In this document: in pieces, positions 1-64,000 of the stretch
How the letters are laid out: every line of letters starts with the position of its first letter
Numbering within the stretch: the stretch's first letter is position 1
NCBI GenBank assembly: GCA_028290665.1
Contig: JAQGJK010000016.1
Location: 1 to 64,000, forward strand
Length of the DNA: 64,000 nt
From: Devosia sp.
GTDB lineage: Bacteria > Pseudomonadota > Alphaproteobacteria > Rhizobiales > Devosiaceae
Direction: 5' to 3'
Notes under the pieces: model-generated
What the model saw: only the letters and a program-made list of their open reading frames with translations
Told to the model about the DNA's origin: nothing
The model's database searches: none
Translations under genes and position numbers: made by a program

Positions 1-2
1 CG

Positions 3-419
3 ACTTCGATCATCGTGCTGGTGGCGATCAACCAGCCGTTCACGCTGTGGATGCTGCACTCGTTTTTCCTGTCGATCCCCAAAGACCTCGATGAGAGCGC
101 CATGGTCGACGGCTGCACGCGGTTCCAGGCGTTCCGAATGGTCATCATCCCGGTGATGTGGCCGGGCGTCGTGACCACGGGGTTGTTCAGCTTCCTGCTC
201 GCCTACAATGATTTCGCCGTGACCTCGATGCTGCTGAGCGCCGACAACCAGACCATGGTGCCCAAGATTTCGAGCTTCCTCGGCTCGATCTACACCGAGG
301 GCGACGTGATGTTCGCGGTCGCCGCCGTGGTGTCGGCTACCGTGCCGCTGTTCATTCTCGTGCTCTTTTTCCAACGCCAGATCGTCAGCGGGCTGACCGC
401 CGGCGCAGTGAAAGGCTAG
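3..419 (+). CDS. Carbohydrate ABC transporter permease (MalG-like), 3' part
   Basis: Partial gene: the reading frame is open from the left edge, and the visible part encodes the last about 138 residues of an inner-membrane permease. The permease loop (EAA motif) is visible as DESAMVDGCTRFQAFRMVI...P, the site that docks on the ATPase, followed by two hydrophobic segments and a short basic tail (FFQRQIVSGLTAGAVKG) typical of MalG/UgpE-type subunits. It ends 9 bp before the ATPase gene, so the two belong to one importer; the second permease and binding protein should lie left of the window. Family assignment is firm; substrate is unknown. The neighbouring catabolic genes suggest the importer feeds that pathway. 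Confidence 0.9.
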   Translation, partial: TSIIVLVAINQPFTLWMLHSFFLSIPKDLDESAMVDGCTRFQAFRMVIIPVMWPGVVTTGLFSFLLAYNDFAVTSMLLSADNQTMVPKISSFLGSIYTEGDVMFAVAAVVSATVPLFILVLFFQRQIVSGLTAGAVKG

Positions 420-428
420 ACCCGGCTC

Positions 429-1487
429 ATGGCCCAGATCCGCCTCAAGAACGTTTCGAAGCGCTGGCACAATTTCGTCGGCGTCGACAATTTCAGCCTC
501 GACATCGCCGACGAGGAATTCCTCGTGCTGCTCGGCCCTTCGGGGTGTGGCAAGACCACGACGATGCGGATGATCGCCGGGCTGGAGGATATTTCCGAGG
601 GCGAAATCTGGATCGGCGACCGGCTGGTCAATAAGCTCGAGCCCAAGGATCGCGACATCTCGATGGTGTTCCAGAGCTACGGGCTCTACCCGAACATGAC
701 GGTCTACGAGAACATCCGCTTCCCGCTGAAAGTGCGGAAAATTCCGCAGGAGCAGCACCACGAACGGGTGATGGCGGCGAGCAAGATGGTCGAACTCGAC
801 GATTTCCTGCAGCGCCGTCCGGCGGCTTTGTCGGGTGGCCAGCGGCAGCGCGTGGCTCTGGCGCGCGCCATCGTCCGCGAACCCAACGCCTTCCTGATGG
901 ACGAGCCGCTGTCCAACCTCGACGCCAAGCTGCGGGTCTCGACCCGGGCGCAGATCAAGAATTTGCATCACACGCTGAAGCGCACCACCATTTACGTCAC
1001 CCACGACCAGATCGAAGCGATGACGCTGGCCGACCGGGTCGTGGTGATGAGCAGGGGCCTCGTCCAGCAGGTCGGTACGCCCATGGAAATCTACGACCGT
1101 CCGGCCAACACCTTCGTCGCGAGCTTCATTGGGTCGCCGGCCATGAATCTCGTCCATGGCGAGATCGCGCGCGGCGAGTTCGTCGCTGACGGCATCCGCA
1201 TCGATGGGCTCGATCCAGCGGTGAGTGGCCCGGTCACGCTCGGCTTCCGCGCCGAAGATGCAACGCTGGCCAACGAGAATGGCCAGATCGTCGCGCCGAT
1301 CTATTCGGTGGAACTGCTCGGCGAGGCGACGATGATTTCGATGCGGGTCGGCGGCGAACTGGTGTCGGTTAAGACCGGCAAGGAGTATCGCGCCGAAATC
1401 GGCGACGTGGTTCGCATTAATATCGGCGCCGCCGCGTGCCATCTGTTCGATCGCGCGACCGGCACGCGGCTCGCCCGGGCACACTGA
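429..1487 (+). CDS. ABC transporter ATP-binding protein (MalK/UgpC type)
   Basis: 352-residue ATPase of the CUT1 sugar importer type, acting on the cytoplasmic face. Walker A is GPSGCGKTT (about residues 37-45), the Q-loop follows as MVFQSYGLYP, the ABC signature is [15 protein letters not shown], Walker B is [13 protein letters not shown] and the H-loop is YVTHDQ. About 110 C-terminal residues form the regulatory TOBE/OB-like domain expected for MalK/UgpC proteins. It starts 9 bp after the permease and stops 12 bp before the amidase, so it is part of the same operon. Substrate cannot be read from the ATPase. Confidence 0.95.
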   Translation: MAQIRLKNVSKRWHNFVGVDNFSLDIADEEFLVLLGPSGCGKTTTMRMIAGLEDISEGEIWIGDRLVNKLEPKDRDISMVFQSYGLYPNMTVYENIRFPLKVRKIPQEQHHERVMAASKMVELDDFLQRRPAALSGGQRQRVALARAIVREPNAFLMDEPLSNLDAKLRVSTRAQIKNLHHTLKRTTIYVTHDQIEAMTLADRVVVMSRGLVQQVGTPMEIYDRPANTFVASFIGSPAMNLVHGEIARGEFVADGIRIDGLDPAVSGPVTLGFRAEDATLANENGQIVAPIYSVELLGEATMISMRVGGELVSVKTGKEYRAEIGDVVRINIGAAACHLFDRATGTRLARAH

Positions 1488-1499
1488 AAGCGCACCCCG

Positions 1500-3047
1500 G
1501 TGTCCGCCAACCAAGCACCATCTGCGCTGAGCCGCGCCAGTTTCGACGCCCGCCTTGCCGGCACCGGCATTGGCTTGTCCGGCGAGGAAGCGGACAGCGT
1601 TTATAATCTCGCCGCGTGGATGAGCGACGGGGTGGCAAAACTTGTGGTCGGCAACGGCAGTGCCGTGGCACCGGCAATTACGGGCAATCCGTGCGATCTG
1701 ACGATCGTCGAAGCTGGCCGGCGTCTCCGGGATGGCTCGCTGACGTCGGTCGCCTTGACGACGGCGCATCTTGCGCGCATCGCCGAACGCGACGGCCGGT
1801 TCGGGGCGTTTTTCACGCTGGCTGCGTCACGCGCACTCGCAGACGCCGAGCGGGCCGATGCTGACTTTGCCGCCGGCACTGATCGTGGCCCGCTGCAGGG
1901 CATTCCAATCGGCATCAAGGACCTCATCGACGTTGCCGGCCTGCCGACGACTGCCGGGTCGAAAGCCCGCGCTAACTTTATGCCGGAGGCCAACGCCATA
2001 GTAGTGCAGCGGCTGATTGATGGCGGGGCGGTCATCATCGGCAAGCTGGCGACTTATGAATGGGGCACCGTCGGGCCCGCCTATGACACGCTGTTCGAGC
2101 CGGCGCGCAATCCGTGGAGCGTCGAGCACATCACCGGCGGCTCGTCGTCGGGCTGTGCCGTGGCGGTCGCGTCGGGGATGCTGCGGACCAGTATCGGCAG
2201 CGATACCGGTGGCTCGGTACGCGGCCCGGCGGCCTATTGCGGCATCGTCGGGCTGAAGCCGACCTTCGGTTCGGTGCCCAAGGACGGGGCCATCGGCCTC
2301 GCGCCCAGCATGGACCACCTCGGCCCGATGAGCGCGACGACGGCCGAAGCCGCGATCACCCTCGATGTCATCGCCGGCCGCACGGGCGCGGATGCCGCCG
2401 CGAGTTTGCTGGGGCAGGACATTGCCGGATTGCGCATCGCATACGCCCGCAACTGGTTTGCCGGTGATCCTCAGGTGATGCCCGAGATTGTTGCCGCAAT
2501 GGATGCTGCGGTTTCGGAATTATCGCTGCTGGGGGCAATCGTCGAGCAGGTCGAATTGCCCGATTATCCGACGCTCGAAGCCGTCGCCGCGGCGATCCTG
2601 CACTACGAGGCGTTCGAGCAGCACGGTGCCGAACTGGCCGCGCACCCGGACACCTATGGGCGTAAGACTTTCCAGACCCTCGCCTCGGGGGTGAGCCTTA
2701 CGGCAGAGGAGTACGACCGCGCTCGTGGCGCCGGCGAAGCCCTCAGGCAGCAACTCGATGCTGAGATTTTCGGCCGCTTCGATACACTCGTCACTGTCAC
2801 CGCGCTGACCACGGCGCTGCCGGTGTCGCTGTTCGGCAAGGGCGCGGTGTGGACGCCGATGCGGACCATCGGCCTCAATGTCACCGGTCACCCGGTACTG
2901 GCGCTCCCGATCGGCACTACTGGCGGGCTGCCGATCGGCATGCAGATCATCGGCAGGCACTATGCAGAAAACCGCATCTGCCAGATTGGCGACGCCTTCG
3001 AACGCGCCACCGGTCACTCGGACCAGCGTCCGCCGGCACTCGGCTGA
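1500..3047 (+). CDS. Amidase-signature family hydrolase
   Basis: 515-residue amidase. The Ser-cisSer-Lys triad is visible at K140 (GIKDL), S215 (GGSSSG) and S239 (GSDTGGSVR), with the same spacing as in fatty acid amide hydrolase (K142/S217/S241). Such enzymes hydrolyse C-N bonds of amides, carboxybiuret or allophanate. The GTG start at 1500 lies 12 bp after the ATPase stop; an ATG at 1620 would remove 40 residues. The first about 50 residues (FDARLAGTGIGLSGEEADSV) are not part of the usual amidase core and look helical, a little like AtzG/GatC helper subunits; this is inference. It is followed 27 bp later by a HisD-like gene. Substrate unknown. Confidence 0.88.
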   Translation: MSANQAPSALSRASFDARLAGTGIGLSGEEADSVYNLAAWMSDGVAKLVVGNGSAVAPAITGNPCDLTIVEAGRRLRDGSLTSVALTTAHLARIAERDGRFGAFFTLAASRALADAERADADFAAGTDRGPLQGIPIGIKDLIDVAGLPTTAGSKARANFMPEANAIVVQRLIDGGAVIIGKLATYEWGTVGPAYDTLFEPARNPWSVEHITGGSSSGCAVAVASGMLRTSIGSDTGGSVRGPAAYCGIVGLKPTFGSVPKDGAIGLAPSMDHLGPMSATTAEAAITLDVIAGRTGADAAASLLGQDIAGLRIAYARNWFAGDPQVMPEIVAAMDAAVSELSLLGAIVEQVELPDYPTLEAVAAAILHYEAFEQHGAELAAHPDTYGRKTFQTLASGVSLTAEEYDRARGAGEALRQQLDAEIFGRFDTLVTVTALTTALPVSLFGKGAVWTPMRTIGLNVTGHPVLALPIGTTGGLPIGMQIIGRHYAENRICQIGDAFERATGHSDQRPPALG

Positions 3048-3074
3048 CGACAAGAACTACGGAGAGGAAACGCC

Positions 3075-4400
3075 ATGGCCATCTGGCTCAAACGCGGCAA
3101 GGACGCCGAATATCGCGCCGATGCGGACCGCAAAGTGCGGGCGACGGTCGAGGAAATCCTCGGCGACATCGAAAAGCGCGGCGATGCGGCGGTGCGTGAC
3201 CTGTCGCGCAAATTCGACAACTGGGATCGGGCAGAGTTCCGCCTGTCGCCGGCCGAAATCGACGCGTGCATGGCAGAATTGTCCGACCAGGACTTGTCCG
3301 ACATTGCTTTCGCCCAGACCCAGGTGCGCAACTTCGCGCAAAAGCAGCGGGCGACGCTGACCGACCTCGAAGTCGAAACGCTGCCCGGCGTCACCCTCGG
3401 CCACAAGCACGTCCCCATCGCCGCCGTCGGTTGCTACGTGCCGGGCGGCAAATATCCGCTGCTGGCTTCGGCCCACATGTCGGTGCTGACCGCCAAGGTC
3501 GCCGGCTGTGGCCGGGTGATCACCTGCGCGCCGCCGTTCAACGGCCGCCCGGCGCCGGCGATCGTCGCCGCGCAGCACATGGCGGGCGCCGACGAGATTT
3601 ACGTCCTCGGCGGTATCCAGGCGATCGGCGCCATGGCGATCGGGACGGAATCGATCAAGCCGGTCGACATGCTCGTCGGTCCTGGAAATGCATTCGTCGC
3701 CGAAGCCAAGCGCCAGTTGTATGGCCGGGTCGGCATCGATCTGTTCGCCGGACCGACGGAAACGCTAGTCATTGCCGACGATACCGTCGACGGCGAAATC
3801 TGCGCTACCGACCTGCTCGGGCAAGCCGAACATGGCCCGACGACGCCGGCGATCTTGCTGACCAACTCAGAGAAGCTGGCGCGCGACACCATGAACGAAG
3901 TCCAGCGGCTGCTGGCGATCCTGCCGACGGGCGATGTCGCCCGCAAGGCGTGGGAGGATTTCGGCGAAGTCATCGTCTGCGACAGCCACGAGGAAATGCT
4001 CGCCGAGGCCGATCGCATCGCCTCCGAGCATGTGCAGGTGATGACCGACCGGGACATGTGGTTCCGCGACAACCTGACCAATTACGGCGCGCTGTTCCTC
4101 GGGCCGCGCACCAATGTCGCTTATGGCGACAAGGTCATCGGCACTAACCACACGCTGCCGACGATGAAGGCCGCGCGCTACACCGGTGGCCTGTGGGTGG
4201 GCAAATTCCTCAAGACCTGCACCTGGCAGCGCGTCGATACCGATGAGGCCTCGGCGATGATCGGCGAGTATGCCTCCCGGCTGTCGATGCTCGAAGGCTT
4301 TGTCGGGCATGCCGAGCAGGGCAATATCCGGGTGCGCCGCTATGGCGGCCGCAACATTCCCTATGGCACCGCGGCTTCGCCGCGCGTGGCGGCCGAGTAG
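3075..4400 (+). CDS. HisD-like NAD-dependent dehydrogenase (paralogue 1)
   Basis: 441 residues, full length for the histidinol dehydrogenase family. The zinc ligands of the family are conserved at matching places (Q250 and H253 in GQAEHG, D352 in [11 protein letters not shown]412 in VGHAEQG), as is the catalytic Glu-His pair (E318-H319 in SEHVQV). Histidinol dehydrogenase oxidises a primary alcohol to an acid in two NAD-dependent steps. No other histidine biosynthesis gene is near, and a second HisD-like gene lies at 8702-9997, so a catabolic role on another alcohol is likelier; the DHPS dehydrogenase HpsN is a known catabolic precedent. Starts after a GGAGAGG-like ribosome site and is 3 bp before the next gene. 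Confidence 0.88.
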
Positions 4401-4403
4401 CGC

Positions 4404-5168
4404 ATGCACCTGCCGCGCACCCCGAGCTTTCGCCTCGACGGCCGCCGCGCTCTCGTCACCGGGGGCACGCGCGGCATCGGGCTCGGCGCGGCGGTGGCAT
4501 TGGCAGAGGCGGGGGCGTTGGTGACTATCGCCGCCCGCACCGCGGCCGATATCACCATGGTGGTCAACGCCATGGCCGATGCCCAGTACGCGGTCGAGGG
4601 CGTCGCTATCGATGTAACCGACGTCGCGGCGGTGCAGGAATTCATCGCCGACAGCCCGGCGTTCGAAATTCTCGTCAACAGTGCCGGCGGGGCGCGGCAT
4701 TCGTCGTTTGCGGCCATCACCGAAACCGATTATCGCGCCGTCATCGACCTCAACCTTACCTCGACGCTGTTCGTGTCGCAGGCCGTGGTCGGCAAACTTG
4801 TCGCTGAAAACCGACCGGGCTCGATCATCCATATTTCATCCCAGATGGGCCATGTCGGCGGGCCGAACCGTGCCGTCTATGCGGCAAGTAAATTCGCCGT
4901 CGAGGGGCTGGCCCGGTCGATGGCCATCGAACTTGGCGTCCACGGCATCCGGGTCAACACCATCTGCCCGACCTTCATCGAGACCGAGATGACGGCCAAA
5001 ACCCTCGGCGATCCGGCGTTCCGGAGCTGGGTGTTGTCCAAGATCAAGCTTGGTCGGCTTGGCACGGTGGAAGACATCATGGGCCCGGTTGTGTTCCTCG
5101 CCTCCGATGCGGCACAACTCGTGACGGGCGCATCGCTCCTGGTGGATGGCGGATGGACGGCGGAGTAA
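4404..5168 (+). CDS. Short-chain dehydrogenase/reductase (SDR)
   Basis: 254-residue classical SDR. The Rossmann dinucleotide motif is TGGTRGIGLG (residues 19-28), the NNAG-like motif is VNSAGG, and the catalytic Ser-Tyr-Lys set is S146, Y159 and K163 (YAASK). The C-terminal VDGGWTAE is typical. It would interconvert an alcohol and a ketone using NAD(P). It starts 3 bp after the HisD-like gene and its last 16 bases overlap the start of the LacI-type regulator, so it is clearly in the same operon. The substrate is not evident. Confidence 0.9.
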   Translation: MHLPRTPSFRLDGRRALVTGGTRGIGLGAAVALAEAGALVTIAARTAADITMVVNAMADAQYAVEGVAIDVTDVAAVQEFIADSPAFEILVNSAGGARHSSFAAITETDYRAVIDLNLTSTLFVSQAVVGKLVAENRPGSIIHISSQMGHVGGPNRAVYAASKFAVEGLARSMAIELGVHGIRVNTICPTFIETEMTAKTLGDPAFRSWVLSKIKLGRLGTVEDIMGPVVFLASDAAQLVTGASLLVDGGWTAE

Positions 5169-6229
5169 TCAAGCGGGCAGGGGTGACCTCGTTCCAGGTC
5201 GCCGAACATGCGGGAGTGAGCCAGTCGGCCGTCTCGCGCACGTTTACGCCTGGCGCATCCATTTCCACCAAGACCCGCGCCAAGGTGTTGATGTCGGCCA
5301 AGGAACTCGGCTACCGCCCCAACGCCATCGCCCGCTCGCTGATCACCTCGCGCTCGCGCATCATCGCCGTGGTGATGGCCTATCTCGAGAACCTGTTTTA
5401 CCCCGACGTGCTCGAAGAACTCGGCCGCCTGCTCGCCGCCGAGGGTTATCATTTGCTGCTGTTCACCGGCTTCATGGACCGCGATAGCGACCCGGTGTTC
5501 GACCAACTGATGCAGTATCAGGTCGATGGCATCATTTTGGCCTCGACCTCGCTGTCCTCCGAACTGTCGGATGAATGCGCCACAGCCGGCATTCCCGTCG
5601 TGCTGTTCAACCGCACTACGGAACGGGACTCGGTGTCGAGCGTCACGTCCCGCAACCGCGAAGGAGGACGGTTGCTGGCCGACTTCCTCGTTGCCGGCGG
5701 GCACAAATCCTTCGGCTACATCGCCGGCATCGAAAACTCCTCGACCAACCGCGATCGCCTCGGTGGTTTCCGCGAGCAATTGCTGGTGCATGGGGTCGAC
5801 GAACTCGTTATCCGCACCGGCAATTATTCCCGCGTCGAAGCCCAGGTGGCGGCGCGCGAGATGCTGTCGCTCCCGGTGCGGCCTGAGGCGATCTTTGTGG
5901 CTAATGACCACATGGCGGTCGCGGTGATGGACGTGGCGCGCTACGAATTCGGTCTGTCGATCCCCGACGATTTGTCGATCGTCGGCTATGACGATGCCGG
6001 CCCGGCGCGCTGGCCGTCCTACGGCATCACTTCGGTTTCGCAACCGGTCAATGAGATGACCTCGGCGACGGTCGACATCCTGCTCGACCAGATTCATTCA
6101 GGCGACATGGAGCCGCTGCACCGCATCGTTTCGGGCGAACTCATCGTGCGCAGTTCGGCCCGCCAGCCCGCTGCCGGGGTGATCGAAATCGACGGCCGGT
6201 GCCTGTATCGACCCAGCCCTGGGACTTGA
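5153..6229 (+). CDS. LacI-family transcriptional regulator
   Basis: 358 residues. The N-terminus carries the LacI helix-turn-helix and hinge (TSFQVAEHAGVSQSAVSRTF, then LGYRPNAIARSL), followed by a periplasmic-binding-protein-like effector domain (VANDHMAVAVMDVARYEFGLSIPDDLSIVGYDDAG). The ATG at 5153 overlaps the preceding SDR gene by 16 bases; the HTH begins close to this start, which supports it. It most likely senses the substrate or an intermediate of the surrounding pathway. Two matching palindromes with the central CG typical of LacI operators occur at 6274 and 10085 and are the probable targets. Confidence 0.93.
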   Translation: MDGGVIKRAGVTSFQVAEHAGVSQSAVSRTFTPGASISTKTRAKVLMSAKELGYRPNAIARSLITSRSRIIAVVMAYLENLFYPDVLEELGRLLAAEGYHLLLFTGFMDRDSDPVFDQLMQYQVDGIILASTSLSSELSDECATAGIPVVLFNRTTERDSVSSVTSRNREGGRLLADFLVAGGHKSFGYIAGIENSSTNRDRLGGFREQLLVHGVDELVIRTGNYSRVEAQVAAREMLSLPVRPEAIFVANDHMAVAVMDVARYEFGLSIPDDLSIVGYDDAGPARWPSYGITSVSQPVNEMTSATVDILLDQIHSGDMEPLHRIVSGELIVRSSARQPAAGVIEIDGRCLYRPSPGT

Positions 6230-6273
6230 ACCAAAGAATTATCACCGGGGACTTCGCTTGCCCTGAAAAACTC

Positions 6274-6287
6274 TGCATACGCATGCA
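6274..6287. promoter_or_regulatory. Candidate LacI-type operator before the bicupin gene
   Basis: TGCATACGCATGCA is a near-perfect palindrome centred on CG and followed by AAAAC. It lies 45 bp before the bicupin start and just after the regulator gene. A 12-of-14 match occurs at 10085. LacI-family operators typically have this TG-n-CG-n-CA layout. Binding by the regulator at 5153 is inference. Confidence 0.6.
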
Positions 6288-6331
6288 AAACGCTTTCAAC
6301 GTATCGCACTGTCAAAAAAAGAGGACATGAA

Positions 6332-7372
6332 ATGACGAACTGGACGCAAAGCGACATGGAAAAGCGGCTGGTCCGCTATGCTGACCTTAAGGGGCTGAAG
6401 AATGCCTTCATCGACGCAAGGACGCCGGGCTCCGACCGCAAGGAAAATTTTACCATCATCGGACCGGGTGTTTCGGAAAACCCGGCGCAGGTGGTGCATA
6501 TCCCCGAGGCGCACGGCTTCAATTTCGGCGCGGCGCGCCAGCCCTTCGGCTGCACCAATTCGCAGCACAGCCACCTGACGGCCGAAACGTTCCTCGTCCA
6601 CACCGGCAAGTGGCGCTTTGTGTTTGGCGCCAATAAGGACGAGGGCTATCTCGACGTCGAGCCCGGCGATGTCGCGACGGTGCCGACGCACATGTTCCGC
6701 GGTTTCGAAAAGCGCGATGAGGGCACCGGGTTCCTCGCCGTGGTGCTCGGCCATGACGATCCGGGCAAAGTCGTCTGGGCGCCGTCGGTGTTCAAGATGG
6801 CCGAGGATTTTGGCCTGAAGCTGCTCAAGGGCGGCAAGCTGATAGACACCACGATCGGCGAGAGCGTCCCCGAAGGGGCGGAATTGGAACAGCCGCCGAC
6901 AGCTGAAAAGATGGCCGAGCTGGCTACCCCGCCGATGAGTGAACTCGGCAAATACTATCTGCCGCACGCGTCAATGGCGGGTAATCCGAATTCGCCGCTG
7001 GCGGGCGAGGGCGTTGAGGAAGCCGCTTTGATCGGCGATGTCGACAGTGCCGACGGCTTTGCGGCCGGCCCGATCGTCGGGCACTGGCAGCACGGCTTCG
7101 CGCTGCGTCGCCTGAAGCTCGCGACCGGCGCCACCGTGCCCCAGCACAGCCGCAGCGAGCAGGAAGTGATCTTCGTGCAGTCTGGAACGCTCGAATTCAA
7201 CTGGGCCGATGGGGCGCTGATCCTCGGGGCCGGCGATACGCTGACGGTGCCGATCGGGGTCGTCCACGGCTTCCGCAACCCGGCCTCGGCTGACGCCATC
7301 GCCTTCATCATCCGCGGTTCCGAACGACCGGCGGCCCCACAATTCGTCGAACATCGTCAGGCGGCGGAATAA
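6332..7372 (+). CDS. Bicupin protein
   Basis: 346 residues with two cupin-like beta-barrel domains. The first (about residues 50-145) contains SQHSHLTAETFLVHTGKWRFVF and EPGDVATVPTHMFRGFE; the second (about 240-335) contains VPQHSRSEQEVIFVQSGTLEF and GAGDTLTVPIGVVHGFRNP. Histidines and a glutamate in the motifs suggest metal binding, most clearly in domain 2 (H..R.EQEV). Bicupins include dioxygenases, isomerases and decarboxylases, so no reaction is assigned. The start has a GAGGA ribosome site 6 bp upstream; an operator-like palindrome precedes it. The MetE-like gene begins 2 bp after its stop, implying a shared role. Confidence 0.85.
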   Translation: MTNWTQSDMEKRLVRYADLKGLKNAFIDARTPGSDRKENFTIIGPGVSENPAQVVHIPEAHGFNFGAARQPFGCTNSQHSHLTAETFLVHTGKWRFVFGANKDEGYLDVEPGDVATVPTHMFRGFEKRDEGTGFLAVVLGHDDPGKVVWAPSVFKMAEDFGLKLLKGGKLIDTTIGESVPEGAELEQPPTAEKMAELATPPMSELGKYYLPHASMAGNPNSPLAGEGVEEAALIGDVDSADGFAAGPIVGHWQHGFALRRLKLATGATVPQHSRSEQEVIFVQSGTLEFNWADGALILGAGDTLTVPIGVVHGFRNPASADAIAFIIRGSERPAAPQFVEHRQAAE

Positions 7373-7374
7373 TC

Positions 7375-8514
7375 ATGGCGCACCAGATTCTCACCACGCA
7401 TGTCGGGTCGCTGCCGCGTTCAAAGCAGGTGACCGATCTGGTGTTCGCCCGCGAAGCCGGCGTGCCGATCGACGAGGCGGGGTTCAATGCCATCGTTTCG
7501 GCCGCGGTCGTCGACATCGTGCAGAAACAGAAGGCGGCGGGTATCGACCTGCCGTCCGATGGCGAGATGAGCAAGATCAGCTACGCCACCTACATCAAGG
7601 ATCGGCTCACGGGCTTTGCCGGCGACAGCTCCCGCCGCCCGCCGCAGGACCTCGAGCAGTTCCCGAGTTTTCTTGAACGCCAGAGCCGCTCGGGTGGCAC
7701 GCCGAGCTACCGGCGGCCCAAATGCGTCGGCGAGATCGCGGTGAAATCGATGCAGCCGCTGGCCGAGGATGTTTCGGCCTTCCAGGCGGCGCTGACCGGG
7801 GCGGGCTACGCCCACGGCTTCATGAATTCGGCGACACCGGGCGTCATCGCGCTATTCCAACCCAACGAATTCTACGCCACGCAGGACGATTACCTCGAAG
7901 CCGTCGCCGAGGGCATGCGGGCCGAATATGAAGGCATCGTCGCGGCGGGGTTTACCCTGCAGCTCGACAGCCCCGATCTCGGGCTCGGCCGGCACATGAT
8001 GTACAAGGAGCTCGACGATGCGGGCTTCGTTGGCCGTGCCGAGCGCCATATCGAGGTGCTGAACCACGCGCTGCGCAACATCGATGGCAGCAAGGTGCGG
8101 ATGCATGTGTGCTGGGGCAATTACGAGGGTCCGCATACTTGTGACATCGCTTTGAAGAAAATTCTGCCGGCGATCCTCAAGGCCAAGCCGCGGGCGCTGC
8201 TGTTCGAGGGCGCTAATCCGCGCCACGCCCATGAATGGGTCGACTGGCAGGCCGTCGATCTGCCGGACGACTACGTGCTGATCCCGGGGGTCATCGACTC
8301 CACCACCAACTTTGTCGAGCACCCCGAACTGATCGCCGAGCGCCTTGCCAAATACATCGGTATCGTCGGCGCCGAACGCGTCATTGCCGGCACCGATTGC
8401 GGGTTCTCGACCTTTGCGGGTTTCGGTGCGGTGGATAGCGACATCGTTTGGGCCAAGCTGCGGGCGCTGGCCGAAGGGGCGGAAATCGCCAGCACGAGGC
8501 TAAGGGCGGCTTAG
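7375..8514 (+). CDS. MetE C-terminal-domain-like zinc protein
   Basis: 379 residues, equal to the catalytic half of cobalamin-independent methionine synthase, without the N-terminal half. The zinc site of the family is intact: H244 and C246 (RMHVCWGN), E278 (LLFEGANPRHAHEW) and C342 (GTDCGFSTF); the N-terminal THVGSLPR motif is also present. Stand-alone homologues include epoxyalkane:coenzyme M transferase and enzymes of uncertain function in catabolic clusters. Here it follows the bicupin by 2 bp and lies between two HisD-like genes, so a lyase or thiol/alkyl-transfer role in this pathway is likelier than methionine synthesis. The reaction itself is unknown. Confidence 0.85.
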   Translation: MAHQILTTHVGSLPRSKQVTDLVFAREAGVPIDEAGFNAIVSAAVVDIVQKQKAAGIDLPSDGEMSKISYATYIKDRLTGFAGDSSRRPPQDLEQFPSFLERQSRSGGTPSYRRPKCVGEIAVKSMQPLAEDVSAFQAALTGAGYAHGFMNSATPGVIALFQPNEFYATQDDYLEAVAEGMRAEYEGIVAAGFTLQLDSPDLGLGRHMMYKELDDAGFVGRAERHIEVLNHALRNIDGSKVRMHVCWGNYEGPHTCDIALKKILPAILKAKPRALLFEGANPRHAHEWVDWQAVDLPDDYVLIPGVIDSTTNFVEHPELIAERLAKYIGIVGAERVIAGTDCGFSTFAGFGAVDSDIVWAKLRALAEGAEIASTRLRAA

Positions 8515-8537
8515 AGCTCAGCCGCCAAGCATCCACG

Positions 8538-8649
8538 GTGTCGTCCCCGCGAAGGTGGGAATCCAGTAAGCGCAAAGGCAGTTGGTTTCACCGTCGATGG
8601 CAGCCCCCGCGTCAGCGGGTACCGGATTCCCGCCTTCGCGGGAATGACG
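8538..8649. repeat. Intergenic repeat with inverted ends (family A)
   Basis: About 110 bp between convergent genes. The ends are inverted copies of each other (left GTCGTCCCCGCGAAGGTGGG, right CCCGCCTTCGCGGGAATGAC), and a further hairpin-like GC-rich stretch lies inside (CCCCCGCGTCAGCGGG). The same ends occur in the element at 37886-37987. No reading frame of note is present. It resembles short palindromic or MITE-like elements common in alphaproteobacteria and may also act as a transcription terminator for the two converging genes. Confidence 0.75.
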
Positions 8650-8701
8650 GTGGTGGGTGGCGAGGGTAGCCTGGCGAGAACGGCGTTATGGCCGCCCCGC
8701 A

Positions 8702-9997
8702 TCAAACCCGCGCCTGCATCCGATCAAGCCGCAACTGGGCGGCGCGCCGATGCCCCTCCAGCCCTTCGCTCGCTGATTGCCGCGCTGCCGGGGGCGCTAC
8801 CGCAGCGACGCCGCGTTCGTCGAGCCACTGGTACGTGGCGATCTTGACATAGGCGCCGACCCACAGCCCGCCGGTATAGGCGCCAGCGCCCATTGTCGGC
8901 AGCGTATGGTTGGTGCCCGAGCATTTGTCGGAATAGACGACGCTCGCCAGTTCGCCGATGAACAGCGAGCCGTAATTGCGCAGCTTCAGCGCCATGCCCT
9001 TGGCGTCGGCGGTATGCACCTGCAGATGCTCGGCGGCGATCAGGTCGGAATAGGCGATCATTGCGGTTTCGTCGTCGCAGACCGTGATTTCGCCATAGTC
9101 GCGCCACGCCTGACCCGCGACATTGGCCGTCGACAGCGTCGCCAGTTGCTTTTCGATCTCAACCAGCGTCGCTTCCGCCAGCGCGCGGTCGGTGGTGATG
9201 AGGCCAACGCGGGTCCGGATATCGTGCTCGGCCTGCGCCAGCATGTCGGTGGCGATCATTTCGGCGTCGCCAGTCGAATCGGCAACGGTGAAGATCTCGG
9301 AAGGTCCGGCCAACTGGTCGATGCCAACCGGGCCGAACACTTGGCGCTTGGCTTCGTTGACGAAGGCATTGCCCGGCCCAACGATCTTGTTGACGGCCGG
9401 CACACTCTCGGTGCCGTAGGCCATGGCCGCGATCGCCTGGGCGCCGCCGATCTTGAAAATGCGGTCGGCGCCCGACAAATGGCAGCCGGCGATCATCGCT
9501 TTGTGGGCGTTCGGCGGCAGGCAGGCGATAACTTCGTCGACGCCCGCGACCTTGGCCGGTACGATGGTCATGATCGGTGCCGACAGCAGCGGATAGCGCC
9601 CGCCAGGCACATAGCAGCCGACGCGCTGGATCGGGATCACCCGATGGCCGAGGTGAACGCCCGGCAGGGTTTCAATTTCGAGCGGCAGGATGGTCGCCAG
9701 CTGCGCCTCGGCGAACTTGCGCACATTGGCGATGGCGAATTCCGTATCCTTGCGGGTCTGCGGATCGAGTTCGTCCAGCGCCGCCTGCCGTTCTTCGGCC
9801 GTCACTTCGAACACCGTGATGTCCGATTTGTCGAACTTTAGCGAATATTCGCGTACCGCCGCATCGCCATTCTTGCGCACATTGGCGATGATCTCGCTGA
9901 CCAGCGTTTCGACCGGGGCGTTGTCGCCGAGCGAGGAGCGCTCGGGCGCCTTGAGATAGTGAACGCCGGGCAGGGGCGAGGCGGCAGAGAGGTCCAT
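8702..9997 (-). CDS. HisD-like NAD-dependent dehydrogenase (paralogue 2)
   Basis: 431 residues, HisD family. Zinc-ligand motifs are present (QAEHD, VYSDKCSGTNH, EGHRRAA) together with the catalytic Glu-His of AEHLQV, and the NAD/substrate region [20 protein letters not shown]. It is clearly related to the enzyme at 3075 but diverged throughout, so this is an old duplication or separate acquisition, not a recent copy. It is transcribed divergently from the SnoaL-like gene, and a LacI-type operator lies 88 bp upstream of its start. A role in oxidising an alcohol of the same pathway is inferred. Whether either copy serves histidine synthesis cannot be excluded from this window. Confidence 0.88.
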   Translation of the reverse strand: MDLSAASPLPGVHYLKAPERSSLGDNAPVETLVSEIIANVRKNGDAAVREYSLKFDKSDITVFEVTAEERQAALDELDPQTRKDTEFAIANVRKFAEAQLATILPLEIETLPGVHLGHRVIPIQRVGCYVPGGRYPLLSAPIMTIVPAKVAGVDEVIACLPPNAHKAMIAGCHLSGADRIFKIGGAQAIAAMAYGTESVPAVNKIVGPGNAFVNEAKRQVFGPVGIDQLAGPSEIFTVADSTGDAEMIATDMLAQAEHDIRTRVGLITTDRALAEATLVEIEKQLATLSTANVAGQAWRDYGEITVCDDETAMIAYSDLIAAEHLQVHTADAKGMALKLRNYGSLFIGELASVVYSDKCSGTNHTLPTMGAGAYTGGLWVGAYVKIATYQWLDERGVAAVAPPAARQSASEGLEGHRRAAQLRLDRMQARV

Positions 9998-10084
9998 GAC
10001 GATGTCCTGTTGCAGTTCGGCGAGCGGCTAAACCTGCGGAAATCCGCCAGATTCTACCGCCGGGTGCGGGCGCGGGAAATTTCT

Positions 10085-10098
10085 TGCATACGTATTCA
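10085..10098. promoter_or_regulatory. Candidate LacI-type operator in divergent promoter region
   Basis: TGCATACGTATTCA (core ATACGTAT fully palindromic), followed by AAAA, lies between the HisD paralogue 2 gene and the SnoaL-like gene, which point away from each other. It matches the site at 6274 in 12 of 14 positions. The rest of this 232-bp spacer holds no gene. Confidence 0.6.
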
Positions 10099-10229
10099 AA
10101 ATTTGCCAGAGTTTTTTGAACGCGGCGACTGGCGTGAGTTTTAGGCATGTTTTCGCGCCACGCTGGCGTACCGAAGCTGTCGGTAGTCTAAGCTGCGCCA
10201 CCATCCGTCGCCCGAGGCAAGGAAGCATC

Positions 10230-11408
10230 ATGAGCGAGACCGAAGCGAGCGGCCGACCCGTCAAGGACAGTGGCCAGGTAACTAGCCCGGCCGGCAAAGG
10301 CCGCTCGGCGATGCCGACCGAGCAAGTGCTACAGGTCGAGCGTCGCGACTACACCGAGCTTGCCCCGACCGACCGGCCGCGCATGCAGTCGATGGACGGC
10401 TTCGACGACATCTACACCGACATCGTCGATTACATCGTCCGCTGCACCCACAAGATCTGGGACGAGCGCGACATCGGGCTGATCTACAGCCATTACACCC
10501 ACAACTGCGTGCTTTATGGCACCACCGGCACCATCTACAACCGCGAGGATGTCGTTCGCGACACCATCCAGCGGCTGGTCAGCTTCCCCGAGCGGCGCGG
10601 CATGGCCACGCAGGTGATCTGGAACGGCAATGATGTCGATGGGTTTTACACCTCCCATCTGGTCACCGGGTCGGGGCGCCATACGCAGAACGGCCATCTC
10701 GGGCCCGCCACCGGCCGGCCGTTCGTGTCGCGCACTATTGCCGACTGCATGATCGTCAAGAACAAGATCTATCGCGAATGGGTCGTCGCCGACACCATGG
10801 CGATCATCAAGCAGCTTGGGCTCGATCCCAATCTGTTCGCCATGCGCACGGCAAAAGCCAAGTTCGCGGCCGGCCTGACCTCACTCGACATCGGCGAAAA
10901 CCGTCGCTTTCTCGGCCAGACGCCCCCAACGGACAAACCCGATACATCGATCGCGCACAACGACATCGAGGTCTACACCCTCGAATGGCTGCACGAGGTG
11001 TTCACCAAGCGGATGTTCGGCAAGATCACCGAAGTTTATGCCCCGACGGTGCAGTACCACGGGCCGCTGATGAAGGAACTGTATGGCGTCGCCGCTGTCG
11101 TTCACCAGCACCTTGGCCTGATCGGCTCGCTGCCTGACGCGTCTTACGAGCCGCAATATATCAGCTCGGTGCCGAGCGAAGAGGGCGGGGTGAAGGTCGC
11201 GGTGCGCTGGGTGATGGAAGGTCATCACCTCGGCTATGGCATTCTCAACGAACTCGGCGACCCGACCGGCAAGCGCGTGCAGGTGATGGGCATGACCCAT
11301 TACCATTACAAGAACGGCAAGATCGTCGACGAGTGGAATGTTTATGACGAGTTGTCGCTGCTGACCCAGGTCAAGCTCGCGCAGCTTGCGGATGGCACCG
11401 CGGTCTAG
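10230..11408 (+). CDS. Double SnoaL/NTF2-like domain protein
   Basis: 392 residues made of two NTF2-fold (SnoaL-like, ester-cyclase-like) domains: one at about 55-200 (FDDIYTDIVDYIVRCTHKIWDERD ending in IADCMIVKNKIYREWVVADT is split here for clarity: first part FDDIYTDIVDYIV, last part REWVVADTMAIIKQLG) and one at about 240-385 (VYTLEWLHEVFTKRMFGKI, MTHYHYKNGKIVDEWNVYDE). Such proteins are aldolase-like cyclases, isomerases, dehydratases or non-enzymatic. The ATG at 10230 is preceded by AAGGAAG and is preferred to longer in-frame options. It is divergent from HisD paralogue 2 and shares an operator region with it. Substrate and reaction are unknown. Confidence 0.8.
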   Translation: MSETEASGRPVKDSGQVTSPAGKGRSAMPTEQVLQVERRDYTELAPTDRPRMQSMDGFDDIYTDIVDYIVRCTHKIWDERDIGLIYSHYTHNCVLYGTTGTIYNREDVVRDTIQRLVSFPERRGMATQVIWNGNDVDGFYTSHLVTGSGRHTQNGHLGPATGRPFVSRTIADCMIVKNKIYREWVVADTMAIIKQLGLDPNLFAMRTAKAKFAAGLTSLDIGENRRFLGQTPPTDKPDTSIAHNDIEVYTLEWLHEVFTKRMFGKITEVYAPTVQYHGPLMKELYGVAAVVHQHLGLIGSLPDASYEPQYISSVPSEEGGVKVAVRWVMEGHHLGYGILNELGDPTGKRVQVMGMTHYHYKNGKIVDEWNVYDELSLLTQVKLAQLADGTAV

Positions 11409-11417
11409 CTTCCACGC

Positions 11418-12062
11418 TCAGGTCGTCGGCAGGATGCCTGCCGACACCAGCTTGATCGAGCGTTTGCGGGTGTTGTTGTCGGAAGGCGACATCAGGATCG
11501 CCTGTGGGTAAAAGAGCTCGACATCGAAGCGGCCGTCAGCGGCGGCAATCAAGGCTGGCGGCAAATCCACCGTGAATTTCTCGACCCTGCCGGTCGGCAC
11601 GGTCACTGTTTCGATCGATTCGCCATTGATGACGATTTCGACACGCTGGCCAGACGCGCCAGCGCGGTCGACAGCCACCATTTCGGCGACGAACCGCAGC
11701 GGCTGAACCGGTGCATCGAAAGTGAAGCGCAGCCTTGAGCTTTCGCCAACTGCATGCGTGCCGTCGCCGGCCGGGCCTTCCCAACCACAGACCCGTAACG
11801 GCATCGCGGCTTCCCGCCCGGGCGAGGTGAAGTCGATCAGCGCGCCTAACTGGTAGCTGCCGCTCACCGCCTGGTTAAGGCAGGTGATAGTGTGGTCGAT
11901 GTAGTAGGCCCGGTAGTCTGCCGAGACGTTCGGATGCAATGCACCCCACAGCGCCCACATCTCGAACGCCGCGGCCAGAGCCGCAAGCGCATAGAGCGGG
12001 ATCGCTGCGAATGGCGGCCACGCCGGAGGTTTGACGAAGCCGGAATTGACGGAGTTAGACAA
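11418..12062 (-). CDS. Membrane-anchored protein of unknown function
   Basis: 214 residues, family not recognised. One hydrophobic segment near the N-terminus (about residues 18-42, FAAIPLYALAALAAAFEMWALW) should anchor the protein, leaving about 170 residues outside. The outer part looks beta-rich (LRFTFDAPVQPLRFVAEMVAV, RVEIVINGESIETVTVPTGR), like a carbohydrate-binding or jelly-roll module, which is inference. Its start overlaps the end of the PIG-V-like glycosyltransferase by 8 bases, so the two are co-translated and probably act together. The gene converges with the SnoaL-like gene, 9 bp apart. Confidence 0.7.
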   Translation of the reverse strand: MSNSVNSGFVKPPAWPPFAAIPLYALAALAAAFEMWALWGALHPNVSADYRAYYIDHTITCLNQAVSGSYQLGALIDFTSPGREAAMPLRVCGWEGPAGDGTHAVGESSRLRFTFDAPVQPLRFVAEMVAVDRAGASGQRVEIVINGESIETVTVPTGRVEKFTVDLPPALIAAADGRFDVELFYPQAILMSPSDNNTRKRSIKLVSAGILPTT

Positions 12063-13215
12063 GAGCCAGCGCCTCCGTCAGCCAACCGATGGTGCAGAAG
12101 TACCCCCCAACGACAAATACCAACAGCGCCAGCACAAAACTCCATCGGGAACGGGCGAGGAGCGTCACCAGCGTGATTGGAACTGGCGCTAGGCCGGTCA
12201 CAAAACGCAGCATCGAGGCCATGCCAGCGAACAGCGGTACGACCAACGCGATGGCGCTGAATACAGCCATGGCGAACTGCCGGCGCACCACCATCACCCC
12301 GATCAGCGCGAAGCCGACTAGTGTCGCCACACCCAGTTGCTGGGAGGCGCTAGGTACCCATGTGCCGGCCTCGCCGGTATTGAGTGCCTGCCAGACGAAC
12401 ATCAGCGGGTTGCCGGATGGGCGGGCCCAGGCGCGTTGGACATGGCTGAATGCCAGCCCGTCGCCGATGTGGAATTGCAGGTACGCCATGTAGCAGAACA
12501 ACCCCAGTGGGGCGATGAACACCGCCAGCACGAGGTCGGGGCGACGCAGCGCCGCCGGGACAAAGTCGACCAGTCGGCCGCCACGTTCTCGATGCTCTAG
12601 CCACGCTTCGATGACGATGGCAAAGACGATGAATACCCCGACGATGCGTGTCGCCGAGACCAGCGCGGCGAAGACGCCCGCCAGTAGATAGTTCCGGCGC
12701 TTTACCGCAACGAAGGTGCAGACAGTCAACAATAGAAACAGCACCTCGGTGTAGAACGTGGTGAAATAGATGGAAAATGGGCCGCACAGCAGGAATGCCG
12801 AGAATAGGATGTAGGCCCGCTGGCTCCCCCCGAGCAGCGGCCGTGCGGCCATGGCGGCAACGCCACTGAGCAGGATCGAGACAATTGTCGCGATGACGAT
12901 TGTCGTCTGACCGGTCAGCAGGCGCAGGCCGCCGATCAGCATCGGGTATAGTGGGAAAAACGCCCAGTTCCCGGAGTTGATCATCGACGGCACGGGGAAC
13001 GGATCGTAGCCACCTTCGGCGAGCCGGACATACCAGTCGCAATCCCATTTGCAGAGCCCATTGGCGAACGTTGCGAACGATGCGTCGGGTACGACACTGG
13101 CAAAGGCCAAGTACCGGACGATCAGTCCAACGATGGCGCAGACGATCGGTACGAGCAGCACCGACAGCTCGAAACGTCGGGCACGGGGCAGGGAACTGGC
13201 AGTCAGCTCAGCCAT
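12055..13215 (-). CDS. PIG-V-like multi-spanning glycosyltransferase (GT-C type)
   Basis: 386 residues with about nine or more hydrophobic segments. The motif CKWDCDWYVRLAEGGYD and NWAFFPLYPMLIGGLRLL match the first loop of the PIG-V/mannosyltransferase family, in which acidic residues bind the lipid-linked sugar donor. These enzymes use polyprenyl-phosphate sugars and act on the outer face of the inner membrane. It is divergent from opgG, with a 201-bp spacer. A possible donor maker, a polyprenyl-phosphate glycosyltransferase, lies in the opposite operon at 16991. Acceptor unknown; decoration of periplasmic glucans is a hypothesis. Confidence 0.82.
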   Translation of the reverse strand: MAELTASSLPRARRFELSVLLVPIVCAIVGLIVRYLAFASVVPDASFATFANGLCKWDCDWYVRLAEGGYDPFPVPSMINSGNWAFFPLYPMLIGGLRLLTGQTTIVIATIVSILLSGVAAMAARPLLGGSQRAYILFSAFLLCGPFSIYFTTFYTEVLFLLLTVCTFVAVKRRNYLLAGVFAALVSATRIVGVFIVFAIVIEAWLEHRERGGRLVDFVPAALRRPDLVLAVFIAPLGLFCYMAYLQFHIGDGLAFSHVQRAWARPSGNPLMFVWQALNTGEAGTWVPSASQQLGVATLVGFALIGVMVVRRQFAMAVFSAIALVVPLFAGMASMLRFVTGLAPVPITLVTLLARSRWSFVLALLVFVVGGYFCTIGWLTEALALV

Positions 13216-13289
13216 TGAAATACCTGCAAGATGCGTCCCTTCCGGGCTCGACCCGAGTTTACAACCTGACGGGACGACTCGCTAGCAAT

Positions 13290-13311
13290 TCTCCAGAGAC
13301 ACATCTGGAGA
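13290..13311. promoter_or_regulatory. Perfect inverted repeat between divergent operons
   Basis: TCTCCAGA-GACACA-TCTGGAGA is an 8-bp perfect inverted repeat with a 6-bp centre in the 201-bp spacer between the PIG-V-like gene and opgG. The rest of the spacer holds no gene. It could be an operator shared by the two divergent units or a leader hairpin of opgG; nothing in the sequence decides between these. Confidence 0.4.
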
Positions 13312-13416
13312 CATTCTAACTCCGCATGGGACCTATGCGACAACTTTCTCGCGATTGATAGGTTAGAAAGCCTCGTAAGGTCGGTCACGGACTGGTCGGG
13401 TTCATTTGCAGGCGTC

Positions 13417-14997
13417 ATGTCTTTTGCAGCAGCATATTCATATCAGCGTCGCAGTGTTCTCAAACTCCTCGCCGCTGGTGCATTGCTGGGCACCACCCAC
13501 ACTAAACTCGCATTTGCTGAAGGCGCTCCAGCCATCCCTTTCGATTTCGACATGCTGACGGAACGGGTGCGTACCGCGGCGCAGCGGTCCTTTGTTCCGT
13601 CGGCCGCCAAGCTTCCCGCCGGCATCGCCAATCTCGACTATGATGCCTACCGCAAGATCCAGTTTGTCCCCGAGCATGCGATGTGGGCCGAAAGCGACGC
13701 GGGCTATCAGGTGCATGCTTATCACCTCGGCTGGCTCTATCTCGAACCCGTGCAACTGTTTGAAGTCGCCGATGGCGGCGCGGTGCCGATGAGCTTTACT
13801 GCCGGTGATTTCGATTATCATGATGCCGCAGTCGGTGCGGCTGCGGCATCCGACTTTCCCGGTGTGGCCGGATTTCGGGTCAATTATCCGATCAATCATG
13901 CCGCCGGGTTTGATGAACTCGTCTCGTTCCTCGGGGCCAGCTATTTCCGCAGCCTCGGGCGCGGCAATATCTACGGCGCCAGTGCGCGTGGCCTTGTCCT
14001 CAACTCCTGGCGCGACGGCAACGAGGAATTCCCGCGGTTTTCCGAGTTTTACCTCGAGCGCCCGACTGCCGGCGCGCCGCTTGCCATTAACGCCGTCCTC
14101 GATAGCCCAAGCGTTGCCGGGGCCTATCGCTTTGAAATCACCCCTGCCGGCGACGCCGCGCAGGAAACCACCATCGACGTTACCGCGCGACTGTTTTTCC
14201 GGTCCGATGTGACCGAGATCGGCGTTGCTCCGCTGACTTCGATGTACCTGTTCTCCGAGGCCAATCGCGCTGACTTCGATGATTACCGACCCCAGGTGCA
14301 TGACAGCAATGGCCTGCTGATCGAGCGTCCGACCGGCGAAGTCATGTGGCGTGCCCTCAACAACTCGGTGGGCATGGGAAATTCCTACCTGTGGGAGGAT
14401 AGTCCGACTGCGTTCGGTCTCTATCAGCGGGGTCGTGATTTCAGCTCCTATGAAGACGCCGGTGCCCAGTATGAACGCCGCCCGTCGATCCGCATCGAAC
14501 CCGTCGGCGCGTGGGGCACCGGGACTGTCCGTCTCATCGAAATTCCGAGCCGACTCGAAGTCGAGGATAATGTCGTTGCCTTCTGGGTGCCGTCAGCGCC
14601 GGTGAAGGCTGGCGAGGCGCGCGAATTCCGCTACCGCATGGTGTGGGGCGATCTTGATCCTGACAATAAGCTTGCCTATGTCGCCGAGACCCGCATAGGG
14701 CAGGGCGGCATTTCGGGCGTCGCCAGTGCCACGAATTTGCGAAAATTCGTGATCGATTTCAAGGGTGGGGAACTCGACGCCATGCCGGCCGATACGCAAC
14801 TCGACGTGTTGGCCACCGTGTCGGCTGGAACTGTTGTTTCCACGACGCTTTTCAAGGTGGTGACCGCCGGTGTCTGGCGTCTGGTCCTTGATGTCGATAC
14901 CAAGGGCGCCGATCCGCTCGAGCTTAAAGCTTACCTCATTGGCCTCGGCCGCAAACTGACCGAAACCTGGCTCTATCAGTGGAGGGCGACAGCATGA
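13417..14997 (+). CDS. opgG: Periplasmic glucan biosynthesis protein OpgG/OpgD
   Basis: 526 residues, normal size for OpgG/OpgD (MdoG/MdoD), periplasmic proteins needed to make branched osmoregulated periplasmic glucans. The N-terminus has a Tat-type signal (YQRRSVLKLLAAGALLGTT...AFA), as in OpgD; the family motifs AYHLGWLYLEPVQLFEVADG and FYLERPTAGA are present. Its stop overlaps the start of a 45-codon ORF and is followed by opgH, giving the classic G-H pair. OpgG versus OpgD cannot be settled without alignment; only one such gene is visible here. Confidence 0.93.
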   Translation: MSFAAAYSYQRRSVLKLLAAGALLGTTHTKLAFAEGAPAIPFDFDMLTERVRTAAQRSFVPSAAKLPAGIANLDYDAYRKIQFVPEHAMWAESDAGYQVHAYHLGWLYLEPVQLFEVADGGAVPMSFTAGDFDYHDAAVGAAAASDFPGVAGFRVNYPINHAAGFDELVSFLGASYFRSLGRGNIYGASARGLVLNSWRDGNEEFPRFSEFYLERPTAGAPLAINAVLDSPSVAGAYRFEITPAGDAAQETTIDVTARLFFRSDVTEIGVAPLTSMYLFSEANRADFDDYRPQVHDSNGLLIERPTGEVMWRALNNSVGMGNSYLWEDSPTAFGLYQRGRDFSSYEDAGAQYERRPSIRIEPVGAWGTGTVRLIEIPSRLEVEDNVVAFWVPSAPVKAGEAREFRYRMVWGDLDPDNKLAYVAETRIGQGGISGVASATNLRKFVIDFKGGELDAMPADTQLDVLATVSAGTVVSTTLFKVVTAGVWRLVLDVDTKGADPLELKAYLIGLGRKLTETWLYQWRATA

Positions 14998-15131
14998 AAC
15001 ACGAAGGATACTCCGCGTTCGTGGCGGCGTTGCCCGACGCGCCAATGGCCATGCCCAAACAAGTGCTCGAGCCGCCCAAGCGATTTGCCTGGATGTTCCG
15101 TTTCGTCTTCGCTCGCCTTTCTCGCGCCTGA
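14994..15131 (+). CDS. Small ORF between opgG and opgH (45 residues)
   Basis: A 45-residue reading frame starts at an ATGA overlap with the opgG stop and ends 29 bp before opgH. The product is basic at its C-terminal half and begins MKHEGYSAFVAALPDAPMAM, ending in PKRFAWMFRFVFARLSRA, an amphipathic or membrane-proximal helix. The translational coupling and conserved-looking position argue that it is translated. The LPDAPMAMP segment recalls the N-terminal cytoplasmic part of some OpgH proteins, so it might be a detached OpgH N-terminus; it is in a different frame from opgH. Function unproven. Confidence 0.5.
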   Translation: MKHEGYSAFVAALPDAPMAMPKQVLEPPKRFAWMFRFVFARLSRA

Positions 15132-15160
15132 ACCTTCTTGCCTCCCGGCGACCGCCCCTG

Positions 15161-16903
15161 ATGTATTTAGCTAATCTTTTGCGTTTTATGTCGATCGCCG
15201 GCGCCCTCCTTCTCAGTTTCTGGGGCGGCTGGTTGCATCTGCGCTATGTCGGCGGAGCCAGCCCGGATCCCTTCGATGTCTTCCGCACGGTTTTGTTCGC
15301 CGTGGCGGTATTCTGGCTCGCCTGGGGAGCCTCGATCGGGTTTATCGGGTTACTTGGCAGGCCAATGAAGGCCCGTTCAGCCAGTCGAGGAATTCCCACC
15401 GGCCGAACGGCGATCCTGATGCCGGTCTACAACGAGGACACCGTCGCGACGCTGGCCCGCATTGCGGTGATGAACCGCGGGCTCGTGGCGCTTGGCGCCG
15501 CAGATCGGTTTCATTTCGTGGTGCTGTCCGACTCGACCGCTGCCGATATCGCGGCGCGGGAAATCGTCATGTTCGAGCGGCTGTTGCGTGAACCGCTGGC
15601 AATGGGCCGAATGTTCTACCGCCGCCGCGACAAGAACCTTGGGCGGAAGGCCGGCAATATCGAGGATTTCGTCACCCGCGCCGGTGGTGCCTATGACTAC
15701 GCGCTGGTGCTCGATGCCGACAGCCTGATGGAGCCGGCAACGATCATCGAAATGGCCTGCCGCATGGACGATGATGCCACGCTCGGCCTGCTGCAATCGG
15801 TGCCGAGCATCGTTGGGGCGCAAAGCCTGTTCGGGCGCTGCCTGCAGTTCGGCGTCGCCTATCTGTCGCCGACGTTTTCGCGCGGCGTCGCGGCCATGCA
15901 GGGGCGGGAGGGCCCGTATTGGGGACACAATGCGATCATCCGGATCACCGCCTTTGCCGGCAGTTGCGGCCTGCCGGTGTTGTCGGGGCGGGCACCCTCG
16001 GGCGGCCATATCCTCAGCCATGATTTCGTCGAGGGCGCGTTGCTGGCGCGTGACGGCTGGACTGTCGTCCTCGATCCGACACTCACCGGTTCCTATGAGG
16101 AAGGTCCCGACAATCTCATTGAGTTCGCCAAGCGTGACCGTCGCTGGTGCCAGGGTAACCTGCAGCATCGCCGGTTATTGCGTGCACCCGGCCTGCGTTT
16201 CTGGAGCCGCTTCAATCTGCTGCACGGCCTGATGTCTTATCTGACATCTCCGCTGTGGCTGCTGCTGTTGAGTGCCAATGTCACGGCGGCCATCTACGAT
16301 GCGCCCCCGGTCGACTCGGCAATCGAGCCGGACTCGGTGTGGCTGCTGATCTCCGCCGTCGCCGCGATCCTGCTGCTCCCCAAGCTGCTGGTTTTTCTGG
16401 TCGGCGTGTTCGATGGGACCAATCGGCAATTTGGCGGGAATTTTGCTACGTTGCGCTCGCTGCTTGCCGAGATCGTCCTATCAACGCTGCTCGCACCGAT
16501 CATGCTGTTGTTCCAGAGCCGAGCCGTGATTCAGACCGTGCTTGGCATCGATGGTGGCTGGCCGGCGGCGCAGCGCTCCGGCGAGGTGGTTTCTGTACAG
16601 GAGGCGGTGACCGCGACCTGGTGGATGTCGCTGTGCGGCGGCGCAGCGATCGTCATCATGCTGGCGCTGACGCCCGACCTGTTCATCTGGCTTGCTCCCG
16701 TAACCGTTCCCTCGAGCCTTGCACCACTGCTTATCGCACTGAGTTCACGCGCCTTTGCCTCGCGCTGGTGGTTTGAGAGCCCCAACGAAGCTCCGGCCGG
16801 CATTGTGGAGCAGTACCGGGCGTTCAAAGCCGATTTGTCGGAAAAGCGCCCGGCATTTGTCGAACCCACGCAACCTCAAATCGCAACGCAGGTTGCGGCT
16901 TGA
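15161..16903 (+). CDS. opgH: Glucans biosynthesis glucosyltransferase OpgH
   Basis: 580-residue inner-membrane GT2 enzyme, shorter than the enterobacterial form but usual for rhizobial OpgH. Two N-terminal hydrophobic segments (about 10-30 and 43-65) precede the glycosyltransferase domain: LMPVYNED (87-93), the DxD motif LDADSL (184-189), the base SHDFVEGALL (D288) and RRWCQGN (327-333). Several C-terminal membrane segments follow. It polymerises glucose from UDP-glucose and exports the chain to the periplasm, where OpgG acts. It is followed by a polyprenyl-phosphate glycosyltransferase gene 87 bp later. Confidence 0.95.
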   Translation: MYLANLLRFMSIAGALLLSFWGGWLHLRYVGGASPDPFDVFRTVLFAVAVFWLAWGASIGFIGLLGRPMKARSASRGIPTGRTAILMPVYNEDTVATLARIAVMNRGLVALGAADRFHFVVLSDSTAADIAAREIVMFERLLREPLAMGRMFYRRRDKNLGRKAGNIEDFVTRAGGAYDYALVLDADSLMEPATIIEMACRMDDDATLGLLQSVPSIVGAQSLFGRCLQFGVAYLSPTFSRGVAAMQGREGPYWGHNAIIRITAFAGSCGLPVLSGRAPSGGHILSHDFVEGALLARDGWTVVLDPTLTGSYEEGPDNLIEFAKRDRRWCQGNLQHRRLLRAPGLRFWSRFNLLHGLMSYLTSPLWLLLLSANVTAAIYDAPPVDSAIEPDSVWLLISAVAAILLLPKLLVFLVGVFDGTNRQFGGNFATLRSLLAEIVLSTLLAPIMLLFQSRAVIQTVLGIDGGWPAAQRSGEVVSVQEAVTATWWMSLCGGAAIVIMLALTPDLFIWLAPVTVPSSLAPLLIALSSRAFASRWWFESPNEAPAGIVEQYRAFKADLSEKRPAFVEPTQPQIATQVAA

Positions 16904-16990
16904 CGGCATTGTTGCCGGCCGATCTGCCGCCCCGGCCGAGAGCTTGTCCTCGGATTTCTGCACTAGCCCGCATTGCACTCTGCTATCTGG

Positions 16991-18169
16991 ATGAACACTA
17001 TGACCGTCATCGACTTTACTGCCGCGACTGATAACTCCGACCTGATGGCTGACCCGGTCGCGCGCGCCAATCGCTCCGGTGCCCCGGAATTTGCCATCAT
17101 CGTCCCGACTTTCAACGAGCGTGCCAATTTGCTGGCGCTGACGACCAAGCTCGAGACCACTCTCGCGGGGCTCGATTGGGAACTGATTGTCGTCGACGAC
17201 GACAGCCCGGACGGTACCGCCGATCTTGCTTGGCAGCTTGGTCGCGAGCATCCCAACGTCCGTTGCATCAAGCGCATCGGCCGCCGTGGGCTGGCTTCGG
17301 CCTGTATCGAGGGCATCCTCTCGACTAATGCGCCGTTCGTCGCCGTAATGGATGGCGACCTCCAGCATGACGAAACCATTTTGCCCGCCATGCTGGCGAA
17401 AATCAAAGCCGGTGCCGATATCGCTGTCGGCTCGCGCTACGTCGGCGATGGTTCGTCCGGCGAGGGGCTATCTCCGCTGCGCAAATGGGGCAGCGAACAG
17501 GCGACCCGCCTGTCGACGCTGCTGACCGGCCAGACGCTTTCCGATCCGATGAGCGGATTTTTCGCCGTGCGCCGGGACTTTTTCATTGATGTCGCTCCCA
17601 AGCTTTCCGACGAAGGCTTCAAAATCCTGCTCGATCTGATCGTCAGCGCCTCGCGGCAGGGCACCGCGCCCGCCATCGCCGAAGTGCCGTACACGTTCCG
17701 CGCCCGTACTGCCGGCGAGAGCAAGATGAGCCCGCTGGTTGTCACCCAGTTCCTTGGCCTTTGGGTCTCCAAGCTGTCCGGGGGCGTGCTGCCAACCAGT
17801 TTCCTGCTGTTTTCGCTGGTCGGTTTTACCGGTATCGCCATCCATCTCGGCGTGCTGACGCTGTTCACGACGGTGTGGAATATCGGCTTCATCCCGGCGC
17901 AGATCGCCGCAACGCTGATTGCGATGACGTGGAATTTCTTCCTCAACAACTGGATCACCTATGCCGACAAGAAGCTGCGTGGCTGGAAGGCTCTGCAAGG
18001 ATTGCTGCTGTTCTATGCTGCCTGCTCGATCGGAGGCATCGCCAACGTTTCCGTCGCCTCGATGATTTACGACCTGCGCGCCGTGCCGATCGTCGCGGGT
18101 CTTGCGGGGGCGGTGATGAGTTCGGTGTTCAACTACGCCGTGACCCGTACGTTCACTTGGCGGAGCTAG
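16991..18169 (+). CDS. GT2 polyprenyl-phosphate glycosyltransferase fused to GtrA domain
   Basis: 392 residues from the ATG at 16991 (another ATG at 17000; no strong ribosome site separates them). Residues about 33-250 form a dolichol-phosphate-mannose-synthase-like GT2 domain (IIVPTFNERANL, VVDDDSPDGT, MDGDLQHDE at 120-128, AVGSRYVGDGSSGEGL). Residues about 265-392 form a four-helix GtrA-like membrane domain (LFSLVGFTGIAIHLGVL ... WNFFLNNWITY). Such proteins load a sugar onto a polyprenyl phosphate; GtrA domains are linked to its translocation across the membrane. Being next to opgGH and near a GT-C enzyme, it may supply a sugar for modifying periplasmic glucans; that is inference. Confidence 0.88.
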   Translation: MNTMTVIDFTAATDNSDLMADPVARANRSGAPEFAIIVPTFNERANLLALTTKLETTLAGLDWELIVVDDDSPDGTADLAWQLGREHPNVRCIKRIGRRGLASACIEGILSTNAPFVAVMDGDLQHDETILPAMLAKIKAGADIAVGSRYVGDGSSGEGLSPLRKWGSEQATRLSTLLTGQTLSDPMSGFFAVRRDFFIDVAPKLSDEGFKILLDLIVSASRQGTAPAIAEVPYTFRARTAGESKMSPLVVTQFLGLWVSKLSGGVLPTSFLLFSLVGFTGIAIHLGVLTLFTTVWNIGFIPAQIAATLIAMTWNFFLNNWITYADKKLRGWKALQGLLLFYAACSIGGIANVSVASMIYDLRAVPIVAGLAGAVMSSVFNYAVTRTFTWRS

Positions 18170-18193
18170 AAGTGGGGCGCTTGCGCCGTAAGC

Positions 18194-18907
18194 TCACTCG
18201 GTAGCCAGCGCTTCGCGCAGGGCCATGCCTTCGGCGACCCGAAGGTCGAGGTCCATTTCGATGTGATCGATGTGAAGCGAGAGTAGTCGACTGGCCTCGA
18301 CGCCATCTCGCCGTTCCAGCGCCGACAGAATGCGGCCGTGGTCGCCGTGGCCACAGCTTGACGCGCCCGAGCGGCCGTAGAGGGCGATCACCAAGGACGA
18401 CCGCGCCACCAATTCTTCCATGAATTTCAGCAGGATGGCGTTGCCGGCGACAGCGGCCATCAGCAGGTGGAAATCGCCCGAGGCCCGGATTTCGGCCCGC
18501 CGCGCCGATGGACCTCGCTCGCCAAGCAGCCGTTCCTCGCCTGCCAGCGCCATTCGGAATGCAGCAATATCGGCCGCACCGATCCGCTCGGCGGCGGCCA
18601 TGGCGATGCCCGGTTCGATCAGCCGGCGCGAGTCGAACACCTGCCGGGCTTCATCGGGCGTCGGGTTGGCAACGAAGGCGCCGCGATTGCGCTCCGCCCG
18701 CACCAGCCCCTCGAAACTCAGCATCTGCAACGCCGCGCGCACCACCGTTCGGCTGACGTGGAACAGCGCCCCGACTTCGGCTTCCGACAGCTTGGTCCCC
18801 GGCGCCAACCGCCGGTCGATGATAGCATCGCGCAGCGCGTCGCGGATCATCAGCGCCCGGTCCTCGACCGGTACTGCCAGCTCCAAACTGAAATCCGGAA
18901 GTTTCAT
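18194..18907 (-). CDS. GntR-family regulator, FCD (FadR-like) type
   Basis: 237 residues from the ATG at 18907; a longer form from a TTG at 18976 would add a poor N-terminus. The winged helix is at about residues 15-80 (LSEAEVGALFHVSRTVVRAALQMLSFEGLV), followed by an all-helical FCD effector domain with metal-site-like His residues (DFHLLMAAVAGN, HGDHGRIL). It is divergent from the PotABCD-type operon, and a palindromic site lies 76 bp upstream. It probably represses the import and catabolic genes to its right and itself. A short inverted repeat (CCCGG-N6-CCGGG, 18913-18928) covers its translation start region. Confidence 0.9.
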   Translation of the reverse strand: MKLPDFSLELAVPVEDRALMIRDALRDAIIDRRLAPGTKLSEAEVGALFHVSRTVVRAALQMLSFEGLVRAERNRGAFVANPTPDEARQVFDSRRLIEPGIAMAAAERIGAADIAAFRMALAGEERLLGERGPSARRAEIRASGDFHLLMAAVAGNAILLKFMEELVARSSLVIALYGRSGASSCGHGDHGRILSALERRDGVEASRLLSLHIDHIEMDLDLRVAEGMALREALATE

Positions 18908-18982
18908 GTGTGCCCGGTTAAACCCGGGATCAGTGTATCGCCACGGCGACTGCCTGCAAGAGTGAATGCGATCCAAGTCAAG

Positions 18983-18993
18983 ATTGCATACAA
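18983..18993. promoter_or_regulatory. Candidate GntR/FCD operator
   Basis: ATTGCATACAA (reverse complement TTGTATGCAAT) fits the TTGTATACAA-like palindrome bound by many FCD-type GntR regulators. It sits between the regulator gene and the divergent ABC importer operon. The identical 11-mer, in the other orientation, occurs at 25044 before the second importer. Confidence 0.6.
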
Positions 18994-19078
18994 TTTTTGC
19001 GTCGATCGCGTTTAGGCGCTTATCATTTGTGCAATGTTGTTGGCTGCCTAAGGATGTTGCATTTAAGTCCCTGGGACA

Positions 19079-19103
19079 TTAACCTGTACTAACAACAGGT
19101 TAA
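19079..19103. promoter_or_regulatory. Perfect 9-bp inverted repeat before the PotA-like gene
   Basis: TTAACCTGT-ACTAACA-ACAGGTTAA, a perfect 9-bp inverted repeat with a 7-nt centre, ends 65 bp before the PotA-like start. It may be an operator for a second regulator, for example the GntR protein at 32109, or a leader hairpin. It is not followed by a T-run, so a terminator is unlikely. The rest of the 261-bp spacer between the two divergent starts holds no gene. Confidence 0.45.
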
Positions 19104-19168
19104 CACACCCCAGCCCGACTTGGCACGCCGAATGCATTGCTTATCCCGACAACAGGGGTGTGTGTCGG

Positions 19169-20257
19169 ATGTCGAAAGCCGCAGAGATCGACCTCGTATC
19201 CGTCTCCAAGATTTACGGCGCGACCACCGCGGTCGACGCCATCAGCCTCAAGATTCCCGCCGGTACCTATTGCTGTCTGTTAGGCCCCTCGGGCTGCGGC
19301 AAGACTTCGACGCTGCGGATGATCGCCGGCCACGAAAGCGTCTCCATCGGCGATATCCGGCTTGGCGGCACCGTCGTTACCGACCTCCCGCCGGCCCGTC
19401 GCGGCACCGCGATGATGTTTCAATCCTACGCGCTGTTCCCGCATCTGAGCCTGATCGACAACGTCGCTTTCAGCCTCAAGATGAAGGGCGTCGACAAGGA
19501 CGCCCGCCGCGCCAAGGCGCTCGAAATGCTGCAACTGATGCAGATGGAAGGCTATGCCGAACGGCGCCCGGCGCAGCTATCCGGTGGCCAGCAGCAGCGC
19601 GTCGCGCTGGCCCGCGCACTGATCACCGACCCCGAGGCGCTGCTGCTCGACGAGCCCCTGTCAGCCCTCGACCCATTCCTCAAGATCCGCATGCGCGCTG
19701 AGTTGAAGAAACTGCAGACGACGCTCGGCATCAGCTTCGTGCACGTCACCCACAGTCAGGAAGAGGCGATGGCGCTCGCCGACCTCGTCGTGGTGATGAA
19801 CGATGGCCGCATCGAGCAGGCGGCAACGCCGCGCGAAGTGTTCGAGAAGCCGGCAACAGCCTTCGTCGCACGCTTCATGGGCGATCATAATGTCGTCTCC
19901 GGTCGCGCCAGCGCCGCCGCCGATGGGCTCAACGAGTTCCAAGTTCCCGGGGGCGGGACTTTCGCGGCGACCGGGATATCGGTCGAAGCCGGCGCGCCCG
20001 TCGACGCGGCTATCCGCACCGATCACGTCCGCATCGGCGAGGCGGCAGTGCGCGGCCTCGGCTTCACCGGGACCGTCGCCAACATCGAATACCGCGGGGC
20101 TTCGGTGAAACTCTCGGTCGATGGGGCTGGGGTCAGCGACTTCACCGCCATCGTCGACGACAAAAGTTTCTACGCCCAGCCGGTCGCCGTCGGCGATGCC
20201 GTGCCACTCCATTGGGACGCCGAGGATGCGATCATCCTCGGCCGCCCGTTCAACTAA
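19169..20257 (+). CDS. ABC transporter ATP-binding protein (PotA-like)
   Basis: 362 residues from the ATG at 19169, which follows an AGGGG ribosome site; a GTG 9 bp earlier is less likely. Walker A GPSGCGKTSTL, Q-loop MMFQSYALFPHLS, signature LSGGQQQRVALARAL, Walker B LLLDEPLSALDP and a C-terminal TOBE domain place it in the spermidine/putrescine/iron importer class. It heads the operon with a binding protein and two permeases of the same class, under the likely control of the divergent GntR regulator. Confidence 0.93.
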   Translation: MSKAAEIDLVSVSKIYGATTAVDAISLKIPAGTYCCLLGPSGCGKTSTLRMIAGHESVSIGDIRLGGTVVTDLPPARRGTAMMFQSYALFPHLSLIDNVAFSLKMKGVDKDARRAKALEMLQLMQMEGYAERRPAQLSGGQQQRVALARALITDPEALLLDEPLSALDPFLKIRMRAELKKLQTTLGISFVHVTHSQEEAMALADLVVVMNDGRIEQAATPREVFEKPATAFVARFMGDHNVVSGRASAAADGLNEFQVPGGGTFAATGISVEAGAPVDAAIRTDHVRIGEAAVRGLGFTGTVANIEYRGASVKLSVDGAGVSDFTAIVDDKSFYAQPVAVGDAVPLHWDAEDAIILGRPFN

Positions 20258-20279
20258 GCCAACCACAGGGATGATCAGG

Positions 20280-21569
20280 ATGACCGACACGACAAAGACC
20301 AGCGGCATTTCCCGCCGCACCATGCTGAAGGGCGCCGCTGCCGCTACTGCCGGCGCCGCCATCGGCACCGGCGCCATCACCGGCTTCCCGACCATCTGGG
20401 CTCAGAACCCGATCACCCTCCGCCAGTTCGGCACGGGCGTGTCGAACCTCAACGCCATTGCCGAGAAGTGCAAGGCCGACCTCGGCATCACCCTCGAGAT
20501 GACCGCCACCGATTCAGATGCCGCCGCCCAGCGCGCCGTCACCCAACCCGACAGCTACGACATCGCCGATATCGAATACTGGATCCTGAAGAAGGTATTC
20601 CCGACCGGCGTCATCCAGCCAATGGATGTCAGCAAGCTGACCTATTACGACAAGATCGTGCCACTGTTCAAAACCGGCAAGCTCACCCCGGACAGTGTCA
20701 TCGCCCAGGGCACCGCGCCGCACACCGTCGGCTATGTCGATGGCCCCGACTCGACCACCTTCGCCACCGGCGAAACCGGCTGGTTCACCATGGTGCCGAC
20801 GATCTACAACGCCGACACCCTCGGCATCCGTCCCGACCTCGTCGGCCGCCCGATTTCGAGCTGGGCCGATATCATGGACCCGGCCTTCAAGGGCAAGACC
20901 GCCATCATCAACGTGCCCTCGATCGGCATCATGGATGCGGCGATGATCTGCGAAGCCATGGGCGTCATCACCTATGGCGACAAGGGCAACATGACCCAGG
21001 CGGAAATCGATACGACGATCAATTTCCTGATCAAGGCCAAGCAGGACGGCCAGTTCCGCGCCTTCTGGAAGAGCTTTGATGAATCGGTTAACCTGATGGC
21101 TTCGGGTGAAGTCGTGATCCAGTCGATGTGGTCGCCGGCCGTTGCCGCCGTGCGTTCGAAGGGCGTCGCCTGCACCTACCAGCCGCTCAAGGAAGGCTAC
21201 CGCTCATGGGGCGGCGGCTTGGGTCTGGCCGCGCATCTCGAAGGCGCGCAGCTCGATGCCGCCTACGAATACATCAACTGGTACACCTCCGGCTGGGTCG
21301 GCGGCTATCTCAACCGCCAGGGCTATTACTCGGCGGCCATGGACACCGCCAAGGAACACATGTCGGCCGACGAATGGGGCTACTGGATCGAAGGCAAGCC
21401 CGCCGTCGGCGATATCCTGTCGCCCGATGGCGCGGTGATGGAAAAGGCCGGAGCCGTGCGTGATGGCGGCTCGTTCGAAGAGCGCATGGGCAAAGTCGCT
21501 TGCTGGAACTCGGTGATGGACGAAGACCGCTACATGGTCACCCGCTGGAACGAGTTCATCGCCGCTTAA
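20280..21569 (+). CDS. PotD-like periplasmic solute-binding protein with Tat signal
   Basis: 429 residues from the ATG at 20280, which has AGGGA 8 bp upstream. A Tat signal is clear (SRRTMLKGAAAATAGAAIG, cleavage probably near IWAQ). The mature part is an extracellular binding protein of the spermidine/putrescine type (DIADIEYWILKKVF, GWFTMVPTIYNADTLGI, QSMWSPAVAAV). Ligands of this class are often polyamines but also other cationic or small organic compounds. The gene lies 22 bp after the ATPase, and a large palindromic repeat separates it from the first permease gene. Confidence 0.92.
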   Translation: MTDTTKTSGISRRTMLKGAAAATAGAAIGTGAITGFPTIWAQNPITLRQFGTGVSNLNAIAEKCKADLGITLEMTATDSDAAAQRAVTQPDSYDIADIEYWILKKVFPTGVIQPMDVSKLTYYDKIVPLFKTGKLTPDSVIAQGTAPHTVGYVDGPDSTTFATGETGWFTMVPTIYNADTLGIRPDLVGRPISSWADIMDPAFKGKTAIINVPSIGIMDAAMICEAMGVITYGDKGNMTQAEIDTTINFLIKAKQDGQFRAFWKSFDESVNLMASGEVVIQSMWSPAVAAVRSKGVACTYQPLKEGYRSWGGGLGLAAHLEGAQLDAAYEYINWYTSGWVGGYLNRQGYYSAAMDTAKEHMSADEWGYWIEGKPAVGDILSPDGAVMEKAGAVRDGGSFEERMGKVACWNSVMDEDRYMVTRWNEFIAA

Positions 21570-21570
21570 G

Positions 21571-21697
21571 GCCCTCACCCGGCGCTGCCGCGCCACCCTC
21601 TCCCGCCAGCGGGAGAGGGGAAACTGCAGACAAAACCAACTTATCCCCTCTGCCGCTCGCGGGAGAGGGTGCCTTGCAAGGCAAGGCGGGTGAGGGT
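21571..21697. repeat. Large palindromic intergenic repeat (family B)
   Basis: About 127 bp whose two halves are inverted copies: left GCCCTCACCCGGCGCTGCCG and CACCCTCTCCCG, right CGGGAGAGGGTGCC and GGCGGGTGAGGG. Each arm can also fold on itself. A related copy is at 30843-31015. It lies between the binding protein and the first permease genes, like REP elements in malEFG-type operons, where such hairpins stabilise the upstream message and lower downstream expression. Confidence 0.8.
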
Positions 21698-21717
21698 CTT
21701 TCCTCCAGGAGCAAACA

Positions 21718-22632
21718 ATGGCGGTCGCCGAGCAGATCATCACCGCACCGCTGACCAAGCCCCGGCTGCGCCGGGCGCCGCTGTCGCTCGCGAGCTTTGC
21801 CTCCTACCTTCAGGCCATCCCGCTGACGCTGATCCTGGCGTTTTTCCTGCTCGTCCCGATCCTTTTCCTGCTGGTCGTCAGCTTCTGGGATTATGACTTC
21901 GCCCGGATGTATCCGGGCTTCATCACCCGCAACTATGCCGAGGTGCTGGGCTCCTGGGTCACTTGGAAGACTTATCTCAACACGCTGAAATTCGCGGTGA
22001 TCGTCTGGGCGATCGCGCTGTTCATCGGCTTCTGGGTGGCGTATTTTCTCGCCTTCCACGTGCGCAGCGCGGCGATGCAGACGGTGCTGTTCCTGATCTG
22101 CACCGTGCCGTTCCTGACCTCCAATATCATCCGCATGATTTCGTGGATCCCGGTGCTCGGGCGCAACGGGCTGATCAATACGACGCTGGTCAATGCCGGT
22201 ATCATCCCCCAGCCGATCGAATGGCTGCTGTATTCCGATTTCGCCGTCGTCCTCGCCATGGTCCACCTCTACACGCTGTTCATGGTGACGCCGATTTTCA
22301 ACACGCTGATGCGCATCGACAAATCGCTGATCGAAGCGGCGCGCGATGCCGGCGCCAGTGCCTGGCAGATCATGTGGAATGTCATCCTGCCGCTGGCCAA
22401 GCCCGGCATCGCCATCGGCACCATCTTCGTCGTGACGCTGGTAATGGCCGATTTCTCCACCGTGCAGGTGATGAGTGGCGGGCAGAGCGCCTCGGTGGCG
22501 CTGATGATGAAGAACCAGATGTCGCTGCTGCAATATCCGAGCGCCGCCGCCAATGCGATCGTGTTGCTGGTGCTGGTGCTGCTGCTCGTGGCCGCCATCC
22601 TCCGCGTCGTCGATATTCGGAAGGAGCTTTAG
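21718..22632 (+). CDS. ABC transporter permease (PotB-like)
   Basis: 304-residue inner-membrane permease with about six hydrophobic segments. The EAA loop reads LIEAARDAGASAWQIMWNVILPLAKPGIAIG (given here as the span near residues 202-232). A long N-terminal region precedes the first segment. The start has AGGAG 6 bp upstream, just after the repeat. It abuts the PotC-like gene with no gap. Forms the heterodimeric channel of the PotA-like importer. Confidence 0.92.
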   Translation: MAVAEQIITAPLTKPRLRRAPLSLASFASYLQAIPLTLILAFFLLVPILFLLVVSFWDYDFARMYPGFITRNYAEVLGSWVTWKTYLNTLKFAVIVWAIALFIGFWVAYFLAFHVRSAAMQTVLFLICTVPFLTSNIIRMISWIPVLGRNGLINTTLVNAGIIPQPIEWLLYSDFAVVLAMVHLYTLFMVTPIFNTLMRIDKSLIEAARDAGASAWQIMWNVILPLAKPGIAIGTIFVVTLVMADFSTVQVMSGGQSASVALMMKNQMSLLQYPSAAANAIVLLVLVLLLVAAILRVVDIRKEL

Positions 22633-23457
22633 ATGCACCGGGAAAAGCGCACACTCGGCTTCTATGTCCTCGCCGCGTTCTTCGTCGTCTTCGTGCTGTT
22701 CCTTTACGGCCCGTTCTCGGCGATTTTCATCCTGAGCTTCCAGGGACCGAGTGGCGGCCTGACCTTCCCGCTCAACGGCGTGTCGGTGCACTGGTTCTTC
22801 AACCTGTTCGAGCAGCAGGCCGTGGGCAATTTCGGCGCCAGCTTCGGCCGCTCCTTGATGCTCGGCCTGATGGTTATGGTCACGACGGTGATCGTCTCGT
22901 TGCTGGCCGGGCTGGCGTTCCGGCGCAAGTTCACCGGTGGTTCGCCGCTGTTTTACCTGACGATCGCCAGCCTCGTCGTGCCCTCGATCATTGTCTCGCT
23001 CGGCATCGGCGTGCTGTTCCAGCAGATCGGTTTCCGGCCATCCTGGTTCACCTCGGCGTTCGGTGCGCACCTGACCTGGACGCTGCCGTTCGGCGTGCTG
23101 ATCATGTTTGCGGTGTTCAACCGCTTTTCGCCCTCCTATGAGGAGGCCGCCCGCGATCTCGGCGCTCCGCCATGGCAGACCTTCCGCCACGTGCTGTTGC
23201 CGATGATCGCTCCGAGCCTGATCGGCGTTGGGCTGTTCGGGTTTTCGCTGAGTTATGACGAGTTCGCCCGGACGCTGCTGACCGCCGGCACTTTCAACAC
23301 GCTGCCGCTGGAGATTTACGGCATGACCACCAATGTAACGACGCCGGTGCTGTATGCGCTCGGCACTGTGACGACGCTGTTCAGCTTTATCGTCATCGGC
23401 GGCACCGTCGGCATTATTGCACTGCTCGGCGCCCGCCGAGCCCGGGCCGCGCTGTGA
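22633..23457 (+). CDS. ABC transporter permease (PotC-like)
   Basis: 274-residue permease, second half of the channel. Six hydrophobic segments are visible, with the EAA loop at YEEAARDLGAPPWQTFRHVL and the conserved LSYDEFARTLLTAG region typical of PotC. It starts directly after the PotB-like stop codon, and its stop overlaps the GTG start of the racemase-like gene (GTGA), so translation of importer and enzyme is coupled. Confidence 0.92.
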   Translation: MHREKRTLGFYVLAAFFVVFVLFLYGPFSAIFILSFQGPSGGLTFPLNGVSVHWFFNLFEQQAVGNFGASFGRSLMLGLMVMVTTVIVSLLAGLAFRRKFTGGSPLFYLTIASLVVPSIIVSLGIGVLFQQIGFRPSWFTSAFGAHLTWTLPFGVLIMFAVFNRFSPSYEEAARDLGAPPWQTFRHVLLPMIAPSLIGVGLFGFSLSYDEFARTLLTAGTFNTLPLEIYGMTTNVTTPVLYALGTVTTLFSFIVIGGTVGIIALLGARRARAAL

Positions 23458-24200
23458 CGCGGCTGCTGGTCGTCAATCCCAACACCACGGCGTCGATGAC
23501 CGCGACCATCGCCGCCGCGGCGCGGGCGGCGGCGGGACATGGCACCGAAATCGTCGCCGTGACCTCAAGCATGGGGCCGGTATCGATCGAGGGCTATTAC
23601 GATGAAGTTTTCGCCGTTCCCGGCCTGCTCGCCGCGATTGCCGAGGGCGAAGCGCAGGGCGCCGATGCCGCCATCATCGCCTGCTTCGACGACACCGGCC
23701 TCGATGCGGCGCGTGCGATGGCAGGAATCCCGATCATCGGCATCTGCGAAGCCGCTGTCGCCACCGCGGCGTTCCTTGCCAAGCGCTTCAGCATTGTCAC
23801 CACGCTCGAACGCTCCCGCGTGCCGGTCGAGGCACTGGTCCACCGCTACGGCATGAGCGGTCGCGCCACGGTTCGCGCCGCAGACGTGCCCGTGCTGTCG
23901 CTCGACGATCGGAATTCCGACGCTCGCGACCGGCTGCGTGCCGAAATTGCCCGCGCCATCGAACTCGACCGGGCCGAGGCCATCGTGCTTGGCTGCGCCG
24001 GCATGGCCGACCTCGCCAAGGCCCTCGAACGCGAATTCGGCGTGCCGGTGGTCGATGGCGTCGGGGCGGCGGTGAAGCAGGCCGAGGGGCTGGTGGCGCT
24101 CGGGCTCACCACCAGCAAGCGCGGTTCCTACGCCGCGCCGCTGGTCAAGATCTATACCGGCCCGCTGGCCGCGTTCGCCCCGCGTGCGCTCGGCGCCTGA
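23454..24200 (+). CDS. Asp/Glu/hydantoin racemase-family protein
   Basis: 248 residues. The two catalytic cysteines of the family are visible: C77 in IIACFDDTG and C181 in IVLGCAGMA; the N-terminal VVNPNTTASMT is the usual opening of hydantoin racemases. Hydantoin racemase interconverts D- and L-5-substituted hydantoins; relatives include allantoin racemase and maleate isomerase. Given the ureide-type hydrolases downstream, racemisation of a hydantoin- or allantoin-like compound is plausible but not shown. The start overlaps the PotC-like stop by 4 bases and its stop overlaps the next ATG. Confidence 0.88.
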   Translation: MTRLLVVNPNTTASMTATIAAAARAAAGHGTEIVAVTSSMGPVSIEGYYDEVFAVPGLLAAIAEGEAQGADAAIIACFDDTGLDAARAMAGIPIIGICEAAVATAAFLAKRFSIVTTLERSRVPVEALVHRYGMSGRATVRAADVPVLSLDDRNSDARDRLRAEIARAIELDRAEAIVLGCAGMADLAKALEREFGVPVVDGVGAAVKQAEGLVALGLTTSKRGSYAAPLVKIYTGPLAAFAPRALGA

Positions 24201-25024
24201 TGCGCGACATCCGTGCGCTGACACTTGCCGAACTGCGGACGCTGCTCGACTGGGCTGCTGCGGAGGGTTGGAACCCCGGGCTGGACGACTCCGAGCCGTT
24301 TTATGCGGCCGACGCCGGCAGATTTGTCGGCGCCTTCGTCGATGGTGAACTGGTCGCCGGCATCGCGGCCATCGCCTATGGCAGCAGCTTCGGGTTCATC
24401 GGGCTTTACATTTGCCGGCCCGATCGGCGCGGGCAGGGGCATGGCCGCGCGGTCTGGGACGCCGGCATGGCGCACCTCGCCGGTCGCAGCATCGGGCTCG
24501 ATGGCGTACCCGAGCAACAGGCCAACTATCGGGCCATGGGGTTCCTGCCGGCCTATGAGTCGGTGCGCCTATCCGGTCGGCCGCCGCGGAGTGACTTAGA
24601 TGCGCGGCTCGTTCCCATCATGCCCGCGATTGTCGGTCTCGCAGAGTATGACCGAACCTGTTTTCCTGCACCACGCGTCGATTTCCTCGATGCCTGGCTC
24701 CAGCCGCCACGCCGAGGATATGCGCTCGTCGAGGGCGCAATGCTGCGCGGCTATGGCACGGTCCGGCCCTGCATCGACGGCAGCAAAGTCGGTCCGCTGT
24801 TCGCCAATAGCAAGGCCGATGCGGCTGTCATCCTGTCGGCATTGGCGGACATCGTGCCCGGGACGATCCACATCGATGTGCCGCTGTACCAACACGGCCT
24901 GATCGAGGCGCTCGAAGCCACCGGGATGAGCCGGGGATTTTCGACCACCCGCATGTATCGCGGCTCCGCTCCGGAATTCAGGCATTCGCGAGTGTTCGGC
25001 GTCACTACGCTCGAACTCGGATAA
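24200..25024 (+). CDS. GNAT-family N-acetyltransferase with C-terminal YitH/HolE-like domain
   Basis: 274 residues in two parts. Residues about 1-125 form a GNAT fold with the acetyl-CoA loop RPDRRGQGHGRAVWDAG; residues about 140-274 form a second GNAT-like domain found with it in YitH-type proteins (FSTTRMYRGSAP, ALVEGAMLRGYGTVRP). It starts at a TGATG overlap with the racemase-like gene and is the last gene before the second importer. Acetylation of an amine intermediate or detoxification is possible; substrate unknown. The 266 bp after it contain a GntR-like operator but no gene. Confidence 0.82.
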   Translation: MRDIRALTLAELRTLLDWAAAEGWNPGLDDSEPFYAADAGRFVGAFVDGELVAGIAAIAYGSSFGFIGLYICRPDRRGQGHGRAVWDAGMAHLAGRSIGLDGVPEQQANYRAMGFLPAYESVRLSGRPPRSDLDARLVPIMPAIVGLAEYDRTCFPAPRVDFLDAWLQPPRRGYALVEGAMLRGYGTVRPCIDGSKVGPLFANSKADAAVILSALADIVPGTIHIDVPLYQHGLIEALEATGMSRGFSTTRMYRGSAPEFRHSRVFGVTTLELG

Positions 25025-25043
25025 ATTAACCGGCGGAAACCTT

Positions 25044-25054
25044 TTGTATGCAAT
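25044..25054. promoter_or_regulatory. Candidate GntR/FCD operator before the BMP importer operon
   Basis: TTGTATGCAAT, identical to the reverse complement of the site at 18983. It lies 237 bp before the binding-protein start, in a 266-bp spacer with no gene, suggesting that the second importer has its own promoter controlled by the same regulator. Further downstream the spacer also has a CACGTG-containing stretch (GACACGTGTC, 25147-25156), a perfect 10-bp palindrome. Confidence 0.55.
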
Positions 25055-25290
25055 GGCATCCGAGATGCCTATTGTTTCGCCACGCTGTGTCCGGTCGCAC
25101 AAATAGAGGGCACACGATTGCCGATGAGATTAGCTTGCTGCAGAGTGACACGTGTCAAGTGTCTGTAACCTAACGAGATTTTTCCGCATCGCGTTGGGAG
25201 GCTGTGTGGCACATCCCTTGCATTATCTCTGGTAACGGCCCGGCGCGACACGCGGACGAGGCTGAAACTGCTGCAAACAGGGAAATCGTC

Positions 25291-26394
25291 ATGACTCTTT
25301 CCACACTGTCCCGGCGCTCGCTGCTGAAGGCCGGCGCTGCCGGTCTCGCGGCCACCGCGCTGCCCTTCGGCTTTGCCAAGGCGCAATCGCCGATCGTCCT
25401 CGGCGCCGTGTATGTCGGCCCGCGTGATGATTTCGGCTGGAACCAGGCCCATGCCACGGCCATGGCAATCCTCAAGACCGTGCCCGGCGTGACCGTCATC
25501 GAGGAAGAAAACGTCCCCGAGACCGATGCCGTATCGCAGTCGATGGAGTCGATGATCAATCTCGACGGCGCCAATCTGATCCTCGCCACCAGCTTCGGCT
25601 ACTACTCGCCGTTCGTCGTCGATCTGGCCAAGAAATACCCGGATGTGCAGTTCCGCCATGCCGCGCCGCTGTGGAAGGAAGGCGACCCGACCAACGCCGG
25701 CTCCTACTTCTGCTACCTCAACCAGGCGCACTACGTCGACGGCGTTGCTGCTGGCCTGTCGAGCCCCACGGGCAAGCTCGGTTTCGTCGCCGCCAAGCCG
25801 ATCCCCTCGGTGCTGTCCAACATCAACTCGTTCCTCCTCGGTGCAAAAAAGACCAATCCCGCCGCCACCGTGCAGGTGATCTTCACTGGCGAATGGTCGA
25901 TGCCGGTCCGCGAGGCCGAGGCGACCAACGCCCTGATCGACGCCGGTTGCGATGTGATCACCTGCCACGTCGATGGCCCCAAGGTCATCGTCGAGACAGC
26001 CGAAGCTCGCGGCGTCAAGACCTGTGGCCACAACGCCAGCCAGGCGCCGCTCGCCCCTACCGGCTTCATCACCGGCGCCGAATACAAATGGTCGACGATT
26101 TACTCGCTGTATGCCGATCTGCTCGCCAAGGGTGAGCCGCTGCCGAACTTCATCGCCGGCGGTTATCACAACGACATGCTGCAGAATTCGCCCTATGGCG
26201 CCGGAGCCACCCCGGAAGCCATCGCGGCGGCCGACGCTGCCATTGCCGGCCTCAAGGCCAGCGAGCCGATCTATGTCGGGCCGCTCAAGGACAATGCCGG
26301 CAATGTCGTCATCGAAGGCACCATGGACAATTACGACCCGGTGCTCGACGGAATGAACTACCTGCTCGAAGGCGTCGTCGGGTCGCTGACGTAA
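25291..26394 (+). CDS. BMP-family ABC transporter substrate-binding protein
   Basis: 367 residues from the ATG at 25291, which places the Tat signal (LSRRSLLKAGAAGLAATALP...AKAQ) at the N-terminus. The mature part is a Bmp/Med-family binding protein (LGAVYVGPRDDFGWNQAHA, TSFGYYSPFVVDLAKKYPDVQF). Family members bind nucleosides, purines or related compounds. A GC-rich hairpin follows before the first permease gene. It heads the second importer of the cluster, whose ATPase is at 29277. Confidence 0.92.
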   Translation: MTLSTLSRRSLLKAGAAGLAATALPFGFAKAQSPIVLGAVYVGPRDDFGWNQAHATAMAILKTVPGVTVIEEENVPETDAVSQSMESMINLDGANLILATSFGYYSPFVVDLAKKYPDVQFRHAAPLWKEGDPTNAGSYFCYLNQAHYVDGVAAGLSSPTGKLGFVAAKPIPSVLSNINSFLLGAKKTNPAATVQVIFTGEWSMPVREAEATNALIDAGCDVITCHVDGPKVIVETAEARGVKTCGHNASQAPLAPTGFITGAEYKWSTIYSLYADLLAKGEPLPNFIAGGYHNDMLQNSPYGAGATPEAIAAADAAIAGLKASEPIYVGPLKDNAGNVVIEGTMDNYDPVLDGMNYLLEGVVGSLT

Positions 26395-26427
26395 AGCCAG
26401 AGTGGGCAAACTCCCTGCGCAAAATCG

Positions 26428-26449
26428 CTCCTTCCCCGTGGGGGAGGAG
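26428..26449. repeat. GC-rich hairpin between binding-protein and permease genes
   Basis: CTCCTTCCCC-GTG-GGGGAGGAG can form a strong stem with one bulged base. It sits in the 108-bp gap between the BMP-type binding protein and its first permease. No T-run follows, so it looks more like a message-stabilising or attenuating hairpin than a full terminator. Confidence 0.5.
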
Positions 26450-26502
26450 GCTCAGCTTCACCGCCGGTGCGCCGGCCGTCACTCCCGTTCGGAGGTCTCG
26501 CC

Positions 26503-27615
26503 ATGACAGCTGAAGCCGTTCCCGCCAGCGCCATCCTGCTGCGATCGGGCAATGTCCGCGTCAAGAAACTGGCAGAGACCATCGCCATTCCACTCGGCGC
26601 GCTGCTGGCTTCCGCAGTGCTGTTTTCGATATTCCTGCTGCTGCTCGGCAAAAGCCCGATCGAGTTTTTCGCCCTCGTCTGGACCGGTGGTTTCGGGTCG
26701 TCGTTTGCCATCCAGCAATCGCTGCAGCGCGCCGCGCCGTTGCTGCTGACCGGGTTGGCCTTCGCCATTCCGGCACGCATCGGCCTGACCATCATCGGTG
26801 GCGAGGGCGCGCTGGTGCTCGGCGGTTTCGCCGCGGCGGCGATCGCCATTCCGCTGGTCTCCAACAGCGCTCCGGCCTTCCTCACGCTACCGATCATGGC
26901 GATCTTTGCCATGTCAGCCGGCGGCATCTGGATCGGCCTCGCCGGCTGGCTGCGCCACTACCGGGGCGTCAACGAAACCATCTCGTCGCTGCTACTGAGC
27001 TACATCGCCATCGCCATCATGAACTTCTTCGTCGAAGGCATGCTGCGCGATCCGTCCTCGGCCAACAAGCCGTCTACCATGCCGATCGGCGATGCCTACA
27101 AGGTCGGCAATATCCCCGGATTGGACGTGCACTGGGGCCTTGCCGCCGGCATCTTGCTCGCCGTGGTGCTGTACATCCTGATGAGCCGCACCACCTTCGG
27201 CTTTGCCGCCCGGATGACCGGCGGCAACCCGCGGGCGGCGCTCGCCCAAGGTCTGCCAGTCGGCTTCTTGATCGTCTCCTGCTGCATGATCGCCGGTGCC
27301 TGCGCCGGGTTGGCCGGGTTCTTTGAAGTCGCCGCCATCCATGGACAGGCCAATGCGTCGTTGGTCGCGGGCTACGGCTTCACCGGTATCCTCGTCGCCT
27401 TCCTTGCCCGGCACAATCCGCTGGTCATCATCCCCGTCGCCGTCCTGTTTGGCGCCATCGCCGCGTCGGGCGGCGTCATCCAGCGCCGCATGGCGATGCC
27501 AGATGCGACGGTGCTGGTGCTGCAGGGTATCCTGTTCGTCGTCCTGCTGGTCAGCGAAACCTTCTACGGGCGCTTCAAAATCTTCCAGCCCGGCCGCACC
27601 GGAGATCGCACCTGA
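26503..27615 (+). CDS. ABC transporter permease, nucleoside type (NupB/YufP-like)
   Basis: 370 residues from the ATG at 26503. About ten hydrophobic segments, with the family motifs RIGLTIIGGEGALVLGGFAA and GFAARMTGGNPRAALAQGL of the branched-chain/ribose/nucleoside permease superfamily (BPD_transp_2). It pairs with the next gene; their stop and start overlap (TGATG). Serves the BMP-type importer. Confidence 0.9.
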   Translation: MTAEAVPASAILLRSGNVRVKKLAETIAIPLGALLASAVLFSIFLLLLGKSPIEFFALVWTGGFGSSFAIQQSLQRAAPLLLTGLAFAIPARIGLTIIGGEGALVLGGFAAAAIAIPLVSNSAPAFLTLPIMAIFAMSAGGIWIGLAGWLRHYRGVNETISSLLLSYIAIAIMNFFVEGMLRDPSSANKPSTMPIGDAYKVGNIPGLDVHWGLAAGILLAVVLYILMSRTTFGFAARMTGGNPRAALAQGLPVGFLIVSCCMIAGACAGLAGFFEVAAIHGQANASLVAGYGFTGILVAFLARHNPLVIIPVAVLFGAIAASGGVIQRRMAMPDATVLVLQGILFVVLLVSETFYGRFKIFQPGRTGDRT

Positions 27616-28535
27616 TGGACAGTTCGGCAATCGTCACCGTCCTCATCGCCATGCTCGGCGGCGCCATCCGCGTCTCGACACCCTTCATGTTCGTAGCGCT
27701 CGGCGAAACGCTGACCGAGAAATCGGGCCGCATCAATCTCGGGCTCGAGGGCAATCTCGTGCTCGGCGCCATGGTCGCCTATGCCATCAGCTTTCATACC
27801 GGCTCGCCTTGGCTCGGGGTGCTCGCCGCCGGTGTCGCCGGCCTCATCCTCGGGGCGCTGCACGGTTACATCTGCAAGCTCCCGAAGGTGAACGACATCG
27901 CCGTCGGCATTGCCTTCATGAGCTTTGGCACCGGCCTCGCCTTCTTTTTCGGCAAGCCCTACATCCAGCCCTCCGCCCCGCGTCTCGAATCCATCCCCCT
28001 CGGCAACTGGACCGGCAATCCGGCGCTGGCACAGGCCCTGCAGGTCAATCCGCTGTTCTTCGTCGGTATCGTGCTGGCCGTCGCCATGGCGTGGGCGCTC
28101 CGCAATACCCGCTGGGGCCTGATCGTCCGCATGACCGGGGACAGCGCCGCGTCAGCCAAGGCGATGGGCGTTTCGGTCGACCTAGTGCGCTTCCTCGCCA
28201 CCGCCGCCGGTGGCTTTCTCGCCGGTATCGGCGGCGCGTTCCTGTCGCTGTATTACCCCGGCTCCTGGAACCAAGGGCTCAGTTCAGGGCAGGGGCTGAT
28301 GGCCGTGGCCCTCGTCATCTTCGCGCGCTGGAACCCGATCCGCTGTATCTTCGCCGCGCTGCTGTTCGGCGCGGCGGGCGCCATCGGCCCGGCGCTGCAA
28401 TCGGTCGGTATTTCGCAGGGCTACTACTTCTTCAACGCCGCCCCCTACATCCTCACCTTGTTCATCCTCATCGCCTCCGCCAGCTCCAAAGGCGCGGCAC
28501 GCGAGGCGCCGGGCGAACTTTCGATCACCAAGTGA
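27615..28535 (+). CDS. ABC transporter permease, nucleoside type (NupC/YufQ-like)
   Basis: 306 residues, about eight hydrophobic segments, with the motif [20 protein letters not shown] that is typical of the second BMP-importer permease and [20 protein letters not shown]. It starts inside the stop of the preceding permease. The next gene, a cysteine hydrolase, starts 1 bp after its stop, so hydrolase and importer are tightly linked. Confidence 0.92.
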
Positions 28536-28536
28536 G

Positions 28537-29280
28537 ATGGCAATGAACTCCACCCTCGATGAACGCATCGACGCCGCGCGTGTCCCCGGCGCTGTCACCA
28601 TCGCCTCCGAGCCGTATCCGTGGCCGTTCGACGGCGATTTCGGGCCGCACAACACGGCGCTCGTCGTCATCGACATGCAGGTCGATTTCTGCGCGCCGGG
28701 CGGTTATGTCGACTCGATGGGCTACGATATCGAGCTGACCCGCGCCCCGATCGGTCCCATCCAGGCGGTGCTCAAGGCGATGCGGGCAAAGGGCTACCCG
28801 ATCATCCACACCCGCGAGGGCCACAAGCCCGATCTGTCGGACTTGCCCGCCAACAAGCGTTGGCGCAGCCAGAGGATCGGTGCCGGCATTGGCGATCAGG
28901 GGCCGTGCGGCCGCATCCTGATCCGGGGTGAGCCGGGCTGGGAGATTATCCCGGAGCTTCAGCCCGAACCCGGCGAGGCGATCATCGACAAGCCCGGCAA
29001 GGGCAGTTTCCTCGCCACCGATTTCGACCTGGTGTTACAGACCAAACGCATCCGCAACATCGTGCTGACCGGCGTTACCACCGACGTCTGTGTCCACACC
29101 ACCATGCGCGACGCCAATGACCGCGGCTACGAGTGCCTCGTCCTCTCCGACTGCACCGCGGCGACCAAGGTCGAAAACCACCTCGCCGCCCTCGACATGA
29201 TCAAGATGCAGGGCGGAGTGTTTGGCGCGGTCGCGACTTCCGCGGACTTTATCGCCGCACTGCCGGGGACATCGAGATGA
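28537..29280 (+). CDS. Cysteine hydrolase, biuret-hydrolase-like (isochorismatase fold)
   Basis: 247 residues. The Asp-Lys-Cys triad of the family is D46 (VVIDMQVDF), K152 ([10 protein letters not shown]) and C185 ([11 protein letters not shown]); these gaps (106 and 33) equal those recalled for Rhizobium biuret hydrolase BiuH (D36, K142, C175), and Q225 falls where that enzyme has its substrate-reading glutamine. BiuH turns biuret into allophanate and ammonia. Related ureidoacrylate and carbamoyl hydrolases remain possible. It lies between the permeases and the ATPase of the BMP importer, strongly suggesting that the imported solute, or a product of it, is its substrate. Confidence 0.85.
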
Positions 29281-30824
29281 ACGCCATGAGCCCGCTGCCC
29301 ATCGCCGAGGCCGCCGGCCGCGCGCCGTCGCTCGAAGCGATCGGGATGACCAAGATCTTCGGGCCGCTCGTGGCGCTCGACGATGTATCGCTCAAGGTCG
29401 AGGCCGGGTCGTTCCACGCGCTGCTTGGGGAGAATGGCGCCGGGAAATCGACGTTGGTCAAATCCATCATGGGGTTTTACGCGGCCGACAAAGGCCGCGT
29501 GCTGCTCGATGGGCGCGAGGTCGTCATCAAGTCGCCCCGCGACGCCCGCGCCAATGGCATCGGCATGGTCTACCAGCAGTTCACCCTGGTGCCGTGCCTG
29601 ACCGCTGCTGAAAACCTGGTCATTTCCCGCGCCGACGCCCCTTCGGTGATCGACTGGACGAAGGAGAAGAAGGCGCTGAACGCTTTCCTCGAAACCATGC
29701 CGTTCAAGGTGCCGCTCGATACGCAAGTGTCGTCGCTCTCGGCTGGGGAAAAGCAGAAGCTCGAAATCCTGAAGCTGCTGTATCTCGATCAGCGCTTCAT
29801 GATCCTCGACGAACCGACTAGCGTGCTGACCCCGGGGGAAGCCGACGAAATGCTCGGGCTGCTTGGTGGCATGGCCGCCCGCAAGGAAATCACCGTGCTG
29901 ATGATTTCCCATAAATTCCGCGAGGTGAAGGCGTTCTGCGACAGCTTCACCGTGCTCCGCCGCGGCAAGTTCACCGGGGCAGGCGATGCCAAGACCGCAA
30001 CCATCGCCGAGATGAGCCAGATGATGATCGGCGACACCACCATCCGCGAACGCGCCAAGCGCCTTACCCAATCCGAGAAGCCGGATGTGCTCGAACTCGC
30101 CGGTTTGTTCGCCGAGGACAATGACGGTCTGCCGGCGATCCGGGCGATCAATCTAAAGATCAAGGCTGGCGAAATTGTCGGGATCGCCGGCGTCTCGGGC
30201 AATGGGCAATCGGCGCTGGTCGAAGCGCTGGCCGGGCAACGCAAGCTCAGCGACGGCGAAATCCGCATCCATGGCGAAGCCTTCCATCCCAACCGCAGCG
30301 CTTTCGACCGCTTCAAGGTGTTCGGACTGCCCGAGGAGCCGCTGAAAAACGCTACCGTGCCCAAGATGAGCGTCGCGGAGAACCTCGCCTTTCGCGCCTT
30401 CGACAAACCTCCCGTCGCCAGCCTCGGCTGGTGGATGTCGCCGGGGCCGATGCGCCGGAAGGCCGAAGACCTCATCGCCCGCTATCGCATCAAGACCACC
30501 TCGCCGGATTCGCCGATCGAGACGCTGTCGGGCGGCAATGTGCAACGCGCCGTCCTCGCGCGAGAACTGTCGGGCGATGTCGATGTGCTGATCGTCGCCA
30601 ACCCATGCTTCGGCCTCGACTTCGCGTCGGTCGCCGAAATCCGCAGCCAGATCATGGAACAGCGCAACCGTGGCGCCGCGGTGCTGCTGGTCAGCGAGGA
30701 CCTCGATGAGATCCTCGAACTGGCTGATCGGGTGGCGGTGATGAGCGGCGGGACGATCAACTATATTTCGCCGGTCGAGGATACCGACCGGAATATCATC
30801 GGCCAGCATATGGCGGGGCATTGA
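29277..30824 (+). CDS. ABC transporter ATPase, double-domain nucleoside/sugar type
   Basis: 515 residues from the ATG at 29277, which overlaps the hydrolase stop (ATGA). Two ATPase domains are fused, as in RbsA/NupA. Domain 1 is complete ([50 protein letters not shown]). Domain 2 has a weaker Walker A ([10 protein letters not shown]) and [15 protein letters not shown], with Walker B reading [13 protein letters not shown], as usual for the second half. It energises the BMP-type importer. A family B repeat follows it. Confidence 0.93.
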
Positions 30825-30842
30825 TGGGTGTTTATCGGTGCA

Positions 30843-31015
30843 GGCCCTCACCCGCCTCGCTTCGCGAGGCACCCCATCGGGTCAAGCCCGAGGGCAGGCT
30901 CTCTCCCGCGAGAGGAAGAGGGGAAGCTGGAGGACTGAGAAAAGCTAGTACGGTGACCCATTCTTCCCCTCTTCCGCTCGCGGGAGAGGGTGGCGCGGAG
31001 CGCCGGGTGAGGGCC
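30843..31015. repeat. Large palindromic intergenic repeat (family B), second copy
   Basis: About 173 bp between the ATPase and second hydrolase genes. The ends match the element at 21571 (left GCCCTCACCCGCC, right GGCGCGGAGCGCCGGGTGAG) and the internal CTCTCCCGCGAGAGG and CTCGCGGGAGAGGG can pair. It contains an extra internal stretch (CATCGGGTCAAGCCCGAGGG) with its own small hairpin. Its right end GTGAGGG lies at ribosome-site distance from the next ATG. Confidence 0.8.
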
Positions 31016-31020
31016 TACCC

Positions 31021-31692
31021 ATGATCCCCGTCCCAGCCCTACCATACCCATACCCCCTCGATCCCGCCCACACCGCCCTTGTCATCATCGACATGCAGCG
31101 CGATTTCATCGAACGGGGCGGCTTCGGCGACAGCCTCGGCAACGATGTGGCGCGCCTCGAAGCCATCGTGCCGACCACTGCAGCGCTGATCGACCTGTTC
31201 CGGCGCCAGCATTGGCCAGTCATCCACACCCGCGAGGCCCACAAGCCGGACCTCTCCGATTGTCCGCCGAGCAAAATCCGCCGCGGCAATCCGAGCCTGC
31301 ACATCGGCGAAGTTGGCGCCATGGGCCGGCTGCTCATCGCGGGCGAACCGGGCAACCAGATCGTCGACGCGCTCGCGCCGATCGCGGACGACATCGTCAT
31401 CGACAAGCCGGGGAAGGGGATGTTCTGGGCGACGGGCATCCACGAGCGCCTGCAGGGGCTCGGCATCACCCATCTGGTATTCGCCGGCGTTACCACGGAA
31501 GTCTGCGTGCAGACCTCGATGCGCGAAGCCAACGACCGGGGCTATGAGTGTCTGCTGGTCGAAGACGCGACCGAAAGCTATTTCGCCGACTTCAAGGCCG
31601 CGACCATCGCGATGATCACCGCACAGGGCGGCATCGTCGGCTGGGTCACGCCGCTGGCGAGCATTGCGGCGGCTCTGGAGCCCGAAGCGTGA
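31021..31692 (+). CDS. Cysteine hydrolase, biuret-hydrolase-like (second paralogue)
   Basis: 223 residues, isochorismatase fold. The triad is D24 (VIIDMQRDF), K129 ([10 protein letters not shown]) and C162 ([11 protein letters not shown]), with a glutamine at Q202 in the same relative place as in the paralogue at 28537. The shared [12 protein letters not shown] segment shows close kinship, but the N-terminus is about 20 residues shorter and the middle differs, so the two probably act on different ureides or on successive steps. The AtzH-like gene starts inside its stop codon. Confidence 0.85.
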
Positions 31693-32099
31693 CGGCGATC
31701 AACCTCCCGGAGATCGTTGCCGAAGTCGAAGCGGTGTTTCACCGCTATGAACTGGCGCTGCTCGCCAACGACAATGCGACGCTGCTGACAATGTTTCTCG
31801 ATCATCCCGCGACGCTGCGCTACGGGGTTGCCGACCTGCAATATGGCTACCCGGCGATTGCCGAGTTTCGGGCGACGCAGTTGCCGTTCGAGCGCACGCT
31901 GGAGGCGCTGGTCATCACCACCTACGGCACCGATTTCGCCGTGGCGTCGACCTTGTTTCACCGGCCCGACCTGCCCGATGGCATCGGCCGCCAGCAACAG
32001 ATCTGGGTGCGCGTTACGGATGGTTGGAAAGTTGCCGCCGCCCATGTCAGTATGATGCCGAAATCAGCGGTGCCTGAGGCCGCCCGGCAGCCGGAATAG
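31689..32099 (+). CDS. AtzH/HpxZ-like NTF2-fold protein
   Basis: 136 residues from a GTG that overlaps the preceding stop (GTGA). The sequence [40 protein letters not shown] and [16 protein letters not shown] matches the AtzH-like (HpxZ, DUF3225) family of small NTF2-fold proteins, which accompany amidases of 1-carboxybiuret (AtzEGH) or oxalurate (HpxWXYZ) breakdown. No AtzE-type amidase lies beside it; the nearest amidase is at 1500. Its presence next to biuret-hydrolase-like enzymes supports a ureide pathway. Confidence 0.82.
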
Positions 32100-32108
32100 G
32101 CGCCGCAT

Positions 32109-32777
32109 TTGGGGGATAATGTCCTGCTCAAGCGAACCTCGGCCGAGGCCATCCGGCATGGCGTCGCCGCGCAGATTATTGGCGGTTTGCTGGCGCCTGG
32201 CACGCCGCTCGATGAAACGCAGCTTGCCGCCGAATTCGCCGTATCGCGCACCCCGGTTCGCGAGGCGCTGCGGCTGCTGGCCGCCAGCGGCCTTATCGAT
32301 CAGCGTCCGCATGCCAAAGCCATCGTCGCCAAGCCGGAGGCGGCCGAACTCGCTGGCATGTTCGAAGTGATGCGCTATCTCGAGGCCCTGTGCGCCGGCT
32401 ATGCGGCCGTCGCGATGAGGGCCTCGGAACGCGAGGCGCTCGACGCACTGCATCGCGACATGTCCGGCTACGTGCGCGACGGCGACGCCGCCCGCTACAC
32501 CGAGGCCAACGAAGTGTTCCACTCGGCGATTTATGATGGCGCACACAATGCCTACTTGGCCGAAATCACCCGCTCGACCCGGCAGCGCGTTTCCCCGTTC
32601 CGGCGCGCGCAATTCTCGGCTCGCGGCCGGCTGTCGCGTTCGCATGCCGAGCATACACTCATCGTCGAGGCGATCCTCCGTGGCGACCGCGCCGAGGCTG
32701 AAGCTGCGATGCGCGACCATATCGCCATCGTCGAGACCGCCTATCAGCAGCTGAACGAAGCCCGCTCGACGGTTTAG
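32109..32777 (+). CDS. GntR-family regulator, FCD type (second)
   Basis: 222 residues, probably from the TTG at 32109, since no ATG or GTG precedes the winged helix. The DNA-binding part is TQLAAEFAVSRTPVREALRLLAASGLI (about residues 38-64, with a GTPLDE lead-in), followed by an FCD domain (EANEVFHSAIYDGAHN, SRSHAEHTLIVEAIL). It closes the ureide-type cluster, 9 bp after the AtzH-like gene, and probably senses a pathway intermediate. Its gene converges with the DUF4180 gene, overlapping by 4 bases. Confidence 0.88.
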   Translation: MGDNVLLKRTSAEAIRHGVAAQIIGGLLAPGTPLDETQLAAEFAVSRTPVREALRLLAASGLIDQRPHAKAIVAKPEAAELAGMFEVMRYLEALCAGYAAVAMRASEREALDALHRDMSGYVRDGDAARYTEANEVFHSAIYDGAHNAYLAEITRSTRQRVSPFRRAQFSARGRLSRSHAEHTLIVEAILRGDRAEAEAAMRDHIAIVETAYQQLNEARSTV

Positions 32778-33136
32778 CGCAGGGTGGCTTCGAGTGTCGC
32801 CAGGTCAGGTGCAAAAGTCACCTGCCGGACTCTGTTCGACTCGGTCACGAAATCCCGCAGCGCCGTGCTGCTGGCAAGCGAGCCGGAAATGTCGCCGACG
32901 ATCGCAAGGCGAAGTCGATAATTGACGAACTTTTGGATGAAGGCCCCGGCGAGGCCGGTGCGCAGCTGGAAAAAATCCGGCGCCAGCCGTTCGACCGGGA
33001 CGACCATCAACTCCACATCCCGGCCGTAAGTCTCGCCGATGAGGTCGACTGCGTCCTGCTCCGAAATCAGTCGCGGCCAAGCGGTTTCGAGCACCGCCAC
33101 GGCAATTCCGTTGATCGTCCTGAAATCCATCGTCAC
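32774..33136 (-). CDS. DUF4180-family protein
   Basis: 120 residues matching the DUF4180 pattern: an opening GIAVAVLE, then QDAVDLIGETYGRDVELMVVP, LAPDFFQLRTGLAGAFIQKFVNYRLRLAIVGDIS and FVTESNRVRQVTFA. The fold is probably related to STAS-like alpha/beta domains; biological role is unknown. It stands alone, tail to tail with the GntR gene and divergent from the SDR gene at 33236, so it does not obviously belong to either cluster. Confidence 0.82.
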   Translation of the reverse strand: MTMDFRTINGIAVAVLETAWPRLISEQDAVDLIGETYGRDVELMVVPVERLAPDFFQLRTGLAGAFIQKFVNYRLRLAIVGDISGSLASSTALRDFVTESNRVRQVTFAPDLATLEATLR

Positions 33137-33235
33137 TCAGCCCCTGTACATCATCGCTTCCGTGATGCTTTAACCCCATTTCGCCGAGGCAGGGGCTTAG
33201 ATATGGTCCGGCAAAATCGGAGGCAGGAGCAACAC

Positions 33236-33967
33236 ATGGCCGATCTCAATGGCAAGATCACTCTCATCACCGCCGCGGCACAAGGCATTGGCCGCGCTTC
33301 GGTCGAGGCCTTTTCGCGGGCCGGCGCGATCATCATCGCGACCGACATCAACGCCGAAAAGCTTGCCGACCTGGCCGGCATCCCGAATGTCACCACGCGG
33401 GTGCTCGATGTGCTCTCGAACGATGCCGTAGTTTCGGCGGTGGCCGAGATCGGTCGCATCGACGTGCTGTTCAACTGCGCGGGCGTCGTCCACAGCGGCA
33501 CTATCCTCGACTCGACCGACGACGAGCTGGAATTCGCGTTGAACCTCAACCTCAAGGCACAGATCCGCACCATCAAGGCTGTGCTGCCGGGCATGCTGGA
33601 GCGGCGCGATGGGGCCATCGTCAACATGGCGACTGTCGCATCGTCGGTGAAGGGCGTTCCGAACCGCTTCGTCTATAGCGCCAGCAAGGCCGCGGTGATC
33701 GGACTGACCAAATCCGTGGCAGCCGATTTCGTCACCAAGGGTATCCGCTGCAACTGCATCTGCCCCGGCACCGTCGACTCCCCGTCGCTGCAGGATCGGC
33801 TGCGCGCCACCGGCGATTATGACAAGGCGCGGGCCGAGTTCATCGGCCGCCAGCCAATCGGCCGCCTCGGCGCGCCCGAGGAAATCGCCGATCTCGCGGT
33901 TTATCTCGCCGGCGCCACCTATACGACCGGGCAGACCATGGTCATCGACGGCGGTTGGACGGCCTAA
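33236..33967 (+). CDS. SDR dehydrogenase similar to BDH2/DHRS6
   Basis: 243 residues from the ATG at 33236, with AGGAG 6 bp upstream. Classical SDR: cofactor motif TAAAQGIGR, NCAG (80-83), catalytic Tyr147 and Lys151 (YSASK). The segments VASSVKGVPNRFVYS, GIRCNCICPGTVDSPSLQ and VIDGGWTA closely recall animal DHRS6/BDH2, a cytosolic 3-hydroxybutyrate dehydrogenase and 4-oxoproline reductase; bacterial homologues are often called 2-keto-3-deoxy-L-fuconate dehydrogenases. Substrate here is unproven. It converges with the sugar importer operon. Confidence 0.9.
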   Translation: MADLNGKITLITAAAQGIGRASVEAFSRAGAIIIATDINAEKLADLAGIPNVTTRVLDVLSNDAVVSAVAEIGRIDVLFNCAGVVHSGTILDSTDDELEFALNLNLKAQIRTIKAVLPGMLERRDGAIVNMATVASSVKGVPNRFVYSASKAAVIGLTKSVAADFVTKGIRCNCICPGTVDSPSLQDRLRATGDYDKARAEFIGRQPIGRLGAPEEIADLAVYLAGATYTTGQTMVIDGGWTA

Positions 33968-33986
33968 CCCGGCTGGTCGGCAGCGT

Positions 33987-34008
33987 GTGGCGGTAGCTAG
34001 GCCGCCAC
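33987..34008. terminator. Possible bidirectional terminator hairpin
   Basis: GTGGCGG and CCGCCAC form a 7-bp stem with an 8-nt loop between the converging SDR and ABC ATPase genes; it includes the ATPase stop codon. There is no clear T-run, so activity as an intrinsic terminator is uncertain. Confidence 0.35.
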
Positions 34009-35019
34009 CGCCCTGCCGTCGGCATCGAACCGGTAGATGTGCCGGTCGTCGGCACTAAGCCAGAGTTCGGTGCCGGGAGCTTCCCGGACTTCGCCGAACG
34101 CCCGGGCAGTGACCGGACCCGCTTCGGTGTCGAAGTACAGGTTAGTGTCCGCACCGAGATGCTCGACATGCACGAGGCTAGCCTTCCAGCGCCCGGCGTC
34201 TTTCGAGATCGTCAGGTGTTCGGGGCGCATGCCGATCGTCGTCGCGCCAGTCATGCCGAGTTTATCGGCGGCGACGAAATTCATCTGCGGCGAGCCGATG
34301 AAGCCGGCGACAAACAGGTTCGCCGGCGCATTGTAGAGCTCCATCGGCGTACCGACCTGCTCGATCCGGCCGGCGTTCATCACTACGATCCGGTCGGCCA
34401 GCGTCATCGCCTCGACCTGATCGTGCGTCACGTAGATCATCGTCGCCTTGAGTTCGCGATGCAGCCGGGCGATTTCGAGCCGCGTGTTGACCCGCAGTGC
34501 AGCGTCGAGGTTGGACAGCGGTTCATCGAACAGGAACAGCGTCGGTTCGCGGACGATCGCCCGGCCGATAGCGACGCGCTGGCGTTGCCCGCCGGAAAGC
34601 TGGGCCGGTCGACGGTCGAGGTAATCGTCCAGCGACAGCATGCCCGAGGCCTTGGCGACGCGCGCCTCGATCTCTGGGGCAGGGGTCTTGGCCTGCTTGA
34701 GGCCGAGCGCCATGTTGTTTTTGACCGTCAGGTGCGGATAGAGCGCGTAACTCTGGAACACCATGGCGATGCCGCGCTTCGCTGGCGGCGTGGTGTTAAC
34801 CGTTTTGCCGCCGATCTCGATATCGCCGCTGGTCGCGTCTTCGAGCCCGGCGATGATCCGCAGCAGCGTCGATTTTCCGCAGCCGGACGGCCCGACGAAT
34901 ACCACGAACTCGCCATCGCCAACGGTCAGGTCGATGCCCTTGATCACCTCGGTGACACCGAAATTCTTCCGGATCGCCTTCAGCGCCAGCGTTGGTGCAA
35001 GAGTTGTTGCTGCAGCCAT
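33997..35019 (-). CDS. Sugar ABC transporter ATP-binding protein (UgpC/MsmX type)
   Basis: 340 residues, with Walker [13 protein letters not shown]-loop [14 protein letters not shown], signature [15 protein letters not shown], Walker [14 protein letters not shown] and a C-terminal TOBE region ([10 protein letters not shown]). It is the last gene of a five-gene minus-strand unit (binding protein, two permeases, Gfo/Idh/MocA enzyme, ATPase) that supplies a CUT1-type sugar importer, 13 bp after the dehydrogenase. Its position beside murQ suggests that the importer carries an amino sugar or cell-wall fragment. Confidence 0.95.
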
Positions 35020-35032
35020 TACGCGAAAATCC

Positions 35033-36091
35033 TCAAAGGTCGACGGCGCGCATTTCGCGCGTCGAGAGTTCGGATGCCATCACGATTTCGAGCGACCGCA
35101 CGGCGTCGTCATTGTGCTTGGTCAGGTCGAGGTCCTCACGGATCGCCTTCAGCATGAACGCCTGCTCCCGGGCGCAGAGTTCGTCATGACCCGGCTCATC
35201 GGCGGTTGAAAACCACTCATCGGGCTTGGCAAACGTGCCATCGGGCTTCAGCTCGGCGAAATGCGTGCGGATCCGCGACGTCTTGGTGTGGGTATCGTGC
35301 GCGGACGAACTCGAGCCTTCCTCGACGACGATCGAGATGGCGCCATTGGGCGAAATCACGTCTTTGACGAAGAACGCCGTCTCGCTCATCATCGGTCCCC
35401 ATCCCGCCTCATACCAACCAACCGAGCCATCCTCGAACAGCACCTGCAGATGGGTGTAATTGCGCATCGTCAGCGCGATCTCGCTCGACAGCCGCACCCC
35501 CATGCCGCGCACCTGGATCGGGCGGGAATCGGTGATCTGGCACATCACGTCGACATAGTGCACGCCGCAGTCGACCATCGGCGACGTGGTTTCCATGAGG
35601 CGCTTGTGGGTCTCCCAGAACAGGCCGGCCGATTGCTGGTTGAGGTTGAGCCGCATCACATAGGGGCCACCGAGCGACCGCGCCTTTTCAATGAAGGCGA
35701 TCCAGCTCGGGTGGTGCCGGAGAATGTAACCGACGACCAGCTTCCGCCCGTTGGCCCGCGCCGCATCGACGACCCGACGGGCGTCCTCCACAGTAGTCGC
35801 CAGCGGCTTCTCGATGAACACATGCGCGCCCTGTTCCAGCGCTGCGACGGCGAAGTCGGCATGCGTGTCGGTGTAGGTGTTGATCGAGGCGAGCTCCGGC
35901 CTCAAGTCGCGCAACGCCGCGAGATAGTCGCTCGAATGCGGGTATTGGGCCAGTTCCGCCGGCATCTCGCGACCGCCGCGCGACACCAGGCCAACGATCT
36001 CGTAGTCGGGCTCTCGATGATAGGCGAGCGCGTGGCTACGCCCCATATTGCCGAGACCTGCAACCAGGACCCGAACCGGCGCTGCGCTCAT
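35033..36091 (-). CDS. Gfo/Idh/MocA-family oxidoreductase
   Basis: 352 residues from the ATG at 36091, which overlaps the permease stop (ATGA); upstream in-frame codons belong to the permease gene. The NAD(P)-binding motif is [12 protein letters not shown] (about 9-20) and the family signature EKPLA occurs at about residue 97 ([11 protein letters not shown]). These enzymes oxidise or epimerise sugars and cyclitols. Its place inside the importer operon suggests that it acts on the imported sugar or a derivative. Confidence 0.9.
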
Positions 36092-36930
36092 TTGACGGCT
36101 CCTGAGGTGATACCGCGGATCAGCTGGCGGGAAAAAATGAGGTAGAGCACCAGCACCGGCAGGATGGCGAGCGTCAGCGCGGCGAGCACCGCATCCCATT
36201 CGCTCTGGAATTGGCCGAGGAACATCTGCGCCCCGAGCGTGACGGTTTTAGTGCCTTCAGCCGGCGCGAGGATCAGCGGGAACCACAGATCGTTCCAGAT
36301 CGGGATCATGGTGAACACCGCTACAGTCGCCAGCGCCGGCCGCACCAGTGGCAGCACCAGCCGGAAAAAGATGGTGTATTCGCTGAGCCCATCGATCCGT
36401 CCGGCATTTTTCAAATCATCGGACACGGTCCGCATGAATTCCGACAGGATGAAAATTGACAGCGGCAGGCCCTGCGCCGTGTAGACGAGGATCAGCGCCC
36501 ACAGCGTGTTGACAATCCCCGAGGCGACCATGATCTGCAGGATGGCCACCGTGCCGAGCCGGATCGGAATCATGATACCGAGGGCAAGGTAAAGGCCCAT
36601 CAGCGTATTGCCCTTGAACCGGTATTCCGACAGGGCAAACGCTGCCATCGCTCCGAACAGCAGCACGAGCACCAGCGCCGCGACAGTGACGATCAGGCTG
36701 TTCTGGAAATACAGTTGGAAATCCCCGCGCAGCCACACTTTGGCATAGCCCTCGGGCGCCCACAGCGCTCCGATCGGCAGCGCCAGCGGATCGCCAAAAA
36801 TGCCCTTGCGGTTCTTGAACGAGTTCACCACGACGACGAACACCGGAAACAGCGCGATGACCGTGTAGGTCAGCAGAATCGCGTGCGCGGCGATCGAGCG
36901 GAACGGCGACTGGGTGGAACGGCCGGCCAT
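36088..36930 (-). CDS. Sugar ABC transporter permease (MalG-like)
   Basis: 280 residues from the ATG at 36930, which overlaps the stop of the other permease (TGATG). Six hydrophobic segments, with the EAA loop GLSEYTIFFRLVLPLVRPAL near residues 185-205 and the usual C-terminal [14 protein letters not shown]. Second half of the CUT1-type channel. Confidence 0.93.
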   Translation of the reverse strand: MAGRSTQSPFRSIAAHAILLTYTVIALFPVFVVVVNSFKNRKGIFGDPLALPIGALWAPEGYAKVWLRGDFQLYFQNSLIVTVAALVLVLLFGAMAAFALSEYRFKGNTLMGLYLALGIMIPIRLGTVAILQIMVASGIVNTLWALILVYTAQGLPLSIFILSEFMRTVSDDLKNAGRIDGLSEYTIFFRLVLPLVRPALATVAVFTMIPIWNDLWFPLILAPAEGTKTVTLGAQMFLGQFQSEWDAVLAALTLAILPVLVLYLIFSRQLIRGITSGAVK

Positions 36931-37856
36931 CAGAACTGATACCGCCGGAGCCGCGTTTGCACCCCGAACAGGTAGATGCACACTCCGATGAGGATGATCA
37001 GGAACATCACCGCCGCGATCGCCGAGCCGAGGCCGCGGTCACCCAACTGCAGCTGTGCCCCGAAGAACGTCCGGAACAGCAGTGTCCCCAAGAGGTCGGT
37101 CGAGAAATTCGGGCCCGCCTGGGCGCCTTGCGCGGCATAGATCAGGTCGAAGGCATTGAAATTGCCGACGAAGGTCAGGATCGAGATGATGCCGATGGCC
37201 GGCAGCACCAGCGGCAGCTGGATTTTCCAGAACTGCGCCCAGCCGGTGATGCCGTCGCATTCTGCCGCCTCGATGACCTCGTCCGGGATGCTAAGCAGCG
37301 CAGCGTAGATCAGCATCATCGGGATGCCGATGAATTGCCAGTTCGAGATCAGCGCCAGGGTGGTCAAAGCCGACTCTTCTTTGCCGAGCCATGGCTGATA
37401 CAGCCAGCCGATCCCGACCGAGTTCATCAGCGTCTTGCTGATCCCCCAGGTCGGCGACAGGATCAGCTTCCACACGAAGCCGACGATGACGAAGCTGAGG
37501 ATGGTCGGGATAAAAAATACCGTGCGATAGAACCCGCGCAACCGGAGCCGCGGATTGCTCAATAGCGCCGCGAGCAGGATGCCGATGGGATTTTGCACGA
37601 TCATGTGGATGACAAAGAAATAGAAATTGTTGCCGAGCGCGTTCCAGAAGCTCGCCGAAAGCCGCGGATCGGTGAACAGTTGGACGAAATTCCCGAGCCC
37701 GACGAAGTCCCATTCCTTGGAAAAGAACGACTGGTACAGCGTCGAAACCAGCGGAATGATCATGAAGGCGGAATAGACTGCCACTGCGGGCGCGAGAAAT
37801 ACGGCGATGTGCCAGCGCCGCGGACGCCTTCCCGTGCTGGTGTCGCTTGTCGTCAC
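36930..37856 (-). CDS. Sugar ABC transporter permease (MalF-like)
   Basis: 308 residues from the GTG at 37856, preceded by a GGGGG ribosome-like site. A longer start at 37913 is rejected because its extra codons lie at the edge of a family A repeat (MGPCFRRMTL is the translated repeat). Six hydrophobic segments, with the EAA loop EVIEAAECDGITGWAQFWKI. Pairs with the MalG-like subunit. Confidence 0.92.
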   Translation of the reverse strand: MTTSDTSTGRRPRRWHIAVFLAPAVAVYSAFMIIPLVSTLYQSFFSKEWDFVGLGNFVQLFTDPRLSASFWNALGNNFYFFVIHMIVQNPIGILLAALLSNPRLRLRGFYRTVFFIPTILSFVIVGFVWKLILSPTWGISKTLMNSVGIGWLYQPWLGKEESALTTLALISNWQFIGIPMMLIYAALLSIPDEVIEAAECDGITGWAQFWKIQLPLVLPAIGIISILTFVGNFNAFDLIYAAQGAQAGPNFSTDLLGTLLFRTFFGAQLQLGDRGLGSAIAAVMFLIILIGVCIYLFGVQTRLRRYQF

Positions 37857-37885
37857 GCAATGGCCCCCGCCGTCAGCCAAACCCA

Positions 37886-37987
37886 GTGTCATCCTGCGAA
37901 AGCAGGGACCCATTTATCCACGATTTCGGTATCAGTTGTCAGCCCGGTAGGCCGACAGTTGGGTCCCCGCTATCGCGGGAATGACAC
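37886..37987. repeat. Intergenic repeat with inverted ends (family A), second copy
   Basis: About 102 bp between the binding-protein gene and the MalF-like gene. The ends are inverted copies beginning GTGTCAT and ending ATGACAC; the longer arms (GCGAAAGCAGGGACCCA, TGGGTCCCCGCTATCGCGGG) pair with few mismatches. It matches the ends of the element at 8538. Placed directly after the binding-protein gene, it may stabilise that part of the message. Confidence 0.78.
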
Positions 37988-38071
37988 CGAGTACGCGTAC
38001 CGAGAGTGCGAATGGTGTTTCGTTTCCAGGCAAATAACCGGGCCACCCTGAGGCGGCCCGGCAATCGCAAC

Positions 38072-39334
38072 TTACATCGCCGCCGGCTTGTACCAGGCGT
38101 TGAGGCCGTCCTGCAGGCGGGCGCCGGCAGCTTCCGGGGTCTCGAGACCCTTAATCACCTGAGCCGAGGCATTCCAGGTTTCGTTCTCGAGGTTCGGCGT
38201 GCCGCGCGACAGGATGGCGTAGGTCGAGCGGATCGTCGGCTCGCACTCACTGCGCCACGAGGCGAATTCCTGCGCCAGCGGGTCTTCGATGGTCACCGGT
38301 TCGGTGCTGAGCGGGTAGAAGCCCGGCAGCGCATTGGCTTCGATGGTGCCGAACTCGGACGAGGCAACCCATGACAGGAAGGTCTTGGCGGCTTCGAGGT
38401 TGGGCGATGCGGCGTTGGCGCCGATCCCGATATCGGTGTGGTCCGAGATGTAGCAGGTGTCGCCGGCATTTACGACCGGCGGCGGGAACGCGCCCATCTT
38501 GAAATCGGCGTTGGTGTTGAAGCCGGCGATTTCCCACGAACCAGCCGGGTAGATGGCGGCACGACCGAGGGTGAACAGGTTCTGGCTGTCCGAGTAAGTC
38601 TGGGCTTCAAAGCCATCGCCGAGATACGGCTTCCACGACGCCAGTTCGGCATAGGGCTCGACCCATTCCGGATCGGTCAGCTTCTCGGTGCCGGCGATCA
38701 GAGCGAGACGGCCCTCTTCGCCCTTCCAGTAGGTCGGACCAATGTTCTGATAGCCCATTGTCGCGGCTTCCCACTGATCATTGGTGCCCATCGCCAGCGG
38801 AATATAGGTGCCATCGGCCTTGATGGCGTCGAGCACCGCATGAAATTCGGCAACCGTCTTGGGTTCGGTCAGGCCGAGCGCGTCGAAGGCGTCCTTGTTG
38901 TAGATGAAGCCGTGGATAACGGCGCCCATCGGCACGCAGAAGGTCTTGGACTGGTCATCGGTCGACCAGGCGGCCTTCGCCACCGGCGAGAAATTCTCCA
39001 TGCCGTCGAGTCCGGTCAGGTCAGCCAGATAACCCTGGTCGAACAGCCCGAGCGATACGTCGAACGGCCGGCAAGTGACGATGTCGCCGGCGCTGCCGCC
39101 TTCGAGCTTCGCATTGAGCGCGGCGTTGTATTCGGTCGGGGCGGTCGGCGAGAACACCACCTTGATCCCCGGATGCGAGGCTTCGAATGCCGGAATGATT
39201 TTATCCTGCCAGATCGCCAGATCGTCCGTACGCCAGCTTTCGATGGTCAGCGTCACGTCCTGCGCGAAAGCCTGGCCCATGCCTGCCGCGAGGGCGAGGG
39301 CAGAGCCGGCCAGCATCAGTGTCTTGAAGTGCAT
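38072..39334 (-). CDS. Sugar ABC transporter substrate-binding protein
   Basis: 420 residues from the ATG at 39334, with AGAAGGG upstream. A Sec signal peptide is visible (MHFKTLMLAGSALALAAGMG...AFAQ). The mature part is a family-1 sugar-binding protein (VTLTIESWRTDDLAIWQDKI, GGSAGDIVTCRPFDVSLGLF, AIYPAGSWEIAGF). It is the first gene of the minus-strand importer unit and follows murQ by 46 bp, so the two may share a transcript. Ligand unknown; an amino sugar is plausible. Confidence 0.93.
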   Translation of the reverse strand: MHFKTLMLAGSALALAAGMGQAFAQDVTLTIESWRTDDLAIWQDKIIPAFEASHPGIKVVFSPTAPTEYNAALNAKLEGGSAGDIVTCRPFDVSLGLFDQGYLADLTGLDGMENFSPVAKAAWSTDDQSKTFCVPMGAVIHGFIYNKDAFDALGLTEPKTVAEFHAVLDAIKADGTYIPLAMGTNDQWEAATMGYQNIGPTYWKGEEGRLALIAGTEKLTDPEWVEPYAELASWKPYLGDGFEAQTYSDSQNLFTLGRAAIYPAGSWEIAGFNTNADFKMGAFPPPVVNAGDTCYISDHTDIGIGANAASPNLEAAKTFLSWVASSEFGTIEANALPGFYPLSTEPVTIEDPLAQEFASWRSECEPTIRSTYAILSRGTPNLENETWNASAQVIKGLETPEAAGARLQDGLNAWYKPAAM

Positions 39335-39380
39335 TTGACGTCCCTTCTCCTGTTCACCCGGTCCTTTTGGACCTTGGGTG

Positions 39381-40301
39381 TTAGTGTTGCGCCCGGCTTG
39401 CGGCAGCAAGTGCCGCGAGAGCCGAACGCACATTTCCTTCGGCCTGGCCGAGCAGCCCTTCGGCTGCACTGAGGTCGCCAACGCCGGCTGCAATCAAAAT
39501 AGCGGGCTTCACTTCGCCCCCCGATTGCTCCAGCGCGCTGGCGGCCACCGCCAGATTCGTGCCGGTGACTTTGCTCACAATCCGCGCCGCTCGACCACGC
39601 AACTTCTCATTATCGGCCTTCACATTTACCATCAGCCCGTCATAGACGTGCCCGAGATGCACGCCCATCAGGGTCGACAGCATGTTGAGCGCGGCTTTCT
39701 GGGCCGTCCCGGCACCCATCCGCGTCGAGCCGGAGATGACTTCGGGTCCGGCATTCAGCAGCACCGGGATCTCGGCTGCCTGTAGCAGCGGCGAGTTCAC
39801 ATTGCCGGCGATGCCGATGGTAGCAGCGCCGGCTTCGCGTGCAGCGATGATGCCTTCGAGCGTATAGGGCGTGGTGCCACTGGCAGAAGTGCCGATGACA
39901 CAGTCCCGCGGGCCGATCGCCGCCGCGGCGACTTCGGCGCGCGCTTCGTCGCCGCGATCCTCGCGCATGCCGTTAAGCCGGGTTGCGATATCCTTGCCAT
40001 CGGCCAGCATCAGCACGATGCGGTCATAGGCGATGCCGTAAGTCTGGGGTATTTCAAGCGCATCCGCCATCGACATCAGCGCCGGGCTGCCGGAGGCGAT
40101 ATAGATCAGCCGGCCGCCGCCACGCAGTTTGTCGGCCGCCAGCTGCGCCGCTGCCGCGAGGGCCGGGATAGCGGCTTCGACCGAGCGCAATGCCCGCGTA
40201 TGGCCCTCGAGCAGCGCCGAGAGAATTTCGTTGGCATTCCACGTATCGAAGCCCTCATACCGGGCCTCGACCGCTTCTGTTGCCACCGTCGCTGCCGTCA
40301 T
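39381..40301 (-). CDS. murQ: N-acetylmuramic acid 6-phosphate etherase MurQ
   Basis: 306 residues, normal length. SIS-fold lyase that removes D-lactate from MurNAc-6-phosphate to give GlcNAc-6-phosphate in peptidoglycan recycling. The signature GTSASGTTPYT (about 145-155) and GSTRMGAGTAQKAALN (about 205-220) are present, and the C-terminal UBA-like helical part is complete. It heads the minus-strand unit that continues into the sugar importer. Its product would be used by NagA, encoded divergently at 42319. No MurNAc kinase or phosphotransferase gene is visible in the window. Confidence 0.95.
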   Translation of the reverse strand: MTAATVATEAVEARYEGFDTWNANEILSALLEGHTRALRSVEAAIPALAAAAQLAADKLRGGGRLIYIASGSPALMSMADALEIPQTYGIAYDRIVLMLADGKDIATRLNGMREDRGDEARAEVAAAAIGPRDCVIGTSASGTTPYTLEGIIAAREAGAATIGIAGNVNSPLLQAAEIPVLLNAGPEVISGSTRMGAGTAQKAALNMLSTLMGVHLGHVYDGLMVNVKADNEKLRGRAARIVSKVTGTNLAVAASALEQSGGEVKPAILIAAGVGDLSAAEGLLGQAEGNVRSALAALAAASRAQH

Positions 40302-40360
40302 GCAGTCCGCTCCCCAAAATGTCTTCGAACCGCAGCGCAGCCGTCCAACTCGGGCAGCAT

Positions 40361-40379
40361 TAATGCCAAAAAAATACCA
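40361..40379 (-). promoter_or_regulatory. Candidate operator before murQ
   Basis: On the minus strand TGGTATTTTTTTGGCATTA, 60 bp upstream of the murQ start. It matches the sequence before the divergent regulator gene (40481) in 15 of 19 positions with the same orientation relative to its gene. Regulation by the GntR/UTRA protein is inferred. Confidence 0.5.
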
Positions 40380-40480
40380 CTTGTCCAGCCCGTGGCTAAA
40401 TCTTAATCGGCAAGAATATCAAGCTGCAATTGCTCCGGGATAGCGGGGCATCAGCTGCCTGGCAGATTCCACTTGGTTGA

Positions 40481-40499
40481 TGGTACTTTATTGGTATCA
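40481..40499 (+). promoter_or_regulatory. Candidate operator before the GntR/UTRA gene
   Basis: TGGTACTTTATTGGTATCA, an imperfect inverted repeat (TGGTAC-N7-GTATCA), ends 18 bp before the regulator start. It matches the site before murQ in 15 of 19 positions, so the regulator may control both arms and itself. Confidence 0.55.
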
Positions 40500-40517
40500 T
40501 GCCGCGAGGGAGCGCCT

Positions 40518-41300
40518 ATGGCCGACATCAGCAACAAATTGTTCGCCAGCGATCCGGTCGTCCTGCCCAAGGGCGGGCCACTGTATCTTCAGCTCAAGCG
40601 CTGGATAGAAGAGGCCATCGAGCGAGGCGCCGTCAAGCCCGGCGATGCGCTGCCGTCCGAACGGGATCTGGCGCTGAAGGTCGATGTTTCACGCGTTACC
40701 GTGCGGAAAGCCGTCCAGCACCTGGTGCGCGCCGGCGTACTGGTGCAGCGCCATGGCTCGGGGACTTTCGTCGCTCCGCACAGCCAGCGGGTCGAGCAAT
40801 CATTGTCGCAACTCACCTCCTTTACCGAGGATATGGCGCGGCGCGGCATGTCGGTTCGCGCCATCTGGCTCGACCGCGGGCTTTATCCGCCATCGCCTGA
40901 GGAAACCGTGGCACTCGGTCTGTCGGGCGGCGACCTTGTCGCGCGCATCGCCCGGCTTCGTCTCTCGGGCGACATCCCACTGGCGATCGAGCGCGCATCG
41001 CTCTCGTCGCGCCTGCTGCCAGATCCGGAGGCGATCGAAAGTTCGCTCTATGCTCACCTCGAACGCAGCAACCATCGCCCCGTGCGCGCCATCCAGCGCA
41101 TTCGCGCCGCCAGTCTCGGCGCCGCCGATGCCGGGCTACTTGGTGTGGCCGAAGGAGCCGCCAGCCTCAATATCGAACGAATTTCCTACCTCGAATCGGG
41201 CCGGGTGGTAGAATTCACCCGCTCGATCTATCGCGGCGACACCTATGATTTCGTCGCTGAACTGCGTATCGGAGCTGCGTCGGAGACCCGCGCCAAATGA
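40518..41300 (+). CDS. GntR-family regulator, HutC/UTRA type (NagR-like)
   Basis: 260 residues from the ATG at 40518, with GAGGGAG upstream; an earlier TTG at 40473 would run through the candidate operator. Winged helix PSERDLALKVDVSRVTVRKA and QRHGSGTFVAP, then a UTRA domain (about residues 90-250) that in NagR/YvoA binds GlcNAc-6-phosphate or glucosamine-6-phosphate. Overlaps the SIS-domain gene by 4 bases (ATGA) and is divergent from murQ, so it is the likely regulator of the amino-sugar genes. Confidence 0.92.
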   Translation: MADISNKLFASDPVVLPKGGPLYLQLKRWIEEAIERGAVKPGDALPSERDLALKVDVSRVTVRKAVQHLVRAGVLVQRHGSGTFVAPHSQRVEQSLSQLTSFTEDMARRGMSVRAIWLDRGLYPPSPEETVALGLSGGDLVARIARLRLSGDIPLAIERASLSSRLLPDPEAIESSLYAHLERSNHRPVRAIQRIRAASLGAADAGLLGVAEGAASLNIERISYLESGRVVEFTRSIYRGDTYDFVAELRIGAASETRAK

Positions 41301-42322
41301 GCATGACGCATATGCGAGCCGAGATTTCCGAAATCCCCGTTGCGGTGCAGCGGTTGCTGACGGAAAGCCGAGACGCAATCGCCGCCGCCGGCGCGGCGCT
41401 GCGTGAGGCCGATCCGGTGTTCATCGCCACCATCGCCCGCGGGTCGTCCGACCACGCCTCGGCGTTCGTCAAATATGCCATCGAACTTGTCGCCGGCCGT
41501 CCCGTGGCGTCGATCGGCCCGTCGATCCAGTCGATCTATGGCCGCGAATTGCGTTTCGAGCGGGCCGCGGCCTTTGCCATCTCGCAATCTGGCAAAAGCC
41601 CCGACATCGTCGCCATGGCCGCTTCGGCCCGCCGCAATGGCGCCTTGGCCATCGCCATCACCAATACTGCCGGCTCACCGTTGGCGACTGGGGCTCAGTA
41701 CGCCGTCGATCTCAAGTCCGGCCCTGAAAAGAGCGTCGCAGCAACCAAGACGTTCGTCGCCTCGGTTGTCGCCGGCCTCGCCATTCTCGCCGAGTGGCAA
41801 AATGACACGGCACTCGCCGGGGCAATCGCCGACCTGCCGCGCACACTTGAAGCGGCCGTCCGTTGCGACTGGACCGAACTGTGCACTGCGCTCGACGGCC
41901 ATGATTCGCTCTATGTACTCGGTCGCGGACCGGCAGCCGCAATCGCGGCGGAGGCGGCGTTGAAATTCAAGGAAACCTGCTCCATCCATGCCGAGGCATT
42001 TTCAAGCGCCGAAGTCATGCATGGCCCGATCCGCATCGTTGATGACGGCTATCCGATCCTGGCGCTCGCCGCGCGCGACGCTGCTGAGGCCTCAGTGTCG
42101 GAGACCGCTAACCAGCTGGCCGGGCAGGGCGCCCGAGTTTACCTGACCTCCGATCTCGCTACAGCCGCGAAAAAACTCCCGTTCGCGCCCGGGGGCCATC
42201 CGCTGACCGATGCCCTCGGGCTCGTCGTCAGCTTTTATGGCCTCGTTGAGGAACTCTCGCGACATCGCGGCTTTGATCCGGACAATCCGCCGCGCCTGCG
42301 CAAAGTAACGGAAACCGTATGA
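41297..42322 (+). CDS. SIS-domain sugar-phosphate aminotransferase/deaminase (GlmS C-terminal or NagB-II-like)
   Basis: 341 residues with two SIS domains (about 35-165 and 205-330), as in the isomerase half of GlmS but without the glutaminase half. Motifs: ARGSSDHASAFVKYAIE, SQSGKSPDI, PEKSVAATKTFVAS and SIHAEAFSSAEVMHGP. Such proteins in nag clusters act as glucosamine-6-phosphate deaminases (NagB-II), forming fructose-6-phosphate. It overlaps both neighbours (ATGA each side), between the regulator and nagA, which fits that role well. Confidence 0.88.
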   Translation: MSMTHMRAEISEIPVAVQRLLTESRDAIAAAGAALREADPVFIATIARGSSDHASAFVKYAIELVAGRPVASIGPSIQSIYGRELRFERAAAFAISQSGKSPDIVAMAASARRNGALAIAITNTAGSPLATGAQYAVDLKSGPEKSVAATKTFVASVVAGLAILAEWQNDTALAGAIADLPRTLEAAVRCDWTELCTALDGHDSLYVLGRGPAAAIAAEAALKFKETCSIHAEAFSSAEVMHGPIRIVDDGYPILALAARDAAEASVSETANQLAGQGARVYLTSDLATAAKKLPFAPGGHPLTDALGLVVSFYGLVEELSRHRGFDPDNPPRLRKVTETV

Positions 42323-43473
42323 CCCTCACCGCTTATACCGGCGCCCGGATTTTCGATGGCGCGCAATGGCTCGACCGCATGGCGCTGCTGGTGCGCGACG
42401 GTCGCATCGACGGGTACATGGCTGCCAATTCGCCGAGCGACGCCATCCGGGTACCGCTGGCGGGCGGTATGCTGGTGCCCGGCTTTATCGATCTGCAGGT
42501 CAATGGCGGCGGTGGCGTGCTGTTCAACGAAGCTCGCACGGTCGAGAGCATCCGGACCATCTGCGCTGCCCACGCGCGCTTTGGCACCACGGGGCTGCTG
42601 CCGACGCTGATCACCGATACGCCTGCCATAACCGCCGAGGCCGTCGCCGCAGGAATTGCCGCGTCGGAGGAGGGCTTTCCCGGTTTCCTCGGCCTGCATC
42701 TCGAGGGTCCGCATTTGTCGATCGCCCGCAAAGGCGCTCACGATCCCGCGCTCATCCGCCCGATGGACGATGCAGACCTTGCAGCACTTCGCGCTGCCCG
42801 ACGCCAACTCCACACCCTTGTCGTCACCGTCGCCGCCGAAACTGTTACCCCGGCGCAGATCGCTGCGTTGGTCGAGGCTGGCATCATAGTTAGCATCGGC
42901 CATTCCGATGCCAGCTCCGAACTGACGATGGCGGCCTTCGCCGCTGGCGCCTCGATGGCGACGCACCTCTTCAATGCCATGAGCCAGCTCGGCAATCGCG
43001 AGCCTGGCGTCGTCGGCGCCGTCCTGCTGAACGGACAGGTCTCGGCCGGCCTCATCGCTGATGGCATTCATGTTCACCCCGAGACCGTGCGAGCTGCGTT
43101 GGCCGCAAAAAAAGGCCCGGCGAAAATCTTCCTCGTCACCGACGCCATGGCGCTGACCGGTACCGACCTGACCAGCTTCTCGCTCAACGGCCGCACCATT
43201 CACCGCGTCGACGGGGCCTTGCGCCTTGATGACGGCACGCTGGCCGGAGCCGATCTCACCATGATTGACGCCGTCGCCTGGATGCATCGCACCATCGGCC
43301 TCGATCTCGGGGAAGCCGTTCGCATGGCGACGCTGTATCCGGCCGAGGCAATCGGAGTTTCCGCCGAACGCGGCCATCTTGGCCGCGGCGCCGTTGCCGA
43401 TTTTGTGCACATCACCGACGATCTGACGGTGAGCGCCACCTATATTGGCGGCGCCCGCGTCTTCGGCAGCTGA
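42319..43473 (+). CDS. nagA: N-acetylglucosamine-6-phosphate deacetylase NagA
   Basis: 384 residues, normal length. Amidohydrolase-fold enzyme that removes acetate from GlcNAc-6-phosphate. Metal and active-site motifs: GFIDLQVNGGGGV, HLEGPHLS (about 129-136), SIGHSDA, HLFNAMSQLGNREPG and LVTDAMALTG. The start overlaps the SIS-domain stop. With that enzyme it converts the MurQ product to fructose-6-phosphate, so both divergent arms form one pathway. Confidence 0.95.
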   Translation: MTLTAYTGARIFDGAQWLDRMALLVRDGRIDGYMAANSPSDAIRVPLAGGMLVPGFIDLQVNGGGGVLFNEARTVESIRTICAAHARFGTTGLLPTLITDTPAITAEAVAAGIAASEEGFPGFLGLHLEGPHLSIARKGAHDPALIRPMDDADLAALRAARRQLHTLVVTVAAETVTPAQIAALVEAGIIVSIGHSDASSELTMAAFAAGASMATHLFNAMSQLGNREPGVVGAVLLNGQVSAGLIADGIHVHPETVRAALAAKKGPAKIFLVTDAMALTGTDLTSFSLNGRTIHRVDGALRLDDGTLAGADLTMIDAVAWMHRTIGLDLGEAVRMATLYPAEAIGVSAERGHLGRGAVADFVHITDDLTVSATYIGGARVFGS

Positions 43474-43480
43474 CCTGAGT

Positions 43481-44224
43481 TCAGCCGCGGCCGATATATG
43501 GCATGTTGGTCGCCATCACGGTCATGAACTGCACATTGGCCTCGAGCGGCAGCCTCGCCATGTAAACCACCGCATCGACCACATGCTGCACGTTGAATGT
43601 CGGTTCCGGCTTCAGCGACAGATCTGCCTGCAGCGAACCCCCGGTCATGCCGGCAGTCATGTCGGTCGCGGTATTGCCGATATCGAGTTGTCCGCAGGCG
43701 ATACTGAACTGCCGCCCGTCGAGGGAAATCGCCTTGGTCAGTCCGGTGATCGCATGTTTTGAAGCAGTGTACGTGGCCGCCTGCGGTCGCGGTACATAGG
43801 CCGAGATCGAACCATTATTGATGATCCGCCCGCCCTGCGGCGACTGGTCCCGCATGGCCCGAAACGCCTCGCGCGCTACATAGAAGGCACCGTTGAGGTT
43901 GGTGTCGATGGCGTCCCGCCACACTTCTACGTCGATATCGCCGAAGTTCACCGCCTTGGCGAACATCCCGGCATTGTTGAACACCACGTCCACCCGTCCG
44001 AGTTCCCGCGTCATGGCGGCAAAGAACTCTGCCACCTGTTCGGGATCGGTGACATCGCAAATCTGGTGGAACGCGTTGTCGGCGGCCGCGGCGGTTTCCG
44101 CCAGCCGGTCGACGCGACGGCCGAGAATCGCGACGCGAAATCCCGCCTGAGCGAGCCCGATGGCGCAGGCCCGCCCGATTCCCGATGTTGCCCCGGTAAC
44201 GACGGCGACTTTCTGCTCAGTCAT
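43481..44224 (-). CDS. Short-chain dehydrogenase/reductase (SDR)
   Basis: 247 residues from the ATG at 44224, preceded by AAGGAGAG. Cofactor motif TGATSGIGRA, NNAGMF, catalytic Ser and Tyr-Lys (NNGSISAYVP ... YTASK). The C-terminus (QFMTVMATNMPYIGRG) is typical of a clade of uncharacterised oxidoreductases related to clavaldehyde/3-hydroxy acid dehydrogenases. It converges with nagA, 7 bp apart, so it is not part of that operon. Substrate unknown. Confidence 0.88.
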   Translation of the reverse strand: MTEQKVAVVTGATSGIGRACAIGLAQAGFRVAILGRRVDRLAETAAAADNAFHQICDVTDPEQVAEFFAAMTRELGRVDVVFNNAGMFAKAVNFGDIDVEVWRDAIDTNLNGAFYVAREAFRAMRDQSPQGGRIINNGSISAYVPRPQAATYTASKHAITGLTKAISLDGRQFSIACGQLDIGNTATDMTAGMTGGSLQADLSLKPEPTFNVQHVVDAVVYMARLPLEANVQFMTVMATNMPYIGRG

Positions 44225-44413
44225 ATGCTCTCTCCTTGTGGTGTTCGACCGGTTAGCTTCCGGGTTCCCGCCGGTCAATCCGGGCTCGCATGGTAAACTG
44301 TGTTCAAACCCCGGCAGGAAGCGCAATTCCGCCTGTCATTGAGCTGTCCGCCGAGCGCTGAAGCAGCCCGGTGTCCTCAATTGCGACAGCCCGCAAATCC
44401 GGCGTTAATGTCC

Positions 44414-44431
44414 TGTTAACCCCGGTTAACA
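44414..44431. promoter_or_regulatory. Palindrome upstream of the porin gene
   Basis: TGTTAAC-CCCG-GTTAACA, a perfect 7-bp inverted repeat with a 4-bp centre, lies 247 bp before the porin start in a 453-bp spacer that holds no gene. A regulator site is possible. Confidence 0.4.
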
Positions 44432-44567
44432 AGGGGTTTCCGCATTTGTGCTGAATCTGCAACAGAGCCGCCGCAACCCGGCCCCCGGACCCCAAATGTG
44501 GCATTTGCGCGATTGCCTACAGTGAGGACCTGCGTAGAGTGGGTCTTGCGAATCCATGCATGGGATC

Positions 44568-44631
44568 GTTTGTCGGTCGCAACGCGACGGCAACACACTG
44601 ACCACAATATGTGTGGTTGCGTTACGACAAA
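44568..44631 (+). promoter_or_regulatory. Imperfect hairpin in the porin leader
   Basis: The left arm (GTTTGTCG then CAACGC, with a 4-base bulge) pairs with the right arm GCGTTACGACAAAC; inside, GCAAC-ACACA pairs with TGTGTGGTTGC. The element ends about 46 bp before the porin start codon. It may stabilise this abundant message or be a control element or small-RNA target. A GGAGGT ribosome site (44667-44672) follows outside the hairpin. Confidence 0.45.
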
Positions 44632-44677
44632 CCCGCCGGGCGACCGGCTTACGAATGACTGACTTTGGAGGTCAATA

Positions 44678-46201
44678 ATGAAGATCAGGAGCCTTCTTCT
44701 GGGTTCTCTCGCAGCCGCCGGTCTCTCGACTGGTGCTTTTGCTGCCGATCCGGCTGGTCTGGGTGTGCTGACGTCGCTTGACGTTTGCGATGCGCTCGGC
44801 CTTTCGGGTCTTACGATTTCGTCCGACACCAACTGCCTGCAGATCACTGGCGAAGTTAAGTACGAATTCAAATTCGGTGACTACGCTGGCGATTATCCGA
44901 TCGTCGATACCCCGTTCGGCACTTTCAACATCATCTCCCCGGACTACAACACCATTCCCGCCGTTCCGGGCACTGATGCGGTTGCCGGCACTTACACCGT
45001 TCCTCCCTCTGCGGTTCTTAATTCCTACTCGGCCGGCGACACGTTGCCGGACGGCGCCGTGATCATCACCGCTGCCGTCGCCGCTACCCCGGGTGCCCCG
45101 GCCATCGCAGAGACGGACGTCAATCTCGATTGGTACTCGAAAGTCGAAGCCTACATCAAGTTCGTCGCGTCTTCGGACACGGATTTCGGCAAGGCCCAGG
45201 CCGTCATCAAGATCAAAGACCTCAACGAATACGTTGCTAAGAACAGCAACGCGACGGTTGGCGGCGATGATACCGGTAACGGTTTTGGTTCGCAGCCGAT
45301 CTTTGATGAAGCCTATGTCTCGATCGGCGACTCGACCATCATCATGGCCGGCAAGAAAAGCTCGATCAAAATTGACGGCGACGATGAGCCCTTCAACTGG
45401 CTCGGCCTGTTCAACTCCTCGAAGGTCGATGCCGGCGTTGGCTTCAACCGTGACAACGTCGAAATCAAGACCGGCGGACACGTCATCCAGGTCGTTTCGG
45501 ATCTCGGCAATGGTATCTCTGCTGGTATCGGCCTCGAAAACATCAATGACAGCAACACCACACGCGCCGGAACGGCAGTGGGCTACCTGTCATATGCTGG
45601 TGAAGGCATCACCGCGCATGTCACCGGTTTTGCTGGTGGCGTTCTCGACGGCGACGTCGAGGAATATGCTGTCCATGCCGGTTTTACCGGTAGCTTCGAC
45701 ATGTTCCGCATCCGCGCTGCGGCGGCGTTCAGCCACGATGTCCCGACTGAAGTATCCTACTACAACGCTTTGGCGTCTGCCGAAGCGACCCTCGACATCT
45801 TCAAGATTGCCATTTCGGGCGAAGTCGTTGGTAGTTCCGATGATTCTGCCAAGAGTGGCTATGGTGTCGGCGCCTCCGCTGGCGTGACCGTGACTGACGG
45901 CGTTGCCATCAATATTGGTGGTCGCTACTTCAACAACACGACTGGCGGTAGCGATATCGGTGGGTATCAGGCTGCCATCCAGCTCGTTGCCTCGGTTACC
46001 GAGACTCTTACGCTCACTGGCGAGGCCGGTATCTATGGCCGCTCCATGGACGACGGCGTAGTGCTTGACGACAATGTCTTCTACGGCAGCGCCGAACTCG
46101 CTTGGGCTCCCGGTGGTGGTTTCACCTCCTCGATCAAGGGTGAAGCCAACTCGCTCGCTGCTTATCGCCTGACCTTCAAGGCGGCGAAGAGCTTCGAATA
46201 A
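44678..46201 (+). CDS. Outer-membrane porin (rhizobial Porin_2 type)
   Basis: 507 residues. A Sec signal peptide is clear (MKIRSLLLGSLAAAGLSTG...AFAA). The mature protein alternates short beta-strands with acidic, Gly/Ala/Asn-rich loops (CLQITGEVKYEFKFGDY, VEAYIKFVASSDTDFGKAQ, AYRLTFKAAKSF), as in the Brucella Omp2/rhizobial porins that form general diffusion pores. An insertion rich in Pro, Ala and Thr at about residues 85-145 is probably an external loop. Monocistronic: strong ribosome site, long leader and a perfect terminator. The last residue is Glu after a Phe, not the usual terminal Phe. Confidence 0.93.
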   Translation: MKIRSLLLGSLAAAGLSTGAFAADPAGLGVLTSLDVCDALGLSGLTISSDTNCLQITGEVKYEFKFGDYAGDYPIVDTPFGTFNIISPDYNTIPAVPGTDAVAGTYTVPPSAVLNSYSAGDTLPDGAVIITAAVAATPGAPAIAETDVNLDWYSKVEAYIKFVASSDTDFGKAQAVIKIKDLNEYVAKNSNATVGGDDTGNGFGSQPIFDEAYVSIGDSTIIMAGKKSSIKIDGDDEPFNWLGLFNSSKVDAGVGFNRDNVEIKTGGHVIQVVSDLGNGISAGIGLENINDSNTTRAGTAVGYLSYAGEGITAHVTGFAGGVLDGDVEEYAVHAGFTGSFDMFRIRAAAAFSHDVPTEVSYYNALASAEATLDIFKIAISGEVVGSSDDSAKSGYGVGASAGVTVTDGVAINIGGRYFNNTTGGSDIGGYQAAIQLVASVTETLTLTGEAGIYGRSMDDGVVLDDNVFYGSAELAWAPGGGFTSSIKGEANSLAAYRLTFKAAKSFE

Positions 46202-46224
46202 GTTCTACCGCTTAAGTCGATTGG

Positions 46225-46256
46225 AAAGGCCCGGCTTTTGCCGGGCCTTTTCTTTT
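46225..46256 (+). terminator. Intrinsic terminator of the porin gene
   Basis: AAAGGCCCGGC-TTTT-GCCGGGCCTTT is an 11-bp perfect stem followed by TTCTTTT, 23 bp after the porin stop. It separates the porin from the BON/OmpA gene. Confidence 0.92.
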
Positions 46257-46374
46257 GTGCGGGCCTCGGGAACCGTGTGGCTGACTGACATTGCTGCCAC
46301 TACCGCGCATAGTCTGCGCTCACTGCTGACACACGATTCGTCGATCGGCGCTGTCTTGGAACACTGGAGTTCGC

Positions 46375-48351
46375 ATGCGGATTGCTCTCGTTACCCTGTT
46401 CGCCACCTCGTTGCTGCTGGGACAAGGAACAGAGGCAAAGCCGCTGGTGCCTGGCTATCCACCATCTATCAAAACCAACTCTGGAGCTTTCCCCTCCAAG
46501 GCTTTGATCCCATTCAATACATCGGCTGACGCCTTGCGTCTGGCTCAGGCCGCTGTCGCAGCATCTGCGATCTACGGCGTAACCGCGGATCTGGCTGAGG
46601 ACGGCCAGACCATTCGCCTCGTCGGCACGGTGCCTACCGACGCCCTTCGGGCGCGCCTCGCCCAAACCCTCGACCTCGATACTAGCCGCCTCGAAGTGCA
46701 GGCTGGCGGCCCGCCGCAATTCGCGCAGTCACTCGATTTCGGTCTCGCCGTGCTGGCGCGTCTCGAAACCGGCCGCTTTGCCCTCCGCGAAACTGTGATG
46801 ACAGTGTCCGGGGCTACCGCCTCCGAGTCCGACTACATTGCCGCGCTGGCGACGGTCGGCCAGGGCACCCCCGATGGTACGGCGTTGGCACTTGTCGACA
46901 TCCGCCCGCCCGTCGTCGCGCCGTTCACCTGGTCGGCCGAGAAGCTAGATAATGGGACCATTTCCCTCGCCGGATACATCCCTGACGGCGATACTCGCGC
47001 CGCGCTCCTGGCTGGCATTGAACAGCCCGGTCCCGACGCCATGCATTTCGCCGACGGCGCACCGGTAGACTTCGAGTCCGCGGCGCTCCGTGGCCTTGGC
47101 CTGCTTGCGAGCCTCGACGCCGGCACCGTCGTCTACGATGGCGCGGTCTGGCATGTGGAAGGCGCCGTCGCGACTGATGTACAATCCCTCGCCGCCGAAT
47201 CGGCGTTTGTCGCTACGGGCCTTGCTGCCGAGGGCTGGACACTGAACGTCGCGGTTTTTCCGCGGGCCGTCGCTACTGCACCGGTAACTCCGCCGACCGT
47301 CGAGCCCGAAGTCACGCCGGTTCCAGAGACGGTTGAAATCGCCCAAAGTCAGACGACAGGGTCTCGGCCCGGAACCGATCTGGCCCAGCCCAATTCCGAC
47401 CCGACCCCGACGCCCCTCCCAGTGCCGCCCGAAACCGAGGCAACGCAACTGCCCGCCTCGGCAGACCCGCAGCCGCTGCCGCAATCGGGGGGAATCACGG
47501 CGCCATCGACCACCGGCGAACCCGGGGCTCCCGGTACGCCGAATGAAGGGACCGAAATCAGCCCGCCGCCATTCGTCCCCGATCCGCAGACGGCGGTCAC
47601 CGACCCGGCCGACCCCCAATTGGTGCCCGGCCTCGACTACGGGTTCTCAGCCACGCGCTCTGCCGGTTTCCCGATCGTTCTCACGGGTGACGTGCCCGGT
47701 GTCGCCGCCGCAAGCTATTTCGGCATTGTCGCCGGTTCGGTGTCGGTCGACGCCCTGACGGTTGCTACGAACCCGCCTGCAGATTTCATGGCCGATGCCG
47801 AGGCGGGGCTGCGCGCCCTCAAACTGCTGACCGAGGGCAAGTTGACCCTGGCCGCCGGCCGCTGGACCATCACCGGCAAGGCCACGGATGATACCGCCCG
47901 GCAGGCTGCACTCGCCCTTATCGCCAATTTGCCCGATGCCGCAAGGTGGACCATCACTGTCGACGCCCCCCCTGCAATCCTCGCCTGTCAGGCTACTGTC
48001 ACCGCAGTTGCCGACCGCAATGAGATCCTGTTCCGCTCCGGCAGCGCCGAACTGGCCGACACTTCGGGCGCGGCGCTCGACGAACTCGCCGCCGATCTCG
48101 CCAAGTGCCCCGATGTGCTGGTTTATGTCGAGGGTCACACCGACGCCGATGGCGCTGAAGACCTCAATCTCACGCTCTCGGTGATGCGGGCCGAAGCCGT
48201 AGTCGATGCGCTGGTGCTGCGCGGCGTCGACGCTACCCGGCTTTACGCCGCCGGCTATGGCGAAAGCCTGCCGCTTGCCCCGAACGACACTGCCGAGGGC
48301 AAGCGGCTGAACCGTCGCATCGCTTTTACCCTATCGGAGACTGAACTCTGA
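46375..48351 (+). CDS. OmpA-family protein with BON-like repeats
   Basis: 658 residues. Signal peptide MRIALVTLFATSLLLGQGTEA. Residues about 40-290 contain three related BON-like modules (VTADLAEDGQTIRLVGTVP, LDNGTISLAGYIPDGDTRA, YDGAVWHVEGAVATDVQSL). A Pro/Thr-rich linker (about 297-420) follows, then another pair of modules (LAAGRWTITGKATDDTARQA), and a C-terminal OmpA peptidoglycan-binding domain (LFRSGSAELADTSGAAL, VEGHTDADGAEDLNL, LNRRIAF). It probably spans periplasm and cell wall; BON domains may bind membrane lipid. No barrel is visible, so attachment to the outer membrane is not obvious. Confidence 0.87.
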   Translation: MRIALVTLFATSLLLGQGTEAKPLVPGYPPSIKTNSGAFPSKALIPFNTSADALRLAQAAVAASAIYGVTADLAEDGQTIRLVGTVPTDALRARLAQTLDLDTSRLEVQAGGPPQFAQSLDFGLAVLARLETGRFALRETVMTVSGATASESDYIAALATVGQGTPDGTALALVDIRPPVVAPFTWSAEKLDNGTISLAGYIPDGDTRAALLAGIEQPGPDAMHFADGAPVDFESAALRGLGLLASLDAGTVVYDGAVWHVEGAVATDVQSLAAESAFVATGLAAEGWTLNVAVFPRAVATAPVTPPTVEPEVTPVPETVEIAQSQTTGSRPGTDLAQPNSDPTPTPLPVPPETEATQLPASADPQPLPQSGGITAPSTTGEPGAPGTPNEGTEISPPPFVPDPQTAVTDPADPQLVPGLDYGFSATRSAGFPIVLTGDVPGVAAASYFGIVAGSVSVDALTVATNPPADFMADAEAGLRALKLLTEGKLTLAAGRWTITGKATDDTARQAALALIANLPDAARWTITVDAPPAILACQATVTAVADRNEILFRSGSAELADTSGAALDELAADLAKCPDVLVYVEGHTDADGAEDLNLTLSVMRAEAVVDALVLRGVDATRLYAAGYGESLPLAPNDTAEGKRLNRRIAFTLSETEL

Positions 48352-48354
48352 ACT

Positions 48355-49293
48355 TCATCGCGCCGCACGCCGCAGGCTCATCACCTGTCGGATGAACTGG
48401 CCAATCGCCTCAAACTCCTCCGCCTGATCGAGCAGTGCGGGGGAGCCTTGTCCCGAGATGGTGACACCCACCGCATCCGGGCGTCGCCGGATCATTTCCT
48501 CGAATGTTTCGCGTCGCAGTTGGTCGGTCAAAGTCGTTCGGATCAGCATCATCGGCGCATGAGCCAGGGTGTCGAACAGCGGCCACTGCGCTGCCAGCAC
48601 ATCGTCATATTCGAAGGCCTCGAGCCGCGTGATCAATGTCGGGTCGAACAGCGGCAGCGGTCGCCCTTTGGCGTCGATCACGTGAGTACGTTGTGACAGC
48701 AGGTCGATCTGCTCATCGGGAAGCGCCGGATAATCCTTGGCTAGCATCCGGCGGAACGCCAACGCCGCATCCCCCGCGCTGCGAAATGCCTCGAGATAAC
48801 GCAGATTGCTGCGCAGCCGTACCAACCCACGCGAATCCGTCATCGGCCCGGAATCGACCAGGATGGTCGCTGCGACCAGTAGCGGATGCGCCGCTGCCAT
48901 CGCCATGACCACCTGTCCGCCATACCCCTGACCAAGGAAGATCGCACTTTCGATCCCCAGCGCGGTCACCACCGTGCCGAGATCGTTCGCATCCGCCATC
49001 GAGCCGTAGCTGGTCCGCGGCACCCGATCCGGCGACCGCCCGCGACCGAGGAAATCGAGCAGAACCAATGGCCAACCGGCAAGCGGCCCTCGGTCGAACA
49101 GCGCCTTGAATTCAGTAAAATCCGTCATATTGCGATGATAGCCGGCAACACAGACGATCGGCGGCACGCCAGTCCCGAAACGCCCCGATCGATGAACCGC
49201 CAACTCCTGCCCGGGCCGGGTCAGCATCACGTGGCGCACCGGCAGCGCCGCGAACGCCCCATGGGTCGGGTTGAGAAAACGCTTGGCTGCCAT
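48355..49293 (-). CDS. Alpha/beta-hydrolase-fold protein lacking the usual Ser nucleophile
   Basis: 312 residues with the alpha/beta-hydrolase layout: oxyanion-region VCVAGYHRN, strand LVLLDFLGRGRS, nucleophile elbow, and a cap region. The elbow reads GQGYGG (residues 121-126), where GxSxG is expected; the base sequence (GGT CAG GGG TAT GGC) confirms Gly123 in place of Ser. It either lost hydrolase activity, uses another residue, or is a binding/signalling protein. It converges with the BON/OmpA gene, 3 bp apart, and lies downstream of the lytic transglycosylase on the same strand, 58 bp away. Confidence 0.8.
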   Translation of the reverse strand: MAAKRFLNPTHGAFAALPVRHVMLTRPGQELAVHRSGRFGTGVPPIVCVAGYHRNMTDFTEFKALFDRGPLAGWPLVLLDFLGRGRSPDRVPRTSYGSMADANDLGTVVTALGIESAIFLGQGYGGQVVMAMAAAHPLLVAATILVDSGPMTDSRGLVRLRSNLRYLEAFRSAGDAALAFRRMLAKDYPALPDEQIDLLSQRTHVIDAKGRPLPLFDPTLITRLEAFEYDDVLAAQWPLFDTLAHAPMMLIRTTLTDQLRRETFEEMIRRRPDAVGVTISGQGSPALLDQAEEFEAIGQFIRQVMSLRRAAR

Positions 49294-49351
49294 AAGCTTG
49301 GTCTAGCGCACTTCGTACCGCGTGTGGAGCAGGGCAAGCCGCCCTGCGCCA

Positions 49352-51520
49352 TTATTGGATGGTGCGGAGGACTTCCGTCATCGGCGCCACCGTGCTGCCG
49401 AAGCGCGCACGATAAACCAAGTAATTTCCCAGTACGCGCTGCACGTATTTGCGGGTTTCCTGGAATGGGATCAGTTCCACCCAAACAACCGGGTCCACAC
49501 TGGCGTCGCGCGGGTCCCCATAGGCGTCGATCCAGTCATTGGCATTGCCCGCCCCGGCATTGTAGGCCGCGGCGGCCAGCAGCAGCGAGCCGTCATAATA
49601 GCTCAGCTGCCGCGCCAGATAGGTCGCACCAAGCAGCGCGTTATAGCTCGCATCGCTGATCAACCGGCTGCTCGAGTATTCGAGACCGAGGCGTTCGGCC
49701 GTCTCCTTGGCGGTGCCGGGCATCAGTTGCATCAGGCCGCGCGCCCCCGCCGATGACACCGCATCGACACGGAAACGGCTTTCCTGACGCGTTACCGCAT
49801 AAACCGCGGCGGTATCGATCTCGGCGATGCGCTCATCGTCGGGCAGGGTGTCGCTCGGAAAGCTGAAGCCGTCGAGCGGCCAGCCGGCGGCTTCAGCCGT
49901 TTCGGCGATCGAGATACTGACATCATGGGCACCGAGCTTTTCTGCCAACCGCGCGGAAAGCGCCAGCATCGCACCGTCCTCGAGCGTGCGGGCAAAGTTC
50001 CGCAACAAAATCAGCGCTTTGCTGCGTTGCCCGGTGCCGGCTAACAGTCTTACGGCACGGATGGGTTCGAGTTTTTCAAAGCTCGCCTCCGAGGCTTCGA
50101 CCGATGGAACGTCCCTGAGCGTCAATTTTTCGCCGAGTTCGGCGAGGGCCAACTGGCCATAATACACCGTCGGATATCGCTTGGCCGCCGTGAACGCCGC
50201 GACCGCGGCCTCGCGGTCGCCGAGGGCCGTCTCGGCGCGGCCGAGCCAGTAATTGGCCTGCGTCACCGTATCCGGCATCGTCGCCAGCTTCGCCATTGCC
50301 GAGAAATGCCGCTGCGCGGCTTCGGCGTCCTTTAGGAACGTCAGCGCGATCCAGCCCGCATGGAAATGTGCCTCGACCTGCCGACCCTCCGGTCCGTCGA
50401 CGAAGCCATCGGCTGCGGCATAGGCCAGTTCCGGCTCACCCTTGCCCAGCAAGGCACGCACGATAGTGCGGCGCTCGTACCACCACTCGGCGGCGTCCGG
50501 CATTGGTCCGGTCGCCTTGCCCAGCCAGTCGACCGCGCTTTCAAGCAAACCGGCCTGTCGCGCCCGCTGCACGCGGGAAAACAGGTAAACCGGATTGGTT
50601 TGGAGCGTCACATCGACCTTGTCGAGCAGCGCCTTGGCATTCTTGGCATCGCGCGACACTGCCGCCCGCGCCACAACTAGGGACTCCTGCGCCTCCGTCA
50701 GGAAGCTCAGCAACCGCTCGCTGGCCTTGGCCCGGTCGTGCATCATCAGGTGCACTGCTCGCGCCCAGTGGTCCTCGCGGGTAAGCATATCGCCGAACGC
50801 AGCAAGCACGCGCTTCTCGGTGGCCTCATCAAGGAAATTGTCGATCCACAGGGATTTGACGACCTTCGCTGCCGCCTCGGCGTCACCACTCGATTGCAGC
50901 GCCTTGGCGAGTGCGAATTGACCCTCGATGGTTGTCGGGCCATCCGCGAGCGCTGACACCATCTCGCTCGCTGCCGGCTTTGCCCGCAGCACGGCCTGTT
51001 CAAGTCGTAACTGCAATAGCGCAGGGTCGGCGAAACTGCCCGCATCGGCAACGAACCGTTCGATGTCGCGATATCCGATGGCCGTCCCGCCACCTTCGAT
51101 CGCCAGCCATTCGATGGCGTGCCGCTCGACGCTGCTCGAAAGCTCCGCCGCCGCCGCAAAAGCATCGGAATAGTCGCTGGTCCCGATCAATGCCAGCGCT
51201 GCCCGAAACTCTGCCGTTGCCGACTGCACCGGGGGAATTGTCGGCGCTGAGACTTCCACCTTCGCCGTAGAGGGAAACAGCTGCCAATCGGCGAGCGGGA
51301 CGACGGACTTGACGCTGGCGACAACCGGGCCACTGCTGCTCATGATGGCCGCAGAACTACTGGCGCTGACCGGATCAATCCGCGCAATGCTGCTGGTGAT
51401 AAGCGCATCGACCGTTGGGTTGGTAGCGCTGAATGGCAGGCGCGACGCCACGACGGCGCCCGTTAGCAACATCCCGCAATTGACAACCAGGGCGATCTGC
51501 CCGAGCCGCGAAAGTTTCAT
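49352..51520 (-). CDS. Soluble lytic murein transglycosylase (Slt-like)
   Basis: 722 residues from the ATG at 51520. An N-terminal hydrophobic stretch (LGQIALVVNCGMLLTGAVVA) is a signal or anchor. A long helical, TPR-like region follows (VYLFSRVQRARQAGLLESAV, ANYWLGRAETALGDREAAV), then the C-terminal lysozyme-like domain: catalytic Glu in VTRQESRFRVDAVSSAGARG, LMQLMPGTAKETA and AAAYNAGAGNANDWI. It cleaves glycan strands of peptidoglycan to 1,6-anhydro-MurNAc products, the material recycled through MurQ-type pathways. Confidence 0.93.
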   Translation of the reverse strand: MKLSRLGQIALVVNCGMLLTGAVVASRLPFSATNPTVDALITSSIARIDPVSASSSAAIMSSSGPVVASVKSVVPLADWQLFPSTAKVEVSAPTIPPVQSATAEFRAALALIGTSDYSDAFAAAAELSSSVERHAIEWLAIEGGGTAIGYRDIERFVADAGSFADPALLQLRLEQAVLRAKPAASEMVSALADGPTTIEGQFALAKALQSSGDAEAAAKVVKSLWIDNFLDEATEKRVLAAFGDMLTREDHWARAVHLMMHDRAKASERLLSFLTEAQESLVVARAAVSRDAKNAKALLDKVDVTLQTNPVYLFSRVQRARQAGLLESAVDWLGKATGPMPDAAEWWYERRTIVRALLGKGEPELAYAAADGFVDGPEGRQVEAHFHAGWIALTFLKDAEAAQRHFSAMAKLATMPDTVTQANYWLGRAETALGDREAAVAAFTAAKRYPTVYYGQLALAELGEKLTLRDVPSVEASEASFEKLEPIRAVRLLAGTGQRSKALILLRNFARTLEDGAMLALSARLAEKLGAHDVSISIAETAEAAGWPLDGFSFPSDTLPDDERIAEIDTAAVYAVTRQESRFRVDAVSSAGARGLMQLMPGTAKETAERLGLEYSSSRLISDASYNALLGATYLARQLSYYDGSLLLAAAAYNAGAGNANDWIDAYGDPRDASVDPVVWVELIPFQETRKYVQRVLGNYLVYRARFGSTVAPMTEVLRTIQ

Positions 51521-51769
51521 GCCGTCGTCCTGTTGAAACTGAACCCAGTGCCAACAAGGTGCCCCCACCCCTTGCGGTTAACCGAACCTTGCCGCATCGG
51601 CATGAACATTCGGTTTCCGCGCCGGACCTTGCTATATTTGCCGTCGGCTCTTGCTTGAAGCCGATGGCGACTAAAAGTATGATGCGCGACCCTGCGCCGC
51701 CCACTGATGGTCGTGTGCATTTCATTGCGCCACGGCATAACTGTGGCAATTGGCTGAGGAACTTTACCA
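51521..51769. other. Intergenic spacer between slt-like gene and dapA
   Basis: A 249-bp spacer between divergent genes. It must contain both promoters; no gene, strong hairpin or repeat was recognised. Confidence 0.6.
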
Positions 51770-52651
51770 ATGCTGCGAGGCTCGATCACGGCGCTCATCA
51801 CCCCGTTCGCCAATGGGACGCTCGATGAGAAAGCCTTCGCCTCGTTTTGCGAGTGGCAGGTCACCGAGGGTTCGCATGGGCTGGTACCCGTCGGCACGAC
51901 CGGTGAAAGCCCGACCGTGAGCCATGCCGAGCATCGCCGCGTCGTGGAAATTTGCGTCGAGGTGACCGCCGGGCGTGTGCCGGTGATCGCCGGCGCCGGC
52001 TCGAACTCGACCAGCGAGGCCGTGGAACTGGCAAGGTTCGCCGAGGATATCGGCGCCGATGCCGTGCTGTCCGTGGTTCCGTATTACAACCGGCCAAACC
52101 AGGAAGGGCTGTTCCAGCATTTCTCGGCCGTTGCCAAGGCGACGTCGCTGCCGGTGCTGCTCTACAGCGTACCCGGCCGCACCGTCGTCGATCTTTCCGT
52201 CGATACCATCGCCCGGCTGCGCGATGCCCATGACAACGTCATCGGCGTCAAAGACGCGACCGCCTCGATGGAGCGTGCCACGCTGACCCGCATCAAACTT
52301 GGCGCTGATTTCGTCATGCTGTCGGGCGAGGACATGACGGCGCTCGGGTTCAATGCGCATGGCGGCAATGGCTGCATCTCGGTGACATCTAACATTGCCC
52401 CGCGGCTGTGCTCGCAGTTCCAGAACGCCTGCCAGCAGGGGAACTTTGCCCTGGCCCTTGAATTGCAGGCGAAGCTGGCGCCATTGCATAAGAACCTGTT
52501 TATTGAACCCAACCCGCAGGGCGTCAAATACGCCGCGAACCGTCTCGGGCTGGTTGGCGCTGAACTCCGCCTGCCGCTCGTTCCCATCGCTCCGGAAACT
52601 GCCGCAGCCATAGATTCAGCCCTGGCCCATGCCGGGCTGCTCGCGGCATAA
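51770..52651 (+). CDS. dapA: 4-hydroxy-tetrahydrodipicolinate synthase
   Basis: 293 residues, normal length. Condenses pyruvate with aspartate semialdehyde in lysine and diaminopimelate synthesis. Motifs: [15 protein letters not shown] (pyruvate binding), [14 protein letters not shown], the Tyr of [11 protein letters not shown] and the Schiff-base lysine of [11 protein letters not shown]. First gene of the conserved housekeeping block, 11 bp before smpB, as in many Hyphomicrobiales. Confidence 0.96.
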
Positions 52652-52662
52652 GGACCAAAACT

Positions 52663-53160
52663 ATGTCGGCCGCAGCCGGAAAAAACGCCAAAGGCCTGAT
52701 CAGCCACGGGCAGGTGGCCGAGAACCGTCGCGCCCGCTTCGATTACGAAATCCTCGATACCCTCGAGGCCGGCATCATGCTGACCGGCACCGAGGTCAAG
52801 TCGCTCCGCACCGGCAAGGCGCAAATCACCGAGAGCTATGCCTCACCGGAAGGCGGCGAACTTTGGCTGATTAACGCGCACATTCCGGAATATCTGCAGG
52901 CCAACCGCTACAATCACGAGGAACGTCGCCGCCGGAAACTGCTGGTCTCCAAAAACGAATTGGAACGCCTGTCGATGGAGGTCGAGCGCAGTGGCAACAC
53001 CATCGTGCCGCTCAAGCTTTACTTTAACGATCAGGGCCGCGCCAAACTTCTCATCGGTCTCGCCAAGGGCAAGAAGAGCTACGACAAGCGCGAAACCGAA
53101 CGCAACCGCGACTGGAACCGCGACAAGGCGCGGATCATGAAAGAGGGCGGTCGCGGCTGA
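52663..53160 (+). CDS. smpB: SsrA-binding protein SmpB
   Basis: 165 residues. Binds tmRNA and brings it to stalled ribosomes. Motifs: [36 protein letters not shown] and the basic C-terminal tail [20 protein letters not shown]. The gene converges with the uracil-DNA glycosylase gene and overlaps it by 26 bases. The tmRNA gene itself is not in the window. Confidence 0.96.
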
Positions 53161-53785
53161 CCCGTGCTGCCGCGCGCCCGATCACGGCTTCAAACATCGC
53201 CGTCGTCAGCACCCCGGTGTTCGTATTGTAGCGCGAGCAGTGGTAGCTGTCGAACAGCACCCGGCCATCGCCAAGATCATGCTCGCGACCATGGCCGAAC
53301 GGGAACAGCGCCTTCCGCAGCCCCAACGTCGTCAGCAGCGAGTCATGGGCGATGCGGCCGAGGACGAGGAAGCTCTCGGGACGCTTAGCGGCAATTGCGG
53401 CTGTTAGAAACCGCCGACAGGTATTGCTCTCCGCAGGCGTTGGCTTGTTCTGCGGCGGCACGCAACGCACCGCATTGGCGATCAGGACATGATGGAGCAG
53501 CAGGCTGTCGTCCGGTCGCTGTTCGTAACTCCCGGTGGCCAGCCCGAATTTCAAAAGTGTCGCATAAAGCAGGTCGCCGGCGTAATCACCGGTAAACGGC
53601 CGCCCGGTGCGATTGGCGCCACGGAGCCCCGGTGCTAACCCGACAATGAGCAGACGCGGCTGCGCATCGCCCCAATTAGGGACGGGCGCATTGAACCAGT
53701 CGGGAAATTTGGCGCGATTTTCGGCCCGGAACGCTACGAGGCGCGGACAGAGTGGGCAATCGCGCGGCGGCTCTATCGGCCCCAC
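53135..53785 (-). CDS. Family 5 uracil-DNA glycosylase (UDGb), iron-sulfur type
   Basis: 216 residues. Removes uracil and some other deaminated bases from DNA. Cluster cysteines are visible at the N-terminus (CPLC) and in [17 protein letters not shown]. Active-site motifs [19 protein letters not shown] (split over residues 49-67) and [12 protein letters not shown] fit the UDGb family. It ends 26 bases inside smpB on the opposite strand and starts 2 bp after the NYN-domain gene, so those two are co-transcribed. Confidence 0.9.
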
Positions 53786-53787
53786 GC

Positions 53788-54378
53788 TTATTCGTCAGCT
53801 ACAGGGGCTGGCGGGACGATCGGTATCACCGGACGCGTCCGATCGGTCGAGGGCGGCCGACCGACGGTTTTGGCGAGATCGGCCACGTCGATGAAGAAAT
53901 CGGCCTGCCGCCGCAATTCGTCGGCAATCATCGGCGTCGAGGTCGTGAGTGTCGAGGCGACGGTGACCCGCTTGCCCTTGCGCTGCAGTGCCGCAACCAG
54001 TGCCGTGAAATCGCCGTCGCCGGAGAACAGCACGAGGTGGTCGTAGGTCGAGGCCATCTCGAGCGCATCGACTGCCAACTCGATGTCCATGTTGCCCTTG
54101 ACCTTCCGCCGCCCGGTGGCATCGGTAAATTCCTTGGCCGGCTTGGTCACCACCGAATAGCCATTATAGTCGAGCCAGTCGATCAATGGGCGGATCGACG
54201 AGTATTCCTGGTCCTCGACCAACGCGGTATAATAATAGGCGCGAAGCAGATAGGCCTTGCTCTGAAATTCTGCTAGTAACCGCCTATAATCGATGTCGAT
54301 ACCGATCGCCTTGGACGTTGCGTAAAGGTTGGCGCCATCGATAAACAATACCACCTTCTCTCGCGGGTCGATCGACAT
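53788..54378 (-). CDS. NYN-domain (LabA/DUF88-like) protein
   Basis: 196 residues with the PIN-like NYN fold: acidic residues in LFIDGANLY (about 11-19), KGNMDIELAVDAL (about 93-105) and FSGDGDFTALV (about 117-127) form a probable metal-dependent nuclease site. Members are thought to act on RNA; LabA of cyanobacteria affects circadian output. Divergent from rpoZ with a 256-bp gene-free spacer. Actual substrate unknown. Confidence 0.9.
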   Translation of the reverse strand: MSIDPREKVVLFIDGANLYATSKAIGIDIDYRRLLAEFQSKAYLLRAYYYTALVEDQEYSSIRPLIDWLDYNGYSVVTKPAKEFTDATGRRKVKGNMDIELAVDALEMASTYDHLVLFSGDGDFTALVAALQRKGKRVTVASTLTTSTPMIADELRRQADFFIDVADLAKTVGRPPSTDRTRPVIPIVPPAPVADE

Positions 54379-54634
54379 GGTATTACTCCTAAACCGAGGT
54401 TCATGCCGGCCGGCAGTCCCCGTTACTTAGCTTGGCGTCTCGGATGGAGCGCCGAACGAGATGCTCCGCGCATGCGACATTTCCGCGGGAAGGGCGCTTG
54501 GTTTGCGGCGGAAACAAGGCACTTTCTCACCGCAGCGCGGCCCAAGTTCTGACGAGAGCGGAAAGGCAATGCGCTTGTATAGCAACTGTCGGTAGTGTAG
54601 GGAAACCGCTTGTTCCCCAGCATTGGAGTCGTCC

Positions 54635-55003
54635 GTGGCCCGCGTCACCGTCGAAGACTGCATTGAAAAGGTCGAAAACCGCTTCGATCTCGTACTCATG
54701 GCCGCGCATCGCGCCCGGATGATCTCATCCGGTTCGCAGATCACCGTCAACCGCGACAATGACAAAAATCCGGTCGTCGCATTACGCGAGATCGGTGATG
54801 GCATGATCACGCCGGACGATCTGCATGAGGAATACATCCATTCGCTGCAGAAATACGTCGAGGTCGACGAGCCCGAAAAGCATGCGGCGCCGATGATCTC
54901 GAATGGCTCGAACGATGACTCAATCTCGTTCGACACCATGAGTGAAGACGAACTGCTGCGCGGTATCGAAAGTCTTGCTCCGCCGGAACGTCGCGACGAT
55001 TGA
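54635..55003 (+). CDS. rpoZ: RNA polymerase omega subunit
   Basis: 122 residues from the GTG at 54635, with GGAG 6 bp upstream; this start gives the usual [21 protein letters not shown] opening. Omega helps assemble RNA polymerase and, with the guanine-nucleotide alarmones made by the next gene, takes part in the stringent response in many bacteria. The C-terminal part is acidic, as in other alphaproteobacteria. A terminator-like hairpin follows before rsh. Confidence 0.95.
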
Positions 55004-55028
55004 TCGGCGTTCGTAATTGCCTATAGTC

Positions 55029-55062
55029 AAAAGGCGTCCGGGTCGCACCGGGCGCCTTTTTT
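55029..55062 (+). terminator. Terminator after rpoZ
   Basis: AAAAGGCG-T-CCGG ... CCGG-G-CGCCTTTTTT forms a long stem with one mismatch and a T-run of six. It stands between rpoZ and rsh, so rsh probably has its own promoter or depends on read-through. Confidence 0.85.
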
Positions 55063-55108
55063 GTGTCGTGACACACTGCGACCGCTGCCGGGAGTGCAGT
55101 ATTAGTCA

Positions 55109-57394
55109 ATGATGCGCCAGTATGAACTTGTCGAGCGGGTGCAGGCCTATAACCCCAACACCGACGAGCAACTGCTCAACCGCGCCTACGTCTATGCCAT
55201 GCAGAAGCACGGCAGCCAGAAACGCGCTTCAGGTGACCCGTACTTCGCGCATCCCCTTGAAGTCGCAGCCATTCTCACTGACCTCAAGCTCGACGACGCG
55301 ACCATCGCAGTGGCGCTGCTGCACGACACTATCGAGGATACCGACGCTACCCGAGCTGAAATCGACCAGCTGTTCGGTGCCAAGATCGGGGCGATCGTCG
55401 ATGGTCTGACCAAGATCGATCGCCTCAATCTGGTGTCGCGCGAAGAGGCGCAGGCGGAAAATCTGCGGAAACTACTGCTCGCCATTGCTGCTGACGTGCG
55501 CGTGTTACTGGTGAAGCTTGCCGATCGACTGCACAACATGCGGACGATCGAGCACATGCCAGCTGACAAGCGCATCCGCATTGCCCAGGAAACCATGGAC
55601 ATTTATGCGCCGCTGGCTGGGCGCATGGGCATGCAGGACATGCGGTCGGAGCTCGAAAGCCTGAGTTTCGCGGTACTCGAACCCGACCATTATACTGCGA
55701 TCACTGCCCGACTATCATCGATGACGACTGATTATCGTGAGATCATTGCCACCATCTCATGGGAGCTCGGCGAGAAGTTCAAGCACGAGGGGATTGCCGC
55801 GCGGGTATCAGCGCGGGTCAAATCGCCGTGGTCGATTTTCAGGAAAATCGAACGCCAGCAGATCGCCCTCGAACAGCTGTCGGACATGATCGGTTTTCGC
55901 GTCATCGTCGGTTCGACCGAAGAATGTTACCGCGCGCTCGGCATCGTCCACACCAACTGGAAAGTCGTCCCCGGCCGCTTCAAGGATTACATCTCGGTCC
56001 CCAAGCACAATGATTACCGCTCGATCCACACCACCATTGTTGGCCCGTCGCGCCAGCGCGTCGAACTGCAGATTCGGACCGACGCCATGAATCGCATCGC
56101 CGAATACGGCATTGCCGCGCATGCGCTTTACAAGGATGGCATCAGCGGCGAGTTTTCGGGATTGGAGAAGGAGAGCAATGCCTATGCCTGGCTACGCTCG
56201 ACCATCGCCCATCTGACCACCGGCACGCCGAGCGAAGATTTCCTCGAACATACCAAGCTCGAGCTGTTCCAGGATCAGGTGTTCTGTTTTTCCCCGCGGG
56301 GCCGCCTGATCGCCCTGCCACGTGGCGCGACGCCAATCGATTTCGCCTACGCGCTGCACACTGATATTGGCGATACCTGCGTCGGGGCCAAAATCAACGG
56401 CTCGATCGTGCCGCTGGTGACGCAATTGCGCTCGGGCGATGAAGTCGAGATCATCCGCGACCAGAACCATCTGCCGCCGTCGAACTGGGAAAGCATCGCC
56501 GCCACCGGTAAGGCGCGCTCCGCCATTCGTCGCGCCGTCCGCATGGCCAGCCAGCGCCGCTCCTACGCGCTCGGCGAGCATGTCCTCAACCTCGTCATCG
56601 AAGGCGAGAGGACGTCCCTAGACGACGCCGAATGCAAGCAGCTGGCCGAGCGGCTGGGGCTGGCGAACAAGCGCGAGCTGCTGATCGCCGTCGGCGAAGG
56701 CAAGCTTAACGCCGAGAACCTCGCGACTGAGCTATACGCGATCAAGGGCAAGCGCCGCCGCAAGAAGTCCAAGATCGATCTTCCGGTCGCTGACAAGAAG
56801 GAAGGCTGGTTCGCGCTACGGAAAAGCCCGATGTTCCGCTACCGCATCGCCGGCAACGAACAGGTCGGCCCGGCGGCACGTCGAGCCCTTGCCCAGCTCG
56901 ATTTCAACATGGATGTTGTTGTCTCGCCCGAAGGTATCGTCCCCGGCGATCGCCTCGTCGGTATCCTGAAGCCCGATAGTCCGATCTGGATCTATCCGAT
57001 ACATTCCGACGCGCTTGCGGCCCTCTATGAGAGCGATGTTGCCTGGCTCGATGTCCGCTGGGATGTCGCCGAACTGGCCGACCGGCTACACCCGATTGTC
57101 ATCACCATGGAATCAGCGAACAAGCCCGGCTCACTCGCCCAGATTTCTGCGGCCATCGCCTCATGCGATGCCAACATCAATAACCTCGTGATGCGGATGA
57201 TCTCGCCAGATTTCCACCGCATGATCTTCGAGATCGAGGTGCGCGACCTGCCGCAGCTGACCGACGTTTTGGCGACCCTCCGCCACTCGCCAGGCCTTTC
57301 CGGCGTCCAGCGCGCAACGGTCGCGGAGTCGAGCATGATCAACACGCTGGAATGGGAAGGCGCCGATGACCGTACACCCGAAACTGACGACTGA
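55109..57394 (+). CDS. rsh: RelA/SpoT-family bifunctional (p)ppGpp synthetase/hydrolase
   Basis: 761 residues. Domain order: HD hydrolase (His-Asp at 72-73 in LLHDTIEDT), synthetase (RFRKIERQQ-like region, [20 protein letters not shown] near 290-310), TGS ([24 protein letters not shown] is the start, near 390), and a C-terminal ACT domain ([20 protein letters not shown]). Both active sites look complete, as expected for the single Rsh of alphaproteobacteria. It begins [11 protein letters not shown] like rhizobial Rsh. Its end overlaps pyrE by 29 bases. Confidence 0.95.
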
Positions 57395-57968
57395 CGAAGT
57401 CCTGCAGATCTTCCGCGATTGCGGCGCCTTGCTGGAGGGGCATTTCATCCTGTCGTCCGGGCTCCGCTCGCCGGTGTTCCTGCAGAAGGCCAACGTCTTC
57501 ATGTACCCGGACAAGACCGAAATCCTCTGCCGCGCATTGGCCGAGGAAATCCGGGCGCAGGGTTTTGGCGATGCAACGAAAATTATCTCGCCCGCTGTTG
57601 GTGGCATCATCCCGGGCTATGAAACCGCCCGCCATCTGGGCGTCCCGGCACTCTACACCGAGCGCGTCAACGGGGTCTTTGAACTCCGCCGCAATTTCAG
57701 CGTCGGGCAGGGCGAGAAAGTCATCATTGTCGAGGACATCGTCTCGACCGGGTTGTCGATCCGCGAATGCATCGCCTGCATCAAGGCACTCGGGGCCGAT
57801 GTCATCGCCGCCGCCTGCCTGATCGACCGATCCGGTGGCGAGGCCGATATCGGTGTACCGCTGGTGGCACTGACCCGCTACAAAGTCCCCGCCTACGCCG
57901 CCGACGCGCTGCCGCCGGAACTGGCGGCGATCCCGGCAGTCAAGCCCGGCAGCCGGGGGCTGCAATGA
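57366..57968 (+). CDS. pyrE: Orotate phosphoribosyltransferase
   Basis: 200 residues. Joins orotate to PRPP to form OMP in pyrimidine synthesis. The PRPP motif is [13 protein letters not shown] (about 119-131), and [16 protein letters not shown] is the orotate-site region. It starts inside the end of rsh (29-base overlap) and its stop overlaps the acpS start (ATGA), so it is translationally coupled on both sides. Confidence 0.94.
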
Positions 57969-58363
57969 TCATCGGCATCGGCAACGACCTCTGCGACATC
58001 AGCCGCGTCGAGAAGACTCTGGCTCGTTTCGGCGAGCGGTTCACCAACCGCTGCTTTACCGAGATCGAGCGACGAAAATCAGATCGGCGGGCGCAGCGTG
58101 CCGCGTCCTATGCCAAGCGTTTTGCGGCCAAGGAGGCGTGTTCCAAGGCGCTCGGGACCGGCCTCAATTTCGGCGTCTATTGGCGCGACATGGGCGTTGT
58201 CAACCTGCCGTCCGGCAAGCCGACGATGCAACTGACCAACGGCGCGGCGCGCGTGCTGGCTCACCTTGTGCCTCCGGGCATGGTGCCCCACATCCATCTG
58301 ACCATCACCGATGATGGCGGGATGGCGCAGGCCTTCGTCATCATCGAGGCACTGCCCGGTTGA
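57965..58363 (+). CDS. acpS: Holo-[acyl-carrier-protein] synthase
   Basis: 132 residues. Transfers phosphopantetheine from CoA to acyl carrier protein. The motifs [15 protein letters not shown] (Asp8) and [14 protein letters not shown] (Glu of the Mg site) are intact. Start overlaps the pyrE stop; its own stop is followed by lepB. Confidence 0.95.
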
Positions 58364-58410
58364 CCGGTCGGGTCCAACTGCGTAATCCGGGCAAACTCAG
58401 CGAAAGTTCC

Positions 58411-59187
58411 ATGATGAGCGAAACGACGACTAAGGCGACCAAGAAGTCGGGGCGCGGTGAGCTTTTCGATACCATCATCGTTATCATCGAGGCGCTGGTC
58501 ATCGCAGTGCTGTTCCGCACTTTCCTCTACCAGCCGTTTTCAATTCCCACTGCCTCGATGCAGCAGACGCTGATGATCGGTGACTATTTCGTCGCGTCCA
58601 AATGGGCGTGGGGCTTCGGGCCGTATTCGTTCCCCGTCCCTCTGCCTTTCAATGGACGTTTCCTGCAATTCACTGAACCGCAACGCGGCGATATTGCCGT
58701 TTTTCACAACATCAGTGATGAAGATTATATCAAGCGTATTATCGGAATGCCTGGCGATACAGTTCAAGTGAAAGCAGGACGCCTGTTCATCAACGGCGTT
58801 ATAGTAGAGCGAGAGTTTGTTGGCACCGCAGTAGACAACAACGATCATGGACAAAAAATCGAAATGCAAGTATATCGCGAGACGCTACCCAATGGCGTGG
58901 TGCACACAATTCAAGAAATTTCTGACAATGTTGGTGACGGAAAAGAACCTGATAACACCAAGATATATGTGGTACCAGATGGCCACTATTTCATGATGGG
59001 AGACAACCGCGACCGTTCGCAGGACAGTCGCTACCTCTCGGCAGTGGGATATGTCCCTGCTACCAGTTTGATCGGCAAGGCCGAGGCGCGCTTCTTCTCC
59101 ATCACCGACAACATCGCGCCGTGGAAAATCTGGGAATGGCCGGCCAATGTCCGGTGGGATCGAATGTTCCAGTCCGTTTATCGATGA
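58411..59187 (+). CDS. lepB: Signal peptidase I
   Basis: 258 residues from the ATG at 58411 (58414 is equally possible; a TTG at 58360 overlapping the acpS stop would add 17 residues). One N-terminal membrane segment (TIIVIIEALVIAVLFRTFLY) precedes the catalytic Ser49 (PTASMQQTL) and Lys108 (DYIKRIIGMPGD); GDNRDRSQDSRY is the C-terminal family box. Cleaves signal peptides on the periplasmic side. Bases about 58,695-59,000 are clearly more AT-rich (hand count about 42% GC in 58861-58980) than the flanks, suggesting a recombined segment. Confidence 0.94.
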   Translation: MMSETTTKATKKSGRGELFDTIIVIIEALVIAVLFRTFLYQPFSIPTASMQQTLMIGDYFVASKWAWGFGPYSFPVPLPFNGRFLQFTEPQRGDIAVFHNISDEDYIKRIIGMPGDTVQVKAGRLFINGVIVEREFVGTAVDNNDHGQKIEMQVYRETLPNGVVHTIQEISDNVGDGKEPDNTKIYVVPDGHYFMMGDNRDRSQDSRYLSAVGYVPATSLIGKAEARFFSITDNIAPWKIWEWPANVRWDRMFQSVYR

Positions 59188-59891
59188 ACGGCAGGGGTCG
59201 CAATCATCAGCAGCTGGAAGCCCGGCTTGGCTATCGATTTGCCGACCCCGACCTGCTCGACCGGGCACTAACCCATTCGAGCGCCATATCGCCCGGCAAG
59301 CGCGTTGAGCGCTCGTACCAGCGCCTCGAGTTTCTCGGCGACCGGGTGCTTGGACTGATCGTCGCCGACCTGCTGTATCGGAAGCGCCCCAAATCCAACG
59401 AAGGCGATCTCAACCGGTCGTTTGTCACCCTGGTGCGGAAGGAATCCTGCGCCGCAATTGCCCGCGATCTAAACCTCGGCGAGGAAATGTACCTCGGCGA
59501 AAGTGAAGCCCGGACCGGCGGCATGGAAAATGAAGCCATTCTCGCCGACATCGCCGAGGCGGTGATCGGCGCGGTGTACTGCGATGGCGGCCTCGGCCGG
59601 GCCTATGAAATGGTCGAGCGGCTGCTCGGCGATCAGGTCGATCAGGCAATTAACCTGCGGCCTGACGCAAAGACCACTTTGCAGGAATGGGCGCAGGGCC
59701 GCGGGCTCGATCCGCCGACCTATGTGGAGGTCGAACGCCGTGGACCGCAGCATGCGCCGGAATTCACCATCGCCGTGAAGCTCGAGAATTTCGAACCGAT
59801 CGACGCCAACGGGCCCTCCAAACGGATCGCCGAACACAAGGCCGCCGAGCGGTTTCTCGTCCGCGAGGGCGTTTGGGAGGATATTGTCTGA
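59184..59891 (+). CDS. rnc: Ribonuclease III
   Basis: 235 residues from the ATG at 59184 (ATGA overlap with the lepB stop). Endonuclease domain with YQRLEFLGDRVLGLIVAD (catalytic acidic signature), then a double-stranded-RNA-binding domain (residues about 163-232, ending IAEHKAAERFLVREGVW). Processes rRNA precursors and other structured RNA. Start of era lies in its stop codon. Confidence 0.95.
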   Translation: MNGRGRNHQQLEARLGYRFADPDLLDRALTHSSAISPGKRVERSYQRLEFLGDRVLGLIVADLLYRKRPKSNEGDLNRSFVTLVRKESCAAIARDLNLGEEMYLGESEARTGGMENEAILADIAEAVIGAVYCDGGLGRAYEMVERLLGDQVDQAINLRPDAKTTLQEWAQGRGLDPPTYVEVERRGPQHAPEFTIAVKLENFEPIDANGPSKRIAEHKAAERFLVREGVWEDIV

Positions 59892-60802
59892 TGGAACAGG
59901 CGGAGAGCCAACGCTGCGGCTTCGTCGCGCTGGTCGGTGTGCCCAACGCCGGCAAGTCGACGCTGCTGAACAATCTCGTCGGCCAGAAAGTGTCGATCGT
60001 CACCCACAAGGCGCAGACCACGCGGTCGCAGATCCGCGGCGTCGTCACCGAGGGTGATACGCAGATCATCTTCATGGATACGCCCGGCATTTTCGCGCCC
60101 AAGCGCCGGCTCGACCGGGCCATGGTCAATGCCGCGTGGACCAGCGCCGGCGACGCCGATTTCGTGGCGCTGATCGTCGATGCCGAACGCGGAATAACGC
60201 CCGAAGTCGAGGCGCTGGTAAAGGGACTCGAAAACGTCCGCCACCCGCGCATCCTGGTGCTCAACAAGATCGACACGGTGCAGCATGAACTATTGTTGGC
60301 ATTGTCCGCACGGCTCAACACCGATCTGAAGTTCGAGGCGACCTTCATGATCTCGGCGCTAAAGGGCCACGGAGTGAAGGATTTCCTCGCCTGGTGCGGC
60401 GATCACGCGCCGCCGGGGCCGTGGCATTTCCCCGAGGACCAGCTGACCGACCTGACTCTCGCCATCACTGCCGCCGAAGTGACGCGCGAAAAGCTGTTCC
60501 TCCGCATCCACGAGGAAATCCCCTACAACGCCACGGTCGAAACCGAGAAGTTCACCATCAACCCGGATGGTTCGTATCGCATCGACCAGGTGATTTACGT
60601 CACCCGCGATAGCCACAAGATGATTGTGCTCGGCGCGGGCGGGCAGGCGATCAAGACTATTGGCGCCGAATCGCGCAAGGAGCTGATGGAAATCTTCGAG
60701 ACCAAGGTGCACCTGTTCCTGTTCGTGAAGGTGCGCGAGAAATGGGCCGAAGACCCCGAGCGGTATCGCGAAATGGGCCTCGAATGGCCCGGCAAGGGCT
60801 GA
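59891..60802 (+). CDS. era: GTPase Era
   Basis: 303 residues from the ATG at 59891 (TGATG overlap with rnc). G1 GVPNAGKSTLL, G3 DTPGIF, G4 NKID and a C-terminal KH domain (SHKMIVLGAGGQAIKTIG) are all present. Needed for 16S rRNA maturation and 30S assembly. Order rnc-era-recO is conserved in many proteobacteria. Confidence 0.96.
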   Translation: MEQAESQRCGFVALVGVPNAGKSTLLNNLVGQKVSIVTHKAQTTRSQIRGVVTEGDTQIIFMDTPGIFAPKRRLDRAMVNAAWTSAGDADFVALIVDAERGITPEVEALVKGLENVRHPRILVLNKIDTVQHELLLALSARLNTDLKFEATFMISALKGHGVKDFLAWCGDHAPPGPWHFPEDQLTDLTLAITAAEVTREKLFLRIHEEIPYNATVETEKFTINPDGSYRIDQVIYVTRDSHKMIVLGAGGQAIKTIGAESRKELMEIFETKVHLFLFVKVREKWAEDPERYREMGLEWPGKG

Positions 60803-60812
60803 TCCTGCGCCG

Positions 60813-61514
60813 ATGGAATGGACCGGTGAAGGTCTGCTGATCGGCGTCCGCCGCCACGGCGAGTCGAGCGTCGTCGCAGAGGCCATGGTGGCGGGACGCG
60901 GCCGGCACCTCGGGTTGGTGCGCGGCGGTCGCTCGGCCAAACTGTCGGCGACGCTGCAGCCCGGCAACACCGTGCAACTGGTCTGGCGGGCTCGGCTCGA
61001 GGATTACCTCGGCACCTATACCGTGGAGTTGCTGCAACCCCGCGCCGCGGCGATCATCGCCGACCGCACGCGGCTGTATCTCTCCCAAGTGCTGTGCGAT
61101 CATCTGCGGCTGCTGCCGGAACGCGACCCGCACGATCTCTTGCTGCACGATGCACTGGCGCTGCTCGACGGCGAACCCGACGCTGCAGCGTTGGCTCGGT
61201 TCGAACTGCTGCTGCTCGAGGAACTGGGCTTTGGCCTCGATCTCAGCACCTGCGCCGCCACCGGCACGACCCTCGACCTGACTCATGTTTCGCCCAAATC
61301 CGGCCGGGCTGTGTCACGCGCTGCAGCCGAGCCATATCGCGATCGCCTGCTGGTGCTGCCGACGTTTCTCGACGCCGAGGGGCCGGCGTCCAACGCCGAT
61401 ATCGCTGCCGCCTTTCGGCTGACCGGACATTTCCTCGATATGCATGTGTGGCATCCGCGACAGGTCGAACCGCCCGCGACCCGCGAGGCGCTGATCGCTA
61501 TACTGACCCGATGA
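60813..61514 (+). CDS. recO: DNA repair protein RecO
   Basis: 233 residues. N-terminal OB fold (GEGLLIGVRRHGESSVVAEAM) and a helical C-terminal part with LDLSTCAATGTTLDLTHVSP and SPKSGRAVS, typical of alphaproteobacterial RecO. Helps load RecA at gaps with RecF/RecR. Starts 10 bp after era. Confidence 0.94.
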   Translation: MEWTGEGLLIGVRRHGESSVVAEAMVAGRGRHLGLVRGGRSAKLSATLQPGNTVQLVWRARLEDYLGTYTVELLQPRAAAIIADRTRLYLSQVLCDHLRLLPERDPHDLLLHDALALLDGEPDAAALARFELLLLEELGFGLDLSTCAATGTTLDLTHVSPKSGRAVSRAAAEPYRDRLLVLPTFLDAEGPASNADIAAAFRLTGHFLDMHVWHPRQVEPPATREALIAILTR

Positions 61515-61532
61515 TTCGCTCTTTGTTCCGCC

Positions 61533-63839
61533 ATGCCCAAGCCGCCTGACACCCCGACGCTCCCACCCGCCGGTGACCATCAGCGCATCGTCGATCTGAG
61601 GAAAGCGCTCGAGGAGCGTTACCTCAGCTACGCGCTGTCGACCATCACCCAGCGGGCGCTGCCGGATGCCCGCGACGGGTTGAAGCCGGTGCACCGGCGC
61701 ATCCTCCACGGCATGCAGTTGCTGCGGCTCGATCCGACCGCGGCCTACAAGAAGTCGGCCAAGGTCGTCGGCGACGTGATGGGTTCGTTCCATCCGCATG
61801 GTGACCAGTCGATCTATGACGCCCTGGTGCGGCTCGCACAGGATTTTTCACTGCGCTATCCGCTGGTCGACGGGCAGGGCAATTTCGGCAATATCGACGG
61901 CGATAACCCGGCGGCCATGCGCTACACCGAAAGCCGGATGACCGACGTCGCCGGCCGGCTGATGGAGGGCATCGGCGAGAACGCGATCGACTTCAAGCCA
62001 ACCTATGACGGCTCCGACCAGGAGCCCGTGGTCCTGCCGTCGAACTTCCCCAACCTGTTGGCGAACGGTTCAACCGGCATCGCCGTCGGCATGGCGACCT
62101 CGGTGCCGCCGCACAACGTCGCCGAATTGTGCACCGCGGCATTGAAGCTGATCCTCGAACGCGACACCACCATCGACGATCTGATCCACCGCGAACGGCC
62201 GGGCGAGCCCGATGACGGGCTGGTCCGCGGCCCCGATTTCCCGACCGGCGGCGTACTGGTCGAAACTCGAGAATCCATCGTCCAGTCCTACAGCACTGGG
62301 CGCGGTTCATTCCGGCTCCGGGCGCGCTGGAGCGCCGAGGACAAAGGCCGCGGCGTCTATCTCATCGTCGTCACCGAAATCCCCTATGGCGTGCCCAAAT
62401 CCCGCCTCGTTGAAAAGATCGCCGAGCTGCTGCTGGCGAAAAAACTGCCGCTGCTGAAGGACGTGCGCGACGAGAGCGCCGACGATATCCGGCTCGTGCT
62501 CGAGCCGCGCGCCGGCACCGTCGATCCGATCATCCTGATGGAACAGCTGTTTCGGCTGACCGATCTCGAGGTGCGGTTCCAGCTCAACCTCAACGTGCTC
62601 GACCGCGGCACCGTGCCCCGGGTGATGAACCTCGCCGAAGCGTTGCGGGCTTGGCTCGAACACCGGAAAGAGGTGCTGGTCCGCCGCAGCCAGCACCGCG
62701 TCGACCAGATCACCCATCGGCTGGAAGTGCTTGATGGCTACATCATCGCCTTCCTCAACCTTGATGAAGTCATCCGCATCATCCGCGAGGAGGACGATGC
62801 CAAGGCCTCGCTGATCGCGGCGTTCAGCCTCAGCGACGTGCAGGCCGAAGCCATCCTCAACATGCGGCTGCGCAATTTGCGCAAACTCGAGGAAATGGAA
62901 CTCCGGACCGAGCACAAAAAGCTCACCGATGAGAAGGCGCGGCTCGAAATCCTGCTCGGCTCGGACAAGCGCCAATGGGGCGAAATTACCCGGCAGGTCG
63001 AGGCGCTGCGCAAGGCCTATCCGCTGATCGGCGAAGACGGCAAGCCGCACCCGACGGGCGGGCGGCGCACCAATTTCGCCAGTGCCCCGGAGGCCAATCT
63101 CGACGACATCGATTATGCGTTCATCGAGCGCGAGCCGATCACCGTCATCCTTTCGGAGAAGGGCTGGATCCGCGCCCTCAAGGGGCACATCGATGAATTC
63201 GATGAAAAGGGCTTTAAAGCCGGCGACCGGCTGAAGCTGGCGATCAAGGCCGAGACCACCGACAAGCTGCTGCTGCTGACCACCGGCGGCAAGGTTTACA
63301 CCCTCGGCGGCGACAAACTTCCGGGCGGGCGCGGACAGGGCGAGCCGGTGCGGTTGATGGTCGACATCGAAGAGGGGCAAGACATTGTCGACCTGTTCGT
63401 CCACCGTCCGAAAACCCGGCGTATCATCGCGTCGAGTGCCGGCAGCGGCTTTGTCGTCAGTGAAGACGAGATGATCGCCAATACCCGCAAGGGCAAGCAG
63501 ATCCTTAACCTGACCGGCGCCGAGGAGGCCCGGTTGATGGTTGTCGCTACCGGCACCCACGTCGCGGTCATCGGCGAGAACCGCAAGCTGCTGCTGTTCC
63601 CACTGACGCAAATTCCGGAAATGACCCGCGGCAAGGGCGTCCGGTTGCAACGCTACAAGGATGGCGGCCTGTCGGACCTCAAGACCTTCGACGCCGCTGT
63701 AGGCCTCACCTGGAGCGATTCCTCGGGGCGGACGCACACGCGCAGCATGGCCGATTTGACTGACTGGCTCGCCGATCGGGCACAAGCCGGACGTCAGCCG
63801 CCCAACGGCTTTCCACGCAACAACAGGTTCACCGGATGA
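61533..63839 (+). CDS. parC: DNA topoisomerase IV subunit A
   Basis: 768 residues. Type IIA topoisomerase subunit that separates daughter chromosomes with ParE. The breakage-reunion domain has [19 protein letters not shown] and the catalytic Tyr131 in AMRYTESRM; the C-terminal half has the beta-pinwheel repeats ([20 protein letters not shown]). Gln92 and Asp96 occupy the places of E. coli Ser80 and Glu84, as I recall for other alphaproteobacteria. Its stop overlaps the next start (ATGA). Confidence 0.95.
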
Positions 63840-64000
63840 TCCGCCACTGTGTCTGGGCAAAATTCCGCGCCGATATTTCGGCGACGGAAAAGCAGGAAAT
63901 CCACGACCAACTCGCCGCCCTTGGCGCAGTCATCGGGGGCATCCTGAAATCCGATTTCGGCCCCAATGTCAGCCCTGAAGGTCTCGGGCGGGGCTACAAC
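63836..64000 (+). CDS. Dabb-family (stress-responsive A/B barrel) protein, 5' part
   Basis: Partial gene cut by the right edge; 55 codons are visible. It opens [20 protein letters not shown] and continues with [20 protein letters not shown] and GLGRGYN, the usual first half of a Dabb ferredoxin-like dimeric barrel protein (about 100 residues when complete). Starts inside the parC stop codon. Role unknown. Confidence 0.82.

Follow-up and report, generated by a model that had tools for sequence, protein, structure and literature searches.

The window analysed here is the whole of a 64,000-nucleotide stretch of Devosia sp. DNA (assembly GCA_028290665.1, contig JAQGJK010000016.1) from a Devosiaceae MAG that is 61% complete, and it contains opgG and opgH together with three further genes, here called E, B and A. 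All five lie where the initial annotation had placed them, with opgG-opgH-E on the plus strand and B and A divergent on the minus strand:

11418-12062, minus strand: gene A, 214 aa, called from a TTG start
12055-13215, minus strand: gene B, 386 aa, PIG-V-like GT-C glycosyltransferase (predicted)
13216-13416, no strand: divergent control region common to B-A and opgGH-E, 201 bp
13324-13344, plus strand: GCAT-N7-ATGC-N-ACAAC, a conserved element some 90 bp ahead of opgG
13417-14997, plus strand: opgG, 526 aa, TAT-like signal, MdoG family
15161-16903, plus strand: opgH, 580 aa, membrane OPG glucosyltransferase
16973-18169, plus strand: gene E, 398 aa, GT2 fused to a GtrA/DPMS transmembrane domain

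Genes B and A share 8 nt at the end of B, and translation of gene E might instead begin from the ATG at 17000.

The opgG and opgH genes are genuine homologues of the MdoG/MdoH genes for the biosynthesis of periplasmic glucans (OPGs): OpgG covers the whole of the PF04349 model (E 5e-165), and OpgH exceeds the MdoH equivalog cut-off (NF003959; 651 bits against a cut-off of 550). A third gene, opgC, is part of most Devosiaceae opg loci and was found in 18 of 20 relatives tested. In the nearest relatives it lies between opgH and E, a position from which it is missing in the window, where the 69-bp gap between these genes leaves no room for it; nor was a PF10129 match to OpgC found in the 61%-complete window genome. 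Because that genome is incomplete to this degree, opgC, or a second copy of E, may lie elsewhere in it.

The product of gene E had been described as a GT2/GtrA fusion, and it matches both domains, Glycos_transf_2 (PF00535, E 1e-28) and, at residues 280-396, the whole of the GtrA_DPMS_TM model (PF04138, E 2e-16). The alignment with the solved Pyrococcus furiosus DPM synthase (5mlz) spans the entire E protein (191 bits, E 2.8e-55); among other structures, an ArnC-type protein scores 44 bits and the GtrB-like sll0501 25 bits. The prediction that E is a GT2 polyprenyl-phosphate hexose synthase with a flippase-type GtrA domain is well supported by these matches; a hexose is the likely sugar, judging from the family, and the likeness to DPM synthase leans towards mannose without proving it. 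In Devosiaceae, E is not OPG-specific, since orthologues adjoin groES-groEL in many other members of the family, including genomes that lack opgG. The groESL-linked gene is sometimes followed by one whose product, some 510 aa long, is predicted to have 7-8 transmembrane helices. In the E tree, the copies linked to B-A or to opg genes cluster apart from those at the groESL locus (83% support), and they form an opg-linked subgroup (support 99) and a B-A-linked one (support 98).

Gene B was initially read as a PIG-V-like GT-C enzyme, and its AlphaFold model (pLDDT 88) has a clear GT-C fold, although the window protein matches no Pfam family of its own. The model aligns over 290-330 residues with AglB, ALG12, Pmt1/Pmt2, Pmt4, ArnT and PglB (VIA-align Z from 18.5 to about 15), and the Candida GPI mannosyltransferase I is among its fold matches (Z 16.7). 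These matches came from the fold search alone; by sequence, the B profile matched no solved structure. We take the first-loop signature WD..WY...A..GY...NWAFFP to resemble that of PIG-V. Membership of the PIG-V family itself (PF04188) was rejected on scores, the window protein having no match at E 1 and only five of 44 relatives matching (best E 6.8e-6), as was membership of the AZOBR_p60025 family (NF046093, annotated as 'cell surface glycopolymer formation protein'), whose weak match to the central part of B (E 3e-6) scores 26.5 bits where the cut-off is 150. The motif LCxWDCxWY, in the first loop behind TM1, contains Asp58, which is invariant in 44 sequences and is the likely catalytic residue; the two cysteines that flank Asp58 and the NWA-FP and GD-LAF-H-Q blocks are invariant or nearly so among the 44 relatives. 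The acidic motif of the first outer loop is a modified one (WDC), with no conserved DxD. B shares its predicted fold with the PIG-V and PIG-M mannosyltransferases, but the window protein has no Pfam PIG-V match, is bacterial, has a different partner and probably a different acceptor.

That partner is the product of gene A, which was described at first as a membrane-anchored, beta-rich protein and has the predicted structure to match: a short N-terminus, one transmembrane helix at residues 20-42 and a jelly roll at residues ~71-214 that is predicted to be periplasmic. The jelly roll is most like those of CBM35, CBM36, CBM6 and CBM22 (for the CBM35 2w3j, Z 10.9, rmsd 2.7 over 114 residues), and Foldseek matches it to the carbohydrate-binding domains of BcsB at E 2e-5; this is a likeness at fold level only, with TM-scores to the query of about 0.3-0.43. 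The window protein has no significant Pfam family, and its relatives give scattered weak CBM matches in single members and a BcsB match of E 0.07 in two of 40. BcsB, which is tethered to the membrane and serves a membrane glucan synthase as its periplasmic partner, offers a comparison, but A is far smaller, has one such domain and shows absent or marginal sequence likeness to it. All 29 window-clade loci (L058-L086) have a gene A next to B, and we propose, from its modelled shape, that it is an acceptor-binding subunit. Some larger GT-C enzymes carry an outer carbohydrate-binding domain of their own, and it has been speculated that small ones may need a second, acceptor-binding protein (PMC8035078); a CBM-shaped protein conserved beside a B of 386 aa would fit that role.

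The named genomes closest to that of the window belong to Devosia, and the gene order was compared across Devosiaceae by reading each locus with a codon-position gene caller and tblastn. B-A adjoins opgGH in 12 other Devosiaceae genomes (ten loci that were read, and G359 and G427 by coordinates), and the divergent arrangement of the window recurs. In L058-L063 and L068, opgC-opgH-opgG is divergent from B-A, while in L064 and L155 the row is extended to E-opgC-opgH-opgG, again divergent from B-A; the window locus is of this second type minus opgC. In L067 the genes form a colinear, operon-like series, opgG-opgH-opgC-B-A. Finally, in 20 Devosia loci (L065, L066, L069-L086) E is divergent from B-A with no adjacent opg gene, and where the opg locus of such a genome was read, opgGHC lies elsewhere (e.g., L138, L140-L142, L145 and L147).

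An alignment of the sequence between B and opgG from ten linked loci shows one block that is invariant or nearly so, GCAT-N7-ATGC-N-ACAAC when read towards opgG. At up to 3 mismatches in 13, it is present in 33 of the 35 Devosiaceae opgG loci (a set in which one genome is counted twice), at a distance of 79-108 bp upstream of the start of the gene, where shuffling gives an expectation of 2.8%. Fourteen genomes have an exact copy at opgG and no other copy genome-wide. Five opgG-negative genomes were scanned as well; the element is absent from four of them, and there is a copy in the fifth. The element is found upstream of opgG with or without an adjacent B, and it is therefore an opg element, which the linked loci share with the promoter side of B-A. 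It is partly palindromic and a probable operator, and a DNA-binding site is tentatively preferred to an RNA hairpin, since pairing is kept throughout the strong sites only at the outer four positions, the inner pairs often being broken. In the gaps between E and B-A at loci away from opgGH the element exceeds the 99th percentile of the local background in only three of 19 (strongly in L069, weakly in L065 and L079), which is suggestive at most. Scanning for promoters and terminators found no more than in shuffled sequence, and no Rfam family reached threshold within the region.

The presence of B is nested within that of opgG. Window-clade B, which is 45-63% identical to the window protein and forms a single clade (support 99), occurs in 42 of 136 Devosiaceae genomes, two partial copies included, and all 42 have opgG; 27 genomes have opgG only, 67 have neither and none has B only (Fisher p 5e-17, a value that ignores kinship). 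A failure of these genes to co-occur with opgGH in relatives would have refuted the initial annotation's suggestion of a lipid-delivered decoration, and this check did not refute it. Among the genomes reached through named Devosia loci, 24 of 24 with B have opgG. A divergent B-A paralogue (36-42% identity) behaves otherwise, six of its 12 genomes having opgG, which is the base rate (Fisher p 1.0). Kinship was controlled with an rpoB tree of 98 genomes, built from rpoB-matching frames, on whose well-supported (starred) branches a minimum of 11 changes is needed for B and of 13 for opgG; independent pairs that differ in both genes do so in the same direction in a mean of 5.6 cases and in the opposite direction in none (sign test, median p 0.03, range 0.008-0.25). 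Once kinship is counted, then, the tie between B and opgG is consistent in direction and modest in strength. Many of the genomes are drafts and may miss B through an assembly gap, which weakens the finding of opgG without B, but not that B never occurs without opgG. Taken as they stand, the 27 genomes with opgG only mean that B is dispensable for OPG synthesis.

Outside Devosiaceae the module has a wider distribution. In 38 distant loci (L100-L137) an A-like gene is found in 28 and an E-type GT2 in 22; Desulfoscipio (L100) has B-A-GT2-GtrA as four adjacent genes, and Thiocapsa (L111) has split GtrA-GT2 genes divergent from B-A, in a window-like layout. Among the distant relatives tested there was no opg link outside Devosiaceae, and several of their genomes lack opgG. 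That the module is widespread while the opg link is seen only in Devosiaceae argues that the acceptor differs between lineages and that Devosiaceae have coupled the module to OPGs.

With a GT2 synthase and a GtrA domain in E and a GT-C fold in B, the components of a glycosylation system are present, and on sequence and predicted structure we regard E, B and A as parts of a three- or multi-component transmembrane system of this kind. We propose a mechanism in which the cytosolic GT2 domain of E would load a hexose, mannose being our first guess and glucose our second, from a nucleotide sugar onto polyprenyl phosphate, and the GtrA-type domain would assist the passage of the lipid-linked sugar to the periplasmic side. 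There, B, with Asp58 as its likely catalytic residue, would transfer the sugar to the glucan that is extruded by OpgH and processed by OpgG, while A, a one-helix tether with a carbohydrate-binding-like domain, would hold that glucan beside B. The initial annotation had suggested that the glucan is decorated with a lipid-delivered sugar; its assignment of E and B to lipid-linked sugar chemistry stands, while the glucan acceptor, and with it a new kind of group, is something we infer from the co-occurrence, the gene order and the shared control region. Counting against OPGs as the acceptor are the 20 Devosia loci in which E-B-A lies away from opgGH, the lack of an opg link in distant relatives of the module, the 27 Devosiaceae genomes with opgG only and the presence of E in genomes without opgG. 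On balance, we think it somewhat better than an even chance that the E-B-A module puts a lipid-delivered sugar on OPGs.

The principal alternative is that E-B-A glycosylates another envelope polymer (LPS core, O-antigen, exopolysaccharide or protein) and is tied to opgGH by a response to the same osmotic or envelope signal. A common control region alone would account for the adjacency, the module lies away from opg genes in those Devosia loci and in distant phyla, and known systems of this type act on O-antigen, teichoic acids and wall polysaccharides (PMC11127046, PMC8035078, PMC7389260). However, window-clade B is never without opgG among the 136 Devosiaceae genomes, even though it is mostly unlinked to it and the paralogue is indifferent to opgG, and in L067 B-A follows opgG-opgH-opgC, the last of which encodes an enzyme that modifies OPGs in other bacteria (PMC4726272). 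We consider this explanation unlikely, at around one chance in four.

Less probable still is that E supplies polyprenyl-phosphate glucose from which B adds glucose branches (e.g., 1,6-linked), leaving an all-glucose OPG and no new kind of decoration. OpgG, formerly thought to be a branching enzyme, is now placed in family GH186 as a beta-1,2-glucanase (PMC11842490), and in some lineages branching may therefore depend on a different enzyme; a role for undecaprenyl phosphate in OPG synthesis in E. coli has been listed as possible (PMC12826051). Yet E is nearer to DPM synthase than to ArnC or GtrB-like proteins by a wide difference in bits (191 against 44 and 25), which does not itself fix the sugar, and B is absent from the 27 Devosiaceae with opgG only. 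An added hexose would be isobaric with the backbone glucose, each contributing 162 Da, and the mass comparison that the initial annotation proposed therefore could not, from intact mass alone, tell such a hexose from one further glucose in the backbone. As for chance or hitch-hiking with no functional tie, the module and opgGH are both gained and lost often in Devosiaceae and E is normally found beside groESL, but B-A has been kept with opg genes in three different arrangements and its nested presence (42/0/27/67) is set against no association for the paralogue, so that chance adjacency of B-A and opgGH is rejected on recurrence and nested co-occurrence and this explanation is left with hardly any probability.

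Glycosylation of OPGs by E-B-A, the reading we prefer, has analogues in GtrA-GtrB-Gtr(type) of Shigella, GtlA-GtcA-GtlB of Listeria and CsbB-GtcA-YfhO, all of which combine a polyprenyl-phosphate sugar synthase, a GtrA-type flippase and a GT-C transferase; in some relatives of the module GT2, GtrA, B and A are split genes. Unlike these systems, the window unites synthase and GtrA in one protein, has a periplasmic glucan as its predicted acceptor and pairs its small GT-C enzyme with a separate protein, the CBM-like A. There is a second likeness to the opgGHC loci of R. sphaeroides, E. coli and Dickeya, in which the OpgC succinyltransferase is an OPG-modifying membrane enzyme encoded near opgGH (PMC4726272), as we propose for B-A; but B-A would be a glycosyltransferase pair, not an acyltransferase, and the window has no opgC.

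OPGs have been described as containing no sugar other than glucose and as being substituted with acyl or phospho groups (PMC4726272, PMC3818809), and in the literature searched, which covered few subscription journals, we found neither a glycosyl substituent on OPGs nor an OPG structure from Devosia. A bolder proposal, which we hold tentatively and a little short of an even chance, is that Devosia OPGs carry a non-glucose sugar that a GT-C enzyme takes from a polyprenyl-phosphate donor, relying on a distinct, membrane-tethered, CBM-like subunit to hold the glucan, and that A and B with GT2 and GtrA make up an unrecognised general class of glycosylation machines with small GT-C enzymes in several phyla. 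The A-B pair bears on the open question of whether small GT-C enzymes need a second acceptor-binding protein (PMC8035078), and A is a concrete and widely conserved candidate for such a partner. The genes are carried by culturable Devosia species, among which Devosia sp. Root413D1 and D. insulae have the linked locus, and so the question is open to direct testing. If the preferred reading is true, OPGs would have a new class of modification in the lipid-delivered sugar, and the reach of multi-component glycosylation systems would extend to a free periplasmic oligosaccharide.

Between opgH and E, which encodes a GT2 polyprenyl-phosphate hexose synthase fused to a GtrA/DPMS domain, the nearest relatives (loci L064 and L155) carry opgC, the succinyltransferase gene for osmoregulated periplasmic glucans (OPGs). 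It is absent from the opgH-E gap of the window (16904-16972), and none was found elsewhere in the 61%-complete genome; the window lineage may therefore have lost OPG succinylation while retaining the proposed sugar module, that is, E, the PIG-V-like GT-C enzyme B and A, a jelly-roll protein with one transmembrane helix. Upstream of opgG is a further feature:

13324-13344, GCAT-N7-ATGC-N-ACAAC element, about 90 bp upstream of opgG, conserved among Devosiaceae

It occurs at this distance in 33 of 35 Devosiaceae loci (loci with the element upstream of opgG: the window, L058-L064, L068, L138-L157), and the opgG copy is the single exact one in each of the 14 genomes scanned. The element looks like an operator private to the opg operon.

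Components of the module also occur in other settings. An E orthologue adjoins groES-groEL divergently in about nine Devosiaceae genomes (L028-L036; also L037), and in G015, G022 and G040 it is followed by a protein of about 510 residues with 7-8 predicted transmembrane helices, in G040 without groESL; this protein may be a further GT-C partner that acts on some other acceptor. A sequence-divergent B-A pair (L087-L096, L098), whose B has about 37-42% identity to that of the window, shows no association with opgG; ABC-transporter genes adjoin it in several Devosia.

B is doubled in row with A at L104 (B-A-B-A) and L119 (B-A-B), which suggests paired enzymes performing successive transfers. Clustered B, A-like and GT2 genes, with or without GtrA, are found in Firmicutes, gammaproteobacteria and Acidobacteria, and GT2 adjoins B in a Thermoplasmatales archaeon (distant loci with either arrangement: L100-L122, L129, L130, L135). 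A GT-C enzyme with a jelly-roll partner would constitute a general class of systems, apparently undescribed so far.
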